Assembly (NCBI RefSeq): GCF_036997485.1
Contig: NZ_JAWLPU010000004.1
Location: forward strand, 124,001 to 188,000
DNA: 64,000 nt
Source of the DNA: Brachyspira pilosicoli
GTDB taxonomy: Bacteria; Spirochaetota; Brachyspiria; Brachyspirales; Brachyspiraceae
Direction of reading: 5' to 3'
Shown here piece by piece: positions 1-64,000 of this stretch. Position numbers and translations under genes: made by a program. Every line of letters begins with the position of its first letter. Position 1 is the stretch's first letter. The notes under the pieces are model-generated. The model was not told the origin of the DNA, made no database searches, and saw only the letters and a list, made by a program, of their open reading frames with translations.

Positions 1-122
1 TTAATCGTTTTATCTCTTAAAGTTGAAGCATCTTTATACTCTTTAAGCGGCATAGATGCTCCGCAAGATATAATAACAGATAAAATAGAAGTAAGTATTG
101 TTATGTGTTTGATTGCTTTCAT
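1..122 (-). CDS. Partial lipoprotein, N-terminal 40 residues
   Basis: Open reading frame on the minus strand starting with ATG at 122 and running off the left edge of the window. The translation begins with a basic n-region (MKAIKH), a hydrophobic stretch and the lipobox-like segment VIISC-GAS, so it is predicted to be an exported lipoprotein modified at the Cys near residue 20. Only about 40 residues are visible and I cannot assign a family. It points away from rpsU and the tRNAs. Confidence 0.6.
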   Translation of the reverse strand, partial: MKAIKHITILTSILSVIISCGASMPLKEYKDASTLRDKTI

Positions 123-222
123 AATATTATACTCCGAAAAAACTACAATATTTTATTGTTCTAATATAATATTACAGAAGATAAAAGTCAATAGTTTAAT
201 ACAAATAATATAATTTTACAAT

Positions 223-258
223 AAAAAAAGCACTGATAATAAAAACTATCAATGCTTT
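223..258 (-). terminator. Rho-independent terminator of rpsU
   Basis: Read on the minus strand, AAAGCATTGATA pairs with TATCAGTGCTTT (one G-U pair) around a short loop and is followed by a T run. It lies about 25 bp past the rpsU stop. A second inverted repeat, CAGATTAG at 268-275 with CTAATCTG at 293-300, overlaps the rpsU stop region. Confidence 0.8.
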
Positions 259-281
259 AATATTTATCAGATTAGATAAGT

Positions 282-491
282 TTATAGTAAACCTAATCTG
301 CGTTCTTTTTTGATTTTTCTTTTCATTCTTTTAAGAGCTTTTTCTCTTTGAAGTTTTTTCTCAAGAGAAGGTTTTTTGTAGAACTGTTTTTCTTTTAATT
401 CTTGTAAAATACCTTCGTTTTCACAAGCTCTTCTAAATCTTTTAATAACGCTTTCAACTGGTTCACCTTCATTAGCGAAAATACGTACCAA
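282..491 (-). CDS. rpsU: 30S ribosomal protein S21
   Basis: 69-residue, very basic protein with the S21 pattern: an N-terminal VRIFANEGEPVESVIKRF segment followed by a Lys/Arg-rich helical tail (KRMKRKIKKERR). S21 binds the 30S platform near the anti-Shine-Dalgarno and assists initiation. The start codon is TTG (489-491), not ATG. It is supported by the Shine-Dalgarno AGGTGAG about five bases upstream and by the conserved N-terminus. It lies directly downstream of the initiator and elongator Met tRNA genes on the same strand and is probably co-transcribed with them. A terminator follows. Confidence 0.93.
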   Translation of the reverse strand: MVRIFANEGEPVESVIKRFRRACENEGILQELKEKQFYKKPSLEKKLQREKALKRMKRKIKKERRLGLL

Positions 492-521
492 TTAACTCAC
501 CTGCCTTTTGATTAAAGTTAT

Positions 522-595
522 TAGCGGCGAAGGGACTTGAACCCCTGACACTGCGGATATGAGCCGCATGCTCTAACCACCTGAGCCACGCCGCC
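522..595 (-). tRNA. tRNA-Met (CAT), elongator type
   Basis: The 74-base minus-strand sequence folds as a cloverleaf: acceptor GGCGGCG/CGCCGCT, D-stem GCTC/GAGC, anticodon stem TGCGG/CCGCA with loop CTCATAT (anticodon CAT), T-loop TTCAAGT and discriminator A. CCA is not encoded. The paired first base (G1-U72) separates it from the initiator. A lysidine-modified Ile-CAT tRNA also has CAT, but the acceptor and T-arm resemble the firmicute-type elongator Met tRNA. Confidence 0.88.
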
Positions 596-628
596 AAATA
601 AAAAGTTTAAGCCTTTATTACTGGCTAT

Positions 629-701
629 TAGCGGGGGCAGGACTTGAACCTACGGCCTTTGGGTTATGAGCCCAACGAGCTACCAACTGCTCCACCCCGC
701 G
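629..701 (-). tRNA. Initiator tRNA-fMet (CAT)
   Basis: The 73-base minus-strand sequence has initiator hallmarks: an unpaired first acceptor position (C1 opposite U72), three consecutive G-C pairs in the anticodon stem (GGG/CCC) and loop CTCATAA. Acceptor is CGCGGGG with CCCCGCT, and the T-loop is TTCAAGT. CCA is not encoded. It lies 33 bp upstream of the elongator Met tRNA and is transcribed with it toward rpsU. Confidence 0.95.
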
Positions 702-721
702 ATGTATAAATATTGATATGC

Positions 722-749
722 ATATTATACTATTTATTAAAAAAGTCAA
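722..749 (-). promoter_or_regulatory. Sigma-70-type promoter for the tRNA-fMet/tRNA-Met/rpsU unit
   Basis: On the minus strand TTGACT (749-744) is followed after 16 bp by TAATAT (727-722), about 20 bp upstream of the tRNA 5' end. A TATAAT overlaps at 729-724 but gives a spacer of only 14. An imperfect hairpin (TAAAATG at 774-780 with CATTTTA at 784-790, outer arms TAGCG/CGCTA) lies between this promoter and the divergent frr promoter. Confidence 0.65.
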
Positions 750-844
750 GTATTTTTTATAGCGAAATCGAGTTAAAATGTTTCATTTTAGTGCCGCTAT
801 TAAGATATTAATTGTTTAGAAAAACTTGCTTATCTAATAATAAC

Positions 845-873
845 TTGACAATACTTATATCTTAAATTATAAT
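845..873 (+). promoter_or_regulatory. Sigma-70-type promoter of frr-uppS-cdsA
   Basis: TTGACA (845-850), a 17-bp spacer and TATAAT (868-873), a perfect consensus pair. An AAGAGG ribosome-binding site follows about 20 bp downstream, ahead of the frr ATG. Confidence 0.85.
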
Positions 874-904
874 TAATTCAAATAATTTTAAGAGGTTTTA
901 ATCT

Positions 905-1453
905 ATGTCAAAAGAATCCTATAAAGATAGAATGGAAAAGGCTATTAATAGTTTACAAAATGATTTGAAAGGTATTAGAACAGGAAGAGCAAATGCTTCT
1001 ATATTAGATGGTGTAAAAGTAGAGGCTTATGGCAGCAGTATGCCGCTTAAACAAGTAGGCAACGTTTCTACCCCTGATGCTAAAACTATAATGATACAGC
1101 CTTTTGATAAAGCATTGGTAGGAGACATAGAAAAGGCTATATTAAAAGCTGATTTGGGTTTTAATCCTTTTAATGACGGCGGTAATATTAGAATCATGGT
1201 GCCTGAGCTTACTAAAGAAAGAAGAGAAGAATTAAAAAAAGGTGTTAGACATAGAGGTGAAGAGGCTAAAATTGCTATTCGTAATATAAGAAGAGATGAA
1301 AATGATATTATAAAAAAGGATTTAAAAGAAAAAACTATTACTGAAGATGAATCTAAAAATCTTGAGAAAAAAATACAAAATGATACAGACAGCTATATAA
1401 AAAAAGTAGATGAATTAATTACTTCAAAAGAAAAAGAATTAGATAAAATATAA
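905..1453 (+). CDS. frr: Ribosome recycling factor
   Basis: 182 residues, close to the usual 185. The RRF pattern is present throughout: N-terminal helix with GIRTGRANASILDGVKVEAYG, the middle beta domain, and the C-terminal helices containing PELTKERREELKKGVRH and RNIRRDENDIIKK. RRF splits post-termination ribosomes together with EF-G in the cytoplasm. It is the first gene of a tight frr-uppS-cdsA run (2-bp and 3-bp gaps). The pyrH/tsf/rpsB genes that often precede frr in other bacteria are absent. A consensus promoter and an AAGAGG site precede it. Confidence 0.96.
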   Translation: MSKESYKDRMEKAINSLQNDLKGIRTGRANASILDGVKVEAYGSSMPLKQVGNVSTPDAKTIMIQPFDKALVGDIEKAILKADLGFNPFNDGGNIRIMVPELTKERREELKKGVRHRGEEAKIAIRNIRRDENDIIKKDLKEKTITEDESKNLEKKIQNDTDSYIKKVDELITSKEKELDKI

Positions 1454-1455
1454 TT

Positions 1456-2181
1456 ATGATGACAGAAAAGGATAATAAAGTTCCTTCACATGTTGCTATA
1501 ATTATGGACGGTAACGGCAGATGGGCTAAAGCTCGTAACAAATCCAGAAGTTTTGGACATAGAGCTGGAAGTGAAAATGTTATTAATATAGTAGAAGCTT
1601 GTTGTGAACTTAATATTAAATATTTAACACTCTATGCTTTTTCTACAGAGAATTGGAAAAGACCTGAAGAAGAAAAAAAAGCATTATTTAAACTTCTAAA
1701 AGAATTCTACAAAAAAGAAATTAAAAGACTCATTTCAAATAATATTTTAGTAAAGCATATAGGCGATATTTCTAAATTTCCAAAAGACACTATAAAAACT
1801 ATAGAAGAAACAGAAAAAGAAACTTTAGAAAAATGTAAAAATCCAATACTTACTGTAGTATTAGCATTAAATTATGGCTTTAGAGACGAACTTAAAACTG
1901 CTATAAAAAATATGTATTTTGATGTATTAACAAATAAAATTAATATAGAAGATATTGATGAAAACTCTATAGTAAATTATTTATATACAAAAGACATACC
2001 AGACCCAGATTTTTTAATAAGAACTTCCGGAGAGCATAGATTAAGCAATTTTTTAATGTATCAGGCATCATACAGTGAATTATATTTTACTGATATATTA
2101 TGGCCTGATTTTTCTAAAGAGAATTTTAAAAAAGCTATAGAAGAATATTCAAACAGAAACAGAAGGTATGGAGGCTTATAA
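1456..2181 (+). CDS. uppS: Isoprenyl transferase (undecaprenyl diphosphate synthase)
   Basis: Cis-prenyltransferase of 241 residues that extends farnesyl diphosphate with isopentenyl diphosphate to the undecaprenyl carrier used for peptidoglycan. Signatures visible: MDGNGRWAK near residues 17-25 with the catalytic Asp, HRAG, FSTENWKRP, and C-terminal RTSGEHRLSNFLMYQ with the diphosphate-binding arginines. There are two adjacent ATG codons, and either could be the start. It begins 2 bp after the frr stop without a clear separate Shine-Dalgarno, suggesting translational coupling. Confidence 0.95.
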   Translation: MMTEKDNKVPSHVAIIMDGNGRWAKARNKSRSFGHRAGSENVINIVEACCELNIKYLTLYAFSTENWKRPEEEKKALFKLLKEFYKKEIKRLISNNILVKHIGDISKFPKDTIKTIEETEKETLEKCKNPILTVVLALNYGFRDELKTAIKNMYFDVLTNKINIEDIDENSIVNYLYTKDIPDPDFLIRTSGEHRLSNFLMYQASYSELYFTDILWPDFSKENFKKAIEEYSNRNRRYGGL

Positions 2182-2184
2182 AAT

Positions 2185-3093
2185 ATGAAAGGAAGGCTTA
2201 TATCTGTAGCATTAACTTTACCATTATTTACTATTATTTTGCTTTACAATAGAGTTATTTTTCTCTTTCATGCTTTGATATTAGCTATTTCTATAATAAG
2301 TACATTAGAAATATTTAATATGGCTAAGGTTTATAGGCAGAAGAATTTTAGAACTGTTGTTACTACAATAGCAGCAATGGTTTTAGGATATATTATCACT
2401 ATATGCGGCAACAATATACTTCATGGAGATTTTTCCCGTCTTTATAAGTTTACTCAAATAAATAATATGTCTATGAGCTTATCGCTTGTTATGGTATTTG
2501 CTTTAATAGCTGCTCTTTTTATAATAAATATGTTTAAGGTCAATGTATCTACTTTTGAGGAGAGGGGTAGGGCTATACTTACTGCGGTATTTTGTTTTAT
2601 ATATGTTGGGCTTGGAGTGTGGCATATATCTTTAATGCGTTTTATGCCTAGCGGTAAATATTATATTGTATTTATATTATTATGTGCTTGGCTTAGCGAT
2701 ACGGGCGGATATCTGGTTGGAAGAAAATTTGGAAAACATAAACTTTCCAATAGTGCCTCACCTAATAAAAGCTATGAAGGTTTAGTAGGTATGTTTTTGT
2801 TTACAATACCTGTTTCTATAATTTATTATTATTTATACTCAAAAGGATATTTAAGCATAGTTCTTGGTAAAGATATACCTACATTTTCTCTATCGCAAAT
2901 AATATGGTTTACTATAATATTTACATTAACAGGTTTTCTTGGAGATATGGGAGAAAGTTTAATTAAAAGAATGTATGATACTAAAGATTCAAGCAAAATG
3001 TTCCCAGGGCATGGCGGGGTGTTTGATATATTTGATAGTGTAATATTAACTGCACCTATATCTTATTATATTATTTTAATAGCATTAAATTAA
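2185..3093 (+). CDS. cdsA: Phosphatidate cytidylyltransferase
   Basis: 302-residue polytopic inner-membrane protein with about eight hydrophobic segments. The CDP-alcohol signature lies near the C-terminus: KDSSKMFPGHGGVFDIFDS, preceded by GDMGESLIKR and SPNKSYEG. It makes CDP-diacylglycerol from phosphatidate and CTP for phospholipid synthesis. In the signature the usual DRxD reads DIFD, with the arginine replaced. A GGAGG site lies just inside the end of uppS. The stop overlaps that of the convergent downstream gene by four bases. Confidence 0.93.
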   Translation: MKGRLISVALTLPLFTIILLYNRVIFLFHALILAISIISTLEIFNMAKVYRQKNFRTVVTTIAAMVLGYIITICGNNILHGDFSRLYKFTQINNMSMSLSLVMVFALIAALFIINMFKVNVSTFEERGRAILTAVFCFIYVGLGVWHISLMRFMPSGKYYIVFILLCAWLSDTGGYLVGRKFGKHKLSNSASPNKSYEGLVGMFLFTIPVSIIYYYLYSKGYLSIVLGKDIPTFSLSQIIWFTIIFTLTGFLGDMGESLIKRMYDTKDSSKMFPGHGGVFDIFDSVILTAPISYYIILIALN

Positions 3094-3548
3094 TTATTCT
3101 TTTTTGCTTTATCTTCACTTGTTGCTATATCATAAAAATATAAGCCTAATATTGTTTGCAAAGGAAACATTATTATAGCTTCGAAGAATAAACTAACTCT
3201 TCTTATAGTGTATATTATATCTTTTTTCAAAACGAATACATTTAATATATATAATATTTTTGTAACAGCAAAACATAGCATTATTAGTATAATAACAAAA
3301 AATGAAACACTATTTGGGGCAGGAAGCAAGCTTATATATTTTGGGGTTTCATTATTGTTAGCATTATATATAAATAAAAATATTCCAAAAATATATATAA
3401 AGGCGAATATGGCATCTAATATTACAGTTATAGTAGTTGCTTTTTTAAAAGATATTTCTGGATATAATACTTTTCCGCAAGATTTACATTGTTTGGCGTA
3501 TTTATCATTAACAGTTCTACAATATTTACATTTTACAATTTTAGCCAT
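3090..3548 (-). CDS. Zinc-ribbon membrane protein of unknown function
   Basis: 152 residues. The N-terminus carries a four-cysteine ribbon (CKYC at 7-10 and CKSC at 21-24), followed by about three hydrophobic segments (roughly residues 38-62, 78-104 and 118-142) and a charged tail. The pattern is that of small zinc-ribbon membrane proteins often placed near envelope genes, and no specific activity can be inferred. It is convergent with cdsA. A plus-strand frame at 3208-3621 overlaps it and is judged a shadow, because the Cys pairs and membrane segments make sense only on the minus strand. Confidence 0.75.
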   Translation of the reverse strand: MAKIVKCKYCRTVNDKYAKQCKSCGKVLYPEISFKKATTITVILDAIFAFIYIFGIFLFIYNANNNETPKYISLLPAPNSVSFFVIILIMLCFAVTKILYILNVFVLKKDIIYTIRRVSLFFEAIIMFPLQTILGLYFYDIATSEDKAKKNN

Positions 3549-3701
3549 AATTTTATTTTTCTCTCCAATAAATTATAAACTATATAATATTTTTAATTGT
3601 AAAAATTGTCAACTGTTATAATACTATTAATACAAAGTTTAAAAGATAATTACACACTTGCAAATATTAAAAAAAAATGTTAAATATATTTATTAATAAT
3701 C

Positions 3702-5102
3702 ATGAAAATAAAAGTCTTAAAAAGAAAAAATATATTAGCTATATTTTTAATAGTTTTGATTTTGTTTGTTAACTCTTGCGACACTTTTGATTTATATTTA
3801 CGAAAGGGTTTAGACGGCGTTAATCTTTATGAGCTTACAGTTTATGGGGAGGCACTTGGAAGCGATATTAAAGTAGTGGAGCTTAGAGGGTTTAATGTTG
3901 ATGATTTTCGTACGGAGAGGGTTTCTTATTATTTAGACAAGTATCAGGGAAGTTGGCGTCCGCACATGCAAAAGATTATTGACAGGGCACAGATATATTT
4001 GCCTTATATAAAACAGGTATTTGCTGAAAAAGGAGTTCCTGAGGATTTAGCTTATTTACCTATAATAGAGAGCAGTTTTTATCCTCAGGCTGTTTCGCAT
4101 GCGGGTGCAGCTGGGCTTTGGCAGTTTATGCCTATGACGGGAGCTATATATAATTTAAAAGTTAATTATTGGTCTGATGATAGATTTGACCCAGAGCGTT
4201 CTACTAAGGCTGCAGCTGAGCATTTGATGAGGCTTGATGAAAATTTTAAATCTTGGGTTATTGCATTAATAGCATATAATGCAGGAGGGGGAAGAATATC
4301 TAAGGCTATTAAGCAAGTAAAAAGCAATAATTTTTATGATTTACTTAGGGCTAAGGTGCTTCCTAAGGAAACTGAAGAGTATATACCTAAATATGTAGCC
4401 TCTGTTATTATAGCAAAAAATCCAGAGAAATTTGGATTTAAGATTAACAAACCAAAGGTAGTTTTTCCAGAGGGTGATTTGGTTTATGTTGATGATGCGG
4501 CTGATTTATCTATAATAGCAGATATGATAGATGCTGAAACAGAGGATTTAAAAGCACTTAATCCTCATTTAGCGAGAGGGGTAACTCCTCCGGGTATGGT
4601 GCGTTATCCTTTAAGAATACCTGAGGGAAAAGAGCAATTATTTTATGATACTTTCGGCAAGATTCCTGCTTCTGAGAGGGTTACATTTAGAAGACATGAA
4701 GTAAAAATGAATGAAACGCTTTCGCATTTGTCTCGATTTTATAATGTGCCTATGCAGGCTATTGTTGAGATAAACAAATTAAAATCAAGAAATTTAAATA
4801 TAGGTCAGCAGGTGATGATTCCTATTCAAGGTCTTGATAATGCCAAGCAGGTGGATTTGGCTCAATATGAAGAAGAGCAAGAGAGAATAAGAGAGGGTAA
4901 ATTCGTATATTTTGAATCTTTGCCTCCGCCTGATTATGAATATAAAGATATAATGTACCATATAAGGGCAGGGGATACGCTTTGGATTATTGCAAGAAAA
5001 TTCAAAGTGGATATTGCTGAGATTAAAGCATGGAATAAGCTTGACAGTAATGTGCTTTCAATAGGCTCAGAAATATTTTTGAGAATACCTGTAAATAAAT
5101 AA
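3702..5102 (+). CDS. mltD: Membrane-bound lytic murein transglycosylase D, lipoprotein
   Basis: 466 residues. An N-terminal hydrophobic segment ends in a lipobox-like FVNSC, so it is probably lipid-anchored. A GH23/SLT domain (about residues 90-220) has the catalytic Glu in LPIIESSFYPQAVSH and the AAGLWQFMP motif. Two LysM domains follow, one near residues 325-370 and one at 420-465 (YHIRAGDTLWIIARKF). It cleaves the glycan strand to 1,6-anhydromuropeptides. No strong Shine-Dalgarno is seen before the ATG. It is monocistronic by spacing. Confidence 0.9.
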   Translation: MKIKVLKRKNILAIFLIVLILFVNSCDTFDLYLRKGLDGVNLYELTVYGEALGSDIKVVELRGFNVDDFRTERVSYYLDKYQGSWRPHMQKIIDRAQIYLPYIKQVFAEKGVPEDLAYLPIIESSFYPQAVSHAGAAGLWQFMPMTGAIYNLKVNYWSDDRFDPERSTKAAAEHLMRLDENFKSWVIALIAYNAGGGRISKAIKQVKSNNFYDLLRAKVLPKETEEYIPKYVASVIIAKNPEKFGFKINKPKVVFPEGDLVYVDDAADLSIIADMIDAETEDLKALNPHLARGVTPPGMVRYPLRIPEGKEQLFYDTFGKIPASERVTFRRHEVKMNETLSHLSRFYNVPMQAIVEINKLKSRNLNIGQQVMIPIQGLDNAKQVDLAQYEEEQERIREGKFVYFESLPPPDYEYKDIMYHIRAGDTLWIIARKFKVDIAEIKAWNKLDSNVLSIGSEIFLRIPVNK

Positions 5103-5312
5103 CAATCATGCTAAAAATTGAAAAGATATTTATACCATTGATATTATAGCAATTATTATTTATAATAATATTTTTGTAGTTTTTAATAGTTTGGCTTTAG
5201 TTTTTTATAAGTAAAATATATTGAAGTAACTATAATGGAAATATTTTTCAATTAATAATCTCCTCTTAATAAATGAAATATAGTTGTTTATATCAATAAA
5301 TTATATATTAGC

Positions 5313-5341
5313 TTGACTACTGCTTATATTTTTTATATAAT
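5313..5341 (+). promoter_or_regulatory. Promoter of the thioredoxin gene
   Basis: TTGACT (5313-5318), 17-bp spacer, TATAAT (5336-5341). A Shine-Dalgarno TAGGAG lies just ahead of the thioredoxin ATG at 5380. Confidence 0.75.
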
Positions 5342-5379
5342 TAATCGTATAAAAAATATATTAATATAGGAGTTTTATT

Positions 5380-5697
5380 ATGGTAGAATTAGATAAAGAT
5401 ACTTTTGATGAAAAGGTTATTAATTCAAAAGAATTATGCTTAGTTGATTATTTCGGCGATACTTGTGAACCTTGTAAAGCATTAATGCCTCATGTTCATG
5501 AATTAGCTAAACAATATGAAGGCAAAGTACCTTTCTATTCTTTTAATACTTCTAAAGCAAGAAGATTAGCTATTCGTGAAAAGATTTTAGGACTTCCTAC
5601 TATTGCTATTTATAAAGATGGTGCTAAAGTAAAAGAAGTAACTAAAGAAGAAGCTACTATTGAAAATATTAAAGCTATGGTTGATAGTATGTTATAA
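5380..5697 (+). CDS. trxA: Thioredoxin, CEPC active site
   Basis: 105-residue thioredoxin-fold protein with the redox pair C29-E30-P31-C32 in [12 protein letters not shown] and the cis-proline in [12 protein letters not shown]. The canonical WCGPC is changed to TCEPC: Trp to Thr and Gly to Glu. Both changes should alter redox potential and partner choice. CEPC-type thioredoxins are, to my knowledge, found in amino-acid-fermenting anaerobes, where thioredoxin reduces glycine or other reductases; that role here is inference because no such reductase lies nearby. It has its own promoter and terminator. The clean codon use suggests good expression. Confidence 0.9.
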
Positions 5698-5718
5698 TAT
5701 TTGGTTTTATGAATCATT

Positions 5719-5756
5719 AAAGGCTCTATTATTTTTATAATAATAAAGCCTTTTTT
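5719..5756 (+). terminator. Terminator of the thioredoxin gene
   Basis: Inverted repeat AAAGGCT ... AGCCTTT with an AT-paired inner stem, then a T run, about 20 bp after the stop codon. Confidence 0.8.
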
Positions 5757-5779
5757 ATTTAACAATTATAAATTGCTTA

Positions 5780-6277
5780 CTATCTAAAGTTTACAAATTG
5801 CAAAGGTATAGGATAATCTTTTCCCTTTAGCATAGTAATTACAGCTTGCAAATCATCTTTTTTAGCACCAGATACTCTTACTTGTTCATCTTGTATGCTT
5901 GCTTGAACTTTCAATTTCATGTCTTTTATATCTTTTACTATTTCTTTTGCCAAATCTTTATCTATGCCATTAACTATTTCATTTATCTCTCTAACAGCAT
6001 CTCCGCTTGCTTTTTCTTTTTTCTTTTCTCTCAAACTTTTTTGATTTAAGCCTCTTTTTATAAATTTCTGAAATAAAATATCTTTTACTTGATTGAGTAC
6101 AAACTCTGCAGGTGCTGTTATGGTTACAGTTTTTTCACCTTTGTTTAATTCTATTGTGATATTTTGCCCTTTAAAATCGAATCTATTGCTAATTTCTTTC
6201 ACAGCAACATTAACACAATCGTCCATAACCTGCATATCTACTACTGAAACTATATCAAAGCTTGGATCTTTTGGCAT
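5780..6277 (-). CDS. yajQ: YajQ family nucleotide-binding protein (DUF520)
   Basis: 165 residues matching YajQ along the whole length: N-terminal [27 protein letters not shown], and the C-terminal segment [20 protein letters not shown] with final QFVNFR. YajQ proteins are small cytosolic two-domain proteins; some have been reported to bind cyclic di-GMP, others GTP or tRNA. No partner gene adjoins. A TAGGAGG site precedes the ATG. It is followed on the same strand, upstream in coordinates, by the thioredoxin terminator region, so it is convergent with trxA. Confidence 0.93.
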
Positions 6278-6301
6278 AAATCCCTCCTAATAATTATTTT
6301 T

Positions 6302-7774
6302 TTATTTATTTTTTAAAACTTTATTATAAAGTTTTTTATATTCTAAAGCAGTTTTTAAAAGCGAATAATCTTTTTTCATAGCATTATCTACAAGATTATC
6401 GAAATGATTTTTATTATTATAATATAAATCGAAAGCTAAGTCCATAGCCTCAACGAATGACTTTTGAGAATATTCATTGAATGAAAAGCCAGTTGCTTTT
6501 TTTATTGTTTTGACACCATTATAATTAACAACAGTATCTTTAAGACCTCCCACAGAATGCACTATTGGAAGGCTTCCATATTTCATGCTATATATTTGAT
6601 TAAGTCCGCAAGGTTCAAATCTGCTTGGCATTAAATATATGTCGCTTGCTGCTGTTAGCTTATGAGCTAATGCTTCATCAAATAAAAATAGCACTCTTAT
6701 ATTTTTTGCTCTTTTTACTCTCGCTACAAAATCATTTTCAAAGTCTTTAAAATAATTATTGCTGCTAAATAAAAATATAAAATTAGCATCATAAGTAGAA
6801 AGTTCAAAGAAAGATGAATATATTAAATCAAGCCCTTTTTGAGGGTCGAACCTTGATATCATGGTAACTAATGGATAATTTTTTTCTTTTATTTTTAATT
6901 CTTTATATAAGGCATTTCTTATTAATTTCTTTTTTTCTTTTGTATTTATATCATAATTATGTTTTATATATTTATCTGTTGTTGGATTCCATTGAGTGTC
7001 ATGCATGCCGTTTAATACGCCGAATAATTTGCCTTGTTCATTTTTATTTAAAAGTAAATTGTTTAATCCGCATCCAAACTCTTCTGTTTGTATTTCTTTG
7101 GCATAATTTGGGCTTACTGTTGTTACTATATCTGAAAGTATAATGCCTGCCTTTATAAAGCTAACATATCCATAAAACTCTATTCTGCTTGGTATGAAAT
7201 ATTTCCAAGATATATTAAGAAGTGAGTATATATCTGTGTTAAAATTGCCTTGATAGGCTAAATTATGAATAGTAAATATTACTTTTGTGTTTTTAAAAGC
7301 TTCTTCGGTGTTGTATATTTCTTTTATATAGAGTGCTGCCAATGCACTTTGCCAATCATGTAAATGAACTATGTCTAATTTAATATTTTCTTTTTTGTGT
7401 AGGTATATTAATAATTCTATGGCACTTTTAGTAAAAGCTATAAACCTTTTGGCATTGTCTTCATAGTCTTTAGAGTTTTCTGAATATATGCCGTCTCTTT
7501 TAAATAAAAAATCATTCTTTACAAAATAAACATCAATATTATTGTATTTGTGTTTGATAATTTCTGTTTGTATTGTTTCTGAGCCGAGTTTTATATCGAA
7601 TGAGGTGTATGTATTATTGTTTATTAGTTTATAATTATCTTTATAAAGCGGTATAATTAAAGAACTATTAACGTTTACTTGTTTTAAAGCATGCGGAAGA
7701 TTTCCAGCGATGTCTCCTAATCCACCTGTTTTTGAAAACGGGTAGGCTTCACTTGAAATCATAAATACATTCAT
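6302..7774 (-). CDS. glgA: Glycogen synthase (ADP-glucose type)
   Basis: GT5 family enzyme of 490 residues that transfers glucose from ADP-glucose to the growing alpha-1,4-glucan. Visible signatures are the N-terminal SKTGGLGDIAGNLPHAL (ADP-glucose-binding Lys), the LHDWQSAL segment, and in the second Rossmann domain SRFDPQKGLDL and SRFEPCGLNQIYSMKYG, with the catalytic Glu and the GGL loop. No other glg gene is in the window. It lies 24 bp upstream of yajQ on the same strand, so the two may share a transcript. Confidence 0.94.
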   Translation of the reverse strand: MNVFMISSEAYPFSKTGGLGDIAGNLPHALKQVNVNSSLIIPLYKDNYKLINNNTYTSFDIKLGSETIQTEIIKHKYNNIDVYFVKNDFLFKRDGIYSENSKDYEDNAKRFIAFTKSAIELLIYLHKKENIKLDIVHLHDWQSALAALYIKEIYNTEEAFKNTKVIFTIHNLAYQGNFNTDIYSLLNISWKYFIPSRIEFYGYVSFIKAGIILSDIVTTVSPNYAKEIQTEEFGCGLNNLLLNKNEQGKLFGVLNGMHDTQWNPTTDKYIKHNYDINTKEKKKLIRNALYKELKIKEKNYPLVTMISRFDPQKGLDLIYSSFFELSTYDANFIFLFSSNNYFKDFENDFVARVKRAKNIRVLFLFDEALAHKLTAASDIYLMPSRFEPCGLNQIYSMKYGSLPIVHSVGGLKDTVVNYNGVKTIKKATGFSFNEYSQKSFVEAMDLAFDLYYNNKNHFDNLVDNAMKKDYSLLKTALEYKKLYNKVLKNK

Positions 7775-7924
7775 AAATAATAATCTCTTTTAAAATATAT
7801 TTATATAATATATTTATATACCTTTTAACTCTAAAAATCAACTATTTAAAATTACATATATTAAAAAAATTATTTTTTTAAATATATATAATGACTTTTA
7901 CTTCTCAATAAATATTTATTTTTC

Positions 7925-7952
7925 TTGACAATAATTTTAATATAATTACTAT
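7925..7952 (+). promoter_or_regulatory. Promoter of the zinc alcohol dehydrogenase gene
   Basis: TTGACA (7925-7930), 16-bp spacer, TACTAT (7947-7952). The Shine-Dalgarno TAGGAG lies before the ATG at 8003. Confidence 0.6.
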
Positions 7953-8002
7953 ATATACGATTTAATTATTATTATTTTATAATTTTTTATAGGAGTTTAA
8001 TA

Positions 8003-9022
8003 ATGAAAGCTGCTGTATTTTATGAAAAACAAAAAATCGTTGTAGAAAACGTAAATATAAAAGAGCCTAAGGATAATGAAGTTTTAATAAAAGTAAAATA
8101 TGCTGGAGTTTGCGGAACTGATGTACATATATATGAAGGCGAGAAAGGCTGTACTGATGTTAAGCCTCCTAGGATATTGGGGCATGAGCTTTCTGGCTGT
8201 GTAGAGAAAGTTGGGAAGAATGTTACTAAAGTTAAAATTGGAGATAAAGTTGCTGTTGATCCTAATGACTACTGCAACAATTGCTATTATTGTAATAATG
8301 CCAAAAAACATTTATGTAATAACATGACAGCTGTTGGGGTATCATTAGACGGAGGATTTGCTGAATATGTTACAGTTAAAGAGAATTTAGTATTTAAAGT
8401 GGCTGATAATGTTTCTTATGAGAGTGCTGCCATGATTGAACCTATTTCATGCTGTTTACATGGTATTGATTTGATGGATATTAAACAGGGTGATACTGTA
8501 ATGGTGGTCGGTGCAGGAAACATTGGACTTATGATGGTTCAACTTTTAAAATACAAAGGTGCTGTTAATATAATTGCTGTAGAGCCGTTTGAAAAAAGAA
8601 GAAATAGAGCAAAAAAATATGGTGCTAACATTGTAATAGACCCTATTAATGATAATACTGAAGATATATTAAAAAATAATAATATATTTAATATTGATAA
8701 GGTTATAGATTGTGCTGGTAAGGTGCAGACTGCTGAATATTCTATTAAATATGCGGGTAAGGGTGCTGAGATAATGCTTTTTGGGCTTACTGCTCCTGAT
8801 GATGAAGTAAAAATAAAACCTTTTGATATGTTTCAAAAAGAGCTTACAATAAAAACTTCTTTTGTTAATCCTTATGCCTTTGAGAGGGCTGCCGATTTAT
8901 TAGCAAGAGGTATTATAGACGTCTCAGAAATTATAACTGATATTGTTGACTTAGAAAATATTAATGATGTATTTATTAATAAGTTATATGCTAAAGACGG
9001 TAAAGTTTTAATTAAGGCATGA
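8003..9022 (+). CDS. Zinc-dependent alcohol/polyol dehydrogenase (MDR family)
   Basis: 339 residues of the medium-chain dehydrogenase fold. Catalytic zinc ligands are C37 in GVCGTDVH and H61-E62 in GHELSG. The structural zinc lobe has C92, C95, C98 and C106. The NAD-binding Rossmann motif is VVGAGNIGLMMVQLL. The pattern fits the sorbitol/threonine/galactitol-phosphate dehydrogenase group, which oxidises a secondary alcohol with NAD(P). The exact substrate cannot be read from sequence. It has its own promoter and a strong terminator, so it is probably monocistronic. Confidence 0.88.
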   Translation: MKAAVFYEKQKIVVENVNIKEPKDNEVLIKVKYAGVCGTDVHIYEGEKGCTDVKPPRILGHELSGCVEKVGKNVTKVKIGDKVAVDPNDYCNNCYYCNNAKKHLCNNMTAVGVSLDGGFAEYVTVKENLVFKVADNVSYESAAMIEPISCCLHGIDLMDIKQGDTVMVVGAGNIGLMMVQLLKYKGAVNIIAVEPFEKRRNRAKKYGANIVIDPINDNTEDILKNNNIFNIDKVIDCAGKVQTAEYSIKYAGKGAEIMLFGLTAPDDEVKIKPFDMFQKELTIKTSFVNPYAFERAADLLARGIIDVSEIITDIVDLENINDVFINKLYAKDGKVLIKA

Positions 9023-9046
9023 TTATAGTAAAATTGTTATTGAGAG

Positions 9047-9079
9047 GAGTATTAATTTTTAAAGTTAATACTCTTTTTT
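9047..9079 (+). terminator. Terminator of the zinc alcohol dehydrogenase gene
   Basis: Perfect 9-bp inverted repeat GAGTATTAA / TTAATACTC with a nine-base loop and a six-T tail. Confidence 0.9.
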
Positions 9080-9089
9080 AGTTTTTATA

Positions 9090-9300
9090 ACGCTCCCCGC
9101 CCTTTATTTTCTATTGTTTTATTTTAAATTTCTAATTCTAATTAGAAATTTAAAATTAATAAAAAAGCGCTCCCACCCAAGCTTTTATTATATTTTAAAT
9201 TTTATTCAACGCACGGTTAAAAAACTATTATTTATAAATAAAATGACATAATAAAAATACACTAATAATTTATTGCTTAATTTAGCGTGCGGTATTGAAA
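9090..9300 (-). repeat. Dispersed intergenic element C, copy 1
   Basis: About 210 bp between the alcohol dehydrogenase terminator and manA; it accounts for nearly all of this 330-bp gap. Read on the minus strand the conserved blocks are CCGCACGCTAAAT, TTTAACCGTGCGTTGAAT, CTTGGGTGGG and AATAAAGGGCGGGG. The same blocks, in the same order and at nearly the same spacing, occur on the plus strand at 31946-32155. CGCACG of the first block can pair with CGTGCG of the second. Copy 1 also holds a perfect 17-bp inverted repeat with a 2-base loop at 9121-9156, which copy 2 lacks. No ORF or transposase is present. Function unknown. Confidence 0.8.
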
Positions 9301-9352
9301 TAATTAAATTTTATTGTATTGAATTATTTTTTTTATTTTATATAATGTAACT

Positions 9353-10327
9353 ATGTATATATTTGAATTTAAAGAGATAGGTAAAGAGTCCATTTGGGGC
9401 GGTAACACATTAGTTAAATCTTATTCTAAACCTTTTGATAAAGATAAGAATATTGGTGAAAGTTGGGAAATATGTGATTTAAAAAATGATAAAAATATCA
9501 TAGCAAACGGCGAGTTTAAAGATAAGGATATATCATTTGTAATAGAGCAGCTTGGAGAAAAACTTTTAGGAAGTAATTGCCAAAACAATAAAGATTTTCC
9601 TTTACTAATAAAAATTATAGATGCAAGAGATAAATTATCAATACAAGTTCATCCCGATGAAGAATATGCTAATAAAAAACATAATAAACATGGCAAAAAT
9701 GAAATGTGGTATATTATGGAAGCAGATGAAAATGCTAAACTTTTAGTTGGGTTAAAAAAAGGTATTGATAAAAATAAACTAAAAGGTGCTATAGAAAATA
9801 AAGAAAATATAGAAGATATGTTTAATTATTTTGACATAAAAAAAGGAGATGCTTTTTATATACCAAACGGCTGCATACATGCTATAATGGGTAATAGTTT
9901 AATAGCAGAAATACAAACTCCAAGTGATGTTACATATAGGCTTTATGATTGGAATAGGGTAGATAAAAATGGCAATTCAAGAGAACTTCATATAGAAGAC
10001 TCTTTTAATGTTATCAAAGATATAGATGCTTTTCAGTTAAAATCAAAAAAAGAAAATTTACTTAAAAAAGATAATATAGAAATTAATAATATATTTTCAA
10101 ATGAATATTTCAAAACAGATGAATATATCATTAAAGATAAATATACTTCTAAAACTAATAATAAAACATTTGAAATAATGTTGGTAATGGAAGGGAATGG
10201 AACAATAGAAAGTGATGAAAATATTGTTGAGTTAAAGGCTGGAAAGACAATTCTTTTGCCTGCGTATCTTGGAGAGTATAATATATATACTGAAAAAGGT
10301 ATAAAATTATTAAGAGTTACTGTTTGA
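9353..10327 (+). CDS. manA: Mannose-6-phosphate isomerase, class I
   Basis: 324-residue cupin-type isomerase interconverting mannose-6-phosphate and fructose-6-phosphate. Zinc-binding segments are visible: IQVHPDEEYA (Gln, His, Glu) and the later His in YIPNGCIHAIMG, followed by IAEIQTPSDVTYRLYDW. The length is that of the short Bacillus-like class. It starts a plus-strand run: manA, then the mlaF-like gene after 15 bp, mlaD-like after 16 bp and the IMPase-family gene after 26 bp. The Shine-Dalgarno is not obvious. Confidence 0.92.
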   Translation: MYIFEFKEIGKESIWGGNTLVKSYSKPFDKDKNIGESWEICDLKNDKNIIANGEFKDKDISFVIEQLGEKLLGSNCQNNKDFPLLIKIIDARDKLSIQVHPDEEYANKKHNKHGKNEMWYIMEADENAKLLVGLKKGIDKNKLKGAIENKENIEDMFNYFDIKKGDAFYIPNGCIHAIMGNSLIAEIQTPSDVTYRLYDWNRVDKNGNSRELHIEDSFNVIKDIDAFQLKSKKENLLKKDNIEINNIFSNEYFKTDEYIIKDKYTSKTNNKTFEIMLVMEGNGTIESDENIVELKAGKTILLPAYLGEYNIYTEKGIKLLRVTV

Positions 10328-10342
10328 GGAAATTTTTGTTAT

Positions 10343-11119
10343 ATGAATATAATAGAATTGAAAGATGTACATAAGAGTTTTGGCAGTCAAAAGGTTTTAA
10401 ATGGAGTTAATCTTGTAGTAAATAAAGGTGAAACATTATCTGTTATAGGTAATTCAGGCTGCGGTAAAAGTGTTCTTATAAAGCATTTAATAGGATTATT
10501 ACAGCCGGATTCTGGAAGCATTATAATAGACGGAAATGATATAAATCAAATATCAGATAATGAGCTTACTGAGGTAAGAAAAAAGTTCGCTATGGTTTTT
10601 CAGGGGGCTGCTTTATTTGACTCTTTAAATGTTTATGAGAATGTAAGTTTTGGTCTTAGAAGAATAAAAAAAGATATGCCTGAAAGTAGAATAAAGATAA
10701 AAGTAGCTGAAGTATTAGATATGGTAGGTATGCCGAATATAGAAAATAAAATGCCTTCAGAATTATCAGGAGGAATGAAAAAACGTGTTGGGCTAGCACG
10801 TGCTATTGCGATGGACCCTGAAATATTGTTATACGATGAGCCTACTACTGGATTAGACCCTGTTATGTCTAGGGTAATAGATGATTTAATAGTAAAAATG
10901 CAAAATATACTTAATGTTACAAGCATAGTTATTACGCATGATATGACTAGTGTATTTAGAATGGCTGATAGAGTTGTTATGCTGCATAAGGGGCAGATTA
11001 TAGAAGGCGGTGACCCTGATCATTTAAAAGAAATAGAAAACCCTCATTTAAAATTCTTTTTTATGAGCAGTATAGCAAAAAAAGGTGAAGATATAGAAAG
11101 TATTAGACCAAAAGATTAA
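10343..11119 (+). CDS. mlaF: ABC transporter ATPase, MlaF-like (MCE system)
   Basis: 258-residue ABC ATPase with Walker A GNSGCGKS at residues 36-43, signature LSGGMKKRVGLARA, Walker B ILLYDEPTTGLDP and the switch His in ITHD. The sequence style and the neighbouring MCE-domain gene place it with MlaF/TtgA-type ATPases of phospholipid-transport systems at the inner membrane. The permease (MlaE) that normally lies between the ATPase and MlaD is not present here or elsewhere in the window, so it must be encoded elsewhere if the system works. The Shine-Dalgarno is GAGGAAAT. Confidence 0.88.
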   Translation: MNIIELKDVHKSFGSQKVLNGVNLVVNKGETLSVIGNSGCGKSVLIKHLIGLLQPDSGSIIIDGNDINQISDNELTEVRKKFAMVFQGAALFDSLNVYENVSFGLRRIKKDMPESRIKIKVAEVLDMVGMPNIENKMPSELSGGMKKRVGLARAIAMDPEILLYDEPTTGLDPVMSRVIDDLIVKMQNILNVTSIVITHDMTSVFRMADRVVMLHKGQIIEGGDPDHLKEIENPHLKFFFMSSIAKKGEDIESIRPKD

Positions 11120-11135
11120 TTTATAAGGAAGATTT

Positions 11136-11918
11136 ATGAAAAACAAGGTAAAATTAGGAATATTTTTTATAGTTACTTTAGTGTTGCTAATCGGAGCTAT
11201 AACTGTATTCGGTAAGTTTAAATTAAAAGGTAACGGTTATAGAATATATGTAGACTATGTATTCATTGGCGACTTGCTTGTAAATGGTAAAGTATCATAT
11301 AGAGGCGGCGGAATTAATATTGGTTTCATAGAAGATATTAGTATTAATCCGGATGGAACTATAAGGGTAACTTTGTTTATTACAGATAGAAAAGTAATAT
11401 TGCCAGAAGGTACAAGATTTACTATACAAACAGTAGGATTAGGTCTTGGTGAAAAGTATATTATGGCAACGCCTCCAACAATTACAACTTCTGGACTTAA
11501 ATCTATAGAACCAGGATCTATAGTACAAGGTGTGGAGCCTTTTAGTTTAGAAAGTACATTAGGTTCTATAGGAGATATTGGTAAAGATTTAAACTTTGAA
11601 CAGTTTTCTGGAATATTAACTAATTTGTCTAAAACTATTATGAGTATAACTGAAATTATAGGTACTAATGAAAAAACTATTACAGATGTAATTTCAAATT
11701 TTAATGAGAGTTTAATACATATTAATTCTATAACAAAAGATTTATCTAGCATAATTAATGATGTAGAAAATGGTAAAGGTACAGCAGGAATTATTATGAA
11801 AGATACAAATATGCAGACAAATGTAGCTGTTATTATTGATAATATGAGAATATTTAGTGAAAAATTAAGAGACAATCCTTCTGCATTATTATTTAGAGAG
11901 ACTAGGACTAATAGATAA
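11136..11918 (+). CDS. mlaD: MlaD-family MCE-domain protein
   Basis: 260 residues: an N-terminal membrane anchor (about residues 5-25), then the MCE domain (about 35-115, containing VSYRGGGINIGFIEDI and GTRFTIQTVGLGLGEKYI) and a helical C-terminal region. MCE proteins form hexameric rings in the periplasm that carry lipid between membranes. It is coupled to the preceding ATPase gene by a 16-bp gap with an AAGGAAG site. A long antisense frame over this gene (11255-11875) is a shadow. Confidence 0.88.
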   Translation: MKNKVKLGIFFIVTLVLLIGAITVFGKFKLKGNGYRIYVDYVFIGDLLVNGKVSYRGGGINIGFIEDISINPDGTIRVTLFITDRKVILPEGTRFTIQTVGLGLGEKYIMATPPTITTSGLKSIEPGSIVQGVEPFSLESTLGSIGDIGKDLNFEQFSGILTNLSKTIMSITEIIGTNEKTITDVISNFNESLIHINSITKDLSSIINDVENGKGTAGIIMKDTNMQTNVAVIIDNMRIFSEKLRDNPSALLFRETRTNR

Positions 11919-11944
11919 TATAATTTTTTAAGGAGTATCTAATT

Positions 11945-12820
11945 ATGCCTATATTTAAAAAATTAAGTGATGAAAAAAAAGAAGAGATAAAAGCAAAGAA
12001 AGAAATAGAAGCAAAAATAAATAAAATACCAAAGTCTATTTTAAATAGATGTATAAAAGATGCTGAATATATTGCAATTAAAGCGGGAAAATATTCTCTT
12101 AAGTTTTTTTCTTCTCCAAAGATGATATCTCATAAGGGTAAAACAGATTTATTTACAGAAATAGATGTAAAAAATGAAAAAACAATAAGAGAATATTTAA
12201 CTAAAAAATATCCAAAATTTGGTTTTTATGGTGAAGAATCTGGGCAAACTGATAATGATAAAGATTTTAATTGGATAGTAGACCCGATAGACGGCACTAC
12301 CAATTTTATACATGGCTACCCATTTTATTGTGTATCTATTGGTTTGGCATATAAGGATGTTCCTGTATTAGGAGTTATTTATAATCCTATAACAGATACA
12401 GTATATAAAGCACATATTAAATCAAAAGCATATAAAAATAAGAAAGTAATTAATGTAAGCAGTAATAACAAATTAATAGATTCTTTAATAATTACAGGTT
12501 TTTATTATAATACTAGTACCGATGATGATTTTCTAAATAATAGAATGATAGATTTTGCTAATATGGTAAAGAGGAGTTTAGCAGTTAGAAGAGATGGTTC
12601 TGCGGCATTAGATATATGTATGGTAGCAGAAGGTATTGCTGATGGTTTTTTTGAATATGGATTATCACCTTGGGATATATGTGCGGGTACTGTGATTTTG
12701 AAGCAGGCTGGCGGCATGGTAACAAATATTAATATGAAAGAATATAATATTTTTTCTAAAAAACAATATATTGCAAGTAATAAAAAAATTCATAAAGAAA
12801 TGATAAAAGTACTTGAATAA
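11945..12820 (+). CDS. Inositol monophosphatase family protein
   Basis: 291 residues with the Mg-dependent sugar-phosphatase motifs: YGEESG, WIVDPIDGTTNFIHGYPF and, near the C-terminus, SPWDICAGTVILKQAGG. A lysine-rich N-terminal extension of about 30 residues precedes the domain. Family members remove phosphate from inositol-1-phosphate, fructose-1,6-bisphosphate, 3'-phosphoadenosine 5'-phosphate or NADP, and the substrate cannot be told here. Its place behind the Mla-like genes could suggest a phospholipid head-group link, but that is only an inference. The Shine-Dalgarno is AAGGAG. Confidence 0.88.
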   Translation: MPIFKKLSDEKKEEIKAKKEIEAKINKIPKSILNRCIKDAEYIAIKAGKYSLKFFSSPKMISHKGKTDLFTEIDVKNEKTIREYLTKKYPKFGFYGEESGQTDNDKDFNWIVDPIDGTTNFIHGYPFYCVSIGLAYKDVPVLGVIYNPITDTVYKAHIKSKAYKNKKVINVSSNNKLIDSLIITGFYYNTSTDDDFLNNRMIDFANMVKRSLAVRRDGSAALDICMVAEGIADGFFEYGLSPWDICAGTVILKQAGGMVTNINMKEYNIFSKKQYIASNKKIHKEMIKVLE

Positions 12821-12859
12821 GTTTTCAATAGATATAAAATATATATCAATATTTTTTAA

Positions 12860-14293
<1,434 letters not shown>

Positions 14294-14348
14294 ATATTAA
14301 TACAGCCTTACCGATAATTAAAACAATAATAATACTTTAGGTTGATTT

Positions 14349-17171
14349 ATGCTATTAAATAAAAAAGAAACTTCTAGAAAAAATAAATTAAAGTTCTATA
14401 TACCTATACATTTTTTAATAGTTGCTACAGTATCTGTTGAATTATACTCTATACTATTAAGAACTATATATCAATTGGGCAGTTCTTTAAGAGGATATGT
14501 ATATTTCTTTATTGTATTAATAGCATTAGGAACTTCTATAAGTTTATTTTTGGATTGTATAAAAGCTGAGAGAAAAAGCTCTGTTATGCTCGGAAGGCTG
14601 TATGTTATAAAAACCGGATTTGCTGTTGTATTGGTTGCTATAGTTTCATATACTATTTACTTAATAGAAGGAAGTATTAGTATTTTTGAGATTCTCAATA
14701 TAAGACTCATAATGGTAATATTTCTTATAACTTTTTCTATGGGGCTTGCTTCTATTTCTTTTAACTTTTTGGTAGGACCTTTATATAGAAAAACAGGCTC
14801 TAAAGAATATTATTTGCCTATGAGCTATAGCTTAGGACCTATATTAATATCGGTAGTAATATTTATTATTACTTTAGTTAATGGTATGCATTATAGGGCT
14901 GAGTCTTATCACTATTCTGCTTCTAATGCTTCATTAAAAAGAGAATATGCTAATGATTTTGTAAATGAATTTTCAAGAAGAATAGATAAATATATCAATG
15001 CTGCTACTGCACTATCATACTACATAAATAATTATCCAAGAAATAATAATAATTTTAATGAAAATATAGATATAATCAATAATTATATAAAAAAACAATA
15101 TGTAAATGATCCTGATATTATTTCTTTTGCTATATATTTTTCTAATTTAGATAAGATTGGAATGAATATAGATGATAATACCGCAAGAAATCTATATGTG
15201 GATTTTGGATATAAAGACAATAGTGTAACTAGGGTATATACAAATTATACTCCAAATATAGAAAGAACTAAATTAAATCTATTAACTAGTGAAACTAATT
15301 ATTATATAAGCATTATAAAATATAATGATGCTTTTTATGTTTATAATCCTGTTATTTATAATAATAATAATATAGGTTTTATTTTATTAGAAGTGAAGAC
15401 TTCAATATATGAAGATTTGTTAAATAATAATTTATATAAAGATAATTTAAATATATTTATTACAGATAAAGATTATAATATTAATGCTTTTAATAATCCT
15501 AATGAGCTTCAAAATATGCAAAATATATTAGGGAACGTTACTACTTCTCTTCAAATTAGAGATGAACAAAATAATAGCAGTATAAATAGTGTTGTAGGCG
15601 CCAAAATATTTTATAATGAAGCATTAAATCTATTGTTTGTGAAATATCAATTATTTAATGATATATATGTAATAAACAGTTGGAGTTATCAGCCTGCATA
15701 TCAAACAGATACTGCTTTTAGAGAAGTGTTGTCTATTGCTAATTTATTTATATATGCAGGACTATTAATATTCTCAATATCTATAATATTATTAATATAT
15801 AACTTAAGAAGAACTTTAGTTGCTGCCAAAAACGTTTCTGAATCACTCAGTGAAGGTTCTGGTGATTTAACTATTAGACTTCCTATAGTTAATAATAATG
15901 AAACAGGAGAATTAGTATATTCATTTAATAAGTTTTTGGATAAAATGCAAAACATCATTGTAACAATTAAAAATAATGCATATACTATGACTGGAAACAT
16001 ACAGAACATGAGAGCTTCTATTAGTATGAGTATTAGTGATTTTAATACTATATACAAAGAGTTTGAAAAAGAATTTGAAAACTCCTCAAAAATATCAGAG
16101 TCCTCTTCTAATGCAGCAAGAGTGAGCTTTATGCAAAGAACTAAGTTTAATTCTGTTAATGAAACTATACAATTATTATTAGATAATATTAATGACATAA
16201 CAGATAAAATAAAATCACAATCAGAAGCAATATCAAAAACAAGCACATCAGTTCAGCAGATGATAGCAAATATTGTTACAGTAAGCCAAGGAGCAAATAA
16301 AGCAAACACTTATGCTAAAGTATTATACACAGAAGCACAAGATGGAAGTAATATAGGAGAATCTGTTACAGAATCCATTCAAAGTATTAAAGAATATTCA
16401 AAACAGATTACAAACATCACGCAAGTTATTCATAACATAGCAGAACAAACTAACCTGCTTGCAATGAATGCTGCTATAGAGGCTGCTCATGCAGGCGAAC
16501 ATGGTAGAGGTTTTACAGTTGTTGCTGATAAAATTAGAAAATTGGCTGAAGATACTGATGAAAACTCTAAAATAATTGATGACATTATTGAAGAGACTAC
16601 ACAGGCTATTGACCATACTGTATCTTTGGCGTTTAAGAGCTCTGAATCTATGGAGAAGATACTTGAGGGTTCTAACACTATTGCTGACTTAATTGCTAAT
16701 ATATCTAATGCTAATGATGAGCTTGATATTGGAAGAAGAGATATATTGGCTAATATTTCAAACCTAAATAGTATTACTGAATATATTCAGGAATTATCTA
16801 TAAAGCAGATGCAGATGAGTTCTACTGTTGGGCAGAATATAACAAGCGTTGATAAATTAGCTGAAGATGTAGTTAATGTTGTTAATGCTACTGAAAATGA
16901 TATTAAAAGGCTTGTTAGCTCTATAGAAAATGTGAGTGAGTTGTCTAATGCGAGCAGTAATAGTATGGAGACTATGGATAAGAGAATTAAAGAATTACAA
17001 TATATATTCTTACAATTGTATAAATCTGTTATTTCATTTAAAACAGAAAAAACTGAGGAAGATATTAAGAAAGAATCTAAGGCTTTGGATAAATTAAAAT
17101 TAAAATTAGAACAGAGAGCTAAAAAACAGAAGATGAAAGAAGAGAAAAAGAGAATGAAAAATAAAGGTTAA
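14349..17171 (+). CDS. Methyl-accepting chemotaxis protein with multi-span N-terminus
   Basis: 940 residues. Unlike the usual two-span receptor, the first 190 residues hold about five or six hydrophobic segments. A putative extracytoplasmic sensor region (about 195-465), a further membrane segment (about 470-492), a HAMP-like linker ([22 protein letters not shown]) and a cytoplasmic signalling domain follow. The signalling tip [26 protein letters not shown] is conserved, and the tail is very basic and coiled. It relays signals to CheA/CheW. The downstream OmpA-family gene starts 1 bp after its stop. An antisense frame at 15701-16246 is a shadow. Confidence 0.9.
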
Positions 17172-17172
17172 T

Positions 17173-18378
17173 ATGAGTAAAATAAAATTTATATTAATTT
17201 TAATAATATTTATTTTTAATATTTCTTATACTCAAACAATATCTCATAAGTTCTTTTGGAATCTCAAAGTTGGAGAGAGGATTGAATCTGTAAAGACTGC
17301 TGATGTAGAATATTATGAAAACGGATTATTAAAAAAAACTTATAAAGAAAGAAACATTGTAGATTTAACAGTTATAGCAATAGCTCCTAAAGGCGGATAT
17401 AGAGTTAGCGGTGTATTCAAAATTTTTAGGCTATATGACAAAGATAGTGTTTTTCATTTGGAAGAAGAATATTCAAGCGATTTTATAATACACACTAATG
17501 GTAAATTTGAAGTTCCTTATAATTATTTTATGCCGAATGTAAGACATATTCCTACTTTTCCAGATAAAGAAATATCTCTCACGCATTCTTGGAATAGTGA
17601 AGCTATGGAGATAGTAAAAGTTAATAATGCTCCTAATCTTGCTATGGCATTATCTGCTGATTATTTATTTGCAAACATTGAAACAAATGAAAATAATGAC
17701 CCTCTTGCTGTTATACAATATCATATTATGACTGATAAAGATTTGCTTCAGGCAGGGATTTCTAAAAATGGTTATCCAGAGAGAATATATGGTTTTAATT
17801 ATGGAACTTTTTTATGGGATATGAATAAAAATATACCTGTATCACAAACCGAGAGATATCAGATATTATTTGGATATGGTAAAAACTTATCTTACCTTAG
17901 CTTGCAATACAAGATGAATATTATTAGCACTTATAAAATTTATAATACCCCTACAGAAGAAGAAAATGAGCTCAACAGAAAAAAATTAGAAGATAATCTT
18001 AATGATGATGTTGTAGTTGATACTGTTCCTGAAGGGTTAGTAATTAGGTTAGGGGAGATTTTATTTGATACAGATTCTTATACACTTAGAGAAGATGCTA
18101 AAGGCACTGTTGATAGTATTATAAATGCAATCAAAGAAACTTATCCAGACAGAGAAATCATAGTTGAAGGACACACTGATAATACAGGAGAAGCAAATTA
18201 CAATCAAGCCCTATCAGAAAAAAGAGCAAAAACTGTAGCAGATTATATCTTGCCAAAACTTGACCATGATAAATTATCTTATAGAGGTTTCGGAGATAAA
18301 GAGCCTATAGCTTCAAATGATAATCCTGATGGAAGGCAAAAAAATAGAAGAGTAGATATTATAATAAAATTAAGATAG
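17173..18378 (+). CDS. OmpA-family outer-membrane/peptidoglycan-binding protein
   Basis: 401 residues. The N-terminal signal peptide (KFILILIIFIFNISYTQ) is followed by an unassigned domain of about 250 residues and a C-terminal OmpA domain (about 290-400), with VEGHTDNTGEANYNQALSEK, RAKTVADYI and GFGDKEPIASN, the peptidoglycan-binding core. It probably tethers the outer envelope to the cell wall. It is coupled to the chemoreceptor gene (1-bp gap), which is an odd pairing. An imperfect hairpin (about 18377-18412, AAAAAA/TTTTTT inner stem) follows the stop. Confidence 0.85.
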   Translation: MSKIKFILILIIFIFNISYTQTISHKFFWNLKVGERIESVKTADVEYYENGLLKKTYKERNIVDLTVIAIAPKGGYRVSGVFKIFRLYDKDSVFHLEEEYSSDFIIHTNGKFEVPYNYFMPNVRHIPTFPDKEISLTHSWNSEAMEIVKVNNAPNLAMALSADYLFANIETNENNDPLAVIQYHIMTDKDLLQAGISKNGYPERIYGFNYGTFLWDMNKNIPVSQTERYQILFGYGKNLSYLSLQYKMNIISTYKIYNTPTEEENELNRKKLEDNLNDDVVVDTVPEGLVIRLGEILFDTDSYTLREDAKGTVDSIINAIKETYPDREIIVEGHTDNTGEANYNQALSEKRAKTVADYILPKLDHDKLSYRGFGDKEPIASNDNPDGRQKNRRVDIIIKLR

Positions 18379-18456
18379 GCCTGCAAAAAATCTCTCTTTT
18401 TTACAAGCCCAAAAATGTATTTTTATATATTCTTCGTGTTGTCTAAATTATTATTA

Positions 18457-19362
18457 TTATAAAAACTTCCATTCAAGACCTATATCCATTTGAATGGCAA
18501 ACTTATATTGTATATGTTTCTCTACAAGCCAAGTACCCAATTTTACATTAGCAAAAGGTGTGAGGCTCGGAACTTTTTCTATAGGCTTCTTATAGCTATA
18601 AGCAGCAAAGAGTCCAACTCTAAATAAATCTTTACTTGAAATCATTTGCTCTATTGTGGTATTGATAGCAAAAGCCATGCCCCATTCTTTCATGCTGTAT
18701 CCTAATTTTATATCATGATTAAAGTACCAATCTTCTGCCTTTACAACTATAGCCTCTCTAGGCAAGTATACAAAATTATCTTTATCAACTCCAAATGCTC
18801 TTATATAGCTTATATATGGAGTGTATATTAAAGCTATTAAACCCGGTCCTGCTGGTCCTCCCATTGTAAGTGTAGGGGCCATTTGAAAATATATTGTATT
18901 TCCGCCTACATACTGAGGTTTTTTAGTCATTGGATTAAGACCTGTAAACGGCGGAAGTGCATGATTAAACTCTTTTGTATTACTATCCACCAAAGTAGGT
19001 TTTCCTGGGTCTGCTAAACCTGCCTCATACGTAAACTTAAATAAGAACTTTAATGCTATTAGAGGCTGAAACTCAACATAAGCTGATGTTCTTGAAAAGC
19101 TGCTGAACTCTTGTTCTATGCCAGCAAGCAGGTAAGAATCAGCAAAGAAGAAATTGTTTCTTTCTCTAAATAAAGCTTTTTTATAAAACACTTGACCTTG
19201 ATACAATGCCCCAAAGTGATTCCATCTTCCTAAGAAGTGATTAGAAAAATACCAGCCCTCATCAGAAGTATCTGTTAAATCTCTTTGAGGCTTTGCATTG
19301 TCTTGTGCTATTAACGGCAAACTTATAATTAAACTAAGCATAATGATTAATACTTTTTTCAT
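18457..19362 (-). CDS. Predicted outer-membrane protein, function unknown
   Basis: 301 residues from the ATG at 19362, chosen because AAGGAGG lies six bases upstream. An in-frame start 39 bases earlier has no such site. The signal peptide MKKVLIIMLSLIISLPLIAQ is clear. The rest is rich in aromatic and glycine residues, alternates polar and hydrophobic residues, and ends in Leu (WKFL), consistent with a beta-barrel. I do not recognise the family. It is last in a three-gene minus-strand run with the DUF2147 and flavoprotein genes (44-bp gap). Confidence 0.75.
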   Translation of the reverse strand: MKKVLIIMLSLIISLPLIAQDNAKPQRDLTDTSDEGWYFSNHFLGRWNHFGALYQGQVFYKKALFRERNNFFFADSYLLAGIEQEFSSFSRTSAYVEFQPLIALKFLFKFTYEAGLADPGKPTLVDSNTKEFNHALPPFTGLNPMTKKPQYVGGNTIYFQMAPTLTMGGPAGPGLIALIYTPYISYIRAFGVDKDNFVYLPREAIVVKAEDWYFNHDIKLGYSMKEWGMAFAINTTIEQMISSKDLFRVGLFAAYSYKKPIEKVPSLTPFANVKLGTWLVEKHIQYKFAIQMDIGLEWKFL

Positions 19363-19406
19363 AAAATCCTCCTTATCACCTATAAAAATATATTTTCTCA
19401 TAATAC

Positions 19407-19910
19407 TTAGTTTAACCTTCTTAACTCATTTTTATTTAATGGCGTATATTTAGAAACTTCATTAGCAGGTACTTTTCTCCAAGTAAGAGTTTTTCCAAAA
19501 AGCCCCGCACCATCTATACTAGCTTTTAATTTTATCTCTTGTTTATTATTAGATAATTCTATTTTTGCATTATACACTTTTCCTTGCTCTGGATTGTATA
19601 TTTTACCATTTTTCCATTCGCCATTTTTAAACTCTAAATCATATAAATATACTAATCCTTTTAATGGTAAGTTTTTTAATTCTTTCTTTGGATTATTAAC
19701 ATCATACACAACATCATTAGAATTAGTATAAGCAAATGAATAAGCATAATATTTATTGTTTTCTTTGAATATCTCTATAACCGCAATTCTGTTTTTTGCA
19801 TCGGCATGACTATACCATAAACCAACTATATCATCTGAATTTTGTGCCAAAGCTATTATATTAAATAACATAGTAAAAGCTAATACTTTTATTATTAAAT
19901 TTCTTTTCAT
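19407..19910 (-). CDS. Secreted DUF2147 protein
   Basis: 167 residues from the ATG at 19910, chosen for the AAGGAG site just upstream. An in-frame ATG 30 bases earlier would place charged residues before the signal peptide. Signal peptide MKRNLIIKVLAFTMLFNIIALAQ, then the DUF2147 pattern: DIVGLWYSHADAKNRIAVIEI, LKGLVYLYDLEFKNGEW, GKIYNPEQGKVYNAKIEL and TLTWRKV. The family is a small periplasmic beta-barrel/lipocalin-like domain of unknown role, sometimes induced by envelope stress. Confidence 0.8.
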   Translation of the reverse strand: MKRNLIIKVLAFTMLFNIIALAQNSDDIVGLWYSHADAKNRIAVIEIFKENNKYYAYSFAYTNSNDVVYDVNNPKKELKNLPLKGLVYLYDLEFKNGEWKNGKIYNPEQGKVYNAKIELSNNKQEIKLKASIDGAGLFGKTLTWRKVPANEVSKYTPLNKNELRRLN

Positions 19911-19996
19911 ACTAAATACTCCTTTTAATTTGTTTTTCATTATCTTGCTGGCATTATTTTGTATAACACCAACAAGATATTTATTTGAGATTTATA

Positions 19997-21628
19997 TTAC
20001 TTAAAAAGATTAATTATCAGAGGAAGCCAATGATGTATTGTTCCAAGTGCTGTGCCGATTACTGTACAAAGTAGTAGTCTTAAAGCCACATAAGCCTTTA
20101 TAGGGAATAATATATTTCTTGCTGCCAAATATCCGCTTAATAAAGCACCTGTAAATCCGCCGCCAGGAAATCCCCAAGCACTAGCAAAGTGAAGATTTTT
20201 AACTGTAGGAGACACTCTCACACTGCGGCTTTTTTTCAAATATCCATCTTGAGCAAAACCATAAGCTGTACCGTCTGGAGTTTTAATATATCTCTTTATT
20301 GTTTTTGGTGTTGCTACTTCATAATATTCAATATTTTCTCTAAATCCAGGGTAATGTTTCTCTGCTCTCTCTATCAATTTTTCTGCTAACTCTTTCTTTT
20401 TAGCTTTATATTCCTCATCGCTTAAATCTTTCCACTCATCTAAGAATGAAGGTCCTGTTAGTACAGCAAATGAACGCTCATCTCCATCTTCTACAAGTCC
20501 GCTGTCTATTGCTGAATAGTCTACAAATACAAAGTTTCTGTCGGCTACTGGTATATCTTTTTGTCCTTTAGCATCTTCTTTGAATGTAGTGTTCAATGTT
20601 TTCTCTGTACTTATAAATGTAGAGTATGCATTATTAGGGTAAAGCTCTGAGAACTTTTTCTTAAATATTATGTAAACTGTGTATAATGATACAGAGTTTT
20701 TAAGTTTGTTTATTCTTTTGTCTTCATATCCTTTTGGCAATAATTCATCATAAACCACTTTAGGAGCAGCATTTGCTATTATGTAATCACCATAAACTGT
20801 TACTTCCTCTTTTGCCCTCTTATCAAAGTAAGTTACTCCCTCAGCAATATTGCCTTTTACATTTATCTTTTTTACTTCAGAAGAAACTCTCACTTCTCCG
20901 CCATTCTCTCTTATTATATCAGCTAAAGCATTTGATAGGTTCTGACTTCCGCCTTTGATAAAATAAGCAGAATTATAATAAGCTCCCTGAGCACAAGCAT
21001 GATAATACCAGCTAAACTCATAAGGGTTATCATGATAATAAGTAATGTTAATGTTTAATATTCTTTTTAATTTATCACTTTTTATCATAGAATCCAACAC
21101 ATTACCCAATTTCTTTTGTGTAAACAAATGATACAAGTTCATAGGGAATGTTGTTATAGGGTAAAAGAAGAAATCAAAAAACTTCAAATCATAAGGCACT
21201 CTTCTTATCATATACATCATTCTTGAAAGCCCAGCAAAATATTTTCTTATGCCTTGCTTTTCTTCTGGGAACTCTTTTTCTAAAGTATTTATAACATTCT
21301 CATAACCCTCTGGTATCACTAAATCAGTATCTTCTGTTTTTATTCTCCAAGTTTGTGGAAGCTTTACTAAATTAACTCTGTCATAAAGACCAAGTTTTTT
21401 AAATATCACATGCTTCATATCTCTGTTTTTCTTAGCCATATCCATCTCATGAAGCCCAACTTCAAACTTAACATTTTTTCTTTTATATACTGTAGCACAA
21501 CCGCCTACTATGTTATGACTTTCTAAAACTAATACTTTTTTTCCTTGTTTTGCTAAATAGGCACCTGATGTTAATCCTCCTAAACCAGAACCTATAATTA
21601 CTATATCATATTTATTATTATTTTCCAT
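19997..21628 (-). CDS. FAD-dependent oxidoreductase, phytoene-desaturase/retinol-saturase-like
   Basis: 543 residues from the ATG at 21628, which has AAGGAG upstream; an in-frame upstream start lacks one. The dinucleotide-binding motif is IVIIGSGLGGLTSGAYLAKQGKKV followed by LESHNIVGG. The C-terminal FAD motif is LHFASAWGFPGGGFTGALLSGYLAA, followed by a hydrophobic tail that may anchor it to the membrane. Relatives reduce or isomerise polyunsaturated lipids or carotenoids. No carotenoid genes are nearby, so the substrate is open. It heads the run with DUF2147 and the outer-membrane protein. Confidence 0.82.
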   Translation of the reverse strand: MENNNKYDIVIIGSGLGGLTSGAYLAKQGKKVLVLESHNIVGGCATVYKRKNVKFEVGLHEMDMAKKNRDMKHVIFKKLGLYDRVNLVKLPQTWRIKTEDTDLVIPEGYENVINTLEKEFPEEKQGIRKYFAGLSRMMYMIRRVPYDLKFFDFFFYPITTFPMNLYHLFTQKKLGNVLDSMIKSDKLKRILNINITYYHDNPYEFSWYYHACAQGAYYNSAYFIKGGSQNLSNALADIIRENGGEVRVSSEVKKINVKGNIAEGVTYFDKRAKEEVTVYGDYIIANAAPKVVYDELLPKGYEDKRINKLKNSVSLYTVYIIFKKKFSELYPNNAYSTFISTEKTLNTTFKEDAKGQKDIPVADRNFVFVDYSAIDSGLVEDGDERSFAVLTGPSFLDEWKDLSDEEYKAKKKELAEKLIERAEKHYPGFRENIEYYEVATPKTIKRYIKTPDGTAYGFAQDGYLKKSRSVRVSPTVKNLHFASAWGFPGGGFTGALLSGYLAARNILFPIKAYVALRLLLCTVIGTALGTIHHWLPLIINLFK

Positions 21629-22090
21629 TTTTATCTCCTTATAAAAAGAATATTTATAAGCGTTTTTAATCATTTTTGCTTATATACAAATAATAATATA
21701 AAATTATAAAAATACAAGCGTTTTTTTATGAAAATGCGTATATATAAATACTTTTTTAAGTTTTTTTTACAATTTTCGCAGTATTTGTATAAAATGTAGC
21801 GTAAAATATTATGATGTTTTGATATTTTTATTAAAAAACAAATATTATTTTGTATTTTTATGTGAATAGTTTTGATTTTATCATCTTGTTTATTGTTCTT
21901 TCTTACAATTTTTGTTAAATATATAACAAAAGAAATTTGTATTTTTATTTTATTATAAAATATTAATTTAGTATAAATTATAAAAGGGTATCATATTTTG
22001 ATTATGGTCTTTATTTTTTAGATTATATAGTTAAAATAGAATTTATTATAGAATAAAGACATAATAAAAAAAGTTTATTTTTTATATAAA
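21629..22090. other. 462-bp intergenic region upstream of the flavoprotein gene
   Basis: No ORF. It holds an inverted repeat TTTTGTTA (21910-21917) / TAACAAAA (21924-21931) with a 6-bp spacer that could be an operator. A longer imperfect inverted repeat with GTCTTTATT / AATAAAGAC arms lies at about 22009-22061, near the end of the flavodoxin gene. The rest is very AT-rich and featureless to me. Confidence 0.5.
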
Positions 22091-22630
22091 TTATTGTTCT
22101 TTTTTTATGTCAGAGACTATATTATCTACAGAGTTTTTATTAAGAAAGTCTATTTTTTTTCCGTAATTTTTTAAAAGCATTTCTTCATCTTCTGTTTTAA
22201 CTGCTTTGCTTGATATTATAGTTTTTAGCATATGCATCATTAAAGCATGGTGAATTTTTAATTTATCAAAGTCTATGCATCCTCTCAAAAAATAAAACTT
22301 TATATTTTCTTTTTCATTAGGTTTAAAATTTTTATCTAATGAAGCATTATAAATATCTTTGTCATTAGGGTCGCCTATACCTATAACAACAGAGTATATT
22401 TTTTTATTATTATGTAAACTATTATAAAGCTTTCTAATTGTTTTAATAGCAGATAATTTACCTGCATATAATGCACTTACAAATATTATTTTATTATAAT
22501 CATTTAAAGTATTTAAAGACACATGTCCTATTTCAAATATATCAGCATGCAATTTATCTGAAATCCATTTAGAATATGTTTTGGAAGAACCATATTTACT
22601 TTTATAAAGTACAGCAATATCTTTTGACAT
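22091..22630 (-). CDS. Flavodoxin-domain protein
   Basis: 179 residues from the ATG at 22630; an in-frame upstream start adds a Tyr/Lys-rich segment that does not look like protein. The flavodoxin fold is shown by the FMN phosphate loop YKSKYGSSKTYSKWI (residues about 8-22), then IIFVSALYAGKLS and the region VVIGIGDPND. It resembles the HemG-like/flavodoxin group that uses FMN for electron transfer, including menaquinone-dependent protoporphyrinogen oxidase, but no heme genes are nearby. It is divergent from ilvD. Confidence 0.75.
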   Translation of the reverse strand: MSKDIAVLYKSKYGSSKTYSKWISDKLHADIFEIGHVSLNTLNDYNKIIFVSALYAGKLSAIKTIRKLYNSLHNNKKIYSVVIGIGDPNDKDIYNASLDKNFKPNEKENIKFYFLRGCIDFDKLKIHHALMMHMLKTIISSKAVKTEDEEMLLKNYGKKIDFLNKNSVDNIVSDIKKEQ

Positions 22631-22699
22631 ATATCTATAATATAATAAATAATTTTTTTTGCAATAATAATATTTAGTAATTTTAATATAAAAAAATAC

Positions 22700-22729
22700 T
22701 TGATTTTTTATCATTCTACTAATAGAATG
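22700..22729 (+). promoter_or_regulatory. ilvD promoter with palindromic operator over the -10 box
   Basis: TTGATT (22700-22705), 17-bp spacer, TAGAAT (22723-22728). The perfect inverted repeat CATTCTA-CTAA-TAGAATG (22712-22729) covers the -10 box, so a dimeric repressor bound there should block transcription of ilvD. Confidence 0.55.
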
Positions 22730-22770
22730 TATGCATTACAATTTTATTAAAAAATGGAGAAATAATAATT

Positions 22771-24453
22771 ATGAGTTTCAGAGAAAATAGTTCTTTAAGA
22801 AGCGACAGAGTATTAAAAGGTGATGAAAGAGCACCAAACAGATCTTTATTTTATTCTATGGGATATACAGATGAAGAATTAAAAAGACCTCTGATTGGAA
22901 TTATTTCTGCATATAGTGAAATTGTACCTGGACATATACATCTTGATAAACTTTCCCAAGCTGTAAAAGCAGGAGTATTAATAGGCGGAGGCACACCTAT
23001 ACTTATACCTTCAATAGGTGTTTGCGACGGAATAGCTATGGGACACTTGGGAATGAAATATTCACTTCCTTCAAGAGAATTAATAGCTGATTCTGTTGAA
23101 AGTATGGTTATAGCACATGGTTTAGACGGAGTTGTACTTGTTCCTAACTGCGATAAAATAGTTCCTGGTATGATAATGGGGCTTTTGAGAATGAATATAC
23201 CTGGAATAGTTATAAGCGGAGGAGCTATGCTTCCTGGAGAGCATGGAGATAACAGAGTAAGCTTATCAAATATATTTGAAGCTGTTGGAGCAAAAAAAGC
23301 TAATCTTATAAATGATGCTGAATTGGAAGAATATGCTCAGCATACATGCCCAAGCTGCGGTTCTTGTGCGGGAATGTATACTGCTAACAGCATGAATTGT
23401 CTTTCTGAGGCATTAGGTATAGCACTTCCTGGAAACGGAACAATACCTGCTGTTTATTCTGCAAGAACTTTGCTTGCTAAAAAAGCCGGTATGCAGGTTA
23501 TGGAATTATTAAAAAAAGACATAAAACCTTTAGATATAATAACTCCTGAATCTTTCAAAAATGCACTTGCAGTTGATATGGCATTAGGCTGTTCTACAAA
23601 TAGCGTACTTCATTTACTTGCCATAGCTAATGAAGCAGGAATAGAATTAGACTTAAAAATCATAAATGAAGTAAGCGACCGCACTCCTAATCTTTGTCAT
23701 TTAGCACCTGCCGGACATAATTATATAGAAGATTTATACAAAGCCGGCGGAATACCTGCTGTTATGAAAGAGCTTGATAAAGGCGGATTTATAAATACTT
23801 CTCTTATGACTGTTACAGGTAAAACAATAGCTGAAAATATAAAAGATGCTGTAAATAAAAATAATAATGTTTTAAGAAATATAGAAAACCCTTACAGTAA
23901 AACAGGAGGAATTGCAATACTTTGGGGAAATATAGCAAAAGACGGCTGCGTTGTTAAGCGTTCTGCTGTTGCTGATGAAATGCTTGTACATAAAGGCCCT
24001 GCAAGGGTGTTTGATAGCGAAGAAGAGGCAATAGCTGCTATATATGCCGGTAAAATAAACAAAGGCGATGTTGTAGTTATAAGATATGAAGGACCTAAGG
24101 GCGGCCCTGGTATGCGTGAGATGTTAAACCCCACTTCTGCACTTGCTGGTATGAAGCTTGATAAAGATGTTGCATTAATCACTGACGGAAGATTCTCAGG
24201 AGCTTCAAGAGGTGCATCTATAGGTCACGTTTCACCGGAAGCTGCAAGCGGAGGCGAAATAGCATTCATAAAAGAAAATGACATCATAAGCATAGATATA
24301 CCTAATCATAAAATCAATTTAGAAATCTCTGATGAAGAAATGGAAAAAAGAAGAAAAGAGATTCCTATTAAACCTTTAGAAGAAATTAGAGGCTGGCTTG
24401 GAAGATATAGAAAACTTGTTCAGTCTGCTAATACTGGTGCTGTATTGAAATAA
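22771..24453 (+). CDS. ilvD: Dihydroxy-acid dehydratase
   Basis: 560 residues, the usual length. It catalyses the third step of valine/isoleucine synthesis: dehydration of 2,3-dihydroxy-acids to 2-oxo-acids with an Fe-S cluster. Cluster-binding cysteines are visible in [10 protein letters not shown] and [17 protein letters not shown], and the later [14 protein letters not shown] motif is present. It is solitary: no ilvB, ilvC or ilvE lies in the window. Possible control is through the palindrome overlapping its -10 box. The Shine-Dalgarno is TGGAG. A 13-bp perfect hairpin follows the stop. Confidence 0.96.
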
Positions 24454-24467
24454 TTATAAAAAATAAA

Positions 24468-24500
24468 TTGATGTTATAGATATTAATTCTATAACATCAA
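24468..24500 (+). terminator. Hairpin after ilvD
   Basis: Perfect 13-bp inverted repeat TTGATGTTATAGA / TCTATAACATCAA with a seven-base loop, 14 bp after the ilvD stop. No T run follows on either strand, so termination would have to be factor-assisted; it may instead be an mRNA 3'-end stabiliser. Confidence 0.55.
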
Positions 24501-24738
24501 ATAAGCACTAATAATCTAAAAGTCATTATAAAAAATTACAGACTGCTTGAATATCTATCTTTTAAGCCAGGATAAAAATTGTTTAGTTTATAGCTGATAT
24601 AAGCTTAGACTAAATTTATTTTAAATAAAATTTTTTAAAGGAGCGAAATATGATTATTAGAAATTAATTTTAAAAAAATGGACTTGTTTCATAACTTTTA
24701 AAGATATTAGTAATAATTATAGTATTTAAATTTTATAA
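24501..24738. other. Intergenic stretch with orphan ribosome-binding site and 5-codon ORF
   Basis: Between the ilvD hairpin and repeat element A. The only notable feature is AAAGGAG followed by ATG at 24650 and a five-codon frame (MIIRN, stop at 24667). It looks like the decayed start of a lost gene or a tiny leader. No other gene is visible. Confidence 0.3.
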
Positions 24739-24794
24739 CGGGGCTTTGCCCCGCACCCCACTTCTTTTGGTGACCCAAAGAAGCAAAAGGACTG
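24737..24794 (+). repeat. Dispersed structured repeat, module A, copy 1
   Basis: GC-rich island in AT-rich DNA. Hairpin CGGGGC-TTT-GCCCCG (24739-24753), spacer GCACCCCA, then a second imperfect hairpin CTTCTTT ... AAAGAAG (24761-24783) and the tail GCAAAAGGACT. It matches copies at 40661-40719, 48021-48080 (minus) and 56258-56316. This copy has no adjacent module B. Confidence 0.8.
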
Positions 24795-24912
24795 AATTTT
24801 TTAATACTAAAATATATTAAATATATTTAATCAATATCAATAAGTTTTGAAACAAATCTAATATAAAAACAATAAAACAAAAACTAATAAAATAATAAAA
24901 AAGGATATTAAA

Positions 24913-25851
24913 ATGAAAACATTAAAACAAATAAGTAATTTCTTCGGTAAATATATGTCAGTTATAGTATTAGTTGTAGCAGCATTAGCTTTATTTTTCC
25001 CAAAATCTGTAAGCTTCATAAAAACAACTTATGTTAACTATCTTCTTATGACAGCAATGTTCTGCATGGGTATAACATTAAAAGTTGAAGATTTCAAAGT
25101 ATTATTCACAAGACCAAAAGATATAGCTATAGGAGCAATAGCACAATTCACTATAATGCCATTACTTGCATTTTTACTTTCTTTAGCCTTCAGACTTCCT
25201 CCTGAACTTGCAATAGGAGTAATACTTGTAGGCACTTGCCCTGGCGGAATATCTTCTAACGTTATAACTTATTTAGCTAAAGGAGATGTGCCTTTGTCTG
25301 TGGGTATGACTTCTGTGTCTACTATACTTGCTCCGCTTGCAACTCCTCTGCTTACACTGCTTTATGCAGGTGAGAAAATAGATGTTAATGCTGTAAGTAT
25401 GTTTATATCAATACTTCAGGTTGTTATACTTCCTATAGTATTAGGATTTATAATAAATAAATTCTTTCATAAATTTGTTGAGCATTTAAAAGATGTGCTT
25501 CCTTTAATATCAGTAGTTGCAGTTGTGGCAATAGTAGCTGCTGTAGTATCTGCAAACTCACAAAGACTTATGCAGGTTGGTCATTTAGTGGTTATAGTCA
25601 TAATAATACATAACACTTTAGGTTATATGCTTGGATATTTATTAGGTAAGGTTTGCAAGTTTAATAATGCTAAATGCAAAACTATATCCATAGAAGTTGG
25701 TATGCAAAATGCAGGATTAGCTTCCTCATTAGCATCAACACATTTTGCTTATATGGCTCTTGCAGCTGTACCAGGAGCTATAGGAAGTGTATGGCATTGT
25801 ATATCAGGTTCAATAGTTGCTAATATAATGGCAGCAAGAACAAAAAAATAA
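24913..25851 (+). CDS. Bile acid:sodium symporter (BASS) family transporter
   Basis: 312-residue polytopic membrane protein with about nine or ten hydrophobic segments. Family hallmarks are MTAMFCMGITLKVEDFK, LVGTCPGGISSNVITYLAKGD (the sodium-binding unwound helix region) and SIEVGMQNAGLASSLASTHF, the second crossover helix. BASS proteins move bile acids, pantoate, pyruvate or other organic anions with sodium. The bile-acid name is that of the family only and the substrate is unknown. A gut habitat would fit either. The Shine-Dalgarno is AAAGGAT. Monocistronic. Confidence 0.88.
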   Translation: MKTLKQISNFFGKYMSVIVLVVAALALFFPKSVSFIKTTYVNYLLMTAMFCMGITLKVEDFKVLFTRPKDIAIGAIAQFTIMPLLAFLLSLAFRLPPELAIGVILVGTCPGGISSNVITYLAKGDVPLSVGMTSVSTILAPLATPLLTLLYAGEKIDVNAVSMFISILQVVILPIVLGFIINKFFHKFVEHLKDVLPLISVVAVVAIVAAVVSANSQRLMQVGHLVVIVIIIHNTLGYMLGYLLGKVCKFNNAKCKTISIEVGMQNAGLASSLASTHFAYMALAAVPGAIGSVWHCISGSIVANIMAARTKK

Positions 25852-25965
25852 AATTATTATTAAGAGATAAACTTGAATATAATTTACAACTTTATTTATT
25901 AGTCATTCTTATTTATTTCTTAAAAAATAATTTATTTATAATTTTATAATAATAAAGGATAAAAA

Positions 25966-27057
25966 ATGAGTTTAGAAAAATTATTTCTGCCTAATTTTAG
26001 TATAGGAAGTGATGTTTATAAAGATATATATAGTATATGTTCAAATTATGGAAAAAAAGCTGTTATAATATCTGGTAAAAAATCCATTCAAGCATCGATA
26101 GAGTCAATATTAAATAATATAAAAGATATAACTATAACAGGAATGTTTCATTATGGCGAGAAATCTACTTTCGAAAATGTTGATTTGCTTAAAAATAAGC
26201 AAGCAGTAATGGAAGCTGATATGATATTTGCAGTAGGAGGGGGAAAATCATTAGATACATCAAAAGTTTTAGCACATACTATAAATAAACCCATATTTAC
26301 ATTTCCCACATTAGCTTCAAATTGTGCTGCTGTAACTGGTATTTCAGTTGTTCATAATAATGATGGAAGTTTCGAAAAAATGTTTAGTGAAAAAAGACCT
26401 CCTTTGCATACATTTATAAATACTGATATCATATTAAACTCTCCTGAAAATTATTTTATAGCTGGTATAGGAAATGCATTATCTAAACAATATGAAGCAT
26501 TATTTTCTACAAGAAATGAGAGTCTAAATTATAAAAATTTCTTAGGTATTGAAATAATAAAAAACTGTTCTAATGATATATTAAAACATTATGCAGAAGC
26601 TATAGATGATTTTAGAAATAAAAAAGCAACCGATGCTTTAAAAAGAGTAATACTTCATATAATATATACTACAGGATTAACATCTGTAATGGCAAAAGAT
26701 GATTATCATATATCTTTAGCACATGGTATGTATAGCGGACTAAGAAAAATAAAAAGAATAAGAGAAACATTACTTCATGGTGAATTAGTGTCATACGGAG
26801 TATTGCTGCTGCTTACTATGGATAAACAATATGAGGCAAGAGAAGAGATTTTTAATTTTAATAAATCTATTTCTCTTCCAACCTGCTTAAAAGATATAGG
26901 TATAAACAAACCAAGTTTAGATGACGAAGAGCTTAATATGGCATTAGATACAACCCTTGAGAGTAAAGACTTAAATATCAGTCCATATAAAGTTGATAAA
27001 AAAATGATATTAAAAGCGATTATTGATTTGGAAGAATTTAATAAAAAAATAATTTAA
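25966..27057 (+). CDS. Iron/zinc-type alcohol dehydrogenase, glycerol-dehydrogenase-like
   Basis: 363 residues. The nucleotide-binding motif is AVGGGKSLDTSK (about 89-100), followed by PTLASNCAAVTGISV. Metal ligands expected for the GldA-like group are an Asp near 170 and two His. H253 (AHGMYSGL) and H271 (LLHGELVSYG) are present, but the first ligand is Asn170 (codon AAT at 26473-26475, in AGIGNALSKQ). This substitution raises doubt about metal binding or activity. The Shine-Dalgarno is AAAGGAT. Related enzymes oxidise glycerol or similar polyols with NAD. Confidence 0.85.
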   Translation: MSLEKLFLPNFSIGSDVYKDIYSICSNYGKKAVIISGKKSIQASIESILNNIKDITITGMFHYGEKSTFENVDLLKNKQAVMEADMIFAVGGGKSLDTSKVLAHTINKPIFTFPTLASNCAAVTGISVVHNNDGSFEKMFSEKRPPLHTFINTDIILNSPENYFIAGIGNALSKQYEALFSTRNESLNYKNFLGIEIIKNCSNDILKHYAEAIDDFRNKKATDALKRVILHIIYTTGLTSVMAKDDYHISLAHGMYSGLRKIKRIRETLLHGELVSYGVLLLLTMDKQYEAREEIFNFNKSISLPTCLKDIGINKPSLDDEELNMALDTTLESKDLNISPYKVDKKMILKAIIDLEEFNKKII

Positions 27058-27125
27058 GTTAAATATAAAAGATTACAGCAATGAGTTTTAATAAAATTTA
27101 TTGCTGTGATAATATTACAAGAATA

Positions 27126-27677
27126 TTATAATTTATCAAAACTATTGAACCAAGCTCTTTCATTAAAAGGTTTTTTATCTGTATTTAATTTTACTTCTTC
27201 ATCTGCATATCCTACAGGCAATATGCAAACTAATTTATATTCTTTATTAACATTAAGTTTTGATGCAATTTTTGAAGCTATATTATCATCATCAGTAATA
27301 TGACCTTCATACCAGCAGCTTTCATAACCTAATGCTTTTATAGCTAAAAGCATATTTTCTATTGCAGCAGAATAATCTTGAACACTATAACATCTATCTC
27401 TATATGCATATATTTTTTTACTTAATACGCATATTAATGCAGGGGCAGTTTCACAAATTGGAGGATCAATTAATTGTTTTATTTCAGATAACAACTTTTC
27501 ATCATCAACAGCAATTAATGATACAGTTTGTTTGTTACACCCTGAAGGAGCCGAAAGCCCTGTTTTCATTATTTTTATTAAATCATCTTTAGGAACTTTT
27601 ATATTTTTGTATTTTCCTCTATAGCTTGATCGATTCATAATAATGTCTAATAAACTATTTTGCATAATAATTTCCAA
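27126..27677 (-). CDS. Nitroreductase family protein
   Basis: 183-residue FMN-dependent nitroreductase-fold protein. The N-terminal RSSYRGKYKNIKVP segment (arginine cluster binding FMN phosphate), APSGCNKQTVSLIAV and the later ALGYESCWYEGH and VCILPVGYADE segments follow the family pattern (NAD(P)H:flavin oxidoreductase-like). Natural substrates of such small members are usually unknown. It is convergent with the alcohol dehydrogenase. In-frame ATGs at 27677 and 27665 are both possible. Confidence 0.85.
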   Translation of the reverse strand: MEIIMQNSLLDIIMNRSSYRGKYKNIKVPKDDLIKIMKTGLSAPSGCNKQTVSLIAVDDEKLLSEIKQLIDPPICETAPALICVLSKKIYAYRDRCYSVQDYSAAIENMLLAIKALGYESCWYEGHITDDDNIASKIASKLNVNKEYKLVCILPVGYADEEVKLNTDKKPFNERAWFNSFDKL

Positions 27678-27849
27678 ATTGTTTTTAATATATTATATAC
27701 TAAAAATATATATATTAAAAACATAAAATTAAATATAGAAATAATAACTTTTAAAATAAAATACTATTAAAAATATAATATTTTTATAATATTATATATG
27801 TATTAATTATCACAAATTGAATTCTAAATAAATATAACATTTATTCAGA

Positions 27850-27877
27850 TTGCTTTTTTTTATAAAAATGTTAAAAT
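27850..27877 (+). promoter_or_regulatory. Candidate promoter of the Fpg-like gene
   Basis: TTGCTT (27850-27855), 16-bp spacer, TAAAAT (27872-27877), 35 bp before the ATG at 27912. Moderate match. Confidence 0.4.
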
Positions 27878-27911
27878 CAAAGTAAACATAATATATACGG
27901 GGTTGTAGTGT

Positions 27912-28568
27912 ATGAAAGAGTTACCATATTTAATCAATTTAATTAATGCATTAAAGGGCGAGATTTGTTATTCTTATATTAATAATGTTGTTGCTTTAGA
28001 CAAAAAATATAAAGAGCTTGAAGAAGTTAAAGGACAAAAAATTATAGATGTGTTAAGACATGGCGGATATATGCATTTTCAATTCTCGCAAGATGCTATG
28101 CTCGTAGATTTAGGTTCTGGCGGCTCTTTTGTACTTACAGAAAATAATACTTATAAAAATGCAATAATAAAATTAGAAACTGATAATGGAAACTTCTTTG
28201 TTGTAGATGAGAGTAAAGATAAAGATGATGCTACACATATTATACCTATATGGAAAGATTATACTACAATGCCTCAAGTAGGTTATGACCCTCTCACTAA
28301 GCAATTTAATTATAATTTATTCTGTCAATTACTTGCAGATAATGCCACAACTGTAGAAAAACTCATTAAAAATCCTCTTATAATAAGCGGAATAGGAGAC
28401 ACTTACGGAGATATGATATTAAAAAGGGCTTCGATTACTAAAAGAACTAAAACTACAGATATAAATAAAGCAAAAGCAAGAGAGATTTTTGACGCTATAA
28501 AACAAGTATTAAGAGAGGCTTCTGGAAACAGAGACGATGAAGAAGATGGCGAAGATTCTGAAGATTAA
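27912..28568 (+). CDS. Fpg/Nei-like protein lacking catalytic residues
   Basis: 218 residues with the layout of formamidopyrimidine-DNA glycosylase: N-terminal MKELPYLINLINALKG, an inner beta region (about 45-100), DPLTKQFNY, then the helix-two-turn-helix (TVEKLIKNPLIISGIGDTYGDMILKRASI, about 145-175) and AREIFDAIKQVLREA. Departures from active enzymes: the nucleophile Pro2 is Lys, the beta-region Lys (usual RRGKYL) reads RHGGYM, the usual GIGN is GIGD, and the C-terminal zinc finger is replaced by an acidic tail rich in Glu and Asp. Glu3 remains. It may bind DNA or protein without glycosylase chemistry. It is followed by ssb on the same strand. Confidence 0.7.
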   Translation: MKELPYLINLINALKGEICYSYINNVVALDKKYKELEEVKGQKIIDVLRHGGYMHFQFSQDAMLVDLGSGGSFVLTENNTYKNAIIKLETDNGNFFVVDESKDKDDATHIIPIWKDYTTMPQVGYDPLTKQFNYNLFCQLLADNATTVEKLIKNPLIISGIGDTYGDMILKRASITKRTKTTDINKAKAREIFDAIKQVLREASGNRDDEEDGEDSED

Positions 28569-28677
28569 ATAATTTCTAAAAAATTAATAAATTCTTAAAA
28601 AATAAAAATAAAATCAGGCATATTTTTTTATAATTTTTGTTTAACTAATATTATAATAAAAATTAGGAGTAAAAATT

Positions 28678-29094
28678 ATGTCTGGAAATGCTAATATAAT
28701 AGTAGTAGAAGGAAGACTAACAAGAGACCCTTCATATATAAAAACAAAAAATGGTAAATCATTATGCAAATTCTCTATAGCAAACAATAGATATTATTAT
28801 GTTAATGGAAGCTTGCAAAAGGAAGTTTACTTTTTTGATTTAATAGCTTGGGGGTATACAGCAGAAAAAATTGCTATTAACCTTCTTAAAGGAAGACATA
28901 TATTAGTAAATGGGGAATTAAGACAAAACTCTTATATTGCTAAAGATGGAACGAGAAAAAACTCTATTTATATACTTGCCTTAGAAGTAAAAAGTTTAGA
29001 TAAAAAAACTATAGAAAAAAATAATTATTATAACAATGCAAATAGCCAAATTGTATCAGATGTTATTGAAGAGGGTTTGGAGCAAGTATTTTAG
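28678..29094 (+). CDS. ssb: Single-stranded DNA-binding protein
   Basis: 138 residues with one OB fold: VVEGRLTRDPSYIKTKNGKSLCKFSIANN, the central FFDLIAWGYTAEKIAINLLKGRHILVNGELRQNSY and YILALEVKSL. It coats single-stranded DNA in replication and repair. The C-terminus is short and ends EEGLEQVF, keeping acidic residues and a final Phe but not the usual DDDIPF tip that recruits partners. The last 32 bases overlap the end of tmk on the other strand. The Shine-Dalgarno is TAGGAG. Confidence 0.9.
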   Translation: MSGNANIIVVEGRLTRDPSYIKTKNGKSLCKFSIANNRYYYVNGSLQKEVYFFDLIAWGYTAEKIAINLLKGRHILVNGELRQNSYIAKDGTRKNSIYILALEVKSLDKKTIEKNNYYNNANSQIVSDVIEEGLEQVF

Positions 29095-29674
29095 ATTGTT
29101 TTAATATTTCAATGAGTTCTTTATTTATATCATCTATAGATTTATCAGCATTTATATGATATATAAAAGGCTCATTAAAACTACTAAATATATTATCTAC
29201 TTTTTTTAGATATTCTTCATTTTCAAATCTGTCTATGAAGCCTCTTTTTTCTATGATTCTATTTAGAGATTTTTCTACAGGCAGATGGAAAATAAAAACT
29301 ATATCTGGAATTAAAATAAAACTTTCATGCATATTTTTTATTTTTTCTATATCAATACCCTTAGCACCTTGATATGCAATAGATGAATACATATATCTAT
29401 CAAGAACAACAGTTTTACCTTCTTCTAAAGATGGTTTTATCATAAGTCTAATATGCTCTTTTCTATCATCTACAAAAAGTTTTAATTCTCTATCTAAATC
29501 CATATCTTTAGAAAGCATTGTATCTCTTAATTTAGCTCCATAATATGCATTAGTAGGCTCAAAAGTGTATATTGTTTCTATATTATTTTCATTTAATGTT
29601 TCTGCTAATTTTTTTGCAATAGTAGACTTTCCGCTTCCATCTATTCCTTCTATAACTATCAATTTTCCTTTCAT
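29063..29674 (-). CDS. tmk: Thymidylate kinase
   Basis: Phosphorylates dTMP to dTDP. 203 residues from the ATG at 29674; an in-frame GTG 15 bases upstream is possible but is itself part of the AGGTG site. P-loop IEGIDGSGKST, then YTFEPTNAYYGAKLRD, the DR(Y) motif VLDRYMYSSIAYQGAKG, and the lid region EKRGFIDRFENEEY. The 3' end overlaps ssb by 32 bases in convergent orientation, so both C-termini are encoded in shared DNA. It is downstream of mraY on the same strand (39-bp gap). Confidence 0.94.
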   Translation of the reverse strand: MKGKLIVIEGIDGSGKSTIAKKLAETLNENNIETIYTFEPTNAYYGAKLRDTMLSKDMDLDRELKLFVDDRKEHIRLMIKPSLEEGKTVVLDRYMYSSIAYQGAKGIDIEKIKNMHESFILIPDIVFIFHLPVEKSLNRIIEKRGFIDRFENEEYLKKVDNIFSSFNEPFIYHINADKSIDDINKELIEILKQSKILAPNPLQ

Positions 29675-29713
29675 AAAGCTTTCACACACCTATATAAATT
29701 ATTAAAAATTATA

Positions 29714-30862
29714 TTATCTTATTTTTAGAGTTGCTATACCAATCAAAGCAGTTATTATGCCTATTATATAAAATCTAAAAACAACTTGTGTTTCTTTCCA
29801 TCCAGATTTCTCAAAGTGATGATGCAAAGGAGCCATTTTAAATACTCTTTTTTTGAATAGTTTATAAGAAAACACCTGCACAACAACGCTAAAAGCTTCA
29901 GAAACATAAACAGCTCCAACTATTAAAAGAAGAAGTTCATGTTTTATAAATAATGCAATTATCCCTAAAACTCCTCCAAGAGATAAGCTACCCACATCTC
30001 CCATAAACACCTGTGCAGGGTGAGCATTAAACCATAAAAATCCTAAACCAGCCCCAATCAAAGCCCCTACAAATACGGTAACTTCTCCTGCATCAGATAT
30101 AAAAGGTATTTTTAAATATGTTGCTATTAATGAGTTACCAGATACATAAGAAAGCACTGCAAAAGCCATAGACATTATTATTAATAGCCCAATGGCTAAA
30201 CCATCTAATCCGTCTGTAAGATTAACAGCATTACTCATACTCACAACTACAAATATAGAAAAAGGTATATAAAGCATTTTTAAGTCTATATAAACATTGC
30301 TAAAAAATGGTATAAATAAAGTAGATGAAGGAACTTGTGCCACCTTTACAGCTTCCAAAACACTGATTCCTTTCTCTAAATCAAACTTCATTAAAAAAGT
30401 GGATTTATCAAAATAATATAAATATATTCCTATTATTAAACCAACTATCACTTGAAATACAATTTTATATTTACCGGGAAGTCCCTTAGAGTTTTTATAT
30501 TTAATTTTAAGAAAATCATCTAAAAAACCTGCTATAGAAAGTATAATTAGAGATATTGTAAGAAGTATAATTTTTATATTATCCAATTTTCCCCATAACA
30601 GTATACTTATTAATACGCTTCCTACTATAAATATACCGCCCATTGTAGGGGTACCAGTTTTAACCAAATGTGTCTCTGGTCCATCATCTCTTACGACCTG
30701 ACCAAAATGCAGTTTCTTTAATTTTTCTATTATACTCGGAGCAAATACCAACACTAAAATCAATGCAGTAGCAACAGCACCTGCCGTTCTGAAAGTAATA
30801 TATCTAAAAACATTGAAACCAAAAAAACTCTCTCGAAGCGGATAAAAAATCTCATATAGCAT
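29714..30862 (-). CDS. mraY: Phospho-N-acetylmuramoyl-pentapeptide transferase
   Basis: 382-residue membrane enzyme with about ten spans that makes lipid I from UDP-MurNAc-pentapeptide and undecaprenyl phosphate. Signatures: HLVKTGTPTMGG, GFLDDFLKIKYKNSKGLPG (catalytic Asp pair), NAVNLTDGLDGLAIG, FNAHPAQVFMGDVGSLSLGG and the final MAPLHHHFEKSGW. It is outside the dcw cluster here, with tmk downstream. It works with the carrier made by uppS in this same window. Confidence 0.96.
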   Translation of the reverse strand: MLYEIFYPLRESFFGFNVFRYITFRTAGAVATALILVLVFAPSIIEKLKKLHFGQVVRDDGPETHLVKTGTPTMGGIFIVGSVLISILLWGKLDNIKIILLTISLIILSIAGFLDDFLKIKYKNSKGLPGKYKIVFQVIVGLIIGIYLYYFDKSTFLMKFDLEKGISVLEAVKVAQVPSSTLFIPFFSNVYIDLKMLYIPFSIFVVVSMSNAVNLTDGLDGLAIGLLIIMSMAFAVLSYVSGNSLIATYLKIPFISDAGEVTVFVGALIGAGLGFLWFNAHPAQVFMGDVGSLSLGGVLGIIALFIKHELLLLIVGAVYVSEAFSVVVQVFSYKLFKKRVFKMAPLHHHFEKSGWKETQVVFRFYIIGIITALIGIATLKIR

Positions 30863-31000
30863 AAAGTGATAGCCTTTAAATAAAATATATTATTATAAGC
30901 ATAATTTTAACAAAAATGTAAAATTGTTAAAAATAAACTATTAAATAGTATTATAAATTTATTTTTTGTCAATAAAAAATAATTATGTTAATAATTAATA

Positions 31001-31801
31001 TTAACCTTTTTTCATCATATCCTGATACAATGCATACATTGGAGAAGGAACACCAAAGCCTCCGGAAACAGGCATAGTCTCTCCTGTAATAAAAGAAGAC
31101 ATATCACTAGCAAAAAATAATACAGCATTTGCTATATCTTCTGTTGTAGCGGGTCTATTTAAAGGAACGTTTTTCAAAAAAGCATTTAAAAACTCTTTTG
31201 ACATATTTTCCATAGCAGCTTCAGTTGCCACAAATCCAGGGAGTACAGCATTACATCTTATATTATCTCTTGCATATTGTACGGCTATATTTTTAGTTAA
31301 AAAATTAATAGAACTTTTAGATATACCATAGGCTAAACGAGATATATCTGGAAATAATCCTCCAACAGATGAAATATTAATTATACTTCCGCCCCCATTT
31401 GCTTTCATATTTTTTACAGCAGCCTTACAAGGCAAATAAACACTTTTTATATTTTCATTTACAATTTTAAAAAATGTATCTGTATCTCCATTTACTAAAT
31501 CTAAATCTTTATTAACATCAGTTGTGCCAAAATTATTGACAAGTATATCTATTTTGTTTTCTTTTTTTATAACATCTTCTACCATAGAAGTAAAAGTTTC
31601 TTCTTTTGTTGCATCAAAATAAACGACATCTGCTTTACCGCCATTTTTTATAATTTCATCAGCTATTTCTCTACCAGCATCAAGCCTCCTAACTGCTAAA
31701 TAAACCTTAGCTCCATTTTCGGCTAATTTCTTACTGCATTCTAAACCAATCCCTCTTGTTGATGAAGTTACTAAAGCTATTTTATTTTCTACAAGTTTCA
31801 T
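31001..31801 (-). CDS. Short-chain dehydrogenase/reductase
   Basis: 266 residues with the SDR fold: the NAD(P)-binding motif TSSTRGIGLECSKKL (in place of TGxxxGxG), NNFG (in place of NNAG), catalytic Ser in NISSVGG, the YxxxK pair in YGISKSSINFLTK, and the C-terminal SSFITGETMPVSGG. It resembles FabG-like or DHRS4-like reductases acting on carbonyls. The substrate is not known. An AAGGAG site precedes the ATG. It stands alone and diverges from the SGNH hydrolase gene across element C. Confidence 0.87.
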   Translation of the reverse strand: MKLVENKIALVTSSTRGIGLECSKKLAENGAKVYLAVRRLDAGREIADEIIKNGGKADVVYFDATKEETFTSMVEDVIKKENKIDILVNNFGTTDVNKDLDLVNGDTDTFFKIVNENIKSVYLPCKAAVKNMKANGGGSIINISSVGGLFPDISRLAYGISKSSINFLTKNIAVQYARDNIRCNAVLPGFVATEAAMENMSKEFLNAFLKNVPLNRPATTEDIANAVLFFASDMSSFITGETMPVSGGFGVPSPMYALYQDMMKKG

Positions 31802-31945
31802 TAATAATACTCCTTTATTTTTAAAGTTATCAATTATAATATATACAATATTTTCTATAGGTCAACAACTCGAAATTAATTTTATGTTATTTATATTTTT
31901 TAATATTTCCTTTTACTTTAACAGCCAAAATAGTATTGTTTAAAT

Positions 31946-32155
31946 TTTCAATATACATTCCGCACGCTAAATGAAATTATAAATATAAGTTAATTAGAAT
32001 TTTAATTTTTATTGTATATAAAATTTATTTAACCGTGCGTTGAATAGGTTTTTTATTTAAATAAAACTTGGGTGGGGCTTTGATTTCTAATTAAGCTATA
32101 AAGATAATTTTAATTGTATTTTTTTATTAAACTATAAAAAATAAAGGGTGGGGAT
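31946..32155 (+). repeat. Dispersed intergenic element C, copy 2
   Basis: About 210 bp within the 484-bp gap between the divergent SDR and SGNH hydrolase genes. Blocks: CCGCACGCTAAAT (31960-31972), TTTAACCGTGCGTTGAAT (about 32028-32045), CTTGGGTGGGG (about 32068-32078) and AATAAAGGGTGGGG (about 32140-32153). Same order and spacing as copy 1 (9090-9300, opposite strand), with diverged AT linkers. The remaining parts of the gap hold only AT-rich sequence and the SGNH promoter. Confidence 0.8.
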
Positions 32156-32223
32156 GTAATTAAAACTAAATAAAAAAAATACTACAATTTTTAATATAGA
32201 GATATATTTATTAATAATTAATA

Positions 32224-32251
32224 TTGACAAATATAGTTTTATTAATATTAT
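32224..32251 (+). promoter_or_regulatory. Promoter of the SGNH hydrolase gene
   Basis: TTGACA (32224-32229), 16-bp spacer, TATTAT (32246-32251), 35 bp before the ATG. Confidence 0.65.
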
Positions 32252-32285
32252 TAAAATAAATTTACTTTAATAGGGCGTTAAAATT

Positions 32286-32927
32286 ATGATAAATATATTA
32301 TGTTATGGTGATAGTAATACATTTGGTTTTATACCAACATTAAATAAGAGATATTCTATAGATGAAAGATGGACAGGAATATTACAGAATATTTTAGGTA
32401 ATGATTATAGAGTTATTGAAGAAGGTTTGTGCGGAAGAACAACAGTATTTGATGATCCATTTGAGCCTGGCAGAAACGGAATGGCATATATAGAAATAGC
32501 GTTAGATACACATAAACCATTAGATTTAGTTATACTATCTTTGGGTACAAATGATGTAAAGGTACATTTTTCTGCTACTTCTAACTTAATTACTGAAGGA
32601 ATTAAAAGAATTATATTTAAAATTAGAAATAGCGAAGATTCAATGGAATACAAAAAACCTGAAATTTTATTGCTTGCCCCTCCTCCAGTAGGGGAGAAAG
32701 TTCATGCTCTTTATGATTTTTCGGGGTTTAATCAAAATTCTATAAAAATATCTAAGGAATTGGCAGCAAAATATAAATTACTTGCCGAACAAGAAAAAGT
32801 GCATTTTTTTGATTTAGGAAGCATAGTAAAATTTACTGAAGAAGATCAAGTACATCTTGACAAAGAATCACATAAAATAATAGCTGAAAATTTAGCTATG
32901 GAAATAAAAAATATTTTTAATAAATAA
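32286..32927 (+). CDS. SGNH/GDSL-family hydrolase (arylesterase-like)
   Basis: 213 residues. Block I CYGDSNTFGF carries the nucleophile Ser, block II has Gly in EEGLCGRTT, block III is LGTNDVK with the oxyanion Asn, and block V DQVHLDKESH carries the catalytic Asp-His. There is no signal peptide, so it is cytoplasmic. Relatives cleave acyl or aryl esters, such as acetylated sugars or small esters. A promoter lies upstream and a bidirectional terminator separates it from leuS. No typical Shine-Dalgarno; GGGCG lies near the start. Confidence 0.87.
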   Translation: MINILCYGDSNTFGFIPTLNKRYSIDERWTGILQNILGNDYRVIEEGLCGRTTVFDDPFEPGRNGMAYIEIALDTHKPLDLVILSLGTNDVKVHFSATSNLITEGIKRIIFKIRNSEDSMEYKKPEILLLAPPPVGEKVHALYDFSGFNQNSIKISKELAAKYKLLAEQEKVHFFDLGSIVKFTEEDQVHLDKESHKIIAENLAMEIKNIFNK

Positions 32928-32966
32928 TAATATTTGATTTGTAAAAAAATTATAATATAAAATATA

Positions 32967-33000
32967 AAAAAGAGTATAGATTTTTTAATCCATACTCTTT
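32967..33000. terminator. Bidirectional terminator between the SGNH hydrolase gene and leuS
   Basis: Inverted repeat AAAGAGTAT-A-GATT / AATC-C-ATACTCTTT with A-rich and T-rich flanks, so it can serve both convergent genes. Confidence 0.8.
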
Positions 33001-33022
33001 ATTGTTTTTTATTAATTATACT

Positions 33023-35584
33023 TTATTTTATAACTATGTTTACAAGCTTTCCTTTAACATAAACTACTTTAATGATATTTTTACCTTCTGTAAACGCTTT
33101 AACTTTTTCGCTTGATAATGCCTGGTTTTTTGCTTCATCTTCGCTTATATTAACATCAGCTTCTATTCTGTCTCTTATCTTACCATTAACTTGGAATACA
33201 AGCTCAAATGTATCATCTTTACAATACTGTTCATCATGCTCAACCCAACTTTCTTCAAGTATCATCTTACCAAAATTTAATATCTGATAAAGCTCTTCTG
33301 TGATATGCGGAGCTATTGGGTTAAGAAGAATTAAGTATCCTCTAATAACTTCTCTAAACATAGCATAATCATCATTGTTGGCTAATTTTATAGCAGACAT
33401 GTCGTTTAAAAGCTCCATTAGTGATGCAATTGCTGTGTTGAAGTGGAATCTGTCTTTAATGTCTATTGTAACTTTCTTAATAGTTTTATTGTATTTTCTA
33501 AATAATTTTTGTCCGTCTTTTGAAAGATTGTTGTAGTCAAATGATTTAGCATTTTTGAAAGCTTCTTCATCTTTGTATTTTAAGAATAAGTTCCAAATTC
33601 TGTTTAAGAATCTTGCAGAACCTTTAACACCCTCATCAGACCATTCTTTATCTTTTTCTGGAGGAGCAACAAACATAACAAATATTCTAACAGCATCAGC
33701 ACCGAAAAGCTCTATAATCTCAGCAGGATCAACCCCATTAGCTTTTGATTTTGACATCTTTTCCATTTTTACTATAATATCTTCTTTTTTAATGCCGTCT
33801 TTTTCGTATTCTTTATTGTTCATCTGCTCTTGAGTATAGAATTTTTTTAACGATTTAGCCTCATAACTATTTGCTAAAACCATACCCTGAGTAAGAAGTC
33901 TATTAAAAGGCTCATCTCCTTTTATAAGTCCTATATCTCTCATAAACTTGTACCAGAATCTTGAATATAAAAGGTGCATACAAGCATGTTCAATACCGCC
34001 TATGTATTGGTCAACACTAAGCCAAGCATTAGCAGCTTCAGGATCAAAAGGCATTTTGTTATTATGAGCATCTGTATATCTTGCATAATACCAAGAACTG
34101 CATGTAAATGTATCCATAGTGTCAGTTTCTCTTTTAGCAGGAGCACCGCATTTTGGACATGTTGTATTAACGAATGATGCAGATTTTTTAAGAGGATTCT
34201 CTCCAACTGTAAACTCTATATCCATAGGAAGTGTTATAGGTAATTCGCTTTCAGGAACAGGTACAACACCGCATTTCTCACAATGTACAAAAGGAAGAGG
34301 GTTGCCCCAATATCTTTGTCTTGATATAAGCCAATCTCTAAGTTTATACTGTACTTGCTCTCTTCCAAAACCTTTTTCTGCAGCATACTCTATTGCTCTT
34401 TTTATAGCGTCTCTTGAAGAAAGTCCGTTTAATATGTCAGAATTAACAACTATTCCGTCTTCTACATAGGCCTCTGTCATAGTTTCTGCTTTTATAGAAT
34501 TGTCAGCATTTTGTATAACAACCTTTACAGGAATATTGTATTTTTTAGCAAATTCAAAGTCTCTTTGGTCATGAGCAGGAACAGCCATTACAGCACCGCT
34601 ACCATATTCAGCCAAAACAAAATTAGCAGCATATAAAGGAGCCTTCTCTCCATTAAATGGATTAACCACATATCTTCCAGTAAATACACCTTCTTTCTCA
34701 TAATCTGTTTTTTGGTCAATCTTAGCAGACTTTTTAATGAACTCCTCTACAGCACTTTTTTGTTCGGCAGTACACATATCCAAAAGACCTTCATAGTTCC
34801 AAGCTATAGCCATATAAGTAACACCATAAATAGTGTCTGGGCGAGTTGTAAATATAGGGAAGTCTTTGCCGTCATCTAAATTAAAATTGATATAAGCACC
34901 AACACTTCTTCCTATCCAGTTTTTCTGCATAGCTATAACATTATCAGGCCAATAACCTTCTAATAATTTCAAATCTGCATCTAATTGTTCTGCATAATCA
35001 GTAACTTTTATATACCATTGTTCAAGTTTCTTTTTAGTAACCTCTCCGTCGCATCTCCAGCAAGTGCCTTCTGCTGTAACTTGTTCATTTGCTAATACTG
35101 TATTACAATGCTCACACCAGTTAACATCTCCGCCTTTTCTATATAAAAGACCTTTCTCATACATTTTTAATATGAACCACTGTCCCCATTTATAATAATC
35201 AGGCAAACAAGTAGTAACTTCTCTATCCCAATCATAAGAATATCCAAGCAAGTTTAACTGCTCTTTCATATTAGCAATATTTTTCAAAGTCCATTCAGCA
35301 GGGTGAGTTTTATGTTCTATAGCAGCATTTTCTGCAGGCATACCGAAAGCGTCCCAGCCCATTGGGTGTAAAATATCATATCCTAACAGTTTGTAGTATC
35401 TCGCTATAGAGTCAGCTATAGTATAATTAGAAACATGCCCCATATGCATTTTTCCAGATGGATATGGAAACATCTCTAATACGTAATATTTTTTGTCTGT
35501 AGGTTTAGAAACTGTTTTGAAAGATTGATTGTCTTTCCAGTACTTCTGCCATTTCTTTTCAATGGTGGTAAAATTATATTCCAT
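33023..35584 (-). CDS. leuS: Leucyl-tRNA synthetase
   Basis: 853 residues from the ATG at 35584, which has CGGAG upstream. Class Ia features: HIGH-type motif PSGKMHMGHVSNYT, zinc-type cysteines (CEHC and CWRC, about residues 160-185), a CP1 editing domain (TRPDTIYGVTY, and YGSGAVMAVPAHDQRDFEFA with the editing Asp), WYYARYTDAHN, and KMSKSKANGVDP. The C-terminal leucine-specific segment has FQVNGKIRDR. It charges tRNA-Leu. Monocistronic; terminator shared with the SGNH hydrolase gene. Confidence 0.97.
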   Translation of the reverse strand: MEYNFTTIEKKWQKYWKDNQSFKTVSKPTDKKYYVLEMFPYPSGKMHMGHVSNYTIADSIARYYKLLGYDILHPMGWDAFGMPAENAAIEHKTHPAEWTLKNIANMKEQLNLLGYSYDWDREVTTCLPDYYKWGQWFILKMYEKGLLYRKGGDVNWCEHCNTVLANEQVTAEGTCWRCDGEVTKKKLEQWYIKVTDYAEQLDADLKLLEGYWPDNVIAMQKNWIGRSVGAYINFNLDDGKDFPIFTTRPDTIYGVTYMAIAWNYEGLLDMCTAEQKSAVEEFIKKSAKIDQKTDYEKEGVFTGRYVVNPFNGEKAPLYAANFVLAEYGSGAVMAVPAHDQRDFEFAKKYNIPVKVVIQNADNSIKAETMTEAYVEDGIVVNSDILNGLSSRDAIKRAIEYAAEKGFGREQVQYKLRDWLISRQRYWGNPLPFVHCEKCGVVPVPESELPITLPMDIEFTVGENPLKKSASFVNTTCPKCGAPAKRETDTMDTFTCSSWYYARYTDAHNNKMPFDPEAANAWLSVDQYIGGIEHACMHLLYSRFWYKFMRDIGLIKGDEPFNRLLTQGMVLANSYEAKSLKKFYTQEQMNNKEYEKDGIKKEDIIVKMEKMSKSKANGVDPAEIIELFGADAVRIFVMFVAPPEKDKEWSDEGVKGSARFLNRIWNLFLKYKDEEAFKNAKSFDYNNLSKDGQKLFRKYNKTIKKVTIDIKDRFHFNTAIASLMELLNDMSAIKLANNDDYAMFREVIRGYLILLNPIAPHITEELYQILNFGKMILEESWVEHDEQYCKDDTFELVFQVNGKIRDRIEADVNISEDEAKNQALSSEKVKAFTEGKNIIKVVYVKGKLVNIVIK

Positions 35585-35895
35585 GATTAACACTCCGTAG
35601 TTTGATACTATTTATTAATAAAAAATTATTATTTTTATGTGTATTTTGTAAAATCTCGCTTATTTTATTACTGTATAAAGAATTAAAATAAGATGATAAC
35701 AGCAAAATATATTTACTGAATATTTTTACAACAAAAATTATATTGCAAAATGTTATATTTTTCAAGTATTTTTTGTATATTTGCATAGATTTATGTTAAT
35801 TGTAAAAAATAATATTTTATATTTTACATAAAATTTACATTAATCTGTATCTTATGTGTAATATGTATTATATATTATTTATAAAAGGATGTTTA

Positions 35896-35983
35896 TTGTA
35901 AATTTATTGTAAAATAATTGTAAAATTATATTGACAAAACTCCTCCTTTGACTATAATTATAATTGTAAAGATAATTTACAAT
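35896..35983 (+). promoter_or_regulatory. Promoter with 11-bp-spaced direct repeats and leader palindrome
   Basis: Three copies of TTGTAAA start at 35896, 35907 and 35918, an exact 11-bp period. The -35 box TTGACA (35931-35936), 16-bp spacer and -10 box TATAAT (35953-35958) follow. Just downstream ATTGTAAA (35963-35970) and TTTACAAT (35976-35983) form a perfect 8-bp inverted repeat with 5-bp spacer. A further TTGTAAA lies at 35800-35806. The layout fits an activator of the OmpR/PhoB type, which binds heptamers at 11-bp spacing next to the -35 box. Confidence 0.65.
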
Positions 35984-36001
35984 AACTCGACGGAGGTCAA
36001 T

Positions 36002-36379
36002 ATGAACGCTAAATTACAACTCTCTATAAAAATAACCCCTAGTAAATTGCCTGAAAATGCTAGAAGATTAATAGAATTTTACTTCCATAATGCAAAAATA
36101 ATATATATAGATAAAATTAACGATGAATATGAAGTAAAATTATCTAACGGAACTTATATTGATTTTGATAAAAATGGTAATTGGAATTATATAAGCAGCG
36201 ATGAGGATATAAGAGAAAATATACTTCCAAAATCTATATCAAATTGTGTAAAAAATATTATGAAAAAATATAAAGGCGCTCATATATATGAAATAAATAA
36301 AAGAATAAATTTTTATAGAATAAAATTAAGCAATTCTATAGATTTATGTGTAAATTACAGGGGAGATTTATTAGCTTAA
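36002..36379 (+). CDS. PepSY-like protein, two tandem repeats, no signal peptide
   Basis: 125 residues from the ATG at 36002, set by the strong CGGAGG site; an in-frame start upstream would run through the promoter. Two PepSY-like units are visible: repeat 1 (LPENARRLIEFYFHNAKI with YEVKLSNGTYIDFDKNGNW) and repeat 2 (LPKSISNCVKNIMKKY with FYRIKLSNSIDLCVNYRG). Such proteins are usually exported, but here no signal peptide is seen, so a cytoplasmic location is inferred. Repeat 2 has diverged most in the beta-hairpin. The dense promoter suggests tight control. Confidence 0.72.
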   Translation: MNAKLQLSIKITPSKLPENARRLIEFYFHNAKIIYIDKINDEYEVKLSNGTYIDFDKNGNWNYISSDEDIRENILPKSISNCVKNIMKKYKGAHIYEINKRINFYRIKLSNSIDLCVNYRGDLLA

Positions 36380-36655
36380 AAGTATTTTTAGTATATAGGG
36401 GGGATATTTGGTTTAAGTAGTTTTTTACTTTTGTAATTTTAAAAAATTGTTATATTTTCTTAATTTTAGATTTATTAATTTTAATTTTTGATTACAGAAG
36501 TTATAAAATTCTTTTTTGAATTTTCAAATATTTATTGTTTATAATTTTTATTTTATTAGTGAATTAAATTACTTTTGAGGATTATATGAGATATACGCTT
36601 ATTCTATTGTAATTTAAAATAACTTTTTATTCTTTATATTACTAATGTTAAATAT

Positions 36656-38026
36656 TTATATATTAAATTTATTAAAAGAAAATTTTATTATATATTTGTC
36701 TTCTTTAGTCACAGCAGCATCGTTTGCTATTTTATTTAAACCATAAGGTTCTAAATATAATGCAAGTATTTTATTATCATCATAAGCTGAAGTGATTACG
36801 GGGATTTTTTCTTTAGTATAGTGAGGTATTTTTAAATCTATTAAAATTTTTCTTAAACTTTTTTTATGACTATCAGGATAGGATAATAAAAAATCTCCGT
36901 ATCTTCTTTTTCTTATTATTATAGGATAGTTTGCCTTTATATAAATATTGTCTTTATAATTAATATTTTTATTTAAAATAGTTTGTGTTTCAATTTCTGC
37001 ATTTAAAAATTGATATACACCATCTTTTTCTATTTTTATATAATCATTAATGTTTTCTTTTTCTTCTTCTTTTTTCTTTAAATTAATGGTATTATATTCT
37101 TTAATTAAATAAATATTATCTAATCTTATTTTTATATTAGGCTTTTTTGATTTTATTATATTTATTATCTCAATAATTCTTTTTTCTGTTATTTCTATAT
37201 TATTTTTTGCTAATAATTTAATTATTATTTTACTTATAAACATATCATTGATATTTTTTATATTTGTTATATTAAGAGTTTTATTACTGTTAGAAATATT
37301 TTTTTTGTATAGGAAGTTGGTTTTTTTTCTAAGCATTATAGTTTCATCATAGCTCTTTTTTGCAAATCGTATAATATTATTTTTTGCTTTTGTATTTATT
37401 TCCTCAAGCATAGGTATTACTAAATTTCTTATTTTGTTTCTTGCATAATAATTTTTTTTATTTGAAATATCTTCTCTGTGAGAGAGACTGTTATTTTTAG
37501 CATATTCTTCAATATCTTTTCTATAAAAATTAAGCAGCGGTCTTAAAATATATCCTTTTTTTTCTCTTAGGCTTTTATAAACATTAGTACCAGAGCCTTT
37601 AATTATTCGATAAATAATAGTTTCTGCTAAATCGTCTTTATTATGCGCTATTAATAAATAATCATATATTTTTTTATTGTAAAGTTCTTTAAAAAAACTA
37701 TATCTATCATTTCTCGCCTCGAGCTGAATATTTTTTCCTTCATAACTGTTTGGTTCTATTTCTTTAACATATATTTTTATATTATATTTTTTGGCTGTAT
37801 CACGTGCAAATAATTCATCATTTGTAGAATCTTCTCCTCTCAAGTTATAATTAACATGAAGTATTATTAGATTAAATGATAATTGCTCTTTTAATTTGTA
37901 TAAAATATTTAGCATAACATGAGAGTCTATGCCGCCTGAATATGCTGCTGCTAAAGTTTTATTTTGTATATCATCTATGTTTGAAAGTAAAAAATTTTGA
38001 ATTTCTTTTAGCATAATACTATCCAT
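36656..38026 (-). CDS. tilS: tRNA(Ile)-lysidine synthase
   Basis: 456 residues. The N-terminal PP-loop domain has AAYSGGIDSHVML (SGGIDS at 30-35) and later HNKDDLAETIIYRIIKGSG and LRPLLNFYRKDIEEYA, followed by helical and C-terminal TilS domains (KSLRKILIDLKIPHY). It converts C34 of the CAU-anticodon Ile tRNA to lysidine so that it reads AUA, an abundant codon in this AT-rich genome. Very Lys/Ile/Asn-rich. Start ATG at 38026, with another in-frame ATG 12 bases later. Confidence 0.92.
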   Translation of the reverse strand: MDSIMLKEIQNFLLSNIDDIQNKTLAAAYSGGIDSHVMLNILYKLKEQLSFNLIILHVNYNLRGEDSTNDELFARDTAKKYNIKIYVKEIEPNSYEGKNIQLEARNDRYSFFKELYNKKIYDYLLIAHNKDDLAETIIYRIIKGSGTNVYKSLREKKGYILRPLLNFYRKDIEEYAKNNSLSHREDISNKKNYYARNKIRNLVIPMLEEINTKAKNNIIRFAKKSYDETIMLRKKTNFLYKKNISNSNKTLNITNIKNINDMFISKIIIKLLAKNNIEITEKRIIEIINIIKSKKPNIKIRLDNIYLIKEYNTINLKKKEEEKENINDYIKIEKDGVYQFLNAEIETQTILNKNINYKDNIYIKANYPIIIRKRRYGDFLLSYPDSHKKSLRKILIDLKIPHYTKEKIPVITSAYDDNKILALYLEPYGLNKIANDAAVTKEDKYIIKFSFNKFNI

Positions 38027-38382
38027 TAAACTATTTTTTCAATTTTTAATATCTATAGAGTATATCATATATTTTTATATAAACATAATATTTTTTCATT
38101 TATAATTACTTTTTATATCGTATTTGTTATAATCCAATTTTTTATTAGACAGCATATTTTTATTTTAATATATTTTTGAACTGTATAGCAGTATAATTAG
38201 TTTTGTTATAAATTTATTGTATAGATAGATATCATTTTTTATAAAATTACTTTTATAATAATAGTTGTTATTTTGATATTTTTCTAATATTTTTTTATAA
38301 CTTTACTATCTTTTTTATTAATATTGAGTATTAGTGTACATTGATATATAATAACAAAGATATTAATAAAAGAGGTTGTTTT
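38027..38382. other. 356-bp intergenic region between tilS and the ankyrin gene
   Basis: Very AT-rich, divergent promoter region for tilS (minus) and the ankyrin gene (plus). I see no gene, hairpin or repeat that I can support. An AGAGG site precedes the plus-strand ATG at 38383. Confidence 0.4.
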
Positions 38383-39543
38383 ATGAAAAAGAAGATATTA
38401 TTTATATTGATAATTGCAATTTCATCGCTTTATTCCAAGAGCAATAATGAGAAAATAAATAGTTTATTAATTACAAATGAAATAATAAAGCCTAGCGATG
38501 AATTATTAAGCTTATTAGAAAAGAATAAAAATAAAACAGGTGTTGCTGAAATAATAGAATTAATAAATGAGGGCGGTATAAATGCTTCTTCAAAAGGCGA
38601 GATTATTATAGGCGATGTTACCCACTATCCTAATTCTACTCCTTTAATGATAGCTTCATCATATAATCATTACAATATAGCAAAAGCTTTAATTGATAAT
38701 GGGGCTTTGGTTAATTTAAGAGCAGGCGATGGATTTAATGCTTTAATGGAAGCTGTAAGAACTGGCAATATAGAAATAGCAAAATTACTAATAGAACATG
38801 ACTCTGATTTAGATATAAAAAATAAAGACGGAAAAAATATGATTATGATTGCATGCGAAAAGGGTAATGAAGAGATGTTTAATCTATTAATAGAAAACAA
38901 TGCAGATATAAATGCAAAATCATCTTGGGGAGCATCTGCACTTATTTATGCTTCTGAAAATGGAAATCTTAATATAATGCAATATTTAATAGATAATGGA
39001 ATAGATGTTAATGGAAAAGCCGATGATAATGGGGATACTCCATTACTTTGGGCTGTTACAGGACAAAATCCTTATGAAGCTTCAAAACTTTTAATAGAAA
39101 ATGGTGCCGATGTAAATGCTACAAATGATAGCGGAGTTGCTCCTGCTACTATACTTGCGGCGTCTACTCCAAAAGTAGTAAAGCTTTTAAAAGATAATGG
39201 TGCTGATTTAGATACAAAATTTCTAGATTATTATCCTCCTATAGCAATTGCTGCGGGTGCGGGTAATTTAGAAATAGTTAAGGCATTAGTTGAAAATGGG
39301 GCTGATGTGAACTATTATCCTAATGATATAAACTATACTGCGATATTTCATGCTATAGACCAACATAATTATGAAGTTGCTGAATATTTATTTAAAAATG
39401 GAGTGGATTTAAATATAAAAATGAAACCTGATAATGACTATGGCAGAAGTATAAAAGAAAGCTACAATGTTTTAGAATATGCCGAGGCTATTAAGGATAA
39501 AAAAATGATTGATTTAGTAAAAAAATATTATAAGAAAAAATAA
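38383..39543 (+). CDS. Exported ankyrin-repeat protein
   Basis: 386 residues from the ATG at 38383 with AGAGG upstream; an in-frame TTG 42 bases earlier is rejected. Signal peptide MKKKILFILIIAISSLYSKS. After a short N-terminal domain there are about eight ankyrin repeats of 33 residues (for example DGFNALMEAVRTGNIEIAKL and LLIENGADVNATND). Ankyrin repeats bind proteins; with export, the targets would be periplasmic or outside the cell. It is the first of three ankyrin genes in this window and is followed 115 bp later by a second. Confidence 0.85.
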   Translation: MKKKILFILIIAISSLYSKSNNEKINSLLITNEIIKPSDELLSLLEKNKNKTGVAEIIELINEGGINASSKGEIIIGDVTHYPNSTPLMIASSYNHYNIAKALIDNGALVNLRAGDGFNALMEAVRTGNIEIAKLLIEHDSDLDIKNKDGKNMIMIACEKGNEEMFNLLIENNADINAKSSWGASALIYASENGNLNIMQYLIDNGIDVNGKADDNGDTPLLWAVTGQNPYEASKLLIENGADVNATNDSGVAPATILAASTPKVVKLLKDNGADLDTKFLDYYPPIAIAAGAGNLEIVKALVENGADVNYYPNDINYTAIFHAIDQHNYEVAEYLFKNGVDLNIKMKPDNDYGRSIKESYNVLEYAEAIKDKKMIDLVKKYYKKK

Positions 39544-39595
39544 ATATTTTATTTTCTACTAAATATAATCAATGAAATCTAAAATAAAATCTAAG

Positions 39596-39625
39596 TTGAC
39601 AAAATATACCGCTACAATGTATAAT
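39596..39625 (+). promoter_or_regulatory. Promoter of the second ankyrin gene
   Basis: TTGACA (39596-39601), 18-bp spacer, TATAAT (39620-39625). AGAGG ribosome-binding site before the ATG at 39659. Confidence 0.65.
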
Positions 39626-39658
39626 CAAAAAATATAATACATAATTAAAAAGAGGTTT

Positions 39659-40516
39659 ATGATGAAAATATTATGGATTATTATAATTAGTTCGTACATT
39701 GCTTATGGTCAGGTAAGTGAAGATTTTAAGAATTTAGCGGCAACAAATAAAGAATCAGCATTATACAAATCAGTAGTATCAGAAAATATTGATGAGTTTA
39801 AATACATAATTGAAAACAATAAAGAATATATAACTTATTCTATAGCGAACAGTGAAACATGGTATAACTATATACCTAATTTAAGCACTAATAATTTCTC
39901 TAATTTCGTAAAGGTTTTATTAGATAATGGAATGGATATTAATGAGAAAAATGAAGAGGGAAAAAGCCTTATACTTGATATAAGTAAGTACTACAATTCA
40001 CTTCATAAACCTAAATTCGGTACAAGTGAAATTATAGGAGTTCCAGATAGTAAATATAAAATTGAAACACTTATAAATCTTGGAGCAAATATTAATATAC
40101 AAGATAATGACGGAAATGGTATAATTCACTATATACTTTCTAGAGATAATATAGGAACAGAAGAATATGATATTATTGAAATGCTCATAAAAAACTCAGT
40201 CAATATTAATTTACAAAATAATGATGGAGATACTGCACTTCATAAAATTTCATATAAAAAAAATAATGAGTATAGAGATATTGATATGGAAAAAAAAGTT
40301 GCCTATCTTTTGATAGAAAATAATGCAGATAAAAATATAAAAAATAATAATGGAAAAAAAGCGTATCCCGGTATATTTTATAATACAAAATTAATTTTTA
40401 CTGGAATATTTAGTACTTTATTTAATATTTTTAAGATTGTACTTCTAATTGTAATTGGTATACCTGCATTAATATTACATTTTATAGTTTTTAATATTTC
40501 AGAATTTTTCAGATAA
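39659..40516 (+). CDS. Exported ankyrin-like protein with C-terminal membrane segment
   Basis: 285 residues. Signal peptide (KILWIIIISSYIAYGQ), then roughly four degenerate ankyrin units: VLLDNGMDINEKNEEGKS, LINLGANINIQDNDGN, MLIKNSVNINLQNNDGD and LLIENNADKNIKNNNGK. A long hydrophobic segment closes the protein (about residues 242-275), likely anchoring it in the inner membrane with the repeats outside. It is a probable diverged paralogue of the preceding ankyrin gene. There are two adjacent ATG codons at the start. Confidence 0.78.
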   Translation: MMKILWIIIISSYIAYGQVSEDFKNLAATNKESALYKSVVSENIDEFKYIIENNKEYITYSIANSETWYNYIPNLSTNNFSNFVKVLLDNGMDINEKNEEGKSLILDISKYYNSLHKPKFGTSEIIGVPDSKYKIETLINLGANINIQDNDGNGIIHYILSRDNIGTEEYDIIEMLIKNSVNINLQNNDGDTALHKISYKKNNEYRDIDMEKKVAYLLIENNADKNIKNNNGKKAYPGIFYNTKLIFTGIFSTLFNIFKIVLLIVIGIPALILHFIVFNISEFFR

Positions 40517-40579
40517 TTGATTTTTATATGGCTTAAAAATACTAAAACTGTAAAATAGATTATAATAAAAAATTAATAA

Positions 40580-40875
40580 GTGCTTTTGCAACTTTTGCCA
40601 CGGGAAAAGTTGAAAAAACATATATTATATAAAAAATTATTTCTTTAAATTAAAATATTTGCAGGGCTTTGCCCCGCACCCCAGTTCTTTTATTGTTATA
40701 AAAGAACCAAAAGAACTGCATTTTATGAAATCTACCTTTTATGTGTACGTTAAATTTTAGATGTTATATTACATCGAAGATATATTATAAAATATAAAGT
40801 TGTAGTATTTGCACTTTTTGCAACTTTGACGAAGTCCACACCGTGTAAGGCTGGAAAAAGTTGAATAAAAAAATC
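40580..40875 (+). repeat. Dispersed structured repeat, copy 2 (B-A-B layout)
   Basis: It fills the 403-bp gap between the convergent ankyrin and TPR genes. Module B: CAACTTTT-GCCACGGG-AAAAGTTG (40589-40612). Module A: GGGGCTTTGCCCC-like island at about 40663-40676, then the perfect 10-bp hairpin GTTCTTTTAT / ATAAAAGAAC (40684-40707) and AAAAGAACT tail. A second, longer-looped B lies at 40806-40865 (CAACTTT ... AAAGTTG). All are in the same orientation. No ORF. Confidence 0.78.
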
Positions 40876-40919
40876 ATAAATTAAAAAATTTTTATTTTAT
40901 AATTACAATAAAGCTAATT

Positions 40920-42773
40920 TTATTTCAAGCCATGTTCTTTTTTAAGATTTGCAATATTGCTCTTTGCATATTCATTATTAGGATCTAATTCTAAAGCCTT
41001 TTTATAATCTTTCAAAGCTTCTTTATATAGTCCTGCATTTTTCTTAACCCAGCCTCTATCATTATATAAATAAGCTGTATTCGGTTCTAATTCTATAGCT
41101 TTATCATAATCTTCAATAGCTTCTTTATACTGTCCTAATTCATCTTTAGCACTTCCTCTGTTACCGTAAGCATTCGTATAATCAGGAGTTAATTCTATAG
41201 CCTTAGTATAGTCTTTTATAGCTTCTTTATACAAGCCCAAACTATATTTAGTAAGTCCTCTATTATTATAAGTATTGCTGTCATCTGGGTTTAACTCTAT
41301 AGATTTATCATAATCTTTTAAAGCTTCTTTATAAAGTCCCAAATCATTTTTAGAAAGTCCTCTGTTATTATATGCTTCACTGTAAGTTGGTCTTAATTCT
41401 ATAGCCTTATCATAATATTTAATTGATTCTTTTAAAAGATCCAAATCATATTTAGCACTTCCTATATTATAATATGCTTCTGGATTATCTGCACATAAAT
41501 CTATAGATTCTTCATAATCTTTGATTGCTTCTTCATACATTCCTAACTCACTTTTAGAAAGCCCTCTATTATTATATGCGTCACTATAATTAGGATTTAA
41601 ATATATAGCTTTATCATAATCTTTTATAGATTCCTTATATAAACCCAGCTCTCTTTTTGCATTTGCCCTGTTATAATAAGCATCTACATAATTATTATCC
41701 AATTTTATAATTTTGTCATAATCTTTTATAGCTTCTTCATATAATTCTAAATCGTATTTAGCATTTCCTCTATTAAGATAAGTATTTATATCGTTAGGTT
41801 CCCATTTTATAGCATTATCATAATCTTCTATAGCTTCTTTAAATAAACCTAATTCTTTTTTTGAATTTCCTCTATTATAATAAGCATCTGAATAATTTGG
41901 ATTAATTTCTATAGCTTTGTTATAATCTTCAATAGCCTCTTTATAAAGTCCCAAATCGTTTTTAGAATTTCCTCTGTTGCCATAAGCACAATAATTATTA
42001 GGCTCTAACTCTAAAATCTTATTAAAATCTTTTATAGCCTCATCAAAAAGCTCTAAATAATTTTTGGAAACTCCTCTATTATTATATGCATCTATATTAT
42101 TAGGGTCTAACTCTATAACCTTATTATAATCTTCAATAGCTTCTTTGTGTAAGCCAGCATTATTTTTAGCAAACCCTCTGTTATAATAAGCGTCTTTATA
42201 ATTTTTACTTAATTCTATAGCTCTGTCATAATCCTTTATAGCTTTCTTAAAAAATCCTAAATTACTTCTAGCAAGTCCTCTGTTATAATAAGCTAATGCA
42301 TAATAATCAATTAAGTCTATAGCTTTACTATAATAATCTATAGCATCTCTATATTCTCTCATATTGTTTAGAGCAACTCCATTAGTATTACAATCGAAAT
42401 ATTCATCTAAAGTGTCTAAATCATTAATATCTATTTCATCATTTTCATCATTAAACATAGTTTTATCATAATGAAAATATTCAATAAACCTGTTATAAGT
42501 ATAAAGTTCGTCAGGCTCTTTTATATAGAATGTTTCAAGTATTCTGTTTAATTCATCATTAAAATTTTCTGCTTTACTGTTAAAATCATAAAAATCAGAA
42601 TAATTGAATGCATCAATGTTATTTAAAAAATTATTTGCCTCATATAGAATTTTTTCTGCTTCTTCTTTAGAATCATCTTTTAAATCTGGAACTTCTCTTT
42701 CTTCAAAAGCTTCTAACGATATTTTGCATTTTTCTATATGTTTACTAAAAAGATAATTAGATATTTTTGGCAT
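40920..42773 (-). CDS. TPR-repeat protein, 14 tandem repeats
   Basis: 617 residues. An acidic N-terminal region of about 130 residues is followed by 14 full 34-residue TPR units plus a partial one, with the consensus AYYNRGxSKxxLGLYKEAI then DYDKAIELxP. No signal peptide or membrane segment is seen, so it is probably cytosolic. The DNA is accordingly a 102-bp-period tandem array, prone to repeat-number change by recombination. TPR solenoids bind partner proteins; the partner is unknown. It is divergent from the oppA-like gene. Confidence 0.88.
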   Translation of the reverse strand: MPKISNYLFSKHIEKCKISLEAFEEREVPDLKDDSKEEAEKILYEANNFLNNIDAFNYSDFYDFNSKAENFNDELNRILETFYIKEPDELYTYNRFIEYFHYDKTMFNDENDEIDINDLDTLDEYFDCNTNGVALNNMREYRDAIDYYSKAIDLIDYYALAYYNRGLARSNLGFFKKAIKDYDRAIELSKNYKDAYYNRGFAKNNAGLHKEAIEDYNKVIELDPNNIDAYNNRGVSKNYLELFDEAIKDFNKILELEPNNYCAYGNRGNSKNDLGLYKEAIEDYNKAIEINPNYSDAYYNRGNSKKELGLFKEAIEDYDNAIKWEPNDINTYLNRGNAKYDLELYEEAIKDYDKIIKLDNNYVDAYYNRANAKRELGLYKESIKDYDKAIYLNPNYSDAYNNRGLSKSELGMYEEAIKDYEESIDLCADNPEAYYNIGSAKYDLDLLKESIKYYDKAIELRPTYSEAYNNRGLSKNDLGLYKEALKDYDKSIELNPDDSNTYNNRGLTKYSLGLYKEAIKDYTKAIELTPDYTNAYGNRGSAKDELGQYKEAIEDYDKAIELEPNTAYLYNDRGWVKKNAGLYKEALKDYKKALELDPNNEYAKSNIANLKKEHGLK

Positions 42774-42912
42774 TTTTTATTCCTATCATAGTTTATTAAT
42801 TTTATATAAATTATATTATAATAAAAAAATAATTTAACACTATATAAAATTAAATTGCATATACTAAAAATTTTTAAGTTTGTCAAAATAATTTTTTAAA
42901 ACATTAGAAATT

Positions 42913-42945
42913 TCTATAGACCCCCCTCTATAGAGATTATAATCT
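42913..42945. promoter_or_regulatory. Palindrome cluster with C6 core between the TPR and oppA-like genes
   Basis: TCTATAGA (42913-42920), CCCCCC (42921-42926), TCTATAGA (42927-42934), each octamer self-complementary, followed by the 12-bp palindrome AGATTATAATCT (42934-42945). It lies in a divergent intergenic region, 112 bp before the oppA-like ATG. The GC run is striking in this AT-rich setting. Candidate operator for either gene. Confidence 0.5.
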
Positions 42946-43056
42946 ATTTTAATATTTTAATTTAATTTATTTTTTTTATTAATTAATTGATTTTTAATAA
43001 TTGATGATATAATATATTTCCTAATTATTTAGAAAAAACAAAAAGGACATTGATTT

Positions 43057-44670
43057 ATGAAAAATATTATTCATTTATTTTTTATTTTTTTATTATCAAT
43101 AGGCTTGATAATAACATCTTGTTCATCAAAAAAAGAAAATCAAGGTGAAGGTTTATTTATAAATGTAGGTCCAGAGCCTAAAACTATAGACCCTACATTA
43201 AATATAGCATCAGATGCTTCAGTTTACATAATACATGCATTTGAAGGACTTACAACAAAAAATAAAGAAGGTGTATTAGTTGGCGGAGCTGCTGAAAGCT
43301 GGGATATAAGCGAAGACGGACTCACATATACATTCCATTTAAGAACTAACGGCAAATGGTCTGACGGAACTCCATTAACATCTAAAGATTTTGTATATGC
43401 TTGGAAAAGAGCGGTAGACCCTAAAACAGCAAGTGAATATAGTTATCAATTTGAACCTGTAAAAAATGCTATGGCTATTAATTCTAGTAAAATGGAATTG
43501 GATAGTTTAGGCATAAAGGCTATTGATGATTATACTTTAGAAGTAACATTAGAAAAACCTACTGCATATTTCTTGGAATTAACAGCATTTACTACATTCT
43601 ACCCAATTAGACAAGATATTATAGAAAAATACGGCAACACTTGGACTATCAATCCAGAAAGCTATATAGGAAATGGTTCTTATGTGATGATAGAACGTAA
43701 TATTGATAATAATATAGTAATGGTAAAAAATACTAATTATTGGGATTATGAGAATTTAGTTCCGGAAAAAATCACATTTGTTTTAATGGATAACCCTACA
43801 GCTTCAGTTGCTGGTATAAAAGAAGGCTCTTTACATTTTTCTGATAGAGTACCAGCTCAGGATATTGATACTTTAAAGGCAGAAGGATTACTTCAAATGG
43901 TTAAACGTCTTGGAACATATTATTATGCTGTAAATCATACTAATGAAGTTTTAAAAGACGGCAGAGTTAGAAAGGCTTTATCATTGGCTATAGATAGAAA
44001 TTATATAGTAGATAATATAGTAAAAGCTGGTGTGCCTGCTGGTGCATTCGTACCTTTTGGAGCTCCTGATGTTAATGGAGATTTTAGAGAGGTAGGGGGA
44101 GATTATATAAGTGTTAAACCTGAAGATTATCAAAAAAATATAGAAAAGGCTAAAAAGTTAATGGAAGAAGCTGGATATACTAATGGAGAAGGTTTCCCTG
44201 TACTTCAATTTATAGTTGATTCTAATAGAGAGATTCCTACATTTGAAGCTGTTCAGCAAATGTGGAAAGAGCATTTAGGAATAGATACTTCTGTAAGTCA
44301 GCAAGAATGGGCTGTATTTTTACAAACATTATATACTGATAAGAATTATGTTATTGGAAGAAGCGGATGGACTGCTGATTATAATGACCCTATGACATTC
44401 TTAGGTATGTTCTTAAGTTATAGTCCTCAAAACCATGCTCTATTTACAAATAAAGAATATGATAATTTGCTTCAAACTGCTATGAGTACAATAGATCAGA
44501 ATATTAGAATGGATGCTATGCATAAAGCTGAGAAAATATTTATGGATAATGATGTTATAATACCATTATATTATTATGCTACACCTACTTTAGTTAGCCC
44601 TAAATTGAAAGGCGTTGTATATGATAGTTTGGCAAACCATAAATTCAGCTATGCTTATATAGAAAATTAA
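43057..44670 (+). CDS. oppA: Peptide ABC transporter substrate-binding lipoprotein, OppA-like
   Basis: 537 residues, family SBP_bac_5. The signal peptide ends in the lipobox IITSC with lipidated Cys22. Typical segments are EPKTIDPTLN, AAESWDISEDGLTYTFHLR, WSDGTPLTSKDFVYAWKRA, VRKALSLAIDRNYIVDNI and the C-terminal YNDPMTFLGMF. It captures oligopeptides for import. The permease and ATPase genes (oppBCDF) are not adjacent, so it is an orphan binding protein, a common situation in spirochaetes. The Shine-Dalgarno is AAGGAC. A strong terminator follows. Confidence 0.93.
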   Translation: MKNIIHLFFIFLLSIGLIITSCSSKKENQGEGLFINVGPEPKTIDPTLNIASDASVYIIHAFEGLTTKNKEGVLVGGAAESWDISEDGLTYTFHLRTNGKWSDGTPLTSKDFVYAWKRAVDPKTASEYSYQFEPVKNAMAINSSKMELDSLGIKAIDDYTLEVTLEKPTAYFLELTAFTTFYPIRQDIIEKYGNTWTINPESYIGNGSYVMIERNIDNNIVMVKNTNYWDYENLVPEKITFVLMDNPTASVAGIKEGSLHFSDRVPAQDIDTLKAEGLLQMVKRLGTYYYAVNHTNEVLKDGRVRKALSLAIDRNYIVDNIVKAGVPAGAFVPFGAPDVNGDFREVGGDYISVKPEDYQKNIEKAKKLMEEAGYTNGEGFPVLQFIVDSNREIPTFEAVQQMWKEHLGIDTSVSQQEWAVFLQTLYTDKNYVIGRSGWTADYNDPMTFLGMFLSYSPQNHALFTNKEYDNLLQTAMSTIDQNIRMDAMHKAEKIFMDNDVIIPLYYYATPTLVSPKLKGVVYDSLANHKFSYAYIEN

Positions 44671-44757
44671 TTCTAAGTATATTATTTAATTTATATACGA
44701 TATATAATATTTATATAGATTTATTGTATAATAATTTAAAGTTAAAAAATATTTAAT

Positions 44758-44789
44758 GCTGTATAAGAATTTCTTATGCAGCTTTTTTA
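44758..44789 (+). terminator. Terminator of the oppA-like gene
   Basis: GCTGTATAAGAA pairs with TTCTTATGCAGC (one G-U), followed by six T. Confidence 0.88.
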
Positions 44790-44840
44790 TTGTTTAGGTA
44801 TTATATGTATAGAATATCTCAATAATCTAAGAATATATGC

Positions 44841-44875
44841 AAAAATAAAGGGATATTGCAAATTGCTATATCCCT
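44841..44875 (-). terminator. Terminator of pgi
   Basis: On the minus strand AGGGATAT ... ATATCCCT with an inner GCAA/TTGC stem, followed by TTTATTTTT. Confidence 0.82.
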
Positions 44876-44899
44876 GTTATTTATTTATGATGTAAAAAA

Positions 44900-46228
44900 T
44901 TATTTATTTAATCTTGCTTTTAATTCTCTTCCCATTTTCTCATAGCCTTTTTTACCAAGCATAGCAAACATATTTTTCTTGTAAGCCTCAACGCCGGGCT
45001 GATCAAATGGATTAACCCCAAGAAGATGTCCAGATATTCCGCAAGCTTTCTCAAAGAAATACATAAGTTCTCCAATAGTAAATGGGGTAATTTTATCTAT
45101 ATCTACTATAATATTAGGAACTCCTCCATCAACATGTGCTAAAACTGTAGCTTCTAATGCAGATTTATTTATTTGATGTAAAGATTTTCCTTTTAAGTAG
45201 TTAAGTCCGTCTAAGTCAGATTCTTCTTTTTTTATTTTCAAATCTATTTCTTCTTCATTTACTCTTATAACAGTTTCAAATAATCCTCTTCTTCCGTCTT
45301 GTATAAATTGACCTAAAGAGTGTAAATCAGTAGAGAAATCTACAGAAGCAGGGAATATTCCTTTTTTATCTTTACCTTCACTTTCTCCATATAATTGTTT
45401 CCACCATTCAGATATATAATGCATTCTTGGAATATAGTTTACCATTATTTCTGTGTTAAAGCCTTTAGTGTAAAGTGCATTTCTTAGCATAGCATAAAGC
45501 ATAGAAGGATTTTGTTTGTAATCTGCTTTTTTTGTAGCCTTAGCCATAGAATCAAACCCTTTTATAAACTCTTTGATATCTATTCCAGCAACTGCTATAG
45601 GTATAAGTCCAACAGGAGTAAGTACAGAATATCTTCCGCCGACATCATCAGGTATTACAAAAGTTCTGTATTTATTTTCTGTAGATAATGTTTTCAAAGC
45701 TCCTTTTGATTTATCTGTAGTAGCTATTATTCTTTTTGAAGCTTCTTTACCATATCTTTTTTCAGCATATTCTTTTAATATTCTAAAAGCTATGGCAGGT
45801 TCAGTAGTAGTACCGCTTTTTGAGATAACATTAATATAAAAATCTTTACCTTTTAAATAATCTAATAAATGTTTAAAATACTCGCCGTTCATATTATGTC
45901 CAGCATATACAACTTGAGTATTTCCTTTTTTAGCTTGAGCAAAAGGGTTTAAGAAAGATTCTATAACAGCTTTTCCGCCAAGATATGAACCTCCAATACC
46001 AACAGATACTAATACTTCAGCATTCTCTCTTATCTCTGCTGCTAAAGTTTCAATATCTTTTGCCATCTTCATAGCCTCAGTTGGAAGATTAACCCAACCT
46101 AAAAAATCATTGCCGGCACCTTTTTTATTTTCTAAAAGCTCATTAGCATACTCTGCTGAGCTTGCTAAATATTCTAATTCATGCTCTTGCAAAAAATTCA
46201 ATACATTTTTATAATTTATAGATAGCAT
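44900..46228 (-). CDS. pgi: Glucose-6-phosphate isomerase
   Basis: 442 residues, the short bacterial form. Motifs: SVGIGGSYLGGKAVIESF, the sugar-phosphate-binding ISKSGTTTEPAIAFR, DDVGGRYSVLTPVGL, and Gln-containing LGQFIQDGRRG. The catalytic Lys is expected near the C-terminus in FDQPGVEAYKKNMF. It interconverts glucose-6-phosphate and fructose-6-phosphate, linking glycolysis to the glycogen (glgA) and mannose (manA) genes in this window. It has its own terminator and is monocistronic. Confidence 0.95.
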   Translation of the reverse strand: MLSINYKNVLNFLQEHELEYLASSAEYANELLENKKGAGNDFLGWVNLPTEAMKMAKDIETLAAEIRENAEVLVSVGIGGSYLGGKAVIESFLNPFAQAKKGNTQVVYAGHNMNGEYFKHLLDYLKGKDFYINVISKSGTTTEPAIAFRILKEYAEKRYGKEASKRIIATTDKSKGALKTLSTENKYRTFVIPDDVGGRYSVLTPVGLIPIAVAGIDIKEFIKGFDSMAKATKKADYKQNPSMLYAMLRNALYTKGFNTEIMVNYIPRMHYISEWWKQLYGESEGKDKKGIFPASVDFSTDLHSLGQFIQDGRRGLFETVIRVNEEEIDLKIKKEESDLDGLNYLKGKSLHQINKSALEATVLAHVDGGVPNIIVDIDKITPFTIGELMYFFEKACGISGHLLGVNPFDQPGVEAYKKNMFAMLGKKGYEKMGRELKARLNK

Positions 46229-46326
46229 TTTTTACACCTCATAATATAGTTTTATAATACATAAATTATACAATAATAATACCGAAAAATAAAGAAATAA
46301 ATATAAAAAATTAAGGTACAAATAAA

Positions 46327-46845
46327 ATGATTTTGTCTGGACTTGAAATAGAAAAAAATTTAAATAAAAATATTATAATAGAACCTTTTAACAGAAAACA
46401 ATTAAACTCAAATAGTTATAATGTAAGGCTTCATAACAAACTTTTAGTATATAAAGATAATGTATTAGATATGAAAAAACCTAATGAAACTAAAGAAATC
46501 ATTATACCTGAAACAGGATATCAGTTAGAGCCTAATCAGCTTTATTTGGGAAGAACTTTAGAATATACAAAAACAAAGAAATATGTGCCTATGATAGAGG
46601 GTAGGTCATCTATAGGAAGACTTGGCATATTTATACATATTACTGCTGGGTTTGGAGATGTTGGTTTTGCGGGTTATTGGACTTTAGAGATATTTTGCAT
46701 TAAGCCTATAATAATATATCCAGAAGTAGAAATTGCTCAGCTTTATTATCACACTATAGACGGTGAATATGAAGAGTATGTGAGCAGCAAATATCAAAAC
46801 AACACTGATGTTCAGCCGAGTATGCTTTATAAAGATTTTAAATAA
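46327..46845 (+). CDS. dcd: dCTP deaminase
   Basis: 172 residues of the trimeric dUTPase-like fold. MILSGLEIEKNL at the start, NSNSYNVRLHNKL, the catalytic region GRSSIGRLGIFIHITAGFGDVGFAGYWTLEI (Arg, Ser and Glu), and AQLYYH. It deaminates dCTP to dUTP for thymidylate synthesis, upstream of the Tmk step. A possible bifunctional dCTP deaminase/dUTPase cannot be excluded. The RluA-type gene follows after 34 bp, so the pair may be an operon. Confidence 0.92.
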   Translation: MILSGLEIEKNLNKNIIIEPFNRKQLNSNSYNVRLHNKLLVYKDNVLDMKKPNETKEIIIPETGYQLEPNQLYLGRTLEYTKTKKYVPMIEGRSSIGRLGIFIHITAGFGDVGFAGYWTLEIFCIKPIIIYPEVEIAQLYYHTIDGEYEEYVSSKYQNNTDVQPSMLYKDFK

Positions 46846-46879
46846 TTATTTTTAAATTTATAATAAATTAATTTAAATT

Positions 46880-47872
46880 ATGAAAAAATCTAAAAATAAA
46901 CTCCATTCTACTAATAAAGATTTGTATGAAGGTGCTGTTATAAGAAAGTGCCGTATTGAAGAAGATATTGAATCTATGCGATTAGATAAATATATGGGGA
47001 ACAGATTTTCTTATTATTCCAGAAACAAATGGCAGGATTTAATAGGCGAGGGCCTTGTATTAGTAAACGGAGAGAAAATAAAATATACCAGAAGCGTTTC
47101 TAAAGGCGATGAGATATCATACTATTTTAAAGATATGAAAGAGCCTGAAGTAAATAAAGATATAGAAATAATTTATGATGATGGCGATTTAATTATAGTA
47201 AATAAACCTGCTAATTTGCCTGTGATTCCTTCTGGAAAATATTATTACAATACTTTACATACCATTATGCAAGAGAGATTAGGCTGTCATTTAAATATGA
47301 TTAACAGAATAGACAGAGAGACAAGCGGGTGTGTAATACTTTCTCGCGGTTCTTTGGTGGCTTCAAAGTTTTGTGCTATGCTTGCAAATAAAAATAATAA
47401 TATAAAAAAAACTTATATTGCTATAGTGGAGAATGCTAAAGATATAGAAGACTCTTTTACTGTTGAAGGATATATGCAAGAGGTGGGCGATAAACTTTAC
47501 AGAAGATATCAAATATTACATAAAGAAAATGTTGAAGATTCAAAATATTCAAAGACAAAGTTTAAAACTATAAAAAAAATAGGTGATTATGCCATACTAA
47601 AAATAAGACTCTACACAGGAAGAATGCATCAAATAAGAGTGCATCTTCATTCAAAAAATCTTTATATGGTTGGAGATAAAATATATGGCAAGTATGGACC
47701 TAAAGTTTTTAATTCTTTTATAGAAAAAAGCATAATACCAGAAGGATTTTTTTATAGGCAGGCACTTCATTCTTATATGTTAGAATTTAATCACCCAATC
47801 ACTAATGAGCGTATAAAAGTAAAAGCAAAAATACCAAAAGACTTAAAAGATTTTATTGCTAAAATAAAGTGA
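46880..47872 (+). CDS. RluA-family pseudouridine synthase with S4 domain
   Basis: 330 residues. N-terminal S4 RNA-binding domain (about 30-90: RLDKYMGNRFSYYSRNKW and VLVNGEKIKYTRSVSKGDEI), then the catalytic domain with INRIDRETSGCVILSR (catalytic Asp), KTYIAIVEN, and the RMHQIRVHLHSKNLYMVGD signature. It isomerises uridine in rRNA or tRNA; which sites cannot be told (RluC/RluD type). It is the second gene after dcd and is convergent with a secreted-protein gene across a repeat element. Confidence 0.92.
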   Translation: MKKSKNKLHSTNKDLYEGAVIRKCRIEEDIESMRLDKYMGNRFSYYSRNKWQDLIGEGLVLVNGEKIKYTRSVSKGDEISYYFKDMKEPEVNKDIEIIYDDGDLIIVNKPANLPVIPSGKYYYNTLHTIMQERLGCHLNMINRIDRETSGCVILSRGSLVASKFCAMLANKNNNIKKTYIAIVENAKDIEDSFTVEGYMQEVGDKLYRRYQILHKENVEDSKYSKTKFKTIKKIGDYAILKIRLYTGRMHQIRVHLHSKNLYMVGDKIYGKYGPKVFNSFIEKSIIPEGFFYRQALHSYMLEFNHPITNERIKVKAKIPKDLKDFIAKIK

Positions 47873-47904
47873 AATGATAACATTTTGTATATTTTTTTAT
47901 AATT

Positions 47905-48080
47905 TTTTATCAACTTTTTCCCGCCGCAAAAAGTTGCAAAAAATGCAAATATTTTAGTTTTTATATAAGAAATATATAAAATAATACTATCTGTTTTTAT
48001 CTATACTTTATAAAAATGTAGCCTTTTTGCTTCTTTGCGGCAGCAAAAGAAGTGGGGGTGTGGGGGCAAAGCCACCACAA
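47905..48080 (-). repeat. Dispersed structured repeat, copy 3 (A then B, minus strand)
   Basis: On the minus strand module A (48080-48021) shows the GC-rich GTGGTGGC-TTT-GCCCCCAC island, CACCCCCAC spacer and hairpin CTTCTTT-T-GC-TGCC-GC-AAAGAAG. Module B (47936-47911) is the perfect hairpin CAACTTTTT-GCGGCGGG-AAAAAGTTG. It lies between the convergent RluA and secreted-protein genes and fills that gap. Confidence 0.8.
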
Positions 48081-48121
48081 ATAAAGAACTTAAAAAATAT
48101 TTTCTGACAAAGTTAAAATTT

Positions 48122-49696
48122 TTAGTATATAAAACCGTTCTTTATTATAAATACATTCTTGCCGTCTGAAGCTATTGATATTGCTTCGCTGCTGTAGGCA
48201 TCTATTTCTGATATATAATCATAGCCGCCTAACTCTTTTCTTGTAGCTGTTTCTTTATTCCATATAAAATAATACTTTCTTCCAAGTCTTTCTGCTGTAA
48301 AAGCAAAAGAATCTCCATAAAACTTAAATGAAGTGACAAAGTTATATGAAGGGCTTTCAAAGTTGTCGGATATAATATATTCCCTGTCATTTTTTGAGGC
48401 ATTGTATACTAATTCATTATTGTCAGAGAAGTATATATTATTTATTTTATTATATTCATCATTAATTTTTTTATTATTAAGAATTATAAAAGATATATTA
48501 TTGCTGCTTACTCCATAAGCAAAGTTTTTCGAGTCCTTTGAATATTGATAAGTATATATATTATCATAGCTTCCTAACATATTCCCTCTAACATAGAGTT
48601 GCATCATATTGTTTGTATCTATATTAATAAATACCAAACTTTGACCGTCTGGAGAAAAACTCATATTTGTAATTAAATTAAACTCGCCTATGTTTCTATT
48701 GTTTATTAAAATGCTTGTGTTTATAAATTCGTTTGTAATAATATTGTTATTAGTGTCTTCCAAATTTAATGTATTTTCTACTATATTCGTAATAATATTT
48801 GTAACCATCATTAATGCTATAGTGTTTGATTGTCCTTTAACAGTTATACCTTCTTCATTTGTATAAACACTTATATTAGATAAATTATAATTTGTAACGG
48901 TAGATATGTTTGTAAGAATAGTATCGTTTGTGTTAATGTTTGTAGACATCATATTATTTATATTATCATTCGTTGTTAAATTAGTGTCTATTTGAGGCAT
49001 TAATTTAACAGCAAAGGCTTGATTTTGTAAGCTGTATGAAGCTAAATCATCAACAGATATAAAACTCTCTGTATCATTGTTTCCATTATATATAACGGCA
49101 CTTCCTTCGTTGTTTATGACATACATTAAAGTTCTTCCGTCAATACCATATTTCATTTTTTCTGCTTTTCCTGAAACAGTTTTTTCTTCTCCATTGATAT
49201 TAACAAAATATTCTCCGTCTCTATAATAAGAAAATGCATAATTGTTGTTATTTATAACATATTCATATAATTCAGAATACTGTGTTTTTGCTTCTCCATT
49301 AATAACAGCAATACCGTAATCCATAAGTCTTGCAAATATTATAGAGTTATTTCCAGCAAAAGCAGATGTTTCTATAGAGTCAAATTCTTGTTCTTTGTTT
49401 CCGTATATAACAACCCACATATCTTTGCCAATAGAAGGTTTAAGCATTGTGGCAACCAATGTGCCGTTTAGTAAAACTTTTATTATGCCAGAATCTTTAT
49501 ATCCTTCTAATCTGCTGTTTTTATAAAGTATATCATAGGTTTTATTATTAGCATTATTCTTTTCTATAACAATAGCATAGTTTGTATCATTTAATATATG
49601 GGCATTCTTTAGAGTTTCATTGTTTTGTAATGTGTATATTTGAGGAAATAGTAAATTGCTTATTAATAAAAAATAAATAGGTATGTATTTTTTCAT
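48122..49696 (-). CDS. Secreted protein of unknown function, beta-propeller-like
   Basis: 524 residues from the ATG at 49696; the in-frame start 12 bases upstream is less likely. Signal peptide MKKYIPIYFLLISNLLFPQ. The body has repeated short strands with YxF/xFAF, SPDGQSLVFI and YSKDSKNFAYGV motifs, suggesting a TolB/WD-like beta-propeller. A central low-complexity region is very rich in Asn and Thr (about residues 240-330, repeated NTN/TNI/NIT). I do not recognise a family. It probably sits in the periplasm or on the surface. Confidence 0.7.
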   Translation of the reverse strand: MKKYIPIYFLLISNLLFPQIYTLQNNETLKNAHILNDTNYAIVIEKNNANNKTYDILYKNSRLEGYKDSGIIKVLLNGTLVATMLKPSIGKDMWVVIYGNKEQEFDSIETSAFAGNNSIIFARLMDYGIAVINGEAKTQYSELYEYVINNNNYAFSYYRDGEYFVNINGEEKTVSGKAEKMKYGIDGRTLMYVINNEGSAVIYNGNNDTESFISVDDLASYSLQNQAFAVKLMPQIDTNLTTNDNINNMMSTNINTNDTILTNISTVTNYNLSNISVYTNEEGITVKGQSNTIALMMVTNIITNIVENTLNLEDTNNNIITNEFINTSILINNRNIGEFNLITNMSFSPDGQSLVFINIDTNNMMQLYVRGNMLGSYDNIYTYQYSKDSKNFAYGVSSNNISFIILNNKKINDEYNKINNIYFSDNNELVYNASKNDREYIISDNFESPSYNFVTSFKFYGDSFAFTAERLGRKYYFIWNKETATRKELGGYDYISEIDAYSSEAISIASDGKNVFIIKNGFIY

Positions 49697-49839
49697 AGTA
49701 AATTCCAATTGTTTTTTATAAAGAAAATTATTTATATACTCGGTAATATTATAAACTAAAATTAATAATATACAAAATTATCTTATTAAAAAAAACTAAA
49801 TTTTTACGATTATTTTTATATAAAATACTTGAGGTTGTT

Positions 49840-50235
49840 ATGAGATATTTTATTGTAATATTGCTTTTTATTTATTCTTGCAGCTCTGTAAATACTAATT
49901 CTAAAACTCTTAATAATGGTTGGATTAATGAAAATAAATTTAGCATTAATTCTATAGGCTATCCAAATACTGATAATAACGCTACATTAGAAGAAAATAA
50001 AAATAGTGCTTATAGTGCCGCTTTATCTCTTTCTATTGTCAAAATTGAGAATGCTTTTGCAAAAGAGCTGCCGCCAAATTATAAATATTATGATGAACTT
50101 AAAAGTTTTATATCTAATAATATAAAGATAGAATATTCAAATTATGTAGATAATAGATATTATAATATAATGGCTTCCATAGAATATGATAATTTATTAG
50201 ATAGTTTAAGAAAAGGTAAAAAAATAACAAAATAG
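49840..50235 (+). CDS. Small lipoprotein, LPP20-like
   Basis: 131 residues. The short signal sequence MRYFIVILLFIYSC ends in the lipidated Cys14 followed by SSVN. The central segment (NKNSAYSAALSLSIVKIENAFAK) resembles the helix of LPP20/FlgP-like lipoproteins with their Ala-rich helix, but the match is weak. Next on the same strand is the FMN-binding protein gene (83-bp gap). The function is not known. Confidence 0.6.
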   Translation: MRYFIVILLFIYSCSSVNTNSKTLNNGWINENKFSINSIGYPNTDNNATLEENKNSAYSAALSLSIVKIENAFAKELPPNYKYYDELKSFISNNIKIEYSNYVDNRYYNIMASIEYDNLLDSLRKGKKITK

Positions 50236-50318
50236 TGTAAATTTTTTTGTTTTTATTTTTACATTTAAAATAAAGATAAGTTTATTATAATAATAAAAAT
50301 ATATATTAGGAGAAAATT

Positions 50319-50675
50319 ATGAAGTCTGCTAAATTGATTGCATTTGTAGGTTCAATTGCATTACTATTTGGTATGATAGCTTTTGCTCAAGCTAAAATAG
50401 ACTTGAGTAAAATACCTGATGGTACTTATTTAGGTAACTACAAAGCTACTTACAAAACAAAACAAGGAGACTACCAAGCTAAAGTAACAGTTGCAGGTGG
50501 TAAATTAACTAAAGTTGTGATGACTAAATGTGCTCATTCAAGCGGTCCTGCTAGAGCTAAAGCAGCTTACGACAAAATGATTAAAGCTAATGACATTTAT
50601 GTTGATGGCGTTACTGGTGCTACTTGGACAGCTCTTGTTGAAGATGCTTTAACTAAATTAACTCCAGCAAAATAA
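50319..50675 (+). CDS. Secreted FMN-binding-domain protein
   Basis: 118 residues. A signal peptide (about residues 1-26, ending GMIAFAQA) is followed by an FMN-binding domain of the RnfG/NqrC type: DGTYLGNYKATYKTKQGDYQ, KVTVAGGKLTKVVM, then VDGVTGATWTALVEDAL. The Thr in GATWT is the position where Rnf/Nqr domains take covalently attached FMN through the action of ApbE. It would act as a one-domain extracytoplasmic flavoprotein electron carrier. Strong AGGAGA site, codon use typical of a highly expressed gene, and a strong terminator follow. Confidence 0.82.
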   Translation: MKSAKLIAFVGSIALLFGMIAFAQAKIDLSKIPDGTYLGNYKATYKTKQGDYQAKVTVAGGKLTKVVMTKCAHSSGPARAKAAYDKMIKANDIYVDGVTGATWTALVEDALTKLTPAK

Positions 50676-50711
50676 TTTTAATTAAAAAATAGGTGAAAAA
50701 TTGTATTAGAG

Positions 50712-50742
50712 AGTGTATTCAGTTTATGAATACACTTTTTTT
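50712..50742 (+). terminator. Terminator of the FMN-binding protein gene
   Basis: Perfect 10-bp stem AGTGTATTCA / TGAATACACT with a five-base loop and a seven-T tail. Confidence 0.92.
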
Positions 50743-52288
50743 ATATCCTTTTATTTATTTTTATATTTAGCAGCAATCCTATTAACATAATTATAAAAGT
50801 AATAAATATTGCTATATACATATTTAATTCAAAGTTGTATCTTAAGCATTGAAAATTTGAAATTTTTTTAGATAATTCTATTAAAATATTTGCAGCTAAC
50901 TCTGTTGTTTTTGCTGGGTATATTGATAGAGTATAAAATATTATATGTGTGAATATAGTTATTAATGATGATGATAATATAATAAAAGATAATGGCACAG
51001 CGAATATATTTGATATTATTGAGTTAAGATTTAAAATTTTAAAATGATATATATTTAATGGAAGTATTGATATGAGTGATATTATATTAATTGCCAAAAA
51101 TCCTAATAGAGTTATAAATATATTTTTAAGAAATGTATTTATTTTTAAGTTTTTAATTTTTGATATTATAAAAAAATTATAAATAGGGTAGTATAATATT
51201 ATGCCTAATGTTGCTAAAAATGAAAATTGAAAACTTATTTCTTTTATAGAGTTTGGGTCTATCAGTAATATTATTAATGCTGCTAAAAATAGAGCATTTA
51301 CATTGTTTCTATCTCTGTCAAAATAATAGGATATTAATATACAAAGAGCCATTATACTTGAACGAACTATTGAAACAGAGAATATACTTACGGTTGGATA
51401 TATTATTATGGTGATGATTGTAGAAATAAATATTTTATTATAGAAATTTATTGGTAAAAAAGATAATGCTGTAAATAATATAAAAAGTATCATTGATATA
51501 TGAAGACCAGATATTGATAGTATATGAGATATTCCAGAGTTTATAAAGTATTGATTAATGTTTGCTGGTATAATATGTTTATCTCCTGTAATGATGCATT
51601 GGGCAACAGAATAGCTTATTGGCTCTATATGCTCGCCTAAAGATTTTTTTATTGTGTTTCTAAAATATATACCAATTCTGTTTAGAAAGTTAAGTATTGA
51701 AAAACTTTCTTTTTGAACGGTAAAATTAATATAAGGATAAATACTACTTACACCATAGAGCATTTGATTTTCTAACGCTTTTACTATATTAATATTATTT
51801 GTTAGTATATTTTTATATAGATTAATTTTAGTATAGACTGTAATAGTGTCATTTATATATATTGGTTTAGCTGAGCTATGATATAGTCTAATTTTTCCAG
51901 CATAATTATGCCAATTTTCTCCATCGTAAACTCTATCAACATAAGCAATATATCTGTCTCTTAAAGTAACCACTCCATCATAATCTACTATTTTACAGCT
52001 ATATGCCTTAATTTCTTTGTTAAATTCTTTTAATGGTGATGAAAATATATTGTAATATCTATAAATTGTATAACTATATCCCAAGAAAAATACTGAAATT
52101 ACCAAAATAAAAAAGCTATTTTTGTTATATACAGCAAGCGCTATTGATATTATTATTAGAATGAAAGATATTATTAATGATATATAAAAAAAATAATTAC
52201 CACTAAACTTTAGTGCAGTAGATATGCCAAACGCAAAGCTTGTTGTGATATAAAATATATATGTAATAGGGTATGGGCTTTTCATCAT
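50741..52288 (-). CDS. comEC: ComEC/Rec2-type competence membrane protein, no nuclease domain
   Basis: 515 residues. N-terminal membrane spans and a soluble DUF4131-like domain (about 85-160), then the competence domain with HILSISGLHISM and numerous spans to the C-terminus. The family forms the inner-membrane channel for single-stranded DNA uptake. The metallo-beta-lactamase-like domain of full-length ComEC (700-800 residues) is absent. The gene starts 6 bp after the TetR gene on the same strand, so the two are probably coupled. Confidence 0.82.
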   Translation of the reverse strand: MMKSPYPITYIFYITTSFAFGISTALKFSGNYFFYISLIISFILIIISIALAVYNKNSFFILVISVFFLGYSYTIYRYYNIFSSPLKEFNKEIKAYSCKIVDYDGVVTLRDRYIAYVDRVYDGENWHNYAGKIRLYHSSAKPIYINDTITVYTKINLYKNILTNNINIVKALENQMLYGVSSIYPYINFTVQKESFSILNFLNRIGIYFRNTIKKSLGEHIEPISYSVAQCIITGDKHIIPANINQYFINSGISHILSISGLHISMILFILFTALSFLPINFYNKIFISTIITIIIYPTVSIFSVSIVRSSIMALCILISYYFDRDRNNVNALFLAALIILLIDPNSIKEISFQFSFLATLGIILYYPIYNFFIISKIKNLKINTFLKNIFITLLGFLAINIISLISILPLNIYHFKILNLNSIISNIFAVPLSFIILSSSLITIFTHIIFYTLSIYPAKTTELAANILIELSKKISNFQCLRYNFELNMYIAIFITFIIMLIGLLLNIKINKRI

Positions 52289-52294
52289 TAATAA

Positions 52295-52861
52295 TTATCT
52301 TTTTACTATTCCATAGAAGATAATATTAATAATAATATCTAAATCTTTTTCATTATTTTCTATATTTTTATTTTTTGCCCACTCCATTTCAAAACCTTTA
52401 ATTATTGCGAGTATTGATTCTGTTGCAAGTCTTAAATCTATATTGAATAATCCTTTTTTTACGCCGCCTCTTAATATCATTTTAATAGTATCATATTCTT
52501 CTCTATGATATTTCGCTCTCATATGCTCGATTAGAGTAAAGTCTTCAAATATTTCACTATGTAGTGCTTCATAAAGATTAGCTAATTTAATATATCCTTT
52601 TTGTCTTGTTAATATGTAAGCTCTTATTTTAGCTTCAGCAGTATCTTCTTTTTTTATTGCTTCGTATATAGACCTTTTTAAATCTGATGCTTCATTTTCT
52701 GCTATAGCAAAAAAAATTTCTTCTTTACTTTTAAAATAATGATATATACTACTTTTAGATTTATGAACCATCAAAGCAATATCGCTCATAGATGTCTTTT
52801 TAAATCCATATTTCTTGAATAGCTTTTTTCCAGCATTAACTATTTGTTCTCTTGGATTCAT
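52295..52861 (-). CDS. TetR/AcrR-family transcriptional regulator
   Basis: 188 residues. The N-terminal helix-turn-helix is clear (REQIVNAGKKLFKKYGFKKTSMSDIALMVHKSKSSIYHYFKSKEEIF), with a variable ligand-binding domain behind it. TetR proteins repress nearby genes and are released by small ligands. It is 6 bp upstream of comEC in the same direction, so it may control its own operon. The target operator was not identified by eye. Confidence 0.9.
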   Translation of the reverse strand: MNPREQIVNAGKKLFKKYGFKKTSMSDIALMVHKSKSSIYHYFKSKEEIFFAIAENEASDLKRSIYEAIKKEDTAEAKIRAYILTRQKGYIKLANLYEALHSEIFEDFTLIEHMRAKYHREEYDTIKMILRGGVKKGLFNIDLRLATESILAIIKGFEMEWAKNKNIENNEKDLDIIINIIFYGIVKR

Positions 52862-52961
52862 TTCTATCCTTCATATAACTTTCTCATAATAATTATATAC
52901 AATATTTTTTATTTGTCAAAGTTATATAAAGTTTAGTAATATATTATTTAAAATATATTAT

Positions 52962-53630
52962 CTATTTTTCTATAGTAGACTGATTTACATTAAGTATAGT
53001 ATTATCAGGCAATGAAGCTATATTTCTATAGAAATTTACTTGAGTAACATTATTAACATAAGGCAAATTAATTATTTCATTTAAATAACTTTTAGTGTTT
53101 GCATCCAAAACTATATTACCTGTAGTTATTTCTGTATTTGATATATTAGCCTGCATAAAGGCATTAAGTTCAGTATTATTATTAATTTTAGCAGAACCAG
53201 ATAATACTTTAATAGTAGTTATACCGTTATTATTGGCTATTATTACAGTACCTCGCATAGAGATATTAGCATTTGGAGTAACTATATTGATGGAATTAAG
53301 TTTTGTAATTGCTATGATTTCTCCTGAAGATAATGTGAATTTTATATTATTATTTCTATCTAATGATTCATCTATATTTAATAAAGCATTTTGTTTTAGT
53401 TTAAATAAAGAGTTATTTTGTATATAATAAGTTAAATAAGAATTTCCCTGCAATGTTAATCTATCATTACTAAATAATAAATCGCCAATATTAGCAGGTT
53501 TAGCTATTATATCTTTTGATGTAATTTTTACTTCACCTTGAACTGATACTACTTCCATATAGTTAGCATTATATTGTGCATTCAAAGCAAAAGCGCATAC
53601 AAATATTATAGCAACTATTTTTTTACACAT
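52962..53630 (-). CDS. Secreted FecR-domain protein
   Basis: 222 residues from the ATG at 53630, chosen because TGGAG lies upstream; the in-frame ATG 21 bases earlier has no site. Signal peptide MCKKIVAIIFVCAFALNAQ, then a FecR-like beta domain: VVSVQGEVKITSKD, NIGDLLFSNDRLTLQGNSYL, LFKLKQNALLNID, and the TPNANISMRGTVIIANNNG segment. Such free-standing FecR domains bind glycans or partners in the periplasm and are not sigma regulators. It is 72 bp downstream of pbpC. Confidence 0.75.
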   Translation of the reverse strand: MCKKIVAIIFVCAFALNAQYNANYMEVVSVQGEVKITSKDIIAKPANIGDLLFSNDRLTLQGNSYLTYYIQNNSLFKLKQNALLNIDESLDRNNNIKFTLSSGEIIAITKLNSINIVTPNANISMRGTVIIANNNGITTIKVLSGSAKINNNTELNAFMQANISNTEITTGNIVLDANTKSYLNEIINLPYVNNVTQVNFYRNIASLPDNTILNVNQSTIEK

Positions 53631-53702
53631 CTGTGAAACTCCATAATACATTTTTACTATAAAATATTATCGGAAATATTTTTATATATACATAATATTT
53701 TT

Positions 53703-56147
53703 TTATTGCACGAATATATTTACTTTTATGCTGCTTAAGTTTTGATTTTCTTTATTAACTGCTTTTATATAAAAACTATGCTCTCCGCCTTCTAATTGCC
53801 ATCTAATATTTCCACTTTTCAATTCATCAATACTCGCTATAATTTTATCATCGCAATATAGATTTGCTGACACAATATTGTCGGGTATATATGTTTTTAT
53901 AAATATGTTTTGATATTCTTTTGGAAGGGTAGAATCTATTTTATACACGGAGTTATCTGTAGGTGATGTAATCATAATATTTTTTGAGTATTCACTTTTT
54001 TCTCTATAAGTTAAGCTTCTATTGTAAATATCATTAACTTTTACCCAATCTCTCGTTGGGGTTTCTATTTGCTGTTCTTTTATCCAGCCATTATATTCTG
54101 AAGGAAGGTTTACAAATACTTTTTTGCTTATGCTCCCATCTTCATTATTTTTTATATATAAATTATGAACATCGCATTCTTCTGTTGGTACATGTTCTTT
54201 AGAAAACTCTTCATTTCTATATTCTTTACAAAACTCTCCTCTTAGTTTTCCGCTTATTAAACATATATCTCTATTTACTATATTTGCTGGTTTATCCCAT
54301 TTCGTTTCTTTTTGACTTTTATTAAGCATAATAAATAAATCATATATTATAGGTACAGCCCCGTTTCCGCCTGTAATATTTATCATCTCGCTTCCCTTAA
54401 AATCTCCAAGCCAAATACCTACTATATAATCTTTTGTGTATCCAATACCCCAAGCATCTCTTGAGCCTTTTGATGTACCTGTTTTTATGGCAACAGAAAA
54501 AGGATAAACAATTCCTCTATAGCTTCTAAAAGAGCCCATTCTTGTATTTCTGTCGGATAGTATGCTTGTTATAAGGTAGGCACTTTCTTTTGATATTACT
54601 TGCCTTGTGCTTTTTTTAGGTATATTTATTATTTCGCCATTTTCTTTTTTTAATGATTTTATAGAGTAATGATTTATAAACTTGCCTTCATTTGGAAATA
54701 TAGTATATGCTGAAACTAAATCAACTAATCTCACCTCAGCACTTCCTAATACCAAAGAATAACCATAATAGTCAGGGTTTTTATTTATAGAGCTTAAACC
54801 AGATTTTAATAATATATTTTGAAAATCTCTTATACTGTATCTTGCAAGCCATTTTACAGCTGGTATATTTAGAGAATTAGCAAGGGCATCTCTTATAGTA
54901 ACAGGGCCATGATATTTATGATTAAAGTTCTCTGGTATATAATCTCCTCCCGGTGAGTTTATATAAGTTTTTACATCGGCTATAACAGATGCAGGAGTCT
55001 CCCCTTTATCAAATAAATATCCATATAAAAAAGGTTTTAAAGTGCTTCCAGCTTGCCTTAAAGAAGTAGCTCCATTAACAGCCCCATCAACTTCTTTATC
55101 AAAATAATCCATAGAGCCTACCATAGATAATATTTCGCCTGTTTTAGCATTTAATATAACGCATGAAATATTTCTTACATTAAATGTGTGAAGTGATTGA
55201 CTTGCATTGCTTATTACTGTTATTGCTTCTTGTTGAAGTTTATAGTCTAAAGTGGTTTTTATTTCTGTTATGTTGTTGTATTTTAATTGTGCTAATGATT
55301 CTTTTGCATACATTGTAAAGTGCGGTGCTTTGAAAGTGTATTCGTCTTTATTGTTGTAAACATCTATCTTTTCATTAATATTTTTTTTATACTCAGCATC
55401 ATCTATGTAGCCATTATTTTTCATTTCGTTTATAACATATATTCTTCTGTCATTTAATCTCTCTTCATATTTGTATGGGTTAAACTTTGTACCAGATTTT
55501 ATAATTGAAGCTAGTATTGCTGATTCATTTATATTTAAATCTTTTGCCTCTTTTTTGAAATAAACTTGAGAAGCAGCTCCCACGCCATAACAGTTATTGC
55601 CTAAAAAAACTCTGTTTAAATATTCTGTGATAATTTCTTCTTTTGATAGGTTTCTTTCTAATCTTATAGCGTCTAATGCTTCATAAAATTTATTAATATA
55701 TGTTCTCTCTCTTGGTATTATACTTTTTGCTAGCTGCTGAGTGATAGTGCTTCCTCCGGATACCACTCTGCCGTTTATTAAGTTAGCTAAAAATGCTCTC
55801 ATTATTGCTTTATAATCTATTCCATCATGTTTAAAAAAGTTTTTGTCCTCCGCACTTATAACTGCATTTATTAGATTTGTTGATATATCGTTGTATTTTA
55901 CTTCATTATAAAAGCCGCCCTGCTTTGGAAAGAGTGTTGATATTAAAATATTGTTTCTGTCATATATTTTTAATACTCTCTCTTCATCTAATTTTAATTC
56001 ATCTTTTTTAAATGGTATATTTATATAATTTTTGCAAGACTTATAAAAATTATATCCCTTTGGAATAAATATTACTGACAATACTAAAACAGAAATTAAT
56101 AAAATATATATTATAGCTAATGATGTTCTTCTAATTATTTTTTCCAT
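53703..56147 (-). CDS. pbpC: Penicillin-binding protein 1C
   Basis: 814 residues. Single N-terminal membrane anchor, GT51 glycosyltransferase domain (catalytic Glu100 in ISAEDKNFFKHDGID; GGSTITQQLAKS), then a transpeptidase domain with SxxK (STLKPF), SxN (ANSLNIPAVKW) and KTG (IKTGTSKGSRD), and the C-terminal BiPBP_C-like domain. It polymerises and cross-links peptidoglycan in the periplasm, consuming lipid II made through uppS and mraY. It is followed by the FecR gene. Confidence 0.93.
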   Translation of the reverse strand: MEKIIRRTSLAIIYILLISVLVLSVIFIPKGYNFYKSCKNYINIPFKKDELKLDEERVLKIYDRNNILISTLFPKQGGFYNEVKYNDISTNLINAVISAEDKNFFKHDGIDYKAIMRAFLANLINGRVVSGGSTITQQLAKSIIPRERTYINKFYEALDAIRLERNLSKEEIITEYLNRVFLGNNCYGVGAASQVYFKKEAKDLNINESAILASIIKSGTKFNPYKYEERLNDRRIYVINEMKNNGYIDDAEYKKNINEKIDVYNNKDEYTFKAPHFTMYAKESLAQLKYNNITEIKTTLDYKLQQEAITVISNASQSLHTFNVRNISCVILNAKTGEILSMVGSMDYFDKEVDGAVNGATSLRQAGSTLKPFLYGYLFDKGETPASVIADVKTYINSPGGDYIPENFNHKYHGPVTIRDALANSLNIPAVKWLARYSIRDFQNILLKSGLSSINKNPDYYGYSLVLGSAEVRLVDLVSAYTIFPNEGKFINHYSIKSLKKENGEIINIPKKSTRQVISKESAYLITSILSDRNTRMGSFRSYRGIVYPFSVAIKTGTSKGSRDAWGIGYTKDYIVGIWLGDFKGSEMINITGGNGAVPIIYDLFIMLNKSQKETKWDKPANIVNRDICLISGKLRGEFCKEYRNEEFSKEHVPTEECDVHNLYIKNNEDGSISKKVFVNLPSEYNGWIKEQQIETPTRDWVKVNDIYNRSLTYREKSEYSKNIMITSPTDNSVYKIDSTLPKEYQNIFIKTYIPDNIVSANLYCDDKIIASIDELKSGNIRWQLEGGEHSFYIKAVNKENQNLSSIKVNIFVQ

Positions 56148-56257
56148 AAGCAGTTTTCCATAAACCTATATTTTTATTTTACAATAAAATGAACAATAGT
56201 CAATTTTTTGTTATATTGTAATAATTTTTAAATTTGGCAATTTTTAGTTTTGTAATT

Positions 56258-56449
56258 TGTGGGGACTAGCCCCCACACCCCCACTTCTTTTGGTGACCCA
56301 AAGAAGCAAAAAGACTATGTTTTTATGAAGTAATACTTAGTATATTTAAAAATATAATATATTATTTTATATATATAAAACTAAAATATTTGCACTTTTT
56401 GGTTCTTTTTGCTGCGGGAAAAAGAACAATAAAAAAATTATAAAATATA
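56258..56449 (+). repeat. Dispersed structured repeat, copy 4 (A then B)
   Basis: It fills much of the 389-bp gap between the divergent pbpC and membrane-protein genes. Module A: TGTGGGG (56258-56264) / CCCCACA (56271-56277), CCCCCAC spacer, CTTCTTTTGG-TGA-CCCAAAGAAG and tail GCAAAAAGACT (ends 56316). Module B: GTTCTTTTT (56402-56410), loop GCTGCGGG, AAAAAGAAC (56419-56427), then an AAAAAATTATAAAA tail. No gene lies in the gap. Confidence 0.8.
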
Positions 56450-56536
56450 ATCATAATCCATAAATGCTTTACAATTTGTAATTATAATTTATAATTCACT
56501 TTAAAACATTAATATACCTATAGAGGCTATCTCAAT

Positions 56537-57733
56537 ATGTCTGAAAATAAATTAATTAATAATAGCACTAAAAAGATATTATATTTTTTATTAGTATTTA
56601 CTCTTATGATATTTTCTTCTATCCCTATGGATATAAAAATATTATTGTTTGATACTACATATGATTCTGAAAAATTAATTTATAATATAATTTTTAATAG
56701 TTTTTATTTTCAAGTCTTTTACTTTTTTTGTTATTCATTTTTATTTAGCATTAACAGTAATTTTGAAAATGTTAATAAAAGAACTGTATTAATAACATTT
56801 TTATCATTTTTACTTGTGTTTTTGCTTGGCATATTTACTTCAGCTCCGTTAAAAGATGAAATACCTAATATGCTTGATTTTTTTATGTCTAATATAATGA
56901 TTAATAAAAGCATACTATCATATATAATATTTTTTATTATAATAGTTTTGGCAGATAATAATTTTAAAAATAATATATCTAATAGTTTTACTAAATTAGG
57001 AGATATAATTTTCTTTTCTGCAATAGCGGCAATTATTGCATTTGTATTTTGGATATTTATTGTTTTTTTATATGACAGATTTATTTTTAGAACTAATATA
57101 GCAAGTGATTTAGAACCGTTAATTGAAAAGCTGATTTTTATGTCTATTATATTTGTTCTTTCTATAATACCTTTTATATTTTTCTTTATTCAAAAGAGAT
57201 TTAAAACTGTTTTGTCTATATATATTTCAAGAGCATTATTATTTGTATATTCATTTTTAATATTTATCTTGTTTTTTGCATTACTTTATGAACCTATAAG
57301 ACCTTTTGAAAATATGAAGTCTTTTATAGTTTATAATATATTATTATATTTGTTTGTATTTACTTTATATTTTGTGAGGGCTGATTATAAGGCTGGAATA
57401 ATAACAAAAGCAATTTATATAATATTTCCAATACTAGCATTTTTATTTAATATATTAGTATTAGGTGCAAGCATATACAGAGTGATTATTTCTGAAATAA
57501 AAATAAATGAAGTTTCTATTGCAGTTCTTAATATAATAATAGCTATTAATTTAATATATATAATAATACAAAATATAAAATCCATAATAAAAATATTAAA
57601 AGAGAACATCAATATAAATGAGGCTATAATTGGAAATAATAAAATATATAATTTTATTTATGTTTATGGTATTTACTCATTTATTTTTTCTTTTATAGCT
57701 CCTATTGTGATGGTATTTTTAAAAAATAAATAA
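56537..57733 (+). CDS. Multi-pass membrane protein of unknown function
   Basis: 398 residues, with about ten to twelve hydrophobic segments and short loops; a DUF4153-like pattern is possible but I cannot confirm it. Very rich in Ile, Phe, Leu and Asn. No signal peptide or soluble domain. The start ATG (56537) comes just after the repeat copy. It is followed 31 bp later by an ankyrin gene on the same strand, which may be co-transcribed. Confidence 0.7.
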   Translation: MSENKLINNSTKKILYFLLVFTLMIFSSIPMDIKILLFDTTYDSEKLIYNIIFNSFYFQVFYFFCYSFLFSINSNFENVNKRTVLITFLSFLLVFLLGIFTSAPLKDEIPNMLDFFMSNIMINKSILSYIIFFIIIVLADNNFKNNISNSFTKLGDIIFFSAIAAIIAFVFWIFIVFLYDRFIFRTNIASDLEPLIEKLIFMSIIFVLSIIPFIFFFIQKRFKTVLSIYISRALLFVYSFLIFILFFALLYEPIRPFENMKSFIVYNILLYLFVFTLYFVRADYKAGIITKAIYIIFPILAFLFNILVLGASIYRVIISEIKINEVSIAVLNIIIAINLIYIIIQNIKSIIKILKENININEAIIGNNKIYNFIYVYGIYSFIFSFIAPIVMVFLKNK

Positions 57734-57764
57734 AAGTTTAATAATTTAAAGAGGTTTATGAATT

Positions 57765-58856
57765 ATGAAAAAGTTAACATTTATTTTATTTTTATTTAGT
57801 CTGTGCTTATACAGTCAAAATAATAATAAAAGCAAAGTTTCTGAAAAATTAATAGATTATGTAAATGAAGGCAATATTAAAGAAGCTGAAAATATTCTTA
57901 AAAAATATAATGATTATGTAAATAATCGTAATTATGAGGGATTTACATTGTTATCTCTTGCGGTTATGGATAATAATATAGAAATGGCTGAGCTTCTTTT
58001 GAAATATAAAGCAGATGTTAATGCTACAGTATATCTTACAGATAGTGTATTAATACTTGCTATTGATAATAATAATATGGAAATGGTTAAACTTCTTTTA
58101 AGTTATGGTGCGGATATTAATTATAAAGGATTTAGAGGAAGAACTGCATTATTTTCTGCTTTAGAACATGATAGAAAAGAAAATATTGAAATGGTCAAAC
58201 TGTTAATAAAAAATAAAGCAGATGTTAATATAGCTTATGACGGAGATGATGAAAACGAAGAAACACCTTTAATGTATGCTGCTATGAAAGGCTATAAAGA
58301 AACTGTAAAAATATTAATTGAAAATAAAGCTGATATAAATAAAAGAAACAGAAATAATGCAAATGCTTTGATTTATGCTTATATGTATGGACATGAGGAT
58401 ATAGCAGATATTTTACTTCAAAATGGTTCTGATTCTTTGGATAAAAGTTTGAAAGTTTGTGATATTAATCAAGAAACTTTGCTTAGTTATAGTGTTCCAT
58501 TGATAACTGCAGTAAATTATTCTACCAATGAAGTTTTTTTACAGAAGTTAATTGATAATAGTGCTGATGTAGATTATAAAACTTATGACAACAAAACTGC
58601 ATTGATAGAAGCAGCTTCTTATAATAATATTAATGCTGTAAAAGTGCTTCTTAAAAATAATGCTCAAGTTAATGTTCAAAATAAGTACGGTATGACAGCA
58701 TTGATGTGGGCTTGTCATATCGGAAATTTAGAAATGACAAAAATGCTTTTAGATGCTGGTGCTGATAAAAATATCAAAGACGGTAAGTATGATGCATTAT
58801 ATTATGCAAGAGAATATGGAAAAAATGAAGAGATAATCAAATTACTCACAAAATAG
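57765..58856 (+). CDS. Exported ankyrin-repeat protein
   Basis: 363 residues. Signal peptide MKKLTFILFLFSLCLYSQ, then about eight ankyrin repeats to the C-terminus (EGFTLLSLAVMDNNIEMAEL, YGMTALMWACHIGNLEMTK and similar, with LLLxxxADVN ends). Same general type as the gene at 38383, but the sequence is diverged. AGAGG precedes the ATG. A strong terminator follows. Confidence 0.85.
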   Translation: MKKLTFILFLFSLCLYSQNNNKSKVSEKLIDYVNEGNIKEAENILKKYNDYVNNRNYEGFTLLSLAVMDNNIEMAELLLKYKADVNATVYLTDSVLILAIDNNNMEMVKLLLSYGADINYKGFRGRTALFSALEHDRKENIEMVKLLIKNKADVNIAYDGDDENEETPLMYAAMKGYKETVKILIENKADINKRNRNNANALIYAYMYGHEDIADILLQNGSDSLDKSLKVCDINQETLLSYSVPLITAVNYSTNEVFLQKLIDNSADVDYKTYDNKTALIEAASYNNINAVKVLLKNNAQVNVQNKYGMTALMWACHIGNLEMTKMLLDAGADKNIKDGKYDALYYAREYGKNEEIIKLLTK

Positions 58857-58869
58857 TTATAGCCTTTAT

Positions 58870-58903
58870 AAAAAGTGTATGCATTATATGTATGCACTTT
58901 TTT
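58870..58903 (+). terminator. Terminator of the ankyrin gene
   Basis: 15-bp stem AAAAAGTGTATGCAT / ATGTATGCACTTTTT (two G-U pairs) with a three-base loop and a T tail. It is nearly the same as the hairpin at 60968-61000. Confidence 0.9.
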
Positions 58904-58918
58904 ATTAAAATTTTCTAA

Positions 58919-58947
58919 TTGAAAATTTAATTATTCTAATTTATAAT
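58919..58947 (+). promoter_or_regulatory. Promoter of the first large lipoprotein gene (duplicated segment, copy 1)
   Basis: TTGAAA (58919-58924), 17-bp spacer, TATAAT (58942-58947). The segment from the preceding terminator to about 58965 is nearly identical to that at 60968-61066. Confidence 0.8.
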
Positions 58948-58979
58948 GCGAAAACTACAATACATGTGTGGGGTACTAT

Positions 58980-60950
58980 ATGAAAAATATTATTCCTATA
59001 ATTACAGCATTTATTTTAATGATTGTTGTAATTTCCTGCGGCAATGTTAACAAAGAAACACAACAAGATACTCAAACTGATCAAACATCACAAAACAACA
59101 ATACACAATCTCAAAATATTCAAACTAATGCTTCACAAACAAATAATCAAAAAGAATTCTTTGATATGAAATATGTTTATAAAGGCATTAGAGCAGATAA
59201 AACTAAATTTGATGAAAAGCTTAAAAAATTAAGAGAAAATAATGAATATGCAAAAAGGAATTTTAGTTTTCTTAATAGGAAATTTGCAAATGATGATGAA
59301 AGAAAAAAATGTTCTATAGAGTTTATATCAAATGTTAATTATGCTGCATTAGATCTGGAATTCTTAATAAGCTGGGGTAATTGGGGTATATATAGTGAAG
59401 TTACAGATTATTATGCTGTTGGATATTTATATGTTGATCAAAATTTAGCATTAAAAAAAGCAAGAGAAGAATTATTAAAATTAAATAAAAAAGATGCTGA
59501 TGTTTATTTAGCCTTATTCTTATCTCATTTTGCTTGCGATTCGCTTTATTATTTTGAAGAAGAGAAAAAATATTTAACAGAATGGAAAAAATCAGGCGGA
59601 AGTAATATTGCTATGATGATGAGAGAAAATGATAATGAGAATACTTATATACAAAAGATGAATTTAATTAATTATATAATAGAAGCTCCTGATTCTTTAA
59701 GAGCAGAAAAATTAGTTGCTGATGCTTATAAAGATAATTTCTATAAGTACATTGTAAAAGATAATGGATATATAGATTTATTCAATGAAAATAATTATTC
59801 TTTAACTTCAATTGAATTAGAAGGTACAGCCCGTTTATCTTCAGTAGAAATAGCAGAAGAAATAGGCAATACAAATATAATGAACAAATATATAAAAACT
59901 TATATAAATAATAGATTAGCTAATGATGATACACAAGACTATTTAGAATATTATCAAAATTATTACAATATTAATGCTGTTTATTGTTATGACGGTTGGA
60001 ATAACCTTAATTTACTTGAGTTTAAAAAGAATACATTTTTAATTGAAAGCACTATGAAAGGATTAGTAAATATGCATTATTATAATCCTGATTTTATAAA
60101 AGATAATTTATATGCTTCATTTAAAGAAATAAAAACTTATAATTTCAGACTTGGAGATATAGATAAAGTAAAATCTGCTAAAATTAATTCAATTTCTACA
60201 AATGATTTGAAAGATTATACTAAAGATTCCAAATTTGTAGATTCAGGCACCTTTAATATAAAACAATATTCATCTTATATAGCTAACAACATGTATTATC
60301 CTTTGCATAGCGTATCTTTCTTCTTATGTGATATCAATAATGACGGCAAAGAAGAATTAATGCTTTCAGGCGAATATACAAGTTCTGCAGGAAGAGGCGG
60401 TATAGCACATTATACTTTACTTTTAAAAGATAATTTGGAAGTAGATTTTGATTCAGAAATAGGACAGTTTATTAATTATCGTAGTTTCCAAGATTTGGGA
60501 TGTACTCAAAAAATATACACAGAAAATGGCAAAAATAAAATGATTTTATTGGATACTCTTAATAATAAAGCATATGATATATTTATTGATAATAATGAAA
60601 TAAAGAATGCAGAAGTTTTTGATTATATTACATATAGTTATCAGCCAAAATTGGAGTGGAAAGGAAGCATACTTAATGGAGTACCTGAAGGAGCTTTAAA
60701 AACTGATGCCAGCTTTGATATGTCTAAAGCAGAGAATGCATCAGACAAAGCAATAGTATCAGACAGAACTTTAAGAGTAGCTGACAAACTTATAAGTGAT
60801 GCATATTTTGCTAAAAAGGCTACTTTAGACAAACAAGGCCAGGAAGAATTCTTGGAGAAAAGAAGAGCAGAAATAAAAGCTATTCAGGAAGCGAAAGGAG
60901 ATATTAAAGCAATAGAAGCTGAAATGCTTAAAATTTTGAATATACAATAA
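58980..60950 (+). CDS. Large lipoprotein of unknown function
   Basis: 656 residues from the ATG at 58980; the in-frame GTG at 58968 is rejected because it lies over the GTGGGG that may serve as ribosome site. Signal peptide (KNIIPIITAFILMIVVISC) with lipidated Cys, then a linker of Gln, Asn and Thr (about residues 25-55), and a globular region. The segment YPLHSVSFFLCDINNDGKEE (about residue 435) resembles a VCBS/FG-GAP or calcium-binding DxNxDG loop. The C-terminus is helical and charged. No family recognised. Confidence 0.7.
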   Translation: MKNIIPIITAFILMIVVISCGNVNKETQQDTQTDQTSQNNNTQSQNIQTNASQTNNQKEFFDMKYVYKGIRADKTKFDEKLKKLRENNEYAKRNFSFLNRKFANDDERKKCSIEFISNVNYAALDLEFLISWGNWGIYSEVTDYYAVGYLYVDQNLALKKAREELLKLNKKDADVYLALFLSHFACDSLYYFEEEKKYLTEWKKSGGSNIAMMMRENDNENTYIQKMNLINYIIEAPDSLRAEKLVADAYKDNFYKYIVKDNGYIDLFNENNYSLTSIELEGTARLSSVEIAEEIGNTNIMNKYIKTYINNRLANDDTQDYLEYYQNYYNINAVYCYDGWNNLNLLEFKKNTFLIESTMKGLVNMHYYNPDFIKDNLYASFKEIKTYNFRLGDIDKVKSAKINSISTNDLKDYTKDSKFVDSGTFNIKQYSSYIANNMYYPLHSVSFFLCDINNDGKEELMLSGEYTSSAGRGGIAHYTLLLKDNLEVDFDSEIGQFINYRSFQDLGCTQKIYTENGKNKMILLDTLNNKAYDIFIDNNEIKNAEVFDYITYSYQPKLEWKGSILNGVPEGALKTDASFDMSKAENASDKAIVSDRTLRVADKLISDAYFAKKATLDKQGQEEFLEKRRAEIKAIQEAKGDIKAIEAEMLKILNIQ

Positions 60951-60967
60951 TTTTTAATAGTTTCAAT

Positions 60968-61000
60968 AAAAGTGCTTGCATTATATATGTATGCACTTTT
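60968..61000 (+). terminator. Terminator of the first large lipoprotein gene
   Basis: Stem AAAAGTGCTTGCAT / ATGTATGCACTTTT with one mismatch and a T tail; nearly the same as the hairpin at 58870-58903. Confidence 0.85.
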
Positions 61001-61017
61001 TTATTAAAATTTTCTAA

Positions 61018-61046
61018 TTGAAAATTTAATTATTCTAATTTATAAT
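61018..61046 (+). promoter_or_regulatory. Promoter of the second lipoprotein gene (duplicated segment, copy 2)
   Basis: TTGAAA (61018-61023), 17-bp spacer, TATAAT (61041-61046), same sequence as at 58919-58947. Confidence 0.8.
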
Positions 61047-61078
61047 GCGAAAACTACAATACATACTAGGGCTAAAAT

Positions 61079-62551
61079 ATGAAAAAACTTATTATTGCAA
61101 TACTTACTTTAACAATAATCTCCTGTAGCGGCGGTAACAAAGAAGCAAATCAATCAGAACAAAATACTCAAACTAATCAAACAAATGAAATTATACCAGC
61201 CACAAAAATACTATCACAGGCAGATGCGGCATTTTTAGATAAGGTAAAAAATAAAATAATTATAAGCGGCAGAGCTAAATATACTTTCAAAGATAATGGC
61301 GATATAGACTATGTATTTGATACTGGAAATTATAGAGAAGATAAAAATTATATATTTGAATCTTCTTTAGACGGCACTAATGCTTATTATTATGAACTTT
61401 ATAATATACAGGATAGATACGAAAAAGGACCAAGTAATATTGCTACAAATTATAAAGGCTTCTCTGTAAAAAATGGAATTCTTTATGAAGATAATTATAT
61501 GGGATATGAAAGCGACCCTATTGAAACTATAATTACTAAATGGGAAAGAGAAAATTATTATTCTAATTATTATTATAGAGAAGTAAAAGAAAATCCTAAT
61601 TTTGATAATTTCCCTTATGAGAATAAAGCAGATGTAACTTTTGATAAATATAATGAAAGACAAGAAGGTATATTAATAGAAGAATCAGATTATAAGTCAG
61701 AAGAAATAGGGGATATTAATAATTATAATTTTGACGGTATATATTCAAACAATAATTCTTTTATTGAGCTTAAGAAAAATGATGACAGCAGTTTTTATTT
61801 ATATGCTATTAACATAATTACAAATGAAAATGGAGATGTAGTAACTAATATTCAAAGCACAGATACAAGCAAAATGATATTAGAAGAAAATCAATATGTT
61901 GAACCTTATTGTGCTATAGGTTCTTATACTTTAGATTATGAAGAGATTGTGGGGGCTGATGGCGGTTATATTATATCAATTCAGCCTATAAATGCTAATA
62001 CTATTATGGTAACAGAGCCTAACGGAAGCTACGGATTTACTGGTATATATAAAAAATCTCCTGAACAAATAGATTCTAATGATAAAAACACTAAAGAAAA
62101 AGCATATTATAATGCATGCAAATGGTATGCTCAAAATTATGATGAAATAAATGAAGCTTTCCAAAAGATAGTGGAGTTTAATTTTGAAAATGGCGGATAT
62201 TATGAAGTTAATATGGGCAATGCTAATGATTATATATCTAAATTTAGAGAATCAGGATATTTTTCTGATAACTATATTAAAAATTTAGAAAATAGTTTTG
62301 AAGAAATAAAAAATAATTTAGAAGAAAATAAACAAAATGACGGGGCTACAGAAGGTATGGATGCTGACTGGTTTTTGGCAACTCAAGAGATTGATTATTA
62401 TCTTGATATTATAAATAATCAAATGAAACTTGATGATATAACAATTTATTCTGATAATGATAATGTTTTATGCATTAGTAATGAGAATATGGGAAAGTTT
62501 TTAATTTTGCAAGTAAAAAAATATGGCGATGAATGGCTTATTGAAAAATAG
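61079..62551 (+). CDS. Lipoprotein of unknown function
   Basis: 490 residues. Signal peptide MKKLIIAILTLTIISC with lipidated Cys16, then a Gln/Asn/Thr linker (NQSEQNTQTNQTN), like that of the preceding gene. The rest is acidic and rich in Tyr and Asn, with KADVTFDKYNERQEGI, SFIELKKNDDSSFYLYAI and a lysozyme-inhibitor-like region TGIYKKSPEQIDSND (weak). The C-terminus (about 340-490) is helical. I do not recognise a family. The terminator-promoter segment is shared with the preceding gene, but the coding regions are not obviously similar beyond the N-terminus. Confidence 0.7.
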   Translation: MKKLIIAILTLTIISCSGGNKEANQSEQNTQTNQTNEIIPATKILSQADAAFLDKVKNKIIISGRAKYTFKDNGDIDYVFDTGNYREDKNYIFESSLDGTNAYYYELYNIQDRYEKGPSNIATNYKGFSVKNGILYEDNYMGYESDPIETIITKWERENYYSNYYYREVKENPNFDNFPYENKADVTFDKYNERQEGILIEESDYKSEEIGDINNYNFDGIYSNNNSFIELKKNDDSSFYLYAINIITNENGDVVTNIQSTDTSKMILEENQYVEPYCAIGSYTLDYEEIVGADGGYIISIQPINANTIMVTEPNGSYGFTGIYKKSPEQIDSNDKNTKEKAYYNACKWYAQNYDEINEAFQKIVEFNFENGGYYEVNMGNANDYISKFRESGYFSDNYIKNLENSFEEIKNNLEENKQNDGATEGMDADWFLATQEIDYYLDIINNQMKLDDITIYSDNDNVLCISNENMGKFLILQVKKYGDEWLIEK

Positions 62552-62836
62552 TAATTTCTAAATAAACAATTACACTAATATTTTTATCACACAATTCTTA
62601 GTAAAAATATTTATTGTAATATATTTAAAATAATTCAATATTTATAAATAGTGTATCAATTTAGTAAAAAATTATAAAATATAACTTGAAAAATCATATT
62701 TGTAATGTAAAATGAAAACGTATGTAATTTATTAGTTTATAATTTATGTTTAATTTATTAGATTATATTCTTTTAAAAAATGCCTGTTTTATTGTTTCAA
62801 GAAATCATCGAAAATATACTTTCGGTTTATGTTTTT

Positions 62837-64000
62837 ATGAAAAAGAATTTTAATAAAAGATTATGTTTAATATTTGTTTTATTAATTATTGTAATAGTTT
62901 TTATTATATCTTGTGAAAAGTTTAATATATTAGGTACAACTTATATACCGCCTGAAACAGATTTTAGATTGCCAGAAGAAACAATACCCAGTCATATTGA
63001 TGTAAAACCAGTGCCTGCTAAAGACGGTGAAGTTTTCGGAGGTTTTAGTAAAAAATTCAAATATAAAGGTAAATGGTATATATTAGCTGACCGTATGTAT
63101 AATTATGACCCTAAAAGCAAAACATTGAATAAAATAGCTATTAATGTAATTTTAGAAATAGACAATAATGCCAATATAAATGTATATGCCAAAAATGTTT
63201 ATGATGATATTTTTGATAGATTAAAATATAATATATCAGTAATAGAAAATGATAAAGTTATATATGAGCCTAATAGTTATGGAAAATATTCAATAAGCAA
63301 TATTTCACCAAGTACTGGAAAAATTATTCATTCTATAGTATATGATAACATATATTATACATCATCAGATTTAATTAATTGGCAGACAAATGGTTCTGAT
63401 AATAATATACGATATAAAATGCCATATCCAAACCCTTTTAATTTTGATGAAAGTTTTCAAGGCGGATATGGAATGTATGTATCTCGTTTTTTTCAATTTA
63501 AAGATTATATATATTTAATTGGACTAATAGAAACTTTTTATGAACAGAATCCTTCAGGAACAAGACCTGTTGAGGCGGGCTCATTTACTATAAGCAAAGA
63601 TTATTATTATAGAATACATAAAAGCAAAGATACTTCAGTGGGGGCTAATTGGGAGAAAATAGATAGTACTCCTTGGGGTGCTAGAAGCATGAAATTTGTT
63701 ATTGGCGATTTTGATGTTAAAATTGATAAAGATAAAATATATTTTTCAAAAGGATATAGAGAATATTATGAATATAACTCTTCTGATAATAAATGGGCTG
63801 TAAAATATGAAAGCTTTAAGTATGACAATAGAATATGGTCAAGTACGGATGGAGTAAATTGGAATTTAGAGTATGATGAATATGCTTTTTATAAAGCTAC
63901 TAATGTTGATGATAGTGATTTTAAAGGATTAGACAGATATTTACAAAACAGAATAAAAACTCCAGAAGAGCCTAATTGGGTAAAAGCGGATAACGGCATA
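62837..64000 (+). CDS. Partial lipoprotein running off the right edge
   Basis: Open frame from the ATG at 62837 to the window end (388 codons) without a stop. The signal peptide (LCLIFVLLIIVIVFIISC) gives a lipidated Cys near residue 34. The chain is rich in Tyr, Asn and Asp, with repeated Trp-containing strands such as WSSTDGVNWNLEY and INWQTNGSDNN, and KVIYEPNSYGKYSISNI, suggesting a BNR/sialidase-like or other beta-propeller fold. The C-terminus lies outside the window. It is the third consecutive lipoprotein gene. Confidence 0.7.
   Translation, partial: MKKNFNKRLCLIFVLLIIVIVFIISCEKFNILGTTYIPPETDFRLPEETIPSHIDVKPVPAKDGEVFGGFSKKFKYKGKWYILADRMYNYDPKSKTLNKIAINVILEIDNNANINVYAKNVYDDIFDRLKYNISVIENDKVIYEPNSYGKYSISNISPSTGKIIHSIVYDNIYYTSSDLINWQTNGSDNNIRYKMPYPNPFNFDESFQGGYGMYVSRFFQFKDYIYLIGLIETFYEQNPSGTRPVEAGSFTISKDYYYRIHKSKDTSVGANWEKIDSTPWGARSMKFVIGDFDVKIDKDKIYFSKGYREYYEYNSSDNKWAVKYESFKYDNRIWSSTDGVNWNLEYDEYAFYKATNVDDSDFKGLDRYLQNRIKTPEEPNWVKADNGI

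Follow-up and report, generated by a model that had tools for sequence, protein, structure and literature searches.

The window, a 64,000-nucleotide stretch of Brachyspira pilosicoli DNA, contains a short PepSY-like gene preceded by three copies of TTGTAAA, and raises the question of whether this arrangement is peculiar to one promoter or belongs to a wider control circuit, and of which protein would read it.

Promoter layout and conservation

The initial annotation had described three direct repeats beside a -35 box and a palindrome after the -10 box, and direct reading of the bases bore out the position of every one of these elements (Table 1). Six bases separate the end of the array from the -35 box, the spacer between the -35 and -10 boxes is 16 bp, and a GGAGG ribosome site near 35992 precedes the ATG at 36002. 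The window thus holds a direct-repeat promoter, defined by two or more copies of one half-site that face the same way at 10-11 bp spacing and adjoin the -35 box. With up to three mismatches allowed in the 21 positions, 0.04 arrays were expected per window, while the one observed was exact. A check for further arrays, which the initial annotation had proposed, found no second TTGTAAA-N4-TTGTAAA pair at 11-bp spacing outside this array in the 2.72-Mb genome. Relaxed matches in the same genome, such as that at C1:156797 (TGTAAATTGAATGTCAAG...), recur across species and were set aside as a poor fit to the repeat pattern.

Table 1. Positions of the promoter elements and genes discussed in the text (window coordinates unless a contig or locus is given)
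Feature	Position	Strand	Remarks
Two TGTAAA half-sites, TTTACATAAAATTTACA	35823-35839	-	11-bp spacing; exact in the window
ATGTAT direct repeat, ATGTGTAATATGTATTA	35854-35870	+	9-bp period; conserved upstream element
Array of three TTGTAAA	35896-35902, 35907-35913, 35918-35924	+	11-bp steps, read from the sequence; predicted activator site
-35 box TTGACA	35931-35936	+	Read from the sequence; TTG kept in all homologues but L013
-10 box TATAAT	35953-35958	+	Conserved among homologues
Palindrome ATTGTAAA-GATAA-TTTACAAT	35963-35983	+	Spans the predicted transcription start
PepSY-like protein gene (PF11396), 125 aa	36002-36379	+	Open reading frame and profile match
Regulator gene (PF00486)	G000:C2, L048:7721-8404		Window's genome
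Convergent pairs, PepSY-like paralogue and ~750-aa gene	G009:C1:1601201-1602219, G016:C1:3049352-3050719, G013:C2:1411714-1412731		Examples; equivalents elsewhere

Conservation was assessed at 24 homologous loci that were selected by protein similarity alone (about 58-100% identity), without use of the motif. The palindrome core TGTAAAGAKAWTTTACA (17 bp) directly follows the -10 box in all 24 with at most one mismatch, and the 11-bp TGTAAA array precedes the -35 box at nearly fixed spacing in 23, the GTAAA repeats of these 23 being placed at -67, -56 and -45 relative to the palindrome, give or take one base. Absence of the array upstream of orthologues had been named as the observation that would speak against the initial proposal, and the opposite was decisively found. 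Each GTAAA keeps its G, while the spacers between the repeats vary. Among the deviating loci, the outermost repeat has decayed to ATAAA in L023, and in L033 the second TATAAT is gone and the repeats lie 6 bp closer to the palindrome. Since the first TATAAT of L033 is still 16 bp from TTGACA, this locus helps to fix the identity of the -10 box.

Two elements absent from the initial annotation lie further upstream. By comparison of promoters, ATGTRTWATATGTATTA is a third conserved element, located about 110 bp upstream of the palindrome (nearly all copies at -109 to -111) and matched at 14 or more of 17 positions in 21 of 34 non-redundant promoters, against 1.4% in shuffled sequence. The other is a minus-strand TGTAAA pair, which about eight of the 34 carry at -135 to -142 relative to the palindrome.

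PF11396 proteins are usually secreted or periplasmic, a feature that is not strictly defining for the family, and a signal peptide was present in most of the PepSY-like family members examined. The initial annotation had described the window's gene as a 125-residue PepSY-like gene lacking a signal peptide, and both parts of this description held up. The product matched the PF11396 PepSY_like profile with an E value of 1.2e-20 and 74 bits, above the gathering cut-off of 28.3, and its subfamily has no hydrophobic N-terminus; the most hydrophobic N-terminal 12-residue stretch scored 0.43 in the window's protein versus 2.5-2.9 in secreted paralogues. The open frame comprises only 126 codons in two orthologues, too few to accommodate a hidden leader as well. 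The window's protein appears, as predicted from its sequence, to be cytoplasmic. Elsewhere in the window, positions 38341-40516 hold two adjoining genes whose products are ankyrin-repeat-like.

Array-bearing genes across the genus

A survey of 26 Brachyspira genomes for the triple array with up to one mismatch returned 120 matches in 23 genomes, with none in G006, G010 and G031; the reversed control pattern was nearly absent from the same 26 genomes. At least 94 of the 120 matches directly precede a PepSY-like gene and share its orientation, compared with roughly 0.1 expected from a rough chance estimate. Much of the remainder belongs to genes for PopT/DUF368, by its sequence an undecaprenyl-phosphate translocase-like protein. 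Most PopT/DUF368 promoters of the genus have repeats before the -35 box and no palindrome, and the PopT promoter in the window's own genome carries repeats with altered spacing. Ten other PepSY-like genes of this genome were examined; three (L037, L038 and L040) have repeats adjoining the -35 box, L039 has a mixed form of direct and inverted repeats and L041 has a variant of the palindrome alone. These results support the array as a conserved regulatory site, while the initial view of a single gene proved too narrow for an arrangement that serves several genes and includes more upstream elements.

At many PepSY-like promoters throughout the genus, TGTAAAGATAATTTACA lies 39-40 bp downstream of the array. 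The initial annotation had placed the palindrome right after the -10 box, and its conservation at the predicted start agrees with this; what that account did not contain is that the two elements are separable. The palindrome occurs without the array at L082 and L041, and the array occurs without the palindrome at PopT, so that they are probably distinct inputs. Palindrome matches at L068/L069, where no -10 box or gene start follows, and at L084, with no gene behind it, were rejected, as was a lytic transglycosylase considered as a target, which had array-like matches in two species but no conserved counterpart before the gene in others.

Several individual loci were also recorded. In many species an array-bearing PepSY-like paralogue is convergent with a gene of about 750 aa containing an SLT-like transglycosylase stretch (Table 1), a neighbour that hints at a cell-wall role. 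Two GTAAA repeats directly precede a TTGACT -35 box at L118:1040-1237 (G000:C3:246539) and L119:1675-1870, upstream of a gene for a predicted lipoprotein (the L118 copy without a Pfam match); this arrangement is conserved in two pilosicoli-group genomes and is a possible further target. At L124:942-1227 (G033:C5) the gene behind a complete array and a near-palindrome seems not to be PepSY-like, and the promoter may have lost its original gene. In a distant species (L087:500-2400, G031:C1:2395400-2397300) tandem PepSY-like domains or genes lie behind one array, and similar tandem repeats of the domain are present in G032, G034 and G036. Three small genomes from another genus of the phylum (G076, G082 and G123) also contain the exact triple array, one copy apiece.

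Candidate regulator and comparable systems

Exactly one OmpR/PhoB-type response regulator (PF00486) was found in each of the 26 genomes, which makes the candidate activator unique within that class. This, together with the conserved 11-bp array beside the -35 box, agrees with the OmpR/PhoB-type layout proposed in the initial annotation. The regulator gene is followed by a large kinase-type gene in the three species examined, and the kinase of the window's genome has HisKA and HATPase domains and is PhoR/WalK-like. The DNA-binding domain of the regulator resembles those of RegX3, SaeR, MtrA, WalR and PhoB, and its recognition-helix region METRTIDMHIKSIRQKL is identical across the three species compared. 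Scores against curated models were 201.3 bits for PhoB (cut-off 296.2) and 177.7 bits for YycF/WalR (cut-off 340), and the MtrA cut-off was not reached either, so the regulator is named as none of these; the kinase likewise scored 245.7 against WalK (cut-off 725). In three species, no array within three mismatches was detected in 16-17 kb around the regulator's own genes. Since none of the 26 genomes lacks the regulator, not even the three with no array within one mismatch, co-loss lends no support to the assignment.

A close parallel in the DNA is WalR/VicR (YycF) of Firmicutes, with the consensus TGTWAHA-N4-TGTWAHA; the paper on it gives as a general rule that activation comes from sites upstream of the -35 box and repression from sites that extend to +1 (PMC4168254). 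The window repeats, read as TGTAAAT, TGTAAAA and TGTAAAA, match the core TGTWAH-N5 exactly, and two of the three also have A as the seventh base. The two systems share this word, the 11-bp direct repeats and a cell-wall theme, but the Brachyspira promoter adds a third repeat and an inverted copy at +1, and the system differs in its spirochaete host, its target genes and a regulator that falls short of the YycF model. The Pho box of PhoB (CTGTCAT-N4-CTGTCAT) is similar in its 7+4-bp direct repeats and OmpR-family protein; PhoB also gives the best NCBIfam score of the Brachyspira regulator, and the kinase is closest to PnpS/PhoR. Unlike the Pho box, however, the Brachyspira word has TGTAA in place of TGTCA, the regulator is below the PhoB cut-off, and no phosphate genes were seen among the array targets.

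PepSY proteins have been tied to two-component systems before. In the DbfQRS system of Vibrio cholerae a single PepSY gene lies beside the kinase gene, and its product, DbfQ, acts on that kinase and restrains it (PMC12714742), whereas Brachyspira has many dispersed PepSY-like genes with a common promoter and the window's protein is apparently cytoplasmic. In Porphyromonas gingivalis a gene for a PF11396 (DUF2874) lipoprotein is located beside the two-component system HaeSR; the likeness concerns adjacency only, as the parts of that report consulted describe no common repeat architecture (PMC3764172). Our literature search returned no paper dealing with both Brachyspira and PepSY and, among work on Brachyspira regulons and response regulators, none describing such a circuit. 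Nearly the same promoter arrangement precedes many related genes in almost every Brachyspira species examined and points to a common, apparently undescribed control circuit. The motif ties PF11396, an expanded family whose function is not known, to the envelope physiology of these intestinal spirochaetes, and with its strong conservation, defined targets and single candidate regulator of that class it allows a concrete and cheap test.

Proposed mechanism and alternative readings

The window promoter is probably one member of a Brachyspira-wide set under common control of the sole OmpR/PhoB-type regulator. The adjacent PhoR/WalK-like kinase would phosphorylate the regulator, which would then bind head-to-tail on the three TGTAAA repeats (about -68 to -40 relative to the predicted start) and assist RNA polymerase at the adjoining -35 box; we infer this binding from the class of the regulator, the layout and its uniqueness. 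TGTAAA-N5-TTTACA at about +1 to +17 would most likely be a further DNA site whose occupation holds the promoter back, the occupant being either the same regulator, when abundant, or a different factor. Activation through the array, repression through the palindrome and the sharp switch that the initial annotation expected are all predictions. As the targets are mainly PepSY-like genes, most of them for secreted products, together with PopT/DUF368, a cell-envelope response is suggested, most likely one with PepSY-like feedback. A fuller reading, which we put forward tentatively and consider rather unlikely as a whole, is that one OmpR-type regulator, throughout the genus, reads a single half-site word, with the direct triple array for activation and the inverted pair at +1 for shut-off, and so controls the expanded PepSY-like family; the form without a signal peptide may then feed back on the two-component system from inside the cell, and undecaprenyl-phosphate recycling would be co-controlled.

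The palindrome might instead act as RNA, in the form of a 5'-terminal transcript hairpin that gives the mRNA protection or modulates its translation. The 21-nt segment folds with -4.4 kcal/mol (z -6.1), begins at the predicted +1 in almost every homologue and keeps its pairing via G-U in two variants. Yet the hairpin is weak, its loop is conserved as well, a pair is broken in several variants, and the compensatory changes expected of a stabilising hairpin were found in none of the 24 homologues. A related inverted pair, TGTAAA-N5-TTTAC, is moreover conserved upstream of the -35 box, where it is presumably not transcribed, in the L039 promoter and three orthologues. Because this pair and the lack of compensatory changes both point to recognition as DNA, a DNA site is favoured with some confidence, and the RNA role appears doubtful.

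The identity of the protein on the array leaves room for a regulator of another family, which may bind the palindrome too. The recurrence of TGTAAA in direct and inverted orientation could suit some dimeric repressors, but three head-to-tail repeats at 11 bp just before the -35 box are the typical layout of the OmpR/PhoB family and their word and spacing match WalR/VicR, which leaves this option a little less probable still than the RNA hairpin. It is very unlikely that the repeats aid polymerase directly, with no dedicated protein, as a bent or AT-rich upstream element: the genome is AT-rich and phased A-tracts do adjoin the -35 box, but such an element would not account for the conserved G amid varying spacers, for the near absence of the equally AT-rich reversed pattern or for the strong restriction of the array to PepSY-like and PopT genes. 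The least probable explanation of the likeness is that recently duplicated genes took their promoter with them. The PepSY-like genes are indeed paralogues; however, those at about 35% protein identity keep the palindrome and its spacing despite variable leaders and -35/-10 spacers, and PopT, which is unrelated, bears the array.
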